IMG/VR virus record: IMGVR_UViG_3300025853_000427
Coordinates: 1-30,341 of that record
DNA from: a virus
Length of the DNA: 30,341 nt
Reading direction: 5' to 3' (one strand)
Shown here piece after piece: positions 1 to 30,341 of this stretch; position 1 is the first letter of the stretch; each line of letters begins with the position of its first letter. The position numbers and the translations under genes were made by a program. The notes beneath the pieces are model-generated. The model did not search any database. It saw nothing but the letters and a program-made list of their open reading frames with translations, and was not told where the DNA came from.

Positions 1-52
1 CGGCGACAACTGCTGCAATTGTTAGAATCTGCATTACGTCGTTAATGTCCAT
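1..52 (-). CDS. N-terminus of a probable small membrane protein, cut by the window edge
   Basis: Only the first 17 codons are present, reading MDINDVMQILTIAAVVA from an ATG at 52. The stretch after residue 7 is hydrophobic and looks like the start of a membrane segment. The start lies 4 to 6 bases past the TAA of the upstream 62-codon gene, so the two are probably translationally coupled. At the end of a tail operon, next to a small coiled-coil protein, a holin or other lysis-cassette protein would be usual. That is a guess from position; the sequence shows only a short hydrophobic N-terminus. Confidence 0.45.
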   Translation of the reverse strand, partial: MDINDVMQILTIAAVVA

Positions 53-55
53 GTG

Positions 56-244
56 TTAATCCCTTCTTGAACGTTGCAATTCGATACGAACTAAAATAAT
101 CATCACGCGCTTCACCAATGCCCACTTCTTAGCAGCCGCCATGTCGTCGAACTCGTCGCGTAGTTGCTTCAATAGACGACGTAGACGCTTGCTCTCAACT
201 TTCAATTGCGCATCTTCTGATTGCGCTTCAATCTTCTTAGGCAT
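56..244 (-). CDS. Small basic coiled-coil protein
   Basis: This 62-residue protein is not recognised. Residues 10-40 are rich in K, R, E, Q and L with heptad-like spacing and should form a helix or coiled coil. Residues 41-56 contain a short hydrophobic run (VMIILV) inside a basic context, too short for a confident membrane span. The ATG overlaps the TAA of the upstream gene as TAATG, which fixes the start by translational coupling. It lies between the tail-tip genes and a probable membrane protein, so a lysis or tail-tip accessory role is possible but unproven. Confidence 0.55.
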   Translation of the reverse strand: MPKKIEAQSEDAQLKVESKRLRRLLKQLRDEFDDMAAAKKWALVKRVMIILVRIELQRSRRD

Positions 245-711
245 TATGCCACCTCTGGAGTTACAGTTATGCGAACGAATCCTGACTCGTACATATCAGT
301 CAGACGGTAGATGTAGACAGCGTAATCGCCATCAACAGGATCAACAAGTGACAAGGTCACACTGCCACCTGTAACAGCGTCCGTGCCACTGGCATATAAT
401 CCGCCATCTAATAGCACAACGTATCCAACATCAGCATCACCAGCAATCAGTGCATCATCGCACGTAATCGTTATATCACCAGTACCTTCGACAAGCTCAG
501 TAGGTGAGGCTTCAACTGTCAATAGAGCATGTCCGTTGAGAATCTCTTCAGCTGTTGTGATTAGCTCTGGCGTGTCATTTAGTAGCACAATGACGCTATA
601 GTCTGCAGTTGATACGCCCGCCGTGTTGTCTGCTAGAATAGCGCGTGCCATAGCGTCTAGTGCTGTCGCGTCCCATATGATAGGGCTGGTTACAATTGTC
701 GTCTCTTCCAT
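244..711 (-). CDS. Putative tail-tip or fibre-associated protein, unknown function
   Basis: The chosen start is the ATG at 711. It overlaps the upstream stop as TAATG and has GGGAG about eight bases upstream. The longer in-frame extension to 789 would lie inside the upstream gene and was rejected. The 155-residue product is acidic and Thr/Val/Asp-rich. Its C-terminal half (roughly residues 70-155) alternates hydrophobic and polar residues as in beta-sandwich domains, for example DGDYAVYIYRL. It follows a protein with a typical tail-fibre N-terminus, so a place in the tail tip or receptor-binding complex is likely. I recognise no family. Confidence 0.6.
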   Translation of the reverse strand: MEETTIVTSPIIWDATALDAMARAILADNTAGVSTADYSVIVLLNDTPELITTAEEILNGHALLTVEASPTELVEGTGDITITCDDALIAGDADVGYVVLLDGGLYASGTDAVTGGSVTLSLVDPVDGDYAVYIYRLTDMYESGFVRITVTPEVA

Positions 712-1205
712 TACTTCAACTCCCGTACTGCAAATAATAGGTGCAACCCTTCTAGTGTCAACGTTGCACCTGCCGCCTGTAACCGCCATTGCATTTTGAA
801 CGTGTGCGACCCTGCTGAAACACCATTGAACACATAACTGAATGATACATTTGACGAACCCGTATCGATATATTGTGTGACGGCGTTGCGAACCGTGCCG
901 TCGTATACAATTGCAAAAACTCCTTGTATAGGTGTTCCGCCGGGTCTAGACGCATGACCTGTAAAAACAACTAGAATATCACCCCCGTCTGTTGTTAACG
1001 TCGTACTTAAATTTGTAGCGTCGATATCAACTAACGAGGTGCTTGTTGTTGTATAATCTGTTCCACTTCCCCGCGTGTATGTATATTCTGCGGGTGAATA
1101 TGTCACTTCGTCATATAGGTATTGTGTGTTATCTGATAGATACGTGTTCATTTCGGCGGAACTGAGAACTTCACTGATCCACGTTTTAGGTGTTGTCCAT
1201 GGCAT
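711..1205 (-). CDS. Tail-tip / fibre protein with the WTTPxTW N-terminal motif
   Basis: The 164-residue protein opens with MPWTTPKTWISEVLSSAEMN followed by YLSDN. This matches the pattern W-TTP-TW-(x)n-EV-(x)n-LN-x-x-LxDN that recurs at the N-terminus of many phage tail-fibre or tail-tip proteins. The remainder, from about residue 45, is rich in Thr, Ser, Gly and Val and reads like a jelly-roll or carbohydrate-binding beta-sandwich ending in LTLEGLHLLFAVREL. GAAAGGCT lies just before the ATG. It follows the hub gene by 12 bases. A receptor-binding or virion-surface role is inferred from motif and position; the ligand cannot be guessed. Confidence 0.7.
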   Translation of the reverse strand: MPWTTPKTWISEVLSSAEMNTYLSDNTQYLYDEVTYSPAEYTYTRGSGTDYTTTSTSLVDIDATNLSTTLTTDGGDILVVFTGHASRPGGTPIQGVFAIVYDGTVRNAVTQYIDTGSSNVSFSYVFNGVSAGSHTFKMQWRLQAAGATLTLEGLHLLFAVRELK

Positions 1206-1217
1206 AGTCTAGCCTTT

Positions 1218-2876
1218 CTAATAGCCTAGTATAATCTCATTACTATCTAGTATATCACGGTCAAGTGTAAAGTACGTTGTCACGTCTTTAGAGCGCAGGA
1301 TGAAGGTGACACGATGCGCGCCGTTTGGAATATCGAGCTCATGCCGTTCGCCCATAACGATATATTCATTGGTGTGATTCACATCTGGATCAGTGATGGT
1401 GATGGCATCGCCTAAGTCAATCGCCATTATGTCAATGAAGTTATCTTCACGTAGCATGATGGTAACAGATTCAGCAATTCGACGCATCGGTGCATATTGT
1501 CGCACCATATAATCCGCCACTGATTGTGCGAACCGCTCTTCGAACATGTAGTTAATGGTGATGTTCGGTAGTGGTAGGTGATTGTTGAAGAATATTGACT
1601 CGGCATCTGTCGATTGCGCGTATTGCTGGTCATGCTGATAGATTGGTGTTCCTCGTACTTGTAACTTGGTTATGGTGTAATCGTTCCCTGTTGGGTTTCT
1701 GAAATAAATCTTGCCACCAGTTGCGTTTAGATCTGCACCGACATATGCCGCTTTTGTAACATTTACACCGCCGCTACTCGTTACGATTACGTCGGTATCT
1801 ATAACAGGTTCGATAGTCGTTAATGCGCTCTGTATGTTGTCTTTGTTGTCTGGGTTTCGGAATTGTACGCCGATTGTTTCTCGAGATTCTGGTGGTATTG
1901 TTATTGGCAATTTCTGAGCTTCAAAAAGCACAGAGCCAGCCTCTCCGACTTCTCGAGGTGTATAGAATATCCTGACATCGTTGGAGACTGCTGATTGCTT
2001 AGTTGGCAAGGCGATGATGTCACTGGTCGTCAGTGTGATTTCTGATTGTGTGTTCGCATCATGATAGCGATTCTGGAAGTGGAACTTGTTGTCACGTGGA
2101 TTGAAGTACAACCGCCCGAAGGCCTCACCCATGCAGACATCATACACATACGCCAAGCCATTCTGTAACAAGAGCTTGTCATTCTGTGGCTCTCTCAGGT
2201 TGTCTCCGACATACTCCAGAACACCGATACCTGTCTCTACCTCTACGAAATCATTGACGAATGTATCAGCATCATATAGCACACGGTTGATGGTATCAGA
2301 TGGATTGATAATCGCTTGAATACCAACTGGCGGGTTAATTTTTGACACATCAAGGATGAAGAAGTTGGATGAGTAGGGCAGGTAGATGTCGGATTCCTTG
2401 AAGAAGTCAATGATTGCATCCGATGTACGCTTGTCCTGTTCGACGCTGGGCTCATACTGCACTGCTTGCAATCGGTGCATCGCATCACGTGCTGTTAAGA
2501 TGGCAATCTGGTCGCCATACTTACCAACTGATGTGCGCATGCCAACGGTATAGAAGGTGTAGCTGTGCGTAATGCCATCCAGTGTCATGCTGAAGCGCAG
2601 CATAATCGATTGTGACAGCAGGTTATAGAACTCAGCACCGATGATGCCATTGCTACCTTCTGACTCGTAATTGAACGCGCCATCACGGTTGTCCAGCGTC
2701 AATTGCAAGGTGTTGGATGGAGCTACCAGAGCAGTGGCGTTCTGAGGTATCTGGTCGCCACTCTGGAAGCCTGTTGAAAATGTTAGACTGTCTCTGACAC
2801 GGTTGGTGATGTCGCTCAATGGATGTGCGAAGTTACCATCACGCAGGATGTCCAGCTCTACGGTGTACTTAATCAT
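1218..2876 (-). CDS. Tail hub / minor tail protein (baseplate-hub-like)
   Basis: The 552-residue protein directly follows the tape measure gene, the usual place of the distal tail or hub protein. The N-terminus (residues 1-60, KYTVELDILRDG...NRVRDSLTFSTG) and the LQLTLDNRDGAFN segment resemble siphovirus hub proteins of the gp27/gp37-like type, whose first domain frames the tail end. The middle (about 150-320) contains repeated short beta segments. There is no peptidase or lysozyme motif. The start ATG overlaps a TAA as TAATG, but that stop belongs to an 11-codon ORF made by a 35-bp duplication, not to the tape measure itself. The hub assignment rests on position, length and general resemblance. 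Confidence 0.7.
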   Translation of the reverse strand: MIKYTVELDILRDGNFAHPLSDITNRVRDSLTFSTGFQSGDQIPQNATALVAPSNTLQLTLDNRDGAFNYESEGSNGIIGAEFYNLLSQSIMLRFSMTLDGITHSYTFYTVGMRTSVGKYGDQIAILTARDAMHRLQAVQYEPSVEQDKRTSDAIIDFFKESDIYLPYSSNFFILDVSKINPPVGIQAIINPSDTINRVLYDADTFVNDFVEVETGIGVLEYVGDNLREPQNDKLLLQNGLAYVYDVCMGEAFGRLYFNPRDNKFHFQNRYHDANTQSEITLTTSDIIALPTKQSAVSNDVRIFYTPREVGEAGSVLFEAQKLPITIPPESRETIGVQFRNPDNKDNIQSALTTIEPVIDTDVIVTSSGGVNVTKAAYVGADLNATGGKIYFRNPTGNDYTITKLQVRGTPIYQHDQQYAQSTDAESIFFNNHLPLPNITINYMFEERFAQSVADYMVRQYAPMRRIAESVTIMLREDNFIDIMAIDLGDAITITDPDVNHTNEYIVMGERHELDIPNGAHRVTFILRSKDVTTYFTLDRDILDSNEIILGY

Positions 2877-2924
2877 TAGTAGTTCTCCAGCTGTACGGTG
2901 TACTTAATCATTAGTAGTTCTCCA
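2851..2924. repeat. 35-bp tandem direct repeat at the tape measure/hub junction
   Basis: Two copies, 2851-2885 and 2886-2920, differ at one base (C at 2858 against G at 2893). The identity continues for four more bases (TCCA). The repeat contains a ribosome binding site, a stop and a start codon. Confidence 0.95.
2876..2911 (-). CDS. Eleven-codon relay ORF between tape measure and hub genes
   Basis: A 35-bp tandem duplication has copied the end of the tape measure gene, its TAATG junction and the first codons of the hub gene. The extra copy forms a mini-ORF, MIKYTVQLENY, which starts on the tape measure stop as TAATG and ends with a TAATG that starts the hub gene. Both starts have a GGAG eight bases upstream. 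Ribosomes ending the tape measure could translate this peptide and pass on to the hub gene. The peptide repeats the hub N-terminus (MIKYTV-L) and the tape measure C-terminus (ENY), so it is probably a by-product rather than a functional protein. Confidence 0.35.
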   Translation of the reverse strand: MIKYTVQLENY

Positions 2925-5208
2925 CACCAGATGGTGGTGCTGAACCCGGTTGATGTTGCGGATTCTGTTGCAAGTTATTCAGTGAGCCTTCACCTAGAAC
3001 ATAATCAAGTGCAGCAGAGTTACCACTGACGTTCACATCGATGTTCACTGTCGCATTCATTGTGCGATTTCTGAAGGTGTTAGCGACTGTTGATTGAATG
3101 GTACGCATCTTCTGGTCAATGTCAACGAAGTCAGCCTGTAATGTATCAACCTCTTCCAATGCTTGCTCAGAGATGAGACTCTCAATCGGTTGAAGCGCGC
3201 CACCATCTTCACCACTCAAGAATGATGGGAAATTTGTCGGTTGTCCGAATATGTTCTGATACGGCATCGTAGGTTGTACACCACCCATGCCGGGCAAGCC
3301 GATTTGCATGCCGGGTTGAAGTGTGCCATACGGTGCGAACATGCCAAGCATCGACTGTATCTCACTTGCTGGTATGCCCATGTTAGCCAAGATACTCCAC
3401 GGACTGTCTCCGGGCTGTACGGTATACGCGCCACCTGTACCAGCAGGAGCTGGCATTGGACCCGGTGTTGATGCTCTGACTGCATCTCTAACTAGTTGTA
3501 TAATGTCATCATCTGACATGCCAAGGAATTCACCAGTCTGGAGCGCATTTTGCACAGCTTCTACCATACCGAATGACACTTGAGCACCCATCGACTTGGC
3601 GATGCGCGCAATCTCTGGTGAGATTTCATTCTCTACGACTTGCGCGAGTTCGGTGTCTTGTCCTGTTAGCAGTGCGAATTCAGATTGTAACATGCTTCTC
3701 AATTCTGAGTTGTCAATGTTGCCTAGAAGCATCTCAACGAGCCCAGTCTGTTGTGGATCACCTGCACCACGTCCGAGCAAGTCGTCTAGTGACATCAGCT
3801 TGATGTTGGCTAGTTTCTGCATATCGGCATATGACTGGCGAATCGATGCTTCAACATTTTGCCACTTGCCTTCAATATCATCAAGATAATCTAAGTATTC
3901 ATTATCTCGCATGGTCGCTGCAACATCTCGCGTCTCTGCAATCCGTGCATACAGGTTATCAAATTCTGCAATCGTTGCTCTTAGATTGTCTTCATCCAGC
4001 ACACTACCCGTTAATGACTGAACAGTCATAGCAGATAGCGTTGCCATTGACTGTTGCTCAGTCTCAATCATTGTTTTCAGCAACTCAAATCGCATCGCTG
4101 TATTTTCAAGGCGATTATTCATCATCGCGAGCTGTTCTTCTGTCATGCTGTATTGACCGTCAAGATTAGCATACTGTTGAGCCAGCAGTACAGAATAATA
4201 GTCACCCGGTTCATAAATTGTCCCAGCTGGAAGCGTCGGCAAGCCTGTTCGCTCATCGCTACCGATTTGCGTCTGTAATCGAAATGCCTCTTGTTGATAA
4301 CGTTGCTCTGCGACCGCTGTCACTTGCGCACGCATTCGTTCAGCATCCTCAATATAACCCATCGCCTCAGCCATATCGGCAGCTGCTAAGCCACCTACAA
4401 GCCCAGCATCAATTTGCTGTTCGCCTGTCGTAAAAAATAGAGCTCCGATTGCAGCGGTTAGCTCTATAGTCGACGATGTGAAGCTGGAGAAGCTGTTATA
4501 ATAGTCCTCCATGTTCGCTTTGGCTCTATTGACAGCTGTATCAGTCGCTGTGACTGCATCACCTAATCGCGCGATTGCTTCAGCACCGATGTCAAATGTC
4601 GCCATCTTGAATGCTTCTTCACGATTGAGTGCTTGTCCTGTCTCCAGCAACTGTTCCATCTCAGCTCGCACCTTAGCCGATGAGATACCGAAGGAGTCAA
4701 GACGCTCAACGGATTGATTCGCAAGCATCAATGCAAAATCGTCTATTGCTTGCCCAGCAGTCATCGTCGGACTTTTGAGCTTCACAGCCATGTCAATGAG
4801 TGATTGAACTTCTTGAGCGTTCTCAGCTAATCCCATGCGCATCAACTGATTAGCACCCGTCATCAAGTCCATCTCACTCACAACGCCGTTGGTGATTGAT
4901 TTCAGGCTGTCGAGTAGTTGATACGACTGTTCAACATCACCTGTCAACTGTTGAAATATTTTGCGCGTTGCGTTGACAGATGTCCCGACGTTGTTCAATT
5001 CATTTGCTACACTGACAAATGCCGCACCTGCTGCAACCGCCGCACCTGCCATACCTGCCATGCCCATGACTTTGGTAAGACCGCCGATACCTCTGCCTGC
5101 TTGTTGTCCAGCATTATTGAGATTACTCATATTCTGTTGTACACGGCGCAAGTCGTCACTGGCGTTGTCTTGTCCCTCTATAACGATTGCAATTGTCTCT
5201 TTTGCCAT
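2911..5208 (-). CDS. Tail tape measure protein with an embedded LysM-like domain
   Basis: This is the longest gene of the late operon (765 residues). It begins with an amphipathic region, then a glycine/alanine-rich hydrophobic stretch (about 45-70) and long helical, Gln-rich segments, as tape measure proteins do. It sets tail length during assembly and is carried inside the tail tube. At about residues 594-640 there is a LysM-like unit, YTVQPGDSPWSIL then LQPGMQIGLP, suggesting peptidoglycan contact during DNA entry. No catalytic lysozyme or peptidase motif is seen. The ATG at 5208 has AGGA seven bases upstream and follows the chaperone pair by eight bases. The size suggests a tail of roughly 110 nm by the usual residue-to-length ratio. 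Confidence 0.9.
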   Translation of the reverse strand: MAKETIAIVIEGQDNASDDLRRVQQNMSNLNNAGQQAGRGIGGLTKVMGMAGMAGAAVAAGAAFVSVANELNNVGTSVNATRKIFQQLTGDVEQSYQLLDSLKSITNGVVSEMDLMTGANQLMRMGLAENAQEVQSLIDMAVKLKSPTMTAGQAIDDFALMLANQSVERLDSFGISSAKVRAEMEQLLETGQALNREEAFKMATFDIGAEAIARLGDAVTATDTAVNRAKANMEDYYNSFSSFTSSTIELTAAIGALFFTTGEQQIDAGLVGGLAAADMAEAMGYIEDAERMRAQVTAVAEQRYQQEAFRLQTQIGSDERTGLPTLPAGTIYEPGDYYSVLLAQQYANLDGQYSMTEEQLAMMNNRLENTAMRFELLKTMIETEQQSMATLSAMTVQSLTGSVLDEDNLRATIAEFDNLYARIAETRDVAATMRDNEYLDYLDDIEGKWQNVEASIRQSYADMQKLANIKLMSLDDLLGRGAGDPQQTGLVEMLLGNIDNSELRSMLQSEFALLTGQDTELAQVVENEISPEIARIAKSMGAQVSFGMVEAVQNALQTGEFLGMSDDDIIQLVRDAVRASTPGPMPAPAGTGGAYTVQPGDSPWSILANMGIPASEIQSMLGMFAPYGTLQPGMQIGLPGMGGVQPTMPYQNIFGQPTNFPSFLSGEDGGALQPIESLISEQALEEVDTLQADFVDIDQKMRTIQSTVANTFRNRTMNATVNIDVNVSGNSAALDYVLGEGSLNNLQQNPQHQPGSAPPSGVENY

Positions 5209-5216
5209 AGTCGTTC

Positions 5217-5414
5217 CTAATTATGCAAGCTCAGGATTATCGGAATGTACTGTTCCAAGTACGTCTTGCCTTCATCGTTGGTGCTGATGTCTAGTAAGTC
5301 CTCTGCGAAGGCTGTGCGCTGTGCTTCATGGTCAATCCAACGATCCTTCTGCCAACTATCCAGCTCGAACCATTCATCTAGTCGCCATCTCATACGCTGG
5401 CAGATGCGCATCAC
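5217..5414 (-). CDS. Tail assembly chaperone, second (T-like) segment, probably made by frameshift
   Basis: The frame encodes about 65 residues (RICQRMRWRLDEWFEL...WIDHEAQR) of the kind found in the downstream segment of siphovirus tail chaperones. The first possible starts are GTG at 5414 and ATG at 5411, but neither has a Shine-Dalgarno sequence. The frame is open upstream through the end of the first chaperone gene, so it can be joined by a +1 shift at CCG-TAA around 5433-5428. The fusion would be about 215 residues. It ends eight bases before the tape measure start, as expected for a chaperone that binds the tape measure. Confidence 0.7.
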   Translation of the reverse strand: MMRICQRMRWRLDEWFELDSWQKDRWIDHEAQRTAFAEDLLDISTNDEGKTYLEQYIPIILSLHN

Positions 5415-5427
5415 AGATAATTCGTAA

Positions 5428-5865
5428 TTACGGAAATCGGTTGATAGCGTCGGATGCGCTTACTCGCTTTCCATATAGCCAGACGTGTAACGCGTTGATT
5501 AATGCTGTGAAGGTGTCCGCATCAATGTCTTGGAATGCCTTCGCCTTGTCTAGTAGGTTGTCTGGCTCATCATCTCCCCAATCAATACCGCCACCATTCT
5601 CCAGCGCATAGACTAATCGAACAGCGTTGCGCAGGATGTTGGCTTCTTCATCAAGCTTGGCTTGTTCATCTGTGTCTTCGATGTACTTCTCTGGATTCTT
5701 CGGGTCTTTCTTCTTCGGAGCTCTGGCAGTCGTCACAAGCAAGCCGAGCTCATTCCACTTGTGATAGCCGATGCCAGCAAGCTCGAACGTCTCAATCACA
5801 TCACCAGTGATATTCTTGAGTTCAACTGTGATAGTCTTCTCTTTATGCTCTTTAATCTTGAACAT
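5428..5865 (-). CDS. Tail assembly chaperone, first (G-like) segment
   Basis: The 145-residue acidic protein lies between the tail tube genes and the tape measure, where the G/T chaperone pair sits in siphoviruses. The sequence reads MFKIKEHKEKTITVELKNI, then a helical region with NLLDKAKAFQDIDADTFTALINALHVWLYG. Such chaperones coat the tape measure and recruit tube subunits. The ATG has GGGAG eight bases upstream. A second short frame follows immediately without its own ribosome binding site. A hairpin terminator lies upstream, which should lower expression relative to the tube protein. Confidence 0.75.
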   Translation of the reverse strand: MFKIKEHKEKTITVELKNITGDVIETFELAGIGYHKWNELGLLVTTARAPKKKDPKNPEKYIEDTDEQAKLDEEANILRNAVRLVYALENGGGIDWGDDEPDNLLDKAKAFQDIDADTFTALINALHVWLYGKRVSASDAINRFP

Positions 5866-5884
5866 GAATGCTCTCCCTTAAGCG

Positions 5885-5907
5885 AAAATCGGGGCATAAT
5901 GCCCCGA
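5885..5907 (-). terminator. Intrinsic terminator/attenuator before the tail chaperone gene
   Basis: On the minus strand TCGGGGCA-TTA-TGCCCCGA forms a perfect 8-bp stem with a 3-base loop, followed by TTTTCGC. The short T-tract suggests partial termination, separating abundant tube and decoration proteins from the scarcer chaperones and tape measure. Confidence 0.75.
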
Positions 5908-5911
5908 ATCA

Positions 5912-6319
5912 TTACGCTGTGTTACCTGTATAGTAGATGTCGACATACAGCTCTGTGGTGCTGTTCGCGAATCCGAACTCACAGATGTACTCGCCACCTG
6001 ATAGTCCGCTCTGTGGTTCAATCTTGCCAGCATCGCCACCGACAACATACCGCGTGTTGGCAGTCAAGCCACCACCAACTGTGACGGTTGCGCCGTGTGT
6101 TGCCACAAGCACGTATTCACCATCAGCTGCTGCATGAAGAGCGATGCCATACGCCACTGCTGTTGCAGCCGCACTCGCATCGGCAGGCTTGACGCTGTTG
6201 CTGTCTGTCGGGTCAATGTACACGACATCATGCTTAGCGATCGTGCCACCTGCGACACGACATGCCATGTTCGCTTTATTGTCAGGAATTGCGACACCTG
6301 TGAAGGTTACGTTAGCCAT
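5912..6319 (-). CDS. Virion decoration-like protein (DUF2190-like pattern)
   Basis: This 135-residue protein has the pattern of small phage decoration proteins: alternating Ala/Gly/Thr/Val beta segments with GIALHAAADGEYVLVATHGA, then VTVGGGLTANTRYVV and a C-terminal ELYVDIYYTG. Members of this kind usually sit on the capsid and are encoded next to the capsid gene. Here the gene follows the major tail protein, so it may decorate the tail tube or be a displaced head protein. AAGGA lies five bases before the ATG. The terminator after it marks the end of a highly expressed block. Confidence 0.65.
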   Translation of the reverse strand: MANVTFTGVAIPDNKANMACRVAGGTIAKHDVVYIDPTDSNSVKPADASAAATAVAYGIALHAAADGEYVLVATHGATVTVGGGLTANTRYVVGGDAGKIEPQSGLSGGEYICEFGFANSTTELYVDIYYTGNTA

Positions 6320-6328
6320 AGGTTATCC

Positions 6329-6775
6329 TTAAGCAATTGTTGTCTCTGTGACTGGTCCATCGATGTTCAGTGTCACAGATAAGGTCTGAGGGTCTCCAGC
6401 ACCAGCGGTTGCGTTAACAAGTTGAACTGAACCGCCAGCACGGACTTCGAAGTCGAACTGAGTCGACCCGCTTGTACCATCAGGCTTCTGAATTTGCATA
6501 CTGCGAACGCCTGCCTTGTTGCTTGCATGAAGCAACCATTCACGCATGTAGCCTGCGAATGATGTTGCACTGGTGTCATCGTAGAAGTTGACTGTCACAG
6601 TGCCCATGATGCCACCTTCAAGGCTGTCTGCCCATCGGTCGCCAAGTGTATGGAATTGACCGCCATTGACAGTCATGTCCATTGTCACGGATTGAATGGA
6701 TGTACTCACATCCTGAAGCGTGTCTGACGCATTGTCGAACTTCACGACAGCGTCATGTTGTGCGAATTTAGCCAT
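6329..6775 (-). CDS. Major tail (tube) protein
   Basis: The 148-residue protein begins MAKFAQHDAVVKFDNASDTLQDVSTSIQSV and continues with alternating beta segments and a LEGGIMGTVTVNFYDD stretch, the pattern of short siphovirus tube proteins. It polymerises around the tape measure to make the tail tube. Position supports this: connector, tail terminator, a small protein and then tube, chaperones and tape measure. The ATG overlaps the upstream stop as TAATG and has GAGGA seven bases upstream. The C-terminus (TLSVTLNIDGPVTETTIA) is typical of a beta-strand edge. Confidence 0.8.
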   Translation of the reverse strand: MAKFAQHDAVVKFDNASDTLQDVSTSIQSVTMDMTVNGGQFHTLGDRWADSLEGGIMGTVTVNFYDDTSATSFAGYMREWLLHASNKAGVRSMQIQKPDGTSGSTQFDFEVRAGGSVQLVNATAGAGDPQTLSVTLNIDGPVTETTIA

Positions 6776-7053
6776 TATAGTTCCTCGCGTGTAGTTGATT
6801 TGATAATACCGACATCAACAAGTCGTTGATAGTCTGGATGCGTTGTATCCACGATGTCGATTGCATATCCAAGCAGTACATTGATGTCATTCTGTGGACG
6901 CTTCGCAAGGAATCCGTCACGCCAGACAACGCCATCAATTGTCACCTGTTCCGCGTTGATTGCGTCAGGATTGTCACTGCAAAATGCACCAATGTATAAC
7001 TTCTCATTCGTGCGGATGTGCGACAGGTTACGTGTTACCTTGTAGATTGTCAT
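6775..7053 (-). CDS. Small protein of the head-tail junction region, unknown
   Basis: Ninety-two residues with no recognised family. The central part, AEQVTIDGVVWRDGFLAKRPQNDINVLLGYAIDIV, looks like a small beta domain, and the C-terminus is charged. The start overlaps the upstream stop as ATGA and has AAGGA nine bases upstream. The end overlaps the tube protein start as TAATG. It is therefore co-translated with the tail terminator and tube genes, and a role in tail or neck assembly is likely from position only. Confidence 0.6.
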   Translation of the reverse strand: MTIYKVTRNLSHIRTNEKLYIGAFCSDNPDAINAEQVTIDGVVWRDGFLAKRPQNDINVLLGYAIDIVDTTHPDYQRLVDVGIIKSTTREEL

Positions 7054-7508
7054 TCTATGATTTCCTTCATCGTTAACGTCATCAGACAGCCATAGTAGAT
7101 GTTCTCTGAATTGTCAGGGAACTCATAGGCATTCCATTCATAGTCAATTGCTTCAATCTTCACGTTGTCCACAAGCGACATGTTCGGTCTGATTGCATCG
7201 ATGTAGTTAGATGTATAGTCGATTAATTCAGGCAAGGCGTTATGGATACTTGTACCACGCTTGACGCTATCGAATAACAGCAAGTCCGCTATCAGCCATG
7301 TGATGACAACTGTGCCATTATCGCCAAATGAGACACGCTCCATAGATTGTCCTTCACTCTGCAATATCTGCATTGGAAAGATGACACGCGCTGGTGTACC
7401 TCTGATGGATGATGTTGCATTGTCAATACCATATACAACAGGTGTCTTGGTTGTCGTGTTGACTGCGATGCCTGCTAAGGCGTTGACGCATGACTTGATC
7501 TGGCTCAT
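7050..7508 (-). CDS. Putative tail terminator / tail completion protein
   Basis: The 152-residue protein lies between the head-tail connector and the tube protein, the usual slot of the tail terminator that caps the tube and joins it to the head. The C-terminal half (NVKIEAIDYEWNAYEFPDNSENIYYGCLMTLTMKEIIE) has the pattern Y-x-Y-G-C-x-(M/V)-T-L-T seen in such proteins. AGGGA precedes the ATG. It overlaps the upstream gene by 4 bases and the downstream gene by 4 bases. The assignment is by synteny plus this weak pattern. Confidence 0.6.
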   Translation of the reverse strand: MSQIKSCVNALAGIAVNTTTKTPVVYGIDNATSSIRGTPARVIFPMQILQSEGQSMERVSFGDNGTVVITWLIADLLLFDSVKRGTSIHNALPELIDYTSNYIDAIRPNMSLVDNVKIEAIDYEWNAYEFPDNSENIYYGCLMTLTMKEIIE

Positions 7509-8059
7509 ATTGCAATCCCTGACAAGCGGATGTACGGCTTCAACATCATGTTGATGTCTGCTGGCATCGGCTCTGGTGTGTCTTGGTCATTCTGGCGAAC
7601 CCAGTGCAATATCAACTGAATGGCAACTTGCTTGATGGCATCTGGTGGTGTTGTGGAGTATCCCCAATAACCAACGATGCTAATGGCATCTTCCGGGCTG
7701 TCCTCGTAATCCCACACCACATCGGTGTCTGTCTTCAATTGCAACCCGTAGAAGGGTGCGTGATTGCGAGGCATGGTGACGTAATTACTTGATGCAATCA
7801 CATCACCTGTACCGTTAGTCACCACTAGGCTGTCAGTTGTCGCAAGGTACTCATCGAAGTACAGCTTGAATCCATCAGTCTGTAACATGTAATCGAACTT
7901 ACGCTCGCTGGTGTTACTGACTTCGAACACATTGTTCGTGATGGTCTCAATTGTATTCTGAGCACGTGGTATGAGCGATGTAATCAGTCCATCATGGAAC
8001 GTATCACTCGCGTCATATCCGCCTTGTTGCTTAACCTCTGCTAGTGTGACGTATGCCAT
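7505..8059 (-). CDS. Head-tail connector (gp6/gp15-like adaptor)
   Basis: The 184-residue protein begins MAYVTLAEVKQQGGYDASDTFHDGLITSLIPRAQNTIE, the helical N-terminus of phage connector proteins that dock under the portal. It ends with a helical segment, DAIKQVAIQLILHWVRQ. The middle carries the long insertion with strands (TTDSLVVTNGTG). It probably forms the adaptor ring between portal and tail terminator. The ATG follows the upstream stop by three bases with no clear Shine-Dalgarno sequence, so translation is probably coupled. Confidence 0.75.
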   Translation of the reverse strand: MAYVTLAEVKQQGGYDASDTFHDGLITSLIPRAQNTIETITNNVFEVSNTSERKFDYMLQTDGFKLYFDEYLATTDSLVVTNGTGDVIASSNYVTMPRNHAPFYGLQLKTDTDVVWDYEDSPEDAISIVGYWGYSTTPPDAIKQVAIQLILHWVRQNDQDTPEPMPADINMMLKPYIRLSGIAI

Positions 8060-8062
8060 AGT

Positions 8063-8515
8063 CTAGCCGATGATTTCATCAACACTCGCAAGGTCAAGCC
8101 CTGCGGTGTCGCTATAGTGTGCTGGTTCGCCAAGTACGATGACTGCCAAGTCGCATGCAGCAGTTCCGACAATCACTTCAGCTTCAAGGAATTGCAAGCC
8201 TTGTGCAGCTGCTTCTTCTGCTGATACTTCGATGATGACTTGCTTGTCGCTGTCAGTACCTGCTTGTGTCAGTTGTGTTGCGTCCTTGCCTGTCACCAGT
8301 GTTGCGTGACTGCCCGGATTAGTTGATGCGCCACCGTTGATTTCGAAGTCGATGGTTGCGCTTGAACCCATCTCACCAACGCTCAGGATGAAGAGGACAC
8401 GGCGGAAGTTGCTCATGTCAATTTCGTCTGACTGGTAGGTGTCCGCGCTGTATGCGTCTGGGTCAATTGTCCCGATGAGTGCGAGACGTTCGTTGAGTTG
8501 TGAAATGCTAGCCAT
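8063..8515 (-). CDS. Putative head decoration or minor capsid protein
   Basis: The 150-residue acidic protein directly follows the capsid gene. The segment IDMSNFRRVLFILSVGEMG followed by SSATIDFEINGG is a pattern I know from small phage proteins encoded next to the major capsid protein. They are thought to be decoration or head-associated proteins. AGGAG is present eight bases before the ATG. The beta-rich core (about residues 30-140) fits a surface protein. No enzyme motif is visible. Confidence 0.6.
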   Translation of the reverse strand: MASISQLNERLALIGTIDPDAYSADTYQSDEIDMSNFRRVLFILSVGEMGSSATIDFEINGGASTNPGSHATLVTGKDATQLTQAGTDSDKQVIIEVSAEEAAAQGLQFLEAEVIVGTAACDLAVIVLGEPAHYSDTAGLDLASVDEIIG

Positions 8516-8526
8516 ATGCTGTGCTC

Positions 8527-10380
8527 CTAGTCGTTGAAGTTAACGTATGCGGATACTTCGTAAGCCGAGCCCGGTCCACCAAGTGTGATGGTATTTTGCA
8601 ACCATGGCTTACCGTCGAGTTCTTGACCGAAGCGCCATGCGTCTTGACCTGTGTCGAAGAAGCGGTGTTCGGAGTAGTCTACATACAAGCCACCGAATTC
8701 GAACAGTGCGTATGCGCCCAAGTCAGCAAGAACAACACAACCGCTCGCGTCAGCTTGTGGCAAGTGTTCGCTGAAGTAGATAGGGTAGCCACTCAATGTC
8801 TGTGGTTGACCACCTGCGATATTTTGCAACCATACCGCACCACCTGTACCGACTTCCAACTTCATCAAGTCAGTCATCATTGATGGGTGCATGATCCATG
8901 CCACACGTCCTTGCAATGTCTTGAGACGTGCTGTCATTTTCGCAACGTCGTCAACCTTGAAGGTGCTGTTGGTGGTTGGTGTCACGTCAATCAACGCATC
9001 GGCATTCAAGATACCAAGTGGTTGCGCGTTACCTGTACCGTTCAGGATGAAGTATTCCAATTTGCTCTGGTATGCAACACTGATGAGGTTGCGAAGCAAG
9101 GATTCAAGTGCAGGTACAGATTGTACCATTTTACGTGATGCCTTCACCAAGCCACTGACAGCATCATTGGTGCTGAATGTTACTTGGTCGAAGCTACCAT
9201 CTGTCTCTGTGTAGCTACCACCTTCGGCGCGATTCGCTGTTGTGATACCAGATGCCATCGCTGTGTCACCAACGCCAGCTGTTGGAGCTGTGAACATGTC
9301 GAGGCTTGGATATGTACCAGCAGGACTAGAGACGTTCATGCGCGATACACCAGCAACGACTGCGCTGTTCTGAATCGCAATTTGTACCATTTCATTGTAG
9401 AAGGTATCTGGCACAAGGTAGCCACCATCAGCACCGCTTCCGCTTGTCTGTGCTTTGTAGCTTCCATAGATTTTGTTCAAGCGTTTCTCATCGCCACGCT
9501 TCACTGCCATCGCCCAGTCGCCAAATGACTTGATGTTGCTGTCAGCAGTACCGCCATCTACTGTGAAGTAGCCTGATTTGCGGATTGCTGGGCTATCTTC
9601 CATGTGTGCTGTGATTTTAGCAAGCGCATCAGACAAGCCCTTAACGGTTGCCTTCATGTCTTCTTGGCTTTCCATCACACCTTTGATTGCATTGTCAATT
9701 GCGCCTTGAACGCCGTTGTCGGTTGCTTCAGGCTTGACGTTTTGAGTTTCATCACTCATGTGTTCACCTCGTGTAATTTGAATATGTAAGTTGTTCGCAT
9801 CACCTTCGGTTGCCTTCGTCTCACCGACCTCTGCAACGTTCAATTCTGCATCATTGCTCTGACTAAGTGGCAACAGCTTCAAGCCCTTGTAGGTCGCCTT
9901 GTTACGGTAGTCTGCTGGTGTGTGTGTCAGACTGGCATCTGCGCCTAAGCTCCACGTCTTCACATGGTACGCATTGCCTGTCTTCTCGCGCTCTACTAAG
10001 TGCGATGGTACACCACTTGACCAACCGAGGCTCTTGCCTTCCTTCTGTCGCGCCTTAATCAGTTCTATAACCATCTTATCATAAGCATCGGCTTCGTCAA
10101 GCTTGCCACGAATCCACACGCCCATGTCGTCTTGACCAATCTCTGCCTTGATGCCACGATTCAGCTTGTGTGTCTTCAGCACAGGATCGAAGCCATGATT
10201 GAAGTACATTGTCGCTGTACCCTTGCCTTCAACCAAGTCGAAATCGGTCTTGTTAGTGAAATAGTCGCCATCGAAATCGGCTTCATCAGGTGACCCGTAC
10301 AGCACCAAGTAACCTGACACTTCATTGTTCTCAGTCATCTTGACATTGCTACCAAGATGAATCAGTTGGTTCTCATTCAT
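8527..10380 (-). CDS. Prohead protease (S78-like) fused to HK97-fold major capsid protein
   Basis: The frame is continuous for 617 residues. Residues 1-170 match the S78 prohead protease: VSGYLVLYGS at 21-30, the catalytic His in YFNHG (His62) and the catalytic Ser in LGWSSGV (Ser121 or Ser122). Residues about 210-265 are helical and resemble the HK97 delta (scaffold) domain. From SGSGADGGYLVP (313-324) the sequence is an HK97-fold capsid protein, with YPIYFSEHLP and a beta-rich C-terminus. The protease normally cleaves the delta domain after assembly. A strong internal start at codon 208 may also make the capsid protein alone (410 residues). The full-length start overlaps the upstream stop as ATGA, with only a weak AAAGAG upstream. 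Confidence 0.9.
   Translation of the reverse strand: MNENQLIHLGSNVKMTENNEVSGYLVLYGSPDEADFDGDYFTNKTDFDLVEGKGTATMYFNHGFDPVLKTHKLNRGIKAEIGQDDMGVWIRGKLDEADAYDKMVIELIKARQKEGKSLGWSSGVPSHLVEREKTGNAYHVKTWSLGADASLTHTPADYRNKATYKGLKLLPLSQSNDAELNVAEVGETKATEGDANNLHIQITRGEHMSDETQNVKPEATDNGVQGAIDNAIKGVMESQEDMKATVKGLSDALAKITAHMEDSPAIRKSGYFTVDGGTADSNIKSFGDWAMAVKRGDEKRLNKIYGSYKAQTSGSGADGGYLVPDTFYNEMVQIAIQNSAVVAGVSRMNVSSPAGTYPSLDMFTAPTAGVGDTAMASGITTANRAEGGSYTETDGSFDQVTFSTNDAVSGLVKASRKMVQSVPALESLLRNLISVAYQSKLEYFILNGTGNAQPLGILNADALIDVTPTTNSTFKVDDVAKMTARLKTLQGRVAWIMHPSMMTDLMKLEVGTGGAVWLQNIAGGQPQTLSGYPIYFSEHLPQADASGCVVLADLGAYALFEFGGLYVDYSEHRFFDTGQDAWRFGQELDGKPWLQNTITLGGPGSAYEVSAYVNFND
9757..9770 (-). promoter_or_regulatory. 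Internal ribosome binding site and ATG for a separate capsid protein
   Basis: On the minus strand GAGGTG (9770-9765) is followed by five bases and an in-frame ATG at 9759, reading MSDETQNVKPEATDNG. This site is stronger than that of the full-length frame. It lies exactly where the delta domain of an unfused capsid protein would begin, so the capsid protein is probably made mainly from here, with a minority of protease-capsid fusion. Confidence 0.7.
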
Positions 10381-10763
10381 CGTAAGCTCTTTCTAATCTC
10401 ATTACGGACAATACCAGTGATGCGCTGTTCATTCTTGCGCACAACATAATTGACGCTGTGCATGCGCCATACACGTCGGAAGTAACGATTACGCTTGTCA
10501 CCTTGTACGTATTCCATATATCCGACGTTGTTGCCAAGCTCTGCCACGAATCCACCCGAGCGCAACTTGAACGCCCACTTCTTCTTCAAGTCGTTGGTAC
10601 GCTTGTATGTCGTTCCGGGTAGCTGGCGAGGATACTCTCGCACCTTCGCAATCAAGTCAGTGGCACTTGCTGTGATACCACGCTTCAAGCCTTCCATCTG
10701 CTTGGCACGTTGCAACAGGTTGTTGACACGTGGAATGCCTGTGATACGGATGTCAATTTGCAT
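10377..10763 (-). CDS. HK97 gp10-like / virion morphogenesis protein
   Basis: The 128-residue basic protein has the pattern LPGTTYKRTNDLKKKW (about residues 49-64) and NNVGYMEYVQG (about 78-88), typical of the HK97 gp10-like family of head-tail or neck proteins. These join the connector and tail. It is encoded between the MuF-type protein and the protease-capsid fusion, earlier in the operon than in HK97 itself, but this order occurs in other siphoviruses. The ATG overlaps the upstream stop as TAATG. Confidence 0.7.
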   Translation of the reverse strand: MQIDIRITGIPRVNNLLQRAKQMEGLKRGITASATDLIAKVREYPRQLPGTTYKRTNDLKKKWAFKLRSGGFVAELGNNVGYMEYVQGDKRNRYFRRVWRMHSVNYVVRKNEQRITGIVRNEIRKSLR

Positions 10764-11470
10764 TATGCACCTTCTATCGGCTCATCGTACTCAAATGATA
10801 CAACACATCTGCAATTCACGTGCGCAGGTGGTAAGCCCATGCCATCGAAGCGCACATTCGAGCCAGTCGTCTCCGACCGCTTGCCATCCAGTGGTGCGCA
10901 TATCGGACAGACACGTTCATCGCGTCCAGTCTGCCATACACCACGCATCGTCACGCCTTGTGATGACAGCTCATCAATAACAGGCTTCTGTCCTTCATTC
11001 GCAGCACGTGTCGTCTCTGTGACTGCGATCTGCTCTGCCTTCGCTGGACTGTACAGTCTACCGACGCGCTCTGTCAGTCCTGCTCTGTCAATCTCACCTT
11101 CGAAGAAGCGTACAATGTCCTTCTGTACAACTTCACGGCGATAGTCCACCATGTCACCAGCAATGCGTGGCACATAGTTACGCGCCCACTCAACAGCACC
11201 TTGATTGATGACATCTACTGACACGCCTGTGAAGCCACTACTCGCCATCATCGCGCCTGACGCTTCAATGAATGTGCGCTCCAGTGGTGTCTGGAGTACC
11301 TGTTGCAATTCTGTCGCAATCTCACGGTAGACCTCTGGTGTCAGGTTGTCCAGATTCGGTGGGTCGCCAATGAGCTCAAGGATGCGACGGCGTGTGCGAC
11401 TATTGAACTGCGCAATATCGCGTGCAAGGGCAGATTCAAGCTCGCGTCGTCTCTCATCACTAATAGGCAT
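10763..11470 (-). CDS. Phage head morphogenesis protein (SPP1 gp7 / MuF-like)
   Basis: The chosen ATG at 11470 has AGAGGA six bases upstream and gives 235 residues. Longer starts up to 11518 would overlap the portal gene by nearly 60 bases without a better site. The C-terminal domain is the classical MuF/gp7 domain: VTETTRAANEG, W-x-T-x-x-DERVCPIC, DGK, then PPAHVNCRC. The Cys pair (VCPIC) and H-V-N-C-R-C may bind a metal. Such proteins associate with the portal inside the head, are packaged in few copies and may be ejected with the DNA. The N-terminal half is helical. Confidence 0.88.
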   Translation of the reverse strand: MPISDERRRELESALARDIAQFNSRTRRRILELIGDPPNLDNLTPEVYREIATELQQVLQTPLERTFIEASGAMMASSGFTGVSVDVINQGAVEWARNYVPRIAGDMVDYRREVVQKDIVRFFEGEIDRAGLTERVGRLYSPAKAEQIAVTETTRAANEGQKPVIDELSSQGVTMRGVWQTGRDERVCPICAPLDGKRSETTGSNVRFDGMGLPPAHVNCRCVVSFEYDEPIEGA

Positions 11471-13304
11471 CTGCTGTCCTCTCATGGTTGTGCTTGTGTA
11501 TATCAATCGCGCCATCAAATATCATATCAATCTCATCGCGTGATTGCGCGTCTTCTAACTGTGCTGTGATGGCAGAATGAAGCACCACTGGAATGTAATC
11601 AGATTCAAAGTCCACGTTCGCAGAGCCCTTCGACTTGTACGCCTTGCTTGCCTTGCGTCGCCACTTGTCCAGATGACTGCTGAATAAGTCTGACACGCTC
11701 TTCTCTGCTTCATCGGCTGTCAACATCTGCTCACGGCGTGCTGTCGCCCATGTGTACCCAGCATCACCACCCCACAGCATCCATGCGATGTATCCATTGC
11801 TTGGATTCGATGGGTCGCCCCAACCATCGCGCTTGTCAACCTCATGCCGTCTGAAGTAGCTGTACATGCTCAATACGTCTGGTGGTAGAATCTCACGTCC
11901 ACCTGCAATCTGTCGTCCACGCGCCAAGCCGACACGTGTGCCACCACGTCCGAACTCTTCACGCAGTTCAAGCCCACGACGCGCATTGTCTCGCATGGTG
12001 TCGTTCGGATAGAAGTCAATGTGACGATACTGCGCAGGTATCGGCTTGATGTCCTTGCGTTCATCGTCTGGCTTGTAGCCATCAAGTTCTATCTGATCCA
12101 TCTCCTCATCATCGACAAGCTGAGCTTCTGGTATCTCTGGCTCTTCAATCTCCATCTCATCAGGCTCTTCCATGTCGTCATCCATGTTGACACCTAGACG
12201 CTCCCACTGGTCGTCTGTCAGGTCGTAGCCTAGCACTTCCATTGCCAGCGTCAACGGCATGCCAACATTCACAAGATTCAACAGCGAACCACTACGCATC
12301 GCCTCGTCTGTCTGGAATACTTCCAACTGTTGCTCTCTGAAGATGAGCTCACCATCAATGTCGTAGTGGTCGAAGTACCGATTGAACATGGATTCAATCT
12401 TGCGTGCCAACGGTATGATTGTCTTCTCGTAGAAGTGGCGATTGTCCTGCTGTGCTGTTGCGAAGTTCGTGGCATTGCTGAATAGCAGTGACTGTGGAAT
12501 ACCAAGTGCCGTGCTGATGTCCTCGCGCTTCGCTGTTGTTAGCTCTGGCACTGCCAACTCTGACATCGGTGAGCCGATTGTCTCGAACTCAATGTTCGTA
12601 CCCACAGGAGCGACACGGTGCGCTGTCTGGTTACCACGCCCGAACAGTCTGTCTAGTATGCTCTTGGTGCGTTCCTGCTCTGATTCTGGATACGCTTGGA
12701 AGTCTTCAATCTTGGCGATGGTTGGATTAATTGCGCCTGCTTCGAAGTACTTGACAGCGTGTTCATCGATGGATGACAGCAAGCCACTGGCACGGATTGC
12801 AGCAGTCGCTGGCGCATCACCTATGGCAATCTCTGACGTGCGTGATGGTATCCATGCGTGTGCCAGTTCGCCAACCTCATAGAAGTATTTCTGATTATCG
12901 CGCAGGTTACGCTCGAATCCGACAAGCCCTTCAGTCGCATCTGTAATCAGCTTGATTGTCTTCGGATGGAAGCGTCTCATGGTACGATTGCCACCCATCG
13001 CATTCTCTTCCATACATGCGAACATCGCACCAGCAAGCAAGTAATCACCTACAAGCTCATTGAGGATGGTTGCGAAGTCAATCTTCACATTCGCATATTC
13101 CAACGCATCATCATCGCGTGGCAGGTTGACGATCGCCTCGGCAATCACGTTGATGCCACGATATAGCCACGGTACATGCTTGGCTAAATCATAGACGTTG
13201 CCATCGGTTGGATCACCGAACACGCTTGTCCATGCCTCTGGTGGCATGTTACGAATCGGAATAGACTTCACACCGTTCACGGTTGTCATCTTAATATCAG
13301 TCAT
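11460..13304 (-). CDS. Portal protein with an additional conserved C-terminal domain
   Basis: The ATG at 13304 overlaps the terminase stop as TGATG, with GAGGG about ten bases upstream, and yields 614 residues. Residues 35-370 are an HK97-type portal: WLYRGINVIAEAI, LLAGAMFACMEEN, TTAKREDISTALGIPQSLLFSN. The ring is the DNA channel and the docking site for terminase and connector. An acidic linker (374-405) leads to a second domain at about 430-525. It contains RGGTRVGLARGRQIAGG, FRRHEVDK (484-491) and YIAWMLWGGDAGYTWA (505-520). I know that block from various phage head-related proteins, but its function is not established. It makes this portal about 150-200 residues longer than usual. Confidence 0.9.
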   Translation of the reverse strand: MTDIKMTTVNGVKSIPIRNMPPEAWTSVFGDPTDGNVYDLAKHVPWLYRGINVIAEAIVNLPRDDDALEYANVKIDFATILNELVGDYLLAGAMFACMEENAMGGNRTMRRFHPKTIKLITDATEGLVGFERNLRDNQKYFYEVGELAHAWIPSRTSEIAIGDAPATAAIRASGLLSSIDEHAVKYFEAGAINPTIAKIEDFQAYPESEQERTKSILDRLFGRGNQTAHRVAPVGTNIEFETIGSPMSELAVPELTTAKREDISTALGIPQSLLFSNATNFATAQQDNRHFYEKTIIPLARKIESMFNRYFDHYDIDGELIFREQQLEVFQTDEAMRSGSLLNLVNVGMPLTLAMEVLGYDLTDDQWERLGVNMDDDMEEPDEMEIEEPEIPEAQLVDDEEMDQIELDGYKPDDERKDIKPIPAQYRHIDFYPNDTMRDNARRGLELREEFGRGGTRVGLARGRQIAGGREILPPDVLSMYSYFRRHEVDKRDGWGDPSNPSNGYIAWMLWGGDAGYTWATARREQMLTADEAEKSVSDLFSSHLDKWRRKASKAYKSKGSANVDFESDYIPVVLHSAITAQLEDAQSRDEIDMIFDGAIDIHKHNHERTADAY

Positions 13305-14473
13305 CAAATAAATACCCTCGCTGGAATCGTTCGTGCCTTATTAGCCAATGCCAATGCAATGACTGTATCATCGTGCATGCCATTCGGTGCTGTATAGCGA
13401 TAATTACCAGATGGCAACCGCTCAATGCTGAATGCTTGCAACTCATTCAATAATATCTGATTATCAGGAATACCGATACTTTCCTGCTCAAATGCCAACG
13501 CCAAGCTATTGATAATCTCTTGCTTGCTCTGCGCTGTTGTCTTGAATGGCTTCACAGGTAAGCCCATCTTGCGAAGCTCCTCAATGTTCGGGTCACCGAT
13601 ACTATTCTGCTCGGCTAAGATTGTGAATGGCTTCAATCGCTGGTACATCGCGTTCAAGCGTCCACGTTGCAATGTCCAGTCTATCTGATTGAATCTATCC
13701 ATCTCAATCACGTGCCCGGTGTCCACATCAATTGCCACGACAACGGTGTAATCATTCGCACGCCCCCAGTCCACTCCGAAGGCGACGCGCTTGGCATTCT
13801 CTGGAGCAGGTTGGATGCACGCGCGCAGGTTACGGAACACCGCACCGCCATCATCAAGGAACTCTGCCATGTACTCCTGACGGAACACACGCTCTGGTGT
13901 ATTGCGCTTGATGTCTTCTAGCTCATCATGGTCAATCATCGGATTGTCGTAACTTGTGAAGTGCCATGCCTTCCAGTTCGGTTGCTCTGGGTCAAGTCCA
14001 TTCTGGTATAACTCGAAGAACCAATTGCGTCCGTTGGTTGATGACAAGAAGTCAGCCGAGCCCTTCGATTCCAGCAACATCGGACGGATGATGAATGGAA
14101 ATACATTGCCATCAATGAAGGCGCACTCATCGAATATCGCATGATCCAGACCTTGACCACGCAACTCGGAATCTGCGCTCTTCACAGACAAGAAGCCACC
14201 TGATGGAAATTGGATGAGTCGCTCTGACTTGTTGATGTATACGCCTGTCATCGTTCGGAAGATGTTCTCGAAATCACGGAAGATGCGCTGTCCTGTATTG
14301 TACGTCGGCATAATCCACCATACACGCTTGTACAAGGCACGCTGTATCGCACGTATCTTGAATGCCTCTGTCTTACCAAATCGACGACCAGCAACGCATA
14401 CATTGAAGCGCGTCCTGCTGTTGATGATGTCAATCTGGTTGATGTGTGGCTTAATCGGTAGTTGTAATTTCAT
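13304..14473 (-). CDS. terL: Terminase large subunit
   Basis: The 389-residue protein is the packaging motor ATPase and nuclease. The ATPase has Walker A AGRRFGKT (28-35) and Walker B with catalytic Glu in HAIFDECAFID (D115, E116). The nuclease domain has acidic residues in GVDWGRANDYT (D235), LAEQNS (E288) and MHDDT (D368, D369). It cuts concatemers and pumps DNA through the portal. The ATG at 14473 was chosen over a TTG at 14491 because neither has a strong Shine-Dalgarno and ATG gives the usual N-terminus. The gene overlaps terS by 23 bases, so coupling is likely. The short length fits small siphovirus TerL proteins. Confidence 0.95.
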   Translation of the reverse strand: MKLQLPIKPHINQIDIINSRTRFNVCVAGRRFGKTEAFKIRAIQRALYKRVWWIMPTYNTGQRIFRDFENIFRTMTGVYINKSERLIQFPSGGFLSVKSADSELRGQGLDHAIFDECAFIDGNVFPFIIRPMLLESKGSADFLSSTNGRNWFFELYQNGLDPEQPNWKAWHFTSYDNPMIDHDELEDIKRNTPERVFRQEYMAEFLDDGGAVFRNLRACIQPAPENAKRVAFGVDWGRANDYTVVVAIDVDTGHVIEMDRFNQIDWTLQRGRLNAMYQRLKPFTILAEQNSIGDPNIEELRKMGLPVKPFKTTAQSKQEIINSLALAFEQESIGIPDNQILLNELQAFSIERLPSGNYRYTAPNGMHDDTVIALALANKARTIPARVFI

Positions 14474-14804
14474 CAGGATACACGAACTCAATCTTCAAGG
14501 AATTGCCATCAGCTCCACTGTGCTCATGGCGTTCGGTGTAACCACGCTCCTTGCCGATTGTCTTCAATGCGAATATTGTTGCTGTCACGTCGCCATCCAA
14601 TATCTTGTTGTGCAACGTCATCTCTGCCATATCTAAGAAGCCAGCGCGTGCGTCCGTGACTGCTTGTTGACAGATGTCGTACCGCTCAATATAACGGTAC
14701 ACTGTCTTGCGATCACATCCGAGCTTCTTCGCTGTGTACGTGATGAAGCCCTTCGTCTCTATGATTGCATCTGCTACTTCTTGAGCAGTATATCTCTGTG
14801 CCAT
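14451..14804 (-). CDS. terS: Terminase small subunit-like protein
   Basis: The 117-residue protein is encoded just before the large terminase, as usual for the small subunit, which recognises phage DNA and regulates the large subunit. A helix-turn-helix is evident at about residues 23-42 (AKKLGCDRKTVYRYIERYD). The rest is helical and ends in a short acidic tail. AGGTGG lies four bases before the ATG. No direct match to a named TerS family is claimed; the assignment uses position, length and the DNA-binding helix. Confidence 0.8.
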   Translation of the reverse strand: MAQRYTAQEVADAIIETKGFITYTAKKLGCDRKTVYRYIERYDICQQAVTDARAGFLDMAEMTLHNKILDGDVTATIFALKTIGKERGYTERHEHSGADGNSLKIEFVYPDEITTTD

Positions 14805-14836
14805 AATTCCACCTTTTTATAGTGTGACATGTGACG

Positions 14837-15226
14837 CTACGCATCTTCAATCGGTGGCTCTGGTATCGTTAAGTCGTTCTTGCGTAGCTCATGTTCAAGC
14901 TGTGCCACCCGTGCTCTCAATAGCTTAATCTGCTCGGCTTGCTGATTCTTGTAGGTCTCGAGTTCGGCGTTGCGTGTCTCCAAGTCCTGCAATCGACTTG
15001 ACATCGCCGCTATGGTGCGCTCGTTCTCATCGACTCTGTCCATTAGCCTCCGCATCATTTCCGTCTGTGTTGCTGTCACGTCCAATGACTGCCCAAGCAT
15101 AGAATCTTCCTCGGGCTCTGCGCTCATCAGCTTTTCGGATTTCACAATCGCTCTGATGATGACTGCAACGATTGCGCCAACCGTACCAGCAACTGCAATC
15201 GCATTTTCTAGGTTCATGTTGTCCAT
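14837..15226 (-). CDS. Membrane-anchored coiled-coil protein
   Basis: The 129-residue protein has a single hydrophobic segment at about 8-29 (AIAVAGTVGAIVAVIIRAIV), then a long charged helical region with coiled-coil character (about 55-115) and a proline-rich acidic tail (TIPEPPIEDA). A one-span plus coiled-coil layout is seen in spanin-like lysis proteins and in some phage membrane anchors, but neither is established here. It is the first gene after the likely late promoter and precedes terS. Two ATGs, at 15226 and 15217, are possible and neither has a good Shine-Dalgarno site. Confidence 0.6.
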   Translation of the reverse strand: MDNMNLENAIAVAGTVGAIVAVIIRAIVKSEKLMSAEPEEDSMLGQSLDVTATQTEMMRRLMDRVDENERTIAAMSSRLQDLETRNAELETYKNQQAEQIKLLRARVAQLEHELRKNDLTIPEPPIEDA

Positions 15227-15286
15227 TGTGTTCTGTGTCCATATTTAACCTAATCTAAAAATGACCGCATGGTACGGTTCATCTCC

Positions 15287-15295
15287 ATTATAACA
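15287..15295 (-). promoter_or_regulatory. Likely late-operon promoter with extended -10
   Basis: On the minus strand TG-T-TATAAT (TATAAT at 15292-15287) gives an extended -10 with no clear -35. Transcription would start near 15280, about 55 bases before the first late gene, just after the nuclease-like gene ends. Confidence 0.5.
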
Positions 15296-15301
15296 TATGC
15301 G

Positions 15302-15910
15302 TCAATAATCATTCTTGGAGTCCTTCCACTCATCGTATCCGTCCTTGTGACTGATGTCTTGCTTGTACATGTAATTCGATAGCCGATGCAATTCTTCCTT
15401 CTCATCATCCGTCAAGTGGTACAAGCCACGCTCCATTGATTCAAGCGGGTAGTATACAATCTGCTTCCCGACTGCTGTGAAGTTGTCCTTCACCAATGGG
15501 TAGTTCAATGTCTTGTTGCGCCACTGGATAGTAGTGGGACGCTCTAACACAGACAACCAATTGCCATACACCTCACCAAGCACTTCATCCACGAACATCA
15601 AGTACAATGGAATCTTGTGTTGCTTGACAATCTGCTGGTACACGTCGCGGTGTGCGATGCTGATACCAGTGTCTGGGCATCCCTTGCCTACAAATTCAGG
15701 CTTGGAATAGCGTGCGGATACTGCCTTGACATCCATTGCGATGATGTTGAAGCTATCACGTCTAATCAAGAGGCGGTCAACAGGATGCGGGCCTTCAGTC
15801 TTGATGGGATACACGTGATACAATCCCTGATCGTGGACAAGTCTATCAACTAAGGCTTCAGCATAATCACCCTTCGTTGCCATGATGGTGTCTTCAAATT
15901 TACGTGGCAT
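15302..15910 (-). CDS. Putative PD-(D/E)XK endonuclease
   Basis: The 202-residue protein carries a PD-(D/E)XK-like core near the N-terminus: KGDYAEALVDRL (Glu19), HPVDRLLI (Asp45) and IIAMDVKA (Asp60, Lys62), in the right order and spacing for a restriction-type nuclease. The rest has strands and a helical C-terminus. It starts two bases after the ParB-methyltransferase stop, with GGAG six bases before the ATG, so the two are co-expressed. The pairing suggests a restriction-modification-like unit or a nuclease limited by phage methylation. Cutting of host DNA is another possibility. The catalytic reading is inference from the three motifs. Confidence 0.65.
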   Translation of the reverse strand: MPRKFEDTIMATKGDYAEALVDRLVHDQGLYHVYPIKTEGPHPVDRLLIRRDSFNIIAMDVKAVSARYSKPEFVGKGCPDTGISIAHRDVYQQIVKQHKIPLYLMFVDEVLGEVYGNWLSVLERPTTIQWRNKTLNYPLVKDNFTAVGKQIVYYPLESMERGLYHLTDDEKEELHRLSNYMYKQDISHKDGYDEWKDSKNDY

Positions 15911-15911
15911 C

Positions 15912-17525
15912 TCATTCTCCTACTCTCGCCTTCGATTCAATGTATGATTGCTCATCAGCATCAACCAAGATACACCGACGGTTGAGCTCACGTGACGCGA
16001 TGCCTGTGCTTCCACTACCAGAGAAGAAGTCCAGCACCAAGTCGCCCGGAGCAGTGTGCGCCTTGATGATGCGTTCCAATGCGCCCTGTGGCTTCGGTGT
16101 GTAGTGCAATGTCTCCTTGCGTGTCAGTTGCTCTGGTATATCTGTCCAGACGTTGGTGATGCGCTTGAATTCACTCTTCACAGCGTAGCCACCCATGCCA
16201 ACCTTGAACTGATTCGGTTCATCGCCATACTGCTCATCAAGATTCCAGATGAACTGGTTATTATCCTTGACGTACCATAGAAGCTCTTCACGTGTGTATA
16301 ACCAACCTCGCACTGTACCGCGTCCACGTCGCTTCTGCCATGTAATCCAGTCACGGAAGATGAAGCCGAGCTTGTCCAGCAGTAGCTTCTGATGAATAAT
16401 CGAATCACTATTCGCACCGATTGTCCCCCAGATGTAGAAGTTAGCAGTGGGCTTCATGACGCGCAATGACTCAACCATCCATTGCTCACACCATACGAGG
16501 TAGTCGTCTATAGACTGCCACTGATTATCCCAGTCATCATCGACAACGTTGTAATACGGTGGGTCAATCAGTATGAGGTCAATGGATTCATCTGGTAAGG
16601 TGCGCAGGAATTCAGTGCAATCGGCATGATGGACTTGGATGTCATCAGGTAGAATGGCGGTGCTTGCCTTGATGGCGAGTGATTCCTTCAATGACTCCCT
16701 GTCTGCATCCTTGCGTTGAAGCTCAATCAGCTTGTGATAGCGTGCGATGCTCTCCAGCGCGTCCAGTACCTGCTTGTATGATGCCTCTGCGAAATCTAGC
16801 CAGTCATCCATCTCCTCGCCATAATGGAAGCCACCTGTTGTCGCAATCTCATCGAAGGTGTCATTACTGCCATCCTTGCCAGTGCTCTTGTACAGCCGTG
16901 ACAGCACAGCAACCTTGTCCGCATCATCACCAGCGTACTTCAAGGCGACATCAATAACAGGTTGTGGTTGCGACTTCATGGCATTGGACAGCAACGATGC
17001 GCGATGTATGCTGATGTCACCAGAGCGCGCCTTATCCTTGATGGCATCTGGTGCGTCGTTGAGCACTTGCTTCACCTTGTAGATGTTGCCTGCTGATGTC
17101 TCGGCAATGCGTGCAAGTTCCTTCTGTGTCTTGATAGCGTCCGAACTTTCTATCAAATTTGATAGAATGTCTGTGCGCTGTCCTTGATTCTGCTTAGCCA
17201 TCTCTGCGATTGTAGATTCCATCTGCAATGCCAGCTCAGTACGGTTGAATGGTGTCAGGTTACGGCGTGCCAACTGATTGCGAATCATCCATAGCTTCAC
17301 TTCCTGACGACTAGCGAACTCCTTATATATTGTCTTGAATGCTATGGTGTGCTTGTGGCAGATTGCGAAGCGGTTGTGTCCATCAATCAACACGTCGCCA
17401 TCCTCTGTCTCCCAGACAACAAGCGCATCACGACAACCTTCTTGCAGAATAGATTCTTCCAGCTTCTGGAGCTCTTCTGCTTGCAGTGGTGGAATCAGTG
17501 CCTTAAATTCTGGATCAATAATCAT
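15912..17525 (-). CDS. ParB/Spo0J N-terminal domain fused to DNA amino-methyltransferase
   Basis: Residues 1-90 form a ParB/Srx-like domain with the DGHNR motif (48-52). A helix-turn-helix lies at about 132-152 (TQKELARIAETSAGNIYKVK). The C-terminal half is an adenine-N6 or cytosine-N4 methyltransferase: catalytic DPPYY (321-325) comes before the AdoMet site DFFSGSGSTG (499-508), the beta-class order. It ends in a conserved ILVDADE. Such fusions are common in phages and mobile elements. They may protect phage DNA from restriction, with the ParB part guiding site choice. The ATG at 17525 overlaps the upstream stop as ATGA. A 20-bp perfect palindrome lies inside the gene at 17148-17167. Confidence 0.9.
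   Translation of the reverse strand: MIIDPEFKALIPPLQAEELQKLEESILQEGCRDALVVWETEDGDVLIDGHNRFAICHKHTIAFKTIYKEFASRQEVKLWMIRNQLARRNLTPFNRTELALQMESTIAEMAKQNQGQRTDILSNLIESSDAIKTQKELARIAETSAGNIYKVKQVLNDAPDAIKDKARSGDISIHRASLLSNAMKSQPQPVIDVALKYAGDDADKVAVLSRLYKSTGKDGSNDTFDEIATTGGFHYGEEMDDWLDFAEASYKQVLDALESIARYHKLIELQRKDADRESLKESLAIKASTAILPDDIQVHHADCTEFLRTLPDESIDLILIDPPYYNVVDDDWDNQWQSIDDYLVWCEQWMVESLRVMKPTANFYIWGTIGANSDSIIHQKLLLDKLGFIFRDWITWQKRRGRGTVRGWLYTREELLWYVKDNNQFIWNLDEQYGDEPNQFKVGMGGYAVKSEFKRITNVWTDIPEQLTRKETLHYTPKPQGALERIIKAHTAPGDLVLDFFSGSGSTGIASRELNRRCILVDADEQSYIESKARVGE
17148..17167. repeat. Perfect 20-bp palindrome inside the ParB-methyltransferase gene
   Basis: TTCTATCAAATTTGATAGAA reads the same on both strands. 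It is AT-rich within a less AT-rich coding region and could be a binding site for a dimeric DNA-binding protein, for example the ParB-like domain encoded here or one of the winged-helix paralogues upstream. Confidence 0.9.
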
Positions 17526-18043
17526 GTGTTGTCCTCATCTAAAATAATGTAATCCTGCTGTTGCTTCTGTGCGTCAATCATACCATTTGCGAATGCGGAC
17601 ATGCTGTTAAGGTATGCTTGCTCCGATGGTTGCATAGAGCGTTGCCACTGATTGTCTGCGATGATGTATCGCCACCCAGTGGCATCCTTCAGTGTGATGA
17701 TTGTCACGTGCGGACGCTTGTACGTGCGAATCTCTTCATAGACATCTTGCATCCTGCCATTATAGCGTGCGCAGATGTCCTCGATGTCGTTGTCGTCTAA
17801 GGCGAACCATTCACCATCGACGCGCTTGTGTTCATAGTCTGTATGTAGTCGCTTCTCCATTACGTGCCTGTCCTGTGTTCGAATTAATACAGCATAGCGC
17901 ACATCCAGTGGCAACTTGACACCGAATGTACGCAGTCTATTCTCTGGGTTGCTGGTCTTGCCTATCTTGTAGTAATCTGTACCGATGCCTTGAAGGACGT
18001 ATACCCAGCCAGATCGTTGTTGCTTACGTCCTTCAATAGTCAC
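17522..18043 (-). CDS. GIY-YIG / T5orf172-type protein
   Basis: The 173-residue protein has a GIY-YIG-like core: GWVYVLQ (12-18), YYKIGKT (24-30), NRLRTF (35-40, with the conserved Arg), EKRLH (63-67, with the conserved Glu) and GEWF (77-80). This is the T5orf172/MUG113 branch, often found in phages and suspected to cut DNA. The C-terminal 80 residues are not recognised. The only sensible start is GTG at 18043, three bases after the upstream stop and without a Shine-Dalgarno site, so it depends on coupling. It lies between the paralogue array and the methyltransferase. Confidence 0.75.
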   Translation of the reverse strand: MTIEGRKQQRSGWVYVLQGIGTDYYKIGKTSNPENRLRTFGVKLPLDVRYAVLIRTQDRHVMEKRLHTDYEHKRVDGEWFALDDNDIEDICARYNGRMQDVYEEIRTYKRPHVTIITLKDATGWRYIIADNQWQRSMQPSEQAYLNSMSAFANGMIDAQKQQQDYIILDEDNT

Positions 18044-18046
18044 TTT

Positions 18047-18523
18047 TCATTGCGCCGTCACTAGTTGGTATTGCTTGATGGCATCGCGTGCTAATCTGTC
18101 CTTGTCGAACCATGTCATCCAGTAGAAGTATTCCAACCGTGCCATTGTCGTTCGGTGTACTGGTGTGAATCCATGGTATTCGTAGATTTTACAAATGTAG
18201 TTGTTGATCGTGGTACGTGACAAATCAAGCTCACGCTCCATGTCTGGTGCTGACATATACGGTGCATGAACCCAGAGACGCAGGATGCGCTGGTAACGTT
18301 CTGGCATGTCCTTCTTCAAATGCCGTGTCTTAACTTTGATGTAGCCTAGCCGATGGAATAACGTGACGCGCTTGAACGTGCCATGAGGCTCTAAGCGATC
18401 TAGCATATACATCATTGTTCCGCGATGGACGTATATGTTGTCGACAATGTCCTGATCACGCGCCAACGGATTCGTGTACAACTCACGTAATATGAGATTC
18501 CATGTCGGGTTCGATGTGTACAT
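18047..18523 (-). CDS. Winged-helix-like array protein A (paralogue family)
   Basis: The ATG at 18523 has AGGAG five to six bases upstream and gives 158 residues. Longer starts would run into the upstream gene. The protein is two related units. Unit 1 (about 8-65) has LYTNPLARDQDIVDNIY, then RVTLFHRLGYIKV. Unit 2 (about 79-148) has WVHAPYMSAPDMERELDLSR, a helix ending KIYEYHGF, then FYWMTWFDKDRLARDA. The helix-turn-helix reading of each unit is inference. It is the last and most diverged member of the five-gene set; M-T-W replaces M-G-W. I recognise no published family. Confidence 0.75.
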   Translation of the reverse strand: MYTSNPTWNLILRELYTNPLARDQDIVDNIYVHRGTMMYMLDRLEPHGTFKRVTLFHRLGYIKVKTRHLKKDMPERYQRILRLWVHAPYMSAPDMERELDLSRTTINNYICKIYEYHGFTPVHRTTMARLEYFYWMTWFDKDRLARDAIKQYQLVTAQ

Positions 18524-18545
18524 TATCGCTCCTATATCGGCTCTG

Positions 18546-19040
18546 TCATGATACAGACATCCGTTGAAGTACGTTGTATTGCATCTTCGCGTCACGTGCG
18601 AGGCGTTCGGTGTCGAACCATCCCATGTGTGCATAGAATCCGTGGCGACTACGATTGCGTGTCTCAGACATCGGCATGCCAAAATAGTTGTATGTATATT
18701 TCATGGTCATTGTCATGGTATGTGTCGTGTAGCCTGCGATTTCTGCCAAATGTCGCAACGACCCTGATGGTGCTTGTTGCATGGCACGCAATGTGCTGTT
18801 AACCATCGCAGAGCCACCCTCTGGCATGACATCTGGTAGTTCGATGTAGCCGAGCATGTGATACAACTGCACACGCGATTGTGTGTGTAGCCCTAACTGT
18901 GCAGCAGTGTATGAAACTGCCGACACTGATGTGTATAGCGTATTAGCAATGTCCACATCACGTGCCAGCGGATTCGTGTACATGTACAATAGTATCTGTA
19001 ACTGCGATGCTGTCATGCCTTGCTTGTATAGTGGTCTCAT
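18546..19040 (-). CDS. Winged-helix-like array protein B (paralogue family)
   Basis: The 164-residue protein has unit 1 (about 12-70), MYTNPLARDVDIANTLYTS then RVQLYHMLGYIELP, and unit 2 (about 83-151), APSGSLRHLAEIAGYT, TYNYFG, then FYAHMGWFDTERLARDA (135-151). The strongest matches to its neighbours are the NPLA, LGYI-LP and FY-HMGW-D--RLARDA blocks. The gene starts on an ATGA overlap with gene C and has AGGAGAG before the ATG. Function is unknown; a DNA-binding role is inferred from the repeated helix-turn-helix-like spacing. Confidence 0.8.
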   Translation of the reverse strand: MRPLYKQGMTASQLQILLYMYTNPLARDVDIANTLYTSVSAVSYTAAQLGLHTQSRVQLYHMLGYIELPDVMPEGGSAMVNSTLRAMQQAPSGSLRHLAEIAGYTTHTMTMTMKYTYNYFGMPMSETRNRSRHGFYAHMGWFDTERLARDAKMQYNVLQRMSVS

Positions 19041-20002
19041 GTTCTCTCCTGTAGTGCTTCAAATTGTGCGTGCGCATCGTCTGCCAATCGGTGCATGTCG
19101 AACCAGCCCATGTACCAGTAGAAGCCGAGGCGTTGGTACGCTTTCGGACGGAATTTTCGTGTGTACCCGAGCTTGTCATACATCCTGTAGATGCGATTGC
19201 TCATCGTCTTCTCAGGTACTCCAAAATGTGCGGCGGTGTCTTTTTGCGTTGCGCCCGGGTTGACGCGCCAATAATTCAGAATCTTCTGTGGCAGGTGCTT
19301 CGGTACATGCACATAACCCAACCGTGTCAACATCGCAATTCGTGATGATGTCGAGCCATTCTGATCCCATAGCGCGGCGTGGTATGTCATGATTGAGCAA
19401 TACGTCTGTGCTATAACCTCGCCTCGCGTCGCAAATGGATGCGTATAGATGTAATACAGCACCTGTTGACGTGCGAATGTCGATTCACGTGGAAATAGTC
19501 GAGGTGGGCGCGGTTTTTCGTTCTCACGTTGTAGCCATACCGCATCACGGTTCATCTTCGCACGGTTCAACCATCCCATGTACGCATAGAACTCAATGCG
19601 TCGGTGGTCGCCTCGCGTTTTCGGGTCTGGTACAAATCCATTGGCAACTGCGAGCTCATTCACCAGCCGTGACACGTAATCACGTACAATGCCGAGGTCG
19701 TCTGCGATTTCCTGCAGTGATGCGCTGGGATTGTATGCGAGGTAGTGCAACACCCGCATAATAGTCGGGTGCGCATTAACTGAATCTAGCGGGTTGATGC
19801 TGATGTAGTCGAGTGCATCCAGCAATTGCAACCGTGTCGGATTGATGATGTCTGGCAACATTGCCTCTAACAGCAACTCATAGCCAAGGCGCGTCGTGTC
19901 CACTTTGTTGATGGTCGGATTGTCGATGATGTCCAACATGGCACGGATGCCGTACTCATCCAGCTCATGGAATTTGTCACGTAACAGACTACTTGAGGAC
20001 AT
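19037..20002 (-). CDS. Winged-helix-like array protein C, a double-length fusion
   Basis: At 321 residues this is twice the length of the other members and contains two complete copies in tandem. Copy 1 has a diverged unit 1 (18-71) and a unit 2 (81-154) with NPSASLQEIADDLGI and FYAYMGWLNRAKMNRDA. Copy 2 has unit 1 (176-234), YIYTHPFATRGEVIAQTY and LGYVHVP, and unit 2 (240-310), RVNPGATQKDTAAHFGV and FYWYMGWFDMHRLADDA. The copies differ strongly, so the fusion is old. A basic linker (155-172, KPRPPRLFPR) joins them. AAGGA lies nine bases before the ATG at 20002. It overlaps the end of gene D by 14 bases. Confidence 0.8.
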   Translation of the reverse strand: MSSSSLLRDKFHELDEYGIRAMLDIIDNPTINKVDTTRLGYELLLEAMLPDIINPTRLQLLDALDYISINPLDSVNAHPTIMRVLHYLAYNPSASLQEIADDLGIVRDYVSRLVNELAVANGFVPDPKTRGDHRRIEFYAYMGWLNRAKMNRDAVWLQRENEKPRPPRLFPRESTFARQQVLYYIYTHPFATRGEVIAQTYCSIMTYHAALWDQNGSTSSRIAMLTRLGYVHVPKHLPQKILNYWRVNPGATQKDTAAHFGVPEKTMSNRIYRMYDKLGYTRKFRPKAYQRLGFYWYMGWFDMHRLADDAHAQFEALQERT

Positions 20003-20492
20003 GTGCCACTTCCTTCAGCATCTCATCAGCATCACGCGCCATGCGTTCGGTGTCTAGCCATCCCATGTGTGCATAGAAGTTGACACGTGACATCTTGCGA
20101 TTGCTTGGCATGTCTGGTGCGTACATCATGTAGATTTCTACAATGCCGAGTCTGATTGAGCCTGTGCTATACAGCAAGCGTCCTGCTGTCTCATCACTCC
20201 GAGCTGTTGGATATTCATGCCAGTCACTTAAAATCGACATATGCAAGATGTTGTTCGTATCAATCCCCATCTCTGTAAATGGTGGAATGCTGATGTAGCC
20301 GAGCTTATTCAGCAACCGAACTCGGGACAGTGGTGATGTCTTCAAGACACGCTCTGCCATCGCACGGTAGCTGTTGTAGCTGAATTCAGTTGTGTCCTTC
20401 AAGTCTTCGATGCGTTCTGCTGGATTGTGTAGCAGGATGTGCAAGGCGATGATCTGCGTCGGTGTCAGTGTGTAATCAATGAAGTGATTCAT
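19989..20492 (-). CDS. Winged-helix-like array protein D (paralogue family)
   Basis: The 167-residue protein has unit 1 (about 10-70), HILLHNPAERIEDLKD then RVRLLNKLGYISIP, and unit 2 (about 84-155), DWHEYPTARSDETAGRLLYS then FYAHMGWLDTERMARDA. Its ATG overlaps the stop of gene E as TAATG. Within unit 2 the NP block is changed to YP, and the helix-turn-helix region is less regular. No catalytic motif is visible; the conserved aromatic signature is more likely structural or an interaction surface. Confidence 0.8.
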   Translation of the reverse strand: MNHFIDYTLTPTQIIALHILLHNPAERIEDLKDTTEFSYNSYRAMAERVLKTSPLSRVRLLNKLGYISIPPFTEMGIDTNNILHMSILSDWHEYPTARSDETAGRLLYSTGSIRLGIVEIYMMYAPDMPSNRKMSRVNFYAHMGWLDTERMARDADEMLKEVAHVLK

Positions 20493-20977
20493 TATGCCAC
20501 CTCTACCAGTGGGAATTGTTCCTGTGCATCACGTTGCAAGCGCGCCACATCGAACCAACCCATGTGCTCATAGAAGCCGAGACGGTAGAATTGCGCCGCA
20601 TCAACGTTATCGCCTGTAAATCCGAAGTACTCGTATGTTCTCATGATGAGCATACCCACACCTGAATAACTATAGCCTGTGTGGTAGGCTACCTCGCGCA
20701 TGGATGCCAACGGATTTGAATGCCAGACATCTAGCACCTGACGCACTGGCTTCATGTGTGAGTATGGCATTTTATCTGGCAGGTTGATGTAGCCCTTAGC
20801 CATGAAGAAGTCAGCACGTGTGGTGAGCTTACAGGCACGATTGAGCATGTCTGGCAGGCTATTGTATGAGATGCCTGCCTTTTCACCGATTGCTGGTACT
20901 GTTGCATACGGATTCATGCACATCCAGTAGATGGCATCTCGTTGCTTCCGTGTTGTTACGCCGTCATATATTGGCAT
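20492..20977 (-). CDS. Winged-helix-like array protein E (paralogue family, first gene)
   Basis: The 161-residue protein is the first transcribed member and has the best ribosome site (AAAGGAG six bases before the ATG). Unit 1 (about 8-68) reads MCMNPYATVPAIGEKAGIS, with FFMAKGYINLP at its end. Unit 2 (about 78-151) reads WHSNPLASMREVAYHTGYS, RTYEYFGF, then FYEHMGWFDVARLQRDA (135-151). The two units share the plan NP-A-x-x-x-(helix)-turn-(helix)-R...GY/GW, which points to an internal duplication. DNA binding is the likely activity. Confidence 0.8.
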   Translation of the reverse strand: MPIYDGVTTRKQRDAIYWMCMNPYATVPAIGEKAGISYNSLPDMLNRACKLTTRADFFMAKGYINLPDKMPYSHMKPVRQVLDVWHSNPLASMREVAYHTGYSYSGVGMLIMRTYEYFGFTGDNVDAAQFYRLGFYEHMGWFDVARLQRDAQEQFPLVEVA

Positions 20978-20998
20978 GTTGTTCTCCTTTACGATTGA

Positions 20999-21292
20999 TT
21001 AATTCTGAAGTGCGCTGTGCAATGATGACACGTACTTGTAATACCGTTGTGCGCCATCGTTCAGTCGCCAGATGCGTTGCTTCACGGTTGAGCCATCTGC
21101 TTCGATGATGATGCCCAGACGTTGCAATGCGTCGAGGTATTCGAGGTCGTCTGGATGCGCCTTCATTGGACGGCGGAGCATCAGTTCAATCATCAGCTTG
21201 TGTGCATAGACTGCATCGGCATAGTCATCGAACGGACGACGGCGTTGGCTAAGCCAGAATGTAAATACCTGCTTCATGTTAATCTTCATCAT
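20999..21292 (-). CDS. Small protein, possible winged helix, unknown
   Basis: The product has 97 residues, or 96 from a second ATG at 21289 that sits at a better distance from AGGAG. The C-terminal half (LDALQRLGIIIEADG...KQRIWRLNDGAQRYYKYV) has the rhythm of a winged-helix recognition helix and wing. It lacks the FY-x-x-MGW signature, so it is not counted with the paralogue array that follows 21 bases later. It overlaps the upstream gene by 14 bases. Function is unknown. Confidence 0.6.
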   Translation of the reverse strand: MMKINMKQVFTFWLSQRRRPFDDYADAVYAHKLMIELMLRRPMKAHPDDLEYLDALQRLGIIIEADGSTVKQRIWRLNDGAQRYYKYVSSLHSALQN

Positions 21293-21617
21293 TCTCTCCT
21301 ATCAGAAGATAATCAGCATATTGCTGGTCGTAGCGCATACGGATTGCACGCGCATCAAAATAAAATCGGACATCATACAAGTCACACGTCTCTGCAATCG
21401 TATTGCTGAGCAACGCCTTTTCATCCCAGTCTAGCTTGTCATTGACTGCCAGTAACAGCACCTTATGTGCTGTGTATAGCTTGTTGAGCTCCATGAAGAG
21501 GTCATACGCATCAAGTGCCAACATCAGCACATTATGCGGTGTATCACCTGCGTCAATCGCATCAATTAGCTTCTGGCGCGCTTCATTCGCCTTGTGGAGT
21601 AAATCGGTGTTCGTCAT
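21279..21617 (-). CDS. Small helical acidic protein, unknown
   Basis: The 112-residue protein is predicted almost entirely helical (HKANEARQKLIDAIDAG, LALDAYDLFMELNKL) with an acidic end (GENDED). I recognise no family. AAGGA lies six bases before the ATG. A candidate promoter at 21642-21670 starts transcription about 18 bases upstream, so this is probably the first gene of the unit carrying the paralogue array and DNA-modification genes. Confidence 0.6.
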   Translation of the reverse strand: MTNTDLLHKANEARQKLIDAIDAGDTPHNVLMLALDAYDLFMELNKLYTAHKVLLLAVNDKLDWDEKALLSNTIAETCDLYDVRFYFDARAIRMRYDQQYADYLLIGENDED

Positions 21618-21641
21618 ACGCTGTCCTTGTTAATTCACAGT

Positions 21642-21670
21642 ATTATAGTTCATTGTTGTAGTAGAGTCTA
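21642..21670 (-). promoter_or_regulatory. Sigma70-like promoter for the array operon
   Basis: On the minus strand TAGACT (21670-21665), a 17-base spacer, then TATAAT (21647-21642). The -35 matches four of six consensus bases and the -10 all six. It overlaps the last codon of the helicase gene and gives an 18-base leader to the ATG at 21617. Confidence 0.6.
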
Positions 21671-22981
21671 GTGCGCAATACTAGCAAATTTGGTAGTTGT
21701 GGTGTCGAAGTATACACCGATTGCGCCTGTGCTACCGTGGCGATTCTTGGCAATGAGAATCTCACGTGCTTCTGGTGTCTTGTCGTCAGGCTTCCACAGC
21801 AACATCACACGCGCCGCTTTTTCCTCTACTGCGCTGGAGCGTTTCAGGTCTGACAGCGTCGGTCTGCCATCTGCTCCAGAGCGTCCAATCTGGTGCGTTG
21901 CCAGAATGCTGATGTTGTAATCGATGGCGACCGATTCCAGTGCCTCCATGATGGCATTGATGCGCAACCAATCCTGATCTGCGTGAACATCAGTATCCAA
22001 CTGCAGAACACCATCAAGAATCAGCAGGTCGAGCCCGTTGCGTTCGATTTCCTGTTCAACTAGTGATGGCAAGTCCTCAACACTCAAGCGTGTACTGCGC
22101 TTCATGCGTAGTGGTAGAGATTCCAGCCGAGCAACAGCGTTCATGTACTTGACATAATCCTGCTGTGTGAATGCGCCACGCTCAATGACACGTACTGGAA
22201 TGTCTGTCTCCATTGACATAATACGGTTGTTCATTGCCAATTGTGTCATCTCACCACTGAACAGCATCACCTTCGCACCTTGTACCGTTGCACGGTTGAT
22301 ACCTGCCTTCGCTGCATTAATCGCCATCGTGAATGCACATGCGGACTTGCCAGCACCTGTATAGCCTGCCAGAATGTTGACATCACCCGGACGCAACCCG
22401 TCCAGTAGTCGGTCAACATCATGTAAGCCTGTACGAATGCCGAGCGTGTACTGCTTATTCTGCTCATACAGCGTGGCACGGTCTGCAATGATGTCGTATG
22501 TCGTGGATAGCGATTCAGAGAACGATATAACGTGGTCTTCGATGTCTGGTGCTTGTAGTTGCTTCAAGTCGGACATCATTGTCTTGATGATGTCATTAAT
22601 CGGCTTATCGGCATCAAGCATGTCATCGATGCTGGCGGTATATTCATGTAGTTTACGACGCACAGCAATGCGCTTCACCATATGCGCATAGACTTCGGTA
22701 TATGTCGAACTCTCCAGACTGTTCATCAATTGTGTCAGGTAAGCACGTCCACCGATGAGCTCCAGTTGCTTGGATGTGTTCAGTGCATCAGCAATCATCG
22801 TGGCATCAATACTGCCATACTGACTGAAGACATTCTGTGCGCTGTTGTAGATGATGCGGTGACGATCTAGGAACAGGTCGGACGCATCAATGATGCGCTT
22901 CACTGTCAGGTACTGCCCAGTTAGAACAGCACCGAGGACTGCCTTCTCAGATTCTTCACTATATAACGTCGTAATATCCAT
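21668..22981 (-). CDS. dnaB: Replicative DNA helicase, DnaB-like
   Basis: The 437-residue protein has the DnaB layout: an N-terminal helical domain (1-110, SEESEKAVLGAVL), a linker, and a RecA-fold ATPase from about 180. Walker A is AGYTGAGKS (205-213), Walker B LLILDGV (319-325), followed by HQIGRS, LSDLKRSSAVEEKA and the arginine-finger region KNRHGSTG (412-419). It unwinds DNA ahead of the fork and should be loaded by the initiator encoded just upstream, with which it overlaps by 23 bases. The ATG at 22981 is preferred over the GTG at 22984 because GAGGAG is seven bases away. No phage DNA polymerase is seen here, so host polymerase may be used. Confidence 0.93.
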   Translation of the reverse strand: MDITTLYSEESEKAVLGAVLTGQYLTVKRIIDASDLFLDRHRIIYNSAQNVFSQYGSIDATMIADALNTSKQLELIGGRAYLTQLMNSLESSTYTEVYAHMVKRIAVRRKLHEYTASIDDMLDADKPINDIIKTMMSDLKQLQAPDIEDHVISFSESLSTTYDIIADRATLYEQNKQYTLGIRTGLHDVDRLLDGLRPGDVNILAGYTGAGKSACAFTMAINAAKAGINRATVQGAKVMLFSGEMTQLAMNNRIMSMETDIPVRVIERGAFTQQDYVKYMNAVARLESLPLRMKRSTRLSVEDLPSLVEQEIERNGLDLLILDGVLQLDTDVHADQDWLRINAIMEALESVAIDYNISILATHQIGRSGADGRPTLSDLKRSSAVEEKAARVMLLWKPDDKTPEAREILIAKNRHGSTGAIGVYFDTTTTKFASIAH

Positions 22982-23834
22982 CACGTAACTCCTCTATTTT
23001 CTCCTTAATTGTGTCATCGACATACGATGGGTCGATGCGTTCATATCCTAATGCCATCTGTGCACGCATGACAAGGGTGCGTTCGTAAGTCTGTGCAGAT
23101 TGCGTCGCCTTGTTCTTCTGTGATGCGTAGAATTCGCCATAATATTGTGCGAGCTTGTCATCTGCCATCGGCATTGTCAGTCCAGCATATTCACGCTTCC
23201 ACCATGAGGCGAACTTGTCCAGATGCGCTGGTGTCAGTTCAGTGCCATGTAGCGAATGGATTTCTTGCAAGTTCTTCTTAGCCTTGGCGATACGTCCACC
23301 AGCACGCTTGGCGATTCGTTCAGCATCCTGATTGAAGATGTTGACAGCTAACCAGTCGAATGCCTCATCACGTTTCCGAGGTCGCACGTCGCCGTTAGGC
23401 GCATCTACGGTTAAACTACGGTTACCTACGGTTAGGGTGTCGGTAGCGACACTAGTGGAGGTGTCGGTAGCGACACTAGTGGAGGTGTCGGTAGCGACAC
23501 TAGTGTCTTTTGCATCACTGGTGTCGGTAGTGAATTCTGAATTATCCATGCCTTGTTCAGCACGCCACTTCAGCATGTAGAAGCGATTCGTGTTGCCATT
23601 CTGTGTCTCAATGCCTGCGTAATGGCGAATACCAATGTGTCCATTGTCAACAAGCCGATTAATTGCCTTGATTGCATTGCGTCGTGATATGTTGCACTTC
23701 TCAGATAGTTTGCGATACGATGGGAAGCACGCACCAACCTCATCAGCATAGTCTGCGATGGCGAGCATCATCAGACGGTCGCTCCCTGTCAGTTCGGTGT
23801 CCTCGAACACCCATGTAATGTGCTTAACGCTCAT
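22959..23834 (-). CDS. Replication initiator protein with iterons inside its gene
   Basis: The 291-residue protein has an N-terminal winged helix (about 15-70: LTGSDRLMMLAIADYADEVGACFPSYRKLSEKCNISRRNAIKAINRLVDNG) like lambda O-type and RepA-type phage initiators. A low-complexity linker (98-135) contains three copies of an 8-residue unit (STSVATDT-type) encoded by 24-bp DNA repeats. The C-terminal region (155-291) probably contacts the helicase encoded next. As in lambda O, the origin is likely to lie within the gene. CGGAG precedes the ATG at 23834. A TATAAT at 23863-23868 may serve as its promoter. Confidence 0.85.
   Translation of the reverse strand: MSVKHITWVFEDTELTGSDRLMMLAIADYADEVGACFPSYRKLSEKCNISRRNAIKAINRLVDNGHIGIRHYAGIETQNGNTNRFYMLKWRAEQGMDNSEFTTDTSDAKDTSVATDTSTSVATDTSTSVATDTLTVGNRSLTVDAPNGDVRPRKRDEAFDWLAVNIFNQDAERIAKRAGGRIAKAKKNLQEIHSLHGTELTPAHLDKFASWWKREYAGLTMPMADDKLAQYYGEFYASQKNKATQSAQTYERTLVMRAQMALGYERIDPSYVDDTIKEKIEELRDGYYDVI
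23405..23434. repeat. Three 9-bp direct repeats at helical spacing
   Basis: CTACGGTTA occurs at 23405-23413, 23416-23424 and 23426-23434, with repeat starts 11 and 10 bp apart, so all copies face the same side of the helix. They adjoin the 24-bp iterons and could be a second set of initiator or DnaA-like binding sites, or an unwinding element. Confidence 0.8.
23436..23530. repeat. Iteron array, candidate replication origin
   Basis: Three contiguous 24-bp repeats lie at 23436-23459, 23460-23483 and 23484-23507; the third differs only in its last two bases. A fourth partial copy (11 bp) begins at 23520, 1.5 units further on. Each has the hairpin core GTGTCG-GTAG-CGACAC followed by the palindrome ACTAGT. 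The array lies inside the initiator gene, as iterons do in lambda O. The repeat length keeps the reading frame. Confidence 0.75.
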
Positions 23835-23862
23835 GTTATTCTCCGTTAACTTGTGGTTCTAT

Positions 23863-23868
23863 ATTATA
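23863..23868 (-). promoter_or_regulatory. Possible -10 box of the initiator gene
   Basis: TATAAT on the minus strand would start transcription near 23856, about 22 bases before the ATG. No -35 consensus is present at the proper distance, so it would need an activator or be weak. It lies back to back with the stronger plus-strand promoter at 23876-23904. Confidence 0.35.
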
Positions 23869-23875
23869 CCGTACC

Positions 23876-23904
23876 TTGCACAACTAGAGGAGTTCAGCTA
23901 TAAT
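23876..23904 (+). promoter_or_regulatory. Plus-strand promoter of a small RNA unit
   Basis: TTGCAC (23876-23881), 17 bases, TATAAT (23899-23904). The -10 is perfect and the -35 matches three of six bases. It points away from the initiator gene, into a stretch with no plus-strand gene, and is followed about 30 bases later by a terminator. Confidence 0.6.
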
Positions 23905-23910
23905 CTGAGC

Positions 23911-23972
23911 TATCCAAATATGACTTTTTGTTGCTCCAAGCTGGTGACTCCTTCTAGCTCTGGGGCTTTTTT
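23911..23972 (+). ncRNA. Candidate small untranslated RNA of about 60 bases
   Basis: A promoter at 23876-23904 and an intrinsic terminator ending at 23972 bound a unit of about 62 bases in the gap between the initiator gene and a small upstream gene. It contains one short ATG frame with no ribosome binding site, so it is probably not translated. Its position next to a likely origin, opposite in direction to the replication genes, recalls the lambda OOP RNA. The RNA itself is a prediction from the flanking signals. Confidence 0.5.
23933..23972 (+). terminator. Intrinsic terminator of the small RNA unit
   Basis: GCTCCA-AGCT pairs with AGCT-(C bulge)-TGGGGC to give a 10-bp stem with one G-T pair and a 13-base loop (23943-23955), followed by TTTTTT at 23967-23972. 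The T-tract is present only on the plus strand. Confidence 0.75.
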
Positions 23973-24022
23973 CTTGTTAAGCTCCTGACAACGATTCTAC
24001 ATCACCATCAGGAATAGTTCAA

Positions 24023-24223
24023 TTATGATTCTGCTAGTGCGTCATCCAGTTCATCGCGTCGCACGCACAGGTCGATGATCTCATCATACAGCGCATCAAT
24101 CATCAACTCGCATTCTCGAACAGAGAAGCCGAGCTTGGCGCGAATCGTCCAGCGTGTAATGTTGTCCTCTGTCTTCTCAATCGCTTGCTTAATTGCCTCT
24201 AAATCGTCCCAGAATGGTGTCAT
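24023..24223 (-). CDS. Small protein with possible helix-turn-helix, unknown
   Basis: This 66-residue acidic protein has a segment, ITRWTIRAKLGFSVRECELMIDALYD (about 21-46), that could form a helix-turn-helix. It starts on an ATGA overlap with the upstream gene, with AGGAG nine bases before the ATG, so the two are co-translated. It lies two genes before the initiator. No family is recognised; a regulatory or replication accessory role is possible. Confidence 0.55.
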   Translation of the reverse strand: MTPFWDDLEAIKQAIEKTEDNITRWTIRAKLGFSVRECELMIDALYDEIIDLCVRRDELDDALAES

Positions 24224-24537
24224 AAGCCACGCTCCTTCAGTCCTTGCATATTCGGTGAGGCATTGATGCCGTACTGCCGTCCATCGGCTGTCATGTCATC
24301 GTGCTCAATCACGACATCGTACTGGATGAGTGCTGTCATCGCGTCCAGTGTTCGCTGTCCATCCAACCCAGTGCCTTCAATCATCTGCTTCGGTGTCAGG
24401 CGTGCCAGATACCCATCACCAGAGAATGCCTGCCGTGCGATGTACAAGTACAGCTTCACCTCATCACCTGTCAAAAACTGCGACACCTCATCAATGAAGT
24501 GTTGCAGCACGTCGCCTAGATTTACTGTTGATTTCAT
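24220..24537 (-). CDS. Winged-helix-like protein, possible replication accessory
   Basis: The 105-residue protein contains FLTGDEVKLYLYIARQAFSG then RLTPKQMIEGTGLDGQRTLDAMTALIQYDVVIEHDD (about 21-80), the pattern of winged-helix domains in phage replication proteins: opening helix, recognition helix after LTPKQMIEGTGL, and a wing strand. The C-terminus is short. AGGA precedes the ATG. It lies upstream of the initiator gene in the same direction, so a role in replication or its control fits, but the partner is unknown. Confidence 0.6.
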   Translation of the reverse strand: MKSTVNLGDVLQHFIDEVSQFLTGDEVKLYLYIARQAFSGDGYLARLTPKQMIEGTGLDGQRTLDAMTALIQYDVVIEHDDMTADGRQYGINASPNMQGLKERGL

Positions 24538-24567
24538 GTCATTCCTGCCTGTTCATTTGCGTCACTG

Positions 24568-24579
24568 TATTGTACAATA
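24568..24579. repeat. Perfect 12-bp palindrome in the gap before gene 24220-24537
   Basis: TATTGTACAATA is self-complementary and lies 31 bases upstream of the ATG at 24537. TACAAT within it could be a -10 box on either strand, so it could be an operator over a weak promoter. Confidence 0.5.
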
Positions 24580-24625
24580 TTCCTGCATGATGATTATCCT
24601 TTTCATTACATCCTTTCGTAAGCAC

Positions 24626-24651
24626 AAGCCCTGCCACCCGGTGGGGTTTTT
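24626..24651 (+). terminator. Intrinsic terminator, plus-strand direction, at the end of dcd
   Basis: AAGCCCTGCC pairs with GGTGGGGTTT around the loop ACCC, a 10-bp stem with three G-T pairs, running into TTTTT (24647-24651). The T-tract favours the plus strand, although the gene ending here (dcd) is on the minus strand, so it may guard against antisense read-through or end a second small RNA. Confidence 0.65.
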
Positions 24652-24653
24652 GC

Positions 24654-25205
24654 TTATAGACGTGGCAACGTCACACCTGTCTGTTGCTGGTACTTGCCTT
24701 GCTTGTCGCCATACGATTGCACGCACATCTCATCACCTTCAAAGAACAGCACCTGTGCCAGTCCCTCGTTGGCGTACACCTTCGCAGGCAATGGCGTGGT
24801 GTTGCTAATCTCCAGCGTCACATAGCCCTCCCATTCGGGCTCGAACGGTGTCACATTCACAATCAGTCCACAGCGCGCATACGTCGACTTGCCTACGCAG
24901 ATCGTGAGCACATCGCGTGGTATGCGGAAGTATTCCACAGAGCGTGCCAGTGCGAATGAGTTCGGTGGGATGATGCACACATCGCCCTTGAAGTCGACAA
25001 ATGAATCATCTGTGAACGCCTTCGGGTCGACAATCGCATTGTGGACGTTGGTGAAAATCTTGAACTCATCAGCAACGCGCAAATCATAGCCATACGACGA
25101 CACGCCGTAGCTAATGGCACCATCGCGCACCTGCTTATTAACGAATGGCTCAATCATGCCATTTCGTGCCATTTCGGCTATCCAGTGGTCTGGCTTCAGT
25201 CCCAT
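24654..25205 (-). CDS. dcd: dCTP deaminase
   Basis: The 183-residue protein matches dCTP deaminase closely: [20 protein letters not shown] (31-50), [20 protein letters not shown] (77-96), VGKSTYAR (104-111), [16 protein letters not shown] (122-137, with catalytic Glu132) and the nucleotide-closing C-terminus [13 protein letters not shown]. It converts dCTP to dUTP, feeding dTTP synthesis and raising the dTTP supply for phage replication. It is the first gene of the left-going arm, with AGAGG seven bases before the ATG and a promoter about 107 bases upstream. A hairpin in its leader may attenuate expression. Confidence 0.95.
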
Positions 25206-25226
25206 TGTGTATCCTCTCTGTTAACG

Positions 25227-25248
25227 AAAACGCACCCGGTCGGATGCG
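25227..25248 (-). terminator. Hairpin attenuator in the dcd leader
   Basis: On the minus strand CGCATCC-GACC-GGGTGCG forms a 7-bp stem (one T-G pair) with a 4-base loop, followed by TTTTCG. Outer bases AACGA and TCGTT can extend it. It lies between the promoter at 25319-25347 and the dcd start, so part of the transcripts may end here. Confidence 0.6.
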
Positions 25249-25318
25249 CTCTCGTTCGTTCATATCGTACCGCTTCGGAGGCAGGCAATCGGCTCGCGTT
25301 CCGATTACCAACGCGATT

Positions 25319-25347
25319 ATTATACCAGTCGAAGCAATCTTCATCAA
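25319..25347 (-). promoter_or_regulatory. Promoter of the left-going arm (dcd and replication genes)
   Basis: On the minus strand TTGATG (25347-25342), 17 bases, TATAAT (25324-25319). This is the best sigma70-like promoter in the window. The start would be near 25312, giving a leader of about 107 bases. Confidence 0.7.
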
Positions 25348-25362
25348 TATTGGAATTCGCCC

Positions 25363-25392
25363 TTGTATTGTAGTACCACTATATGCTATACT
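25363..25392 (+). promoter_or_regulatory. Promoter of the right-going arm
   Basis: TTGTAT (25363-25368), 18 bases, then TG-C-TATACT (TATACT at 25387-25392), an extended -10. Transcription would start near 25399, followed by GAGGAG (25411-25416) and the ATG at 25424. It diverges from the dcd promoter, with 15 bases between the two -35 boxes. Confidence 0.65.
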
Positions 25393-25423
25393 TCAATCAT
25401 CGTAAAAACAGAGGAGAAAAATC

Positions 25424-26653
25424 ATGCCACAAACATACGAACAACTCATTGCAGAACTGGAACGCGACGAAGCACAAGCACGTAAGAACGGAATCAAACG
25501 AATCTGCGCTGGCTACTACCTCATTTTGGGCGCAGACGGTGTCCTCTACCAAGTAGAACGCGGTGACCGTCGCGAAATGGAAGGAGCTGACCGTAAGATG
25601 TGGTTCGTTTCTACCGATGAAGACGGTGTCGTTAGCGAATGGATGACCTTGACGGAAGCTAAATGGGCATTGGCTCAACTCCCTGCTCCTGAGGCAGAGG
25701 TTGAGGAAGTGGAAGCGGAAGAGGAAGAGGAGACCCCAGCGGTCTCCGCTCCTGAGACAAAAGTTGGCGAAAACCTCTACCAGATTGAGGCAACAGTGGA
25801 AGCGGTCTTCGCTGACATGTACAATGAGGATTTGGTCTACATCCGTGTGACCCGTGACAGCGCACCGAAACGGGGAAGCAAGTTGAAATTCACCCGCTGG
25901 ACATTCCGCATAGATGTCGGAACCAACCCATACCAGATTGGCGACCGTGTACGGTTGACAATTCACATCAACCCCACCACAGGGCTACACACCACACGTC
26001 ATCATGAGCTAATCATCGACACCGACGATGACGCGCCATGGCAGACAATCTACACTGGTCCGTACACGATCCACACCGACACCGACAGCATGACATTCGA
26101 GTGGCGTTCAGAAGCAGAAGAGATGGCGGACCTGTTGACAGCAAATGGTGCGCGCATCACACTGGACTGGAACTACCGACCGATTACCATCGGTGAAATC
26201 GTGGGCATCAACGTGAAGAGCTACACACCATCACCACGCTGGGCAGTCATTGGTGTCATGCGCAATCGGCTCGGACTGATTGTGTACCTGTTGCAAAATG
26301 AGGACGGCGTGACACAGCAATATTACGGTCTGTCCATCCTGCGACTGCAACCGAACACCTACCACGTGCCAGTTGTCGACATCCTGACAGTGGACATCGC
26401 CATCGCTCACCTCGCTGAGTACATGGTGAACATGCACAACATGCACCCACAGATGTGCAATGCCATGCACGATGACCTCATGAGTGACATGCTGGATGAC
26501 TTGCTGGACGCGAAGTGGCGCGAAGTCACCAAGCGCATGCACGCCACACACGCGGATGACGCGCCTGAACGGTTGGAGATGATGTTCGAGTATGAGGCGT
26601 TCGCTGAATGGGTATCTGCTCGGAAGATGGCGCTGGAATACACGACAGCGTAG
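25424..26653 (+). CDS. Unknown early protein with acidic linker
   Basis: The 409-residue protein is the first gene of the right-going arm and has a strong start (GAGGAG seven bases upstream). Residues 1-85 form one domain (ICAGYYLILGADGVLYQVERGDRR then MWFVSTDEDGVV). A Glu/Pro-rich linker spans about 86-112. The remainder is beta-rich (IYTGPYTIHTDTDSMTFEW, ITIGEIVGINVKSYTPSPRWAVIGVMRNR) and ends in a helical, His/Met-rich part (MVNMHNMHPQMCNAMHDD). I recognise no family. Its place as the leading early gene would suit a host-takeover protein. A hairpin follows its stop. Confidence 0.8.
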   Translation: MPQTYEQLIAELERDEAQARKNGIKRICAGYYLILGADGVLYQVERGDRREMEGADRKMWFVSTDEDGVVSEWMTLTEAKWALAQLPAPEAEVEEVEAEEEEETPAVSAPETKVGENLYQIEATVEAVFADMYNEDLVYIRVTRDSAPKRGSKLKFTRWTFRIDVGTNPYQIGDRVRLTIHINPTTGLHTTRHHELIIDTDDDAPWQTIYTGPYTIHTDTDSMTFEWRSEAEEMADLLTANGARITLDWNYRPITIGEIVGINVKSYTPSPRWAVIGVMRNRLGLIVYLLQNEDGVTQQYYGLSILRLQPNTYHVPVVDILTVDIAIAHLAEYMVNMHNMHPQMCNAMHDDLMSDMLDDLLDAKWREVTKRMHATHADDAPERLEMMFEYEAFAEWVSARKMALEYTTA

Positions 26654-26661
26654 AACCAAAA

Positions 26662-26684
26662 ACACCCGCTGTAATGGCGGGTGT
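26662..26684. terminator. Strong hairpin after the first early gene
   Basis: ACACCCGC-(7 bases)-GCGGGTGT is a perfect 8-bp stem nine bases after the TAG of the preceding gene. The plus strand has no T-tract after it, but the minus strand has TTTTT, so it is a better terminator for antisense transcripts. On the plus strand it may be a processing or stability element, or a weak terminator. Confidence 0.55.
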
Positions 26685-26723
26685 CCTTGAATCGTAAGAG
26701 TGAGTAAAGGAGAGAAACCTCAC

Positions 26724-26942
26724 ATGCACAATAATACCATAGTCTGGAAGCAATTGCACATCAGTCCTGCTAGCATCTACGTGTTGATTATCTCATTACA
26801 ATCACACGCCAGCTACAAGGTGGCGATGCGCACAACTCGCGGATTGATGGAACACACCGCATACGATGGGCACGCACAATGCACGCTCATTCAATCATAC
26901 GATGGTCAATGGTACTGGGAGGTACAGAATGCCGACAAATAA
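26724..26942 (+). CDS. Small protein, unknown
   Basis: The ATG at 26724 follows AAGGAG by 11 bases and gives 72 residues; a longer GTG start at 26700 has no ribosome site. The protein (WKQLHISPASIYVLIISLQSH, later YDGQWYWEVQNADK) shows a mixed helical/beta pattern and one moderately hydrophobic stretch. No family is recognised. It overlaps the following ribbon-helix-helix-like gene by 14 bases, so the pair is co-translated. Confidence 0.6.
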   Translation: MHNNTIVWKQLHISPASIYVLIISLQSHASYKVAMRTTRGLMEHTAYDGHAQCTLIQSYDGQWYWEVQNADK

Positions 26943-27126
26943 GCCCAAGGTGACAGTCTACGTTACAGAACAGCAATGGCTCGCAGTCAAGGAAGCCACG
27001 CTGGCATCAGGACTGACAACATCGGACGCACGCCGTGAAGCATTGCGCCTGCTCTGTGAAGCGTATGGCATCGAGTGGAAGGATGACATGCCAACACGTG
27101 GCGCACCTGCTAAGGAATCCGAATAA
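26929..27126 (+). CDS. Ribbon-helix-helix-like small DNA-binding protein
   Basis: The chosen ATG at 26929 has GGAGGT five bases upstream, much better than the earlier in-frame candidates, and gives 65 residues. KVTVYVTEQQWLAVKEATLA followed by SGLTTSDARREALRLLCEAYGI is the strand-helix-helix pattern of ribbon-helix-helix repressors (strand 7-13, helices about 15-27 and 32-45). These bind operators as dimers. The next intergenic space starts with an inverted repeat, so it may regulate itself and the following gene. The assignment is from pattern only. Confidence 0.6.
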   Translation: MPTNKPKVTVYVTEQQWLAVKEATLASGLTTSDARREALRLLCEAYGIEWKDDMPTRGAPAKESE

Positions 27127-27162
27127 GTGGCACTACTATATGCCACACATCTCTTGTATAAT
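27127..27162 (+). promoter_or_regulatory. Inverted repeat and -10 box before the annealing protein gene
   Basis: GTGGCA (27127-27132), 8 bases, TGCCAC (27141-27146), then TATAAT (27157-27162). The inverted repeat covers the place of the -35, which is not consensus, so it may be an operator for a repressor or activator. The start would be near 27169, about 21 bases before the ATG. Confidence 0.5.
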
Positions 27163-27189
27163 AACCAAGTCACTAATAAGGAGAATGAA

Positions 27190-27762
27190 ATGACTAAATC
27201 ATACATGCAAGCCCCATACATGACCAAGCTGAAGGGTAAGGACTACATGATCGTCGCCGGGCGCATCATGTGGTTCAGAGACGAACACCCTGAAGGTACA
27301 ATCTCAACTGAAGTCGAAGCACACAATGATGTCATCATCGTTAAGGCGATGATTGCTGATGACAACGTGATTCTGGCAACAGGACTGGCAACAGTTCGCG
27401 CTGGCAATGGTACAAGCTGGGCAGGACGTGAGATTGAGAAGGCAGAGACAGCCGCGATTGGACGTGCGCTGGCACATGCTGGATACGGTACACAGTTCGC
27501 GCTCGGAGAGCTATCAGAAGGCGACTACCTCGCAGATACACCGATTGATTCACGCAAGCCAGCGAAGCAAGAGACAGTCAACCCGAAGATGGCAATCTGG
27601 CAAGGCATCCAGAATGATGCCGAGATTAAGCAGGCATATCCAGACGTTGAAGTCCTGCGCGAGAAGGTGTCATTCTATCCTAAGGATGTCGTTGCTAGTG
27701 GATTCTATGCCGTCAAGGAATGGTTGCTCGCCAACTCACCTACCGCGCCAGATACATACTAA
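27190..27762 (+). CDS. Putative single-strand annealing protein (Erf/Rad52-superfamily-like)
   Basis: The ATG at 27190 has AAGGAG six bases upstream and gives 190 residues. The core KGKDYMIVAGRIMWFRDEHPEG, then a beta sheet (VIIVKAMIADDNVILATGLATVRAG) and EIEKAETAAIGRALAHAGYGTQFALGE, has the E-T-A-x-G-R-A-L-A-x-x-G-Y pattern shared by phage annealing proteins such as Erf, Sak and DUF1071 types. The C-terminal third (from about 125) is variable. Such proteins pair complementary strands in phage recombination. The SSB gene follows two genes later, and a nuclease-like gene ends the operon, which supports this role. Confidence 0.6.
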   Translation: MTKSYMQAPYMTKLKGKDYMIVAGRIMWFRDEHPEGTISTEVEAHNDVIIVKAMIADDNVILATGLATVRAGNGTSWAGREIEKAETAAIGRALAHAGYGTQFALGELSEGDYLADTPIDSRKPAKQETVNPKMAIWQGIQNDAEIKQAYPDVEVLREKVSFYPKDVVASGFYAVKEWLLANSPTAPDTY

Positions 27763-27781
27763 TTTCGTTCAATATACCAGA

Positions 27782-27808
27782 GCAGGGTAGGTGATTCGCC
27801 TGCCCTGC
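27782..27808 (+). other. Intercistronic hairpin
   Basis: GCAGGG-T-AGG pairs with CCT-G-CCCTGC around a 7-base loop, a 10-bp stem with one T-G pair, between the annealing protein stop and the next ribosome site. There is no T-tract, so it is more likely an RNA stability or processing structure than a terminator. Confidence 0.5.
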
Positions 27809-27829
27809 CCTATCACAAGGAGAAAAATC

Positions 27830-28102
27830 ATGAAGTTCAAGGTTATCATCCCAGCATCACGCGTCTGGGACACGCAACATGCACCACACGAATACAGCAA
27901 GGATGTCACGGAAGATGAATGGGTTGGCACGCTTGAAATGCAAGCCTTCCATCAGTATGACTTAGATGTCGACTTCATCATTGGTCGCCATAATGCTGAG
28001 TTCAAGGTTGTGTTCAATGGATTCCGCATCGAAGGTGCTCTTGAAGAGCGCATCCGTGACCTTATCGCACAGACACCTATTGTATATTTTCAGGAGGCAT
28101 AA
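27830..28102 (+). CDS. Small acidic protein, unknown
   Basis: The ATG at 27830 has AAGGAG about eight bases upstream and gives 90 residues: MKFKVIIPASRVWDTQHAPHEY then a beta-rich middle (YDLDVDFIIGRHNAEFKVVFNGFRI) and a helical end. It is not recognised. It ends one base before the SSB start, in the same recombination operon, so a role near DNA replication or recombination is likely but unproven. Confidence 0.65.
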   Translation: MKFKVIIPASRVWDTQHAPHEYSKDVTEDEWVGTLEMQAFHQYDLDVDFIIGRHNAEFKVVFNGFRIEGALEERIRDLIAQTPIVYFQEA

Positions 28103-28103
28103 C

Positions 28104-28475
28104 ATGCCAAGTAGCGCAATTGTAATTCTGGTAGGACACATCGGACGCGATCCAGAGCTCAAATTCACATCATCAGGGCTCGCAATCGCATCATCCAGCA
28201 TCGCAGTCAAGACAGGCTATGGCGAACGCGAGCGCACCACGTGGTACAACTTGGACATCTTCGGTAAGCAAGCCGAGCGATTCAATGAATGGATTAATAA
28301 GGGTCAACTGGTGCAAGTCATCGGAACGCCGTATGAGGATGAATTCACTGGACGCGATGGACAGACGCGCAAGGCATTGAAGGTCAACGTGAGCGAATTC
28401 ACACCACTGTCACGAGATACCAACGCATCATCAGCACCTACTCCATCCAGCTCATCAGATGGGATTCCATTCTAA
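28104..28475 (+). CDS. ssb: Single-stranded DNA-binding protein
   Basis: The ATG at 28104 has AGGAGG six bases upstream; longer starts run through the previous gene. The 123-residue protein has an SSB-type OB fold: VGHIGRDPELKFTSSG, ASSSIAVKTG, TTWYNLDIFGKQAERFNEWINKGQLVQVIGTPY, then KVNVSEFTPL. A short Ser/Thr/Pro-rich linker leads to DGIPF, close to the DDIPF tip that recruits replication and repair proteins. It protects single strands during replication and works with the annealing protein upstream. Confidence 0.92.
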   Translation: MPSSAIVILVGHIGRDPELKFTSSGLAIASSSIAVKTGYGERERTTWYNLDIFGKQAERFNEWINKGQLVQVIGTPYEDEFTGRDGQTRKALKVNVSEFTPLSRDTNASSAPTPSSSSDGIPF

Positions 28476-28516
28476 TGATTTTCAGGGCATGCTAGATGGT
28501 GTGCCCAATTTAATTA

Positions 28517-28795
28517 ACAGGAGAACGAAATGCGTACGGAATTTGCAGAATTGACAGTGTCAGAAATCTACCAATTGATTGCAGAAGAAGAAGGTACGGA
28601 TGTCAAGGAAATACAAGGACATAAGATTGCTATTACACAAGTTGCAGGACCAGCATTGTATTTAATTGGAATCTATGGAGGCAATGAATACTGGTTTGAG
28701 CTTGGTTTTATGCAAGGATGCGATGGTGACGATGCAAATCGCTGGTTTTGTTCTCGCGCAGAAAAATCCAAGCCTACCATCATAGACATTGATGA
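28517..28795 (+). repeat. Duplicated segment, copy 1
   Basis: This segment, from the ribosome site through codon 88 of the pentapeptide gene, is nearly identical to 29137-29415 (offset 620 bp), with a few base changes. Similarity ends at a GATGA common to both copies. The leader region before the ribosome site is also related. Confidence 0.9.
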
Positions 28796-29087
28796 TTTTG
28801 CTTTTTGCAACAATCGCAATGCTTACTTGGCAGGTGCTTGGTTTGCTGGTTCTGATTTGCGTGGCGCGGACTTCGAGAAGGCGAATTTATACCGCGCTAC
28901 ATTTGAAGAAGCTGATTTAACACTGTCAACTTTTGAAGGCGCAAATCTGCGCGATGCTAACTTACATGGCGCGAATTTGACAAATGCCAACTTGCGCGAT
29001 GCCAACCTAACAGGTGCCAACTTGCGCGATGCCAACCTAACAGGTGCGGATTTTGATGGCGCAACTCTTGATGGCGTAATTTTGTAA
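28530..29087 (+). CDS. Pentapeptide repeat protein with a duplicated N-terminal domain
   Basis: The 185-residue protein starts with a domain of about 88 residues (MRTEFAELTVSEIYQLIAEE, later IAITQVAGPALYLIGIYGG and YWFELGFMQG), shared with the next gene. From about residue 108 it is a pentapeptide repeat protein with A-(D/N)-L-x-x and A-(D/N)-F-x-x units (LRGADFEKANLYRATFEEADL and so on) that should form a right-handed quadrilateral beta helix. Some pentapeptide proteins mimic DNA and protect gyrase, but none of that is shown here. Two repeats are encoded by an exact 30-bp tandem copy. Codon use is more AT-rich than in neighbours, which suggests recent transfer. Confidence 0.85.
   Translation: MRTEFAELTVSEIYQLIAEEEGTDVKEIQGHKIAITQVAGPALYLIGIYGGNEYWFELGFMQGCDGDDANRWFCSRAEKSKPTIIDIDDFAFCNNRNAYLAGAWFAGSDLRGADFEKANLYRATFEEADLTLSTFEGANLRDANLHGANLTNANLRDANLTGANLRDANLTGADFDGATLDGVIL
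28986..29045. repeat. Exact 30-bp tandem repeat inside the pentapeptide region
   Basis: Two identical 30-bp copies (28986-29015, 29016-29045) encode ANLRDANLTG twice. Perfect identity at DNA level shows recent expansion; repeat number may vary between isolates. Confidence 0.9.
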
Positions 29088-29136
29088 CGACGCGATGAGC
29101 ATTAAGGCGTGCCAGATGGTGCACCCTCTTTGATTA

Positions 29137-29415
29137 ACAGGAGAATGAAATGCGTACGGAATTTGCAGAATTGACAGTGTCAGAAATCTACCAATTGATT
29201 GCAGAAGAAGAAAATACAGATGTCAAGGAAATACAAGGACATAAGATTGCTATTACACAAGTTGCAGGACCAGCATTATATTTAATTGGAATCTATGGAG
29301 GCAATGAATACTGGTTCGAGCTTGGTTTTATGCAGGGAGGCGATGGCGATGATGCAAATCGCTGGTTCTGTTCTCGTGCAGAAAAATCCGAGCCTACCAT
29401 CATAGACATTGATGA
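29137..29415 (+). repeat. Duplicated segment, copy 2
   Basis: Second copy of 28517-28795, including the ribosome site and the first 88 codons. It diverges where the first copy enters its pentapeptide region. Confidence 0.9.
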
Positions 29416-29428
29416 GATTTCATTCTAA
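29150..29428 (+). CDS. Paralogue of the N-terminal domain, without pentapeptide repeats
   Basis: The 92-residue protein matches the first 88 residues of the preceding gene with very few changes (E-N for E-G near residue 22; QGG for QGC; SEP for SKP), then ends with EISF. It shows that this domain is complete alone and that the pentapeptide part was added to or lost from one copy. Its stop overlaps the next start as TAATG, so the nuclease-like gene depends on its translation. I do not recognise the domain. Confidence 0.75.
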   Translation: MRTEFAELTVSEIYQLIAEEENTDVKEIQGHKIAITQVAGPALYLIGIYGGNEYWFELGFMQGGDGDDANRWFCSRAEKSEPTIIDIDEISF

Positions 29429-29706
29429 TGCCACTGTACGCACGGAAGCGCGATAGCAACGAACGCGAAATCATCGAGGCTCTTCGCAGTCTCGGTTGCT
29501 TCGTCATTCAGGAGAACAACATCGACTTGTATGTTCTGCCACCGGGTCGTCAAGAATGGATTCCACTAGAAGTTAAGGGTGAACGTGGTAAGTTGACGAC
29601 GTACCAGAAGGACTTGCACGCAACGTTGCATCACAACTACGGATACACTGTGCCTGTTGTTGTTACCATTGATGATGCGTTGAAAGCCGTCGGATTACTG
29701 AAATAG
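29428..29706 (+). CDS. Putative VRR-NUC-like nuclease
   Basis: The 92-residue protein fits the small PD-(D/E)XK nucleases of VRR-NUC or Holliday-resolvase-like type: NEREIIEALRSLGCFV (Glu12), NIDLYVL (Asp33), IPLEVKGERGKLTTYQ (Glu48, Lys50, Gln60) and VPVVVTIDDAL near the end. It could cut branched intermediates made by the annealing pathway. It starts on a TAATG overlap and ends the right-going operon, before a strong terminator. Confidence 0.75.
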   Translation: MPLYARKRDSNEREIIEALRSLGCFVIQENNIDLYVLPPGRQEWIPLEVKGERGKLTTYQKDLHATLHHNYGYTVPVVVTIDDALKAVGLLK

Positions 29707-29717
29707 CTCAAAAATAC

Positions 29718-29749
29718 CGTTATATATATATACAACCACATATATAACG
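29718..29749. repeat. AT-rich inverted repeat after the nuclease gene
   Basis: CGTTATATAT (29718-29727) pairs perfectly with ATATATAACG (29740-29749) across 12 bases. No T-tract follows. It lies just before the main terminator and may be an operator or a secondary structure element. Confidence 0.7.
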
Positions 29750-29768
29750 CCTCTCAGAGCCACATATA

Positions 29769-29804
29769 CACAAAAATGCCACTCGAGTAAGTGGCATTTT
29801 TGTG
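29769..29804. terminator. Bidirectional terminator between converging operons
   Basis: A perfect 15-bp stem (29769-29783 with 29790-29804) with a 6-base loop includes AAAAATGCCACT and its complement AGTGGCATTTTT. The T-tract is present on both strands, so it stops the right-going early operon and the left-going gene at 29867. Confidence 0.9.
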
Positions 29805-29866
29805 ATGGGAGAAGAAATGATGTGAAGTATCATATGCCAAGATTGTAGCACAACGGTTCTATAGCG

Positions 29867-30085
29867 TCAACATCCGAGCATCTTGAACTTGTCACGGAAG
29901 GCATCAACAGCTTCCTTGATGCTATCGCCATCAGGCAACCAGTACACTGTCAACGGTACATGCCACTGGAAGTACTTGTTGCCAGCACGTGCCACGAATA
30001 TCTGAGAGCCGTGTCGCTCCTGTACGTACACCTCATCTGCATATAATTCCATGCGCACATGATTGCATAGTTGATTCAAGTCCAT
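29867..30085 (-). CDS. Small protein, unknown
   Basis: The ATG at 30085 has GGAGG four bases upstream, so the longer frame to 30298 was rejected. The 72-residue product has a beta-rich first half (MELYADEVYVQERHGSQIFVARAGNKYFQWHVPLTVYWLP) and a helical end (SIKEAVDAFRDKFKML). It looks like a small alpha/beta domain but matches no family I know. It is the last gene of a left-going operon that enters from the right and ends at the terminator at 29769-29804. Confidence 0.7.
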   Translation of the reverse strand: MDLNQLCNHVRMELYADEVYVQERHGSQIFVARAGNKYFQWHVPLTVYWLPDGDSIKEAVDAFRDKFKMLGC

Positions 30086-30103
30086 ATTACCTCCAGAAAT
30101 GAA

Positions 30104-30143
30104 GAAGCCACCATGTACGCTGTCCCGCATAGTAGGTGGCTTC
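30104..30143 (-). other. Inverted repeat between the last two left-going genes
   Basis: GAAGCCACC (30104-30112) and GGTGGCTTC (30135-30143) form a 9-bp stem around a 22-base loop. On the minus strand it is followed by a moderately T-rich stretch (TTCATTTC), then the next ribosome site. A weak terminator or an RNA structure are both possible. Confidence 0.45.
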
Positions 30144-30164
30144 AGTCTGATAAGAACAAGAGGA

Positions 30165-30341
30165 TTATACCTGCGCATCATCCTCATTGCTAGCCTCATC
30201 AACGTCGAGGCGTACATCATTGAAATACTCCACAATGTCGACAATCGCATCATCCAGACGTGATTCGGTGCGCATCGCCATCTCTGTGAGTTGCTCAATG
30301 AGCTTCGCTGTCTCAGTCGGTGGAAATGAGCGGTATTGCCA
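30165..30341 (-). CDS. C-terminal part of an acidic protein, cut by the window edge
   Basis: An open frame enters from the right edge and runs 58 codons to a TAA at 30167-30165. It reads WQYRSFPPTETAKLIEQLTE, then a segment with RLDDAIVDIVEYFNDVRLDVDE and an acidic end (ASNEDDAQV). The part seen is helical and acidic, and the true start is outside the window. It uses a different frame from a longer overlapping ORF on the same strand, which has no coding character. The protein is not recognised. Confidence 0.65.
   Translation of the reverse strand, partial: WQYRSFPPTETAKLIEQLTEMAMRTESRLDDAIVDIVEYFNDVRLDVDEASNEDDAQV

Follow-up and report, generated by a model that had tools for sequence, protein, structure and literature searches.

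A predicted antisense promoter-terminator unit, kept in one relative, lies upstream of a phage replication initiator gene in a layout like that of lambda oop

Results

Layout of the replication module

The window analysed here is the whole 30,341-bp stretch of viral DNA (record G000), in which the replication genes are carried on the minus strand (Table 1). Reading leftward, the dcd-p105-p66 operon is followed by an O-like initiator and a DnaB-type helicase. The p66 protein has no match in Pfam or PHROGs. The p105 protein (105 aa) resembles O-like initiators in their winged-helix part only (Phage_rep_O, below the cut-off); it adjoins the full initiator and is a possible competitor or regulator at the iterons. 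These iterons lie 301-398 nt into the initiator gene, and those of lambda 348-432 nt into O; judged from this placement, the origin of replication, like that of lambda, probably falls within the initiator gene. The stretch from p66 to the initiator gave no leftward terminator, so that read-through transcription would cross the gap that separates the two genes. Both neighbours of this gap (22959-23834 and 24023-24223) are minus-strand genes and the plus-strand genes start at 25424, in agreement with the original prediction, which had described a gap without a plus-strand gene, read against the direction of all nearby genes. The gap also contains a 29-bp non-coding block with CCTGA/TCAGG ends, which occurs once in the window. 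Further along the minus strand, positions 18047-20977 hold a row of paralogous HTH-like proteins with a MGWFDTERLARDA-type ending; the one tested (20492-20977) has no Pfam or PHROGs match.

Table 1. Features in and around the p66-initiator gap. Promoters, hairpins and the RNA are predicted.
Feature	Position	Strand	Remarks
DnaB-type replicative helicase	21668-22984	-	Ribosome-binding site ranks first in the window among predicted partners of the unit-1 loop
O-like replication initiator, HTH_36 winged helix	22959-23834	-	Domain match
Iterons, 3-4 copies, 24-bp GGTGTCGGTAGCGACACTAGTGGA, fourth partial	23436-23533		Inside initiator gene
-10 of leftward initiator-gene promoter, TATAAT	23863-23868	-	Back to back with unit 1; TACAAT in relative; no recognisable -35
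Unit-1 -35, TTGCAC	23876-23881	+	3/6 of consensus
AGGAGT box inside unit-1 spacer	23888-23893		Candidate regulator site
Unit-1 -10, TATAAT	23899-23904	+	6/6 of consensus; 6/6 identical in relative
Predicted small non-coding RNA, unit 1	23911-23972	+	Start inferred 7 nt past -10; end is the T-run
Unit-1 terminator hairpin, GCUCCAAGCUGG-UGACUCCUU-CUAGCUcUGGGGC	23933-23966	+	12 pairs, one-base bulge, 9-nt loop
Unit-1 hairpin loop, UGACUCCUU, 9 nt	23945-23953	+	Anti-Shine-Dalgarno CUCCUU; relative's loop CUACCUCCU
Unit-1 terminator T6 tail	23967-23972	+	T8 in relative
29-bp non-coding block, CCTGACAACGATTCTAC..CA.CATCAGG	23984-24012		Between unit-1 terminator and p66; 26/29 identical in relative
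p66, conserved 66-aa ORF	24023-24223	-	Upstream of unit-1 gap; conserved in relative
p105, second short O-like winged-helix protein	24220-24537	-	
Unit 2, second antisense unit	24573-24652	+	In p105-dcd gap (24538-24653); conserved in relative
Unit-2 -10, TACAAT	24573-24578	+	
Unit-2 hairpin, GCCCUGCCACCCGGUGGGGU	24628-24647	+	Followed by U-run
dcd, dCTP deaminase	24654-25205	-	

Promoter, terminator and predicted RNA of unit 1

The TATAAT promoter with 17-base spacing that had been proposed for this gap is present as TTGCAC-17-TATAAT at 23876-23904 of the plus strand. Its -35 element is weak (TTGCAC, 3/6 of consensus). The promoter scan also gave another register, TGCACA with a 16 bp spacer, at 10/12 matches. 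For the terminator, the six predicted Ts are found, and the stem, proposed to have 10 bp, actually has 12 pairs with one bulge. The same stem-loop and its tail can be written as GCTCCAAGCTGG-TGACTCCTT-CTAGCTcTGGGGC followed by TTTTTT (23933-23972), the bulged base being C. A simple terminator scanner with a loop limit of 8 passes over this hairpin, whose loop has 9. The hairpin alone has a dG of -15.4, and the predicted 66-nt transcript reaches -17.2 kcal/mol against -10.4 +/- 2.4 in shuffles (z -2.9). In addition, the hairpin is bordered by U-rich stretches, like those of Hfq-type RNAs. A small peptide was also considered, and its 22-codon ATG frame at 23920 was rejected: it crosses the terminator and lacks a counterpart in the related phage described below. 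No plus-strand start codon within the RNA is common to both phages. Unit 1 is predicted to be a short antisense unit giving rise to a non-coding RNA of some 60-75 nt, and we consider it highly probable that this short RNA is genuinely transcribed.

A unit was defined as a promoter with at least 9/12 matches and at least 5/6 in the -10 element, with a hairpin of -11 kcal/mol or lower plus a T-run coming 10-70 nt after it. Three units of this kind lie in the window, unit 1 among them; the same definition applied to 60 dinucleotide-shuffled genomes returned 4 units in total, a mean of 0.07 per genome. The close promoter-terminator pair that first drew attention to the locus is therefore commoner than chance.

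Other promoter-terminator pairs

Unit 2, in the p105-dcd gap, is likewise directed against the operon. In the relative it consists of a TATAAT with extended TG and a hairpin GACCUCGUC-ACAC-GGCGGGGUU, and a TAYAAT stands 28-49 nt ahead of the hairpin in both gaps of both phages. On the minus strand, the dcd-operon leader (25347-25230) carries a strong leftward promoter, TTGATG-17-TATAAT with an extended -10, and about 70 nt past it a hairpin with a T-run (25249-25230), a possible attenuator or antitermination site. A third promoter-terminator pair is located at 29870-29775 (minus strand), where TTGACG-17-TACAAT lies 43 nt ahead of a bidirectional hairpin that closes the rightward operon. Finally, a terminator-like hairpin at 26736-26661 (minus strand), in the gap after a 409-aa ORF and opposite the rightward genes, has a weak promoter ahead of it and mirrors the left arm's antisense units.

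Conservation in a related phage

Relatives were sought with the initiator, helicase, p105 and terminase as queries. In the viral and genome scans, only one relative spans the unit-1 gap, IMG/VR 3300038701_000746 (scan entries L082, G017 and L173/L174). It is a circular phage contig of 32.9 kb, the 124-bp overlap of its two ends containing one mismatch, and its identity to the window is 85% for the dCTP deaminase, 68% for the helicase, 68% for p105 and 65% for p66. The p66-initiator gap of the relative holds, in order, TTGTTA-16-TATAAT, GAGCT, a U-rich stretch, a GCUCC...GGGGC hairpin and T8. The -10 TATAAT (6/6), GAGCT (5/5), GGGGC (5/5) and the T-tail (6/6) are identical in both phages; of the -35 element, TTGTTA in the relative, just TTG is kept. 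The base of the hairpin, GCUCC/GGGGC, is the same, and the upper stem is changed from AGCUGG/CUAGCU to GUCUC/GAGAC, another sequence in which the pairing is kept. An upper stem that is rebuilt but still paired is what would be expected of a terminator under plus-strand selection. This conservation, in a comparison of two genomes, is the strongest sequence evidence for unit 1, and it answers the check proposed with the original prediction, since promoter and hairpin are both kept, in one relative only.

The initiator of the relative belongs to another O-like subfamily (Phage_rep_O/phrog_678, as opposed to HTH_36 in the window). Since the neighbouring initiators differ in subfamily, unit 1 was kept through a gene swap and belongs to the gap, not to the initiator. 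Coding in the relative is essentially all on the minus strand; consequently, its plus-strand promoter and terminator serve no gene. The initiator gene of the relative has its own internal iteron-like repeats (GGTTAAATTCTTTTACTAGTA) in a similar place (L173, 17779-17862, and L174, 4-45). T-arm-like segments (GGTTCGAT/GAATCGAACC) at about 4830-4872 and 5670-5711 of L174 suggest tRNA genes; ARAGORN found none in the window.

The viral and genome scans gave no further relative with unit 1, so that two genomes carry it. Terminase relatives that are 98-100% identical (L002-L007) stop short of the region, and those that are 63% identical (L008-L012) have another replication module or no match. A blastn search against named phages gave no match. 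Two pattern scans were also run: CCTGACAACGATTCTAC gave, besides the relative, one chance match within a coding gene (L158), and GGAGTN(2-4)GCTATAATNNGAGCT gave three chance matches within phage structural genes (L160-L162).

Discussion

Proposed counter-transcription in cis and its alternatives

In lambda, pO opposes pR: pO activity lowers pR transcription and the loss of pO impairs replication, and raised levels of OOP RNA have no such effect (PMC3985674). OOP is antisense to cII through a 52-nt overlap (PMC5869508). This overlap has no counterpart at unit 1, and together with the precedent of lambda pO this favours a role in cis. By this analogy, the main function of unit 1 may be that of a cis-acting counter-transcription element like lambda pO-oop, a reading to which we give a probability of about one half. 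Once RNA polymerase is loaded at the plus promoter, it would start near 23911, run against the leftward transcription coming from the dcd-p105-p66 operon and stop after about 60 nt. In the leader immediately preceding the initiator, the opposing transcription would interfere with read-through mRNA, with which the unit-1 RNA could also pair; the initiator itself would be served by the overlapping back-to-back leftward promoter. As a result, transcription across the initiator, the iteron origin and the helicase gene would be both damped and timed. The second conserved antisense unit in the same operon supports this model. On the other hand, interference with read-through would appear to leave the initiator's own apparent promoter untouched. 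Of the roles suggested earlier, regulation of the initiator region is thus reasonable, given the lambda-like layout and the conserved unit.

A second possibility, which we hold only tentatively, is that unit 1 makes a trans-acting sRNA whose loop blocks ribosome binding on phage mRNAs, above all that of the DnaB helicase, in the manner of alpha-r14/NfeR1. An anti-Shine-Dalgarno motif lies in a hairpin loop of each of the four RNAs (both units, both phages), the loops being UGACUCCUU, CUACCUCCU, UUAUCCUUU and CUCCUCA, with shuffle frequencies of 0.06, 0.02, 0.02 and 0.09, each of modest significance; terminators, however, often have pyrimidine-rich loops, and the idea of the motif arose after the loops had been seen. 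The helicase start region comes first of the 43 partners predicted in the window for the unit-1 loop (-16.4 kcal/mol), with p66 second, whereas in the relative the helicase ranks 8/49 and structural genes rank higher. The U-rich stretches beside the hairpin are in the style of Hfq-type RNAs, and in NfeR1, anti-Shine-Dalgarno motifs in hairpins with varying stems silence their targets (PMC10746234). A combined reading is somewhat more doubtful: units 1 and 2 would form a pair of antisense RNAs in the replication operon, arisen independently of OOP, which act both in cis, opposing early transcription into the origin and initiator, and in trans, through anti-Shine-Dalgarno loops that mimic the rRNA tail and throttle translation of the helicase and other phage genes.

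It is unlikely that both plus-strand hairpins are mere terminators insulating against stray antisense transcription, the plus promoter being a by-product of the conservation of the leftward initiator promoter. Both antisense terminators do lie in long operon gaps, and the leftward -10 and the ACTCCT box, which overlap or adjoin the plus promoter, are likewise conserved; however, the plus-strand TATAAT and GAGCT fall outside the leftward -10 and are identical all the same, the TAYAAT recurs ahead of the hairpin in both gaps of both phages, and the relative has no plus-strand gene to produce stray transcription. Slightly less probable still is promoter competition, in which the overlapping leftward initiator promoter would be blocked by polymerase bound to the plus promoter or by a regulator on the AGGAGT box, and the RNA would be waste. 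The two promoters stand back to back with 8 bp between the unit-1 -35 and the leftward -10, and in each phage ACTCCT stands exactly 19 bp away from the leftward -10, with no second such place in either genome, but competition leaves unexplained why a hairpin with compensated pairing and a T-tail, both conserved, follow so closely. Replication priming, the other role first suggested, is very improbable: although unit 1 adjoins an origin of the iteron type and faces outward, as a primer for the departing fork would, its RNA would run away from the iterons and stop at a strong terminator, and for lambda OOP the primer proposal has been abandoned (PMC3985674, PMC12197685).

Comparison with known systems

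Like lambda pO-oop-tO, unit 1 is a short antisense promoter-terminator unit (under about 100 bp) set against the replication operon, immediately ahead of an O-like initiator gene carrying internal iterons, and it would be transcribed away from the origin. The original likening to OOP RNA therefore holds for the layout, which is conserved in the relative; the antisense role towards cII does not carry over, as unit 1 does not overlap the upstream coding region and has no cII-like neighbour. In fact, about 50 nt separate the end of the unit-1 terminator (23972) from the p66 stop codon (24023-24025), and the spacing in the relative is similar. In lambda, decay of the mRNA that OOP overlaps depends on RNase III. 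The two systems also differ in other respects: the initiator is followed by a DnaB helicase here and by a helicase loader in lambda, the unit-1 promoter does not lie at the initiator start but about 65 bp ahead of it, and the second unit and the anti-Shine-Dalgarno loops have no lambda counterpart. Rfam gave no match at the gathering score and chance-level matches at E 10, from a library in which the presence of an OOP model is unconfirmed.

We surveyed 12 other phages that have O-like initiators or DnaB modules for antisense units upstream of the initiator, with lambda as the positive control. The survey recovers lambda pO-oop-tO and finds a comparable unit in 0/12 of the others; in two (L186, L187) there is a weak antisense hairpin that lacks a promoter, and ten have nothing. 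Judged from these sequences, the arrangement looks like an independent parallel to lambda oop, not a general feature. If this is true, an oop-like antisense element beside the origin would be no lambdoid peculiarity, having been reached separately by an unrelated phage lineage, and it would have been retained as an independent module while the initiator protein was exchanged. Comparison would then offer a test of what lambda pO does, its role as a promoter being clearer than its role as an RNA, and antisense units of phage early operons could be found from sequence as promoter-terminator pairs on the gene-less strand.

Other systems resemble unit 1 in part. In lambda 6S (pR' to tR') and other leaders with promoter-proximal terminators, the terminator stands ahead of same-strand genes that are reached by antitermination. 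Unit 1 is similar in that the promoter is followed at once by a terminator, and differs in that no plus-strand gene occurs until 25424. NfeR1, which is host-encoded, has three hairpins with the nonamer CCUCCUCCC (PMC10746234). As in rhizobial alpha-r14/NfeR1, an anti-Shine-Dalgarno motif is kept in hairpin loops here while the stems change in sequence; unlike in NfeR1, the nonamer CCUCCUCCC is absent, and the motif is shorter, varies and lies within a phage replication module. PreS is an Hfq-dependent phage sRNA that targets host dnaN (PMC12197685), and like PreS and other trans-acting phage sRNAs, the predicted unit-1 transcript is a small RNA of the early region, possibly tuning replication.
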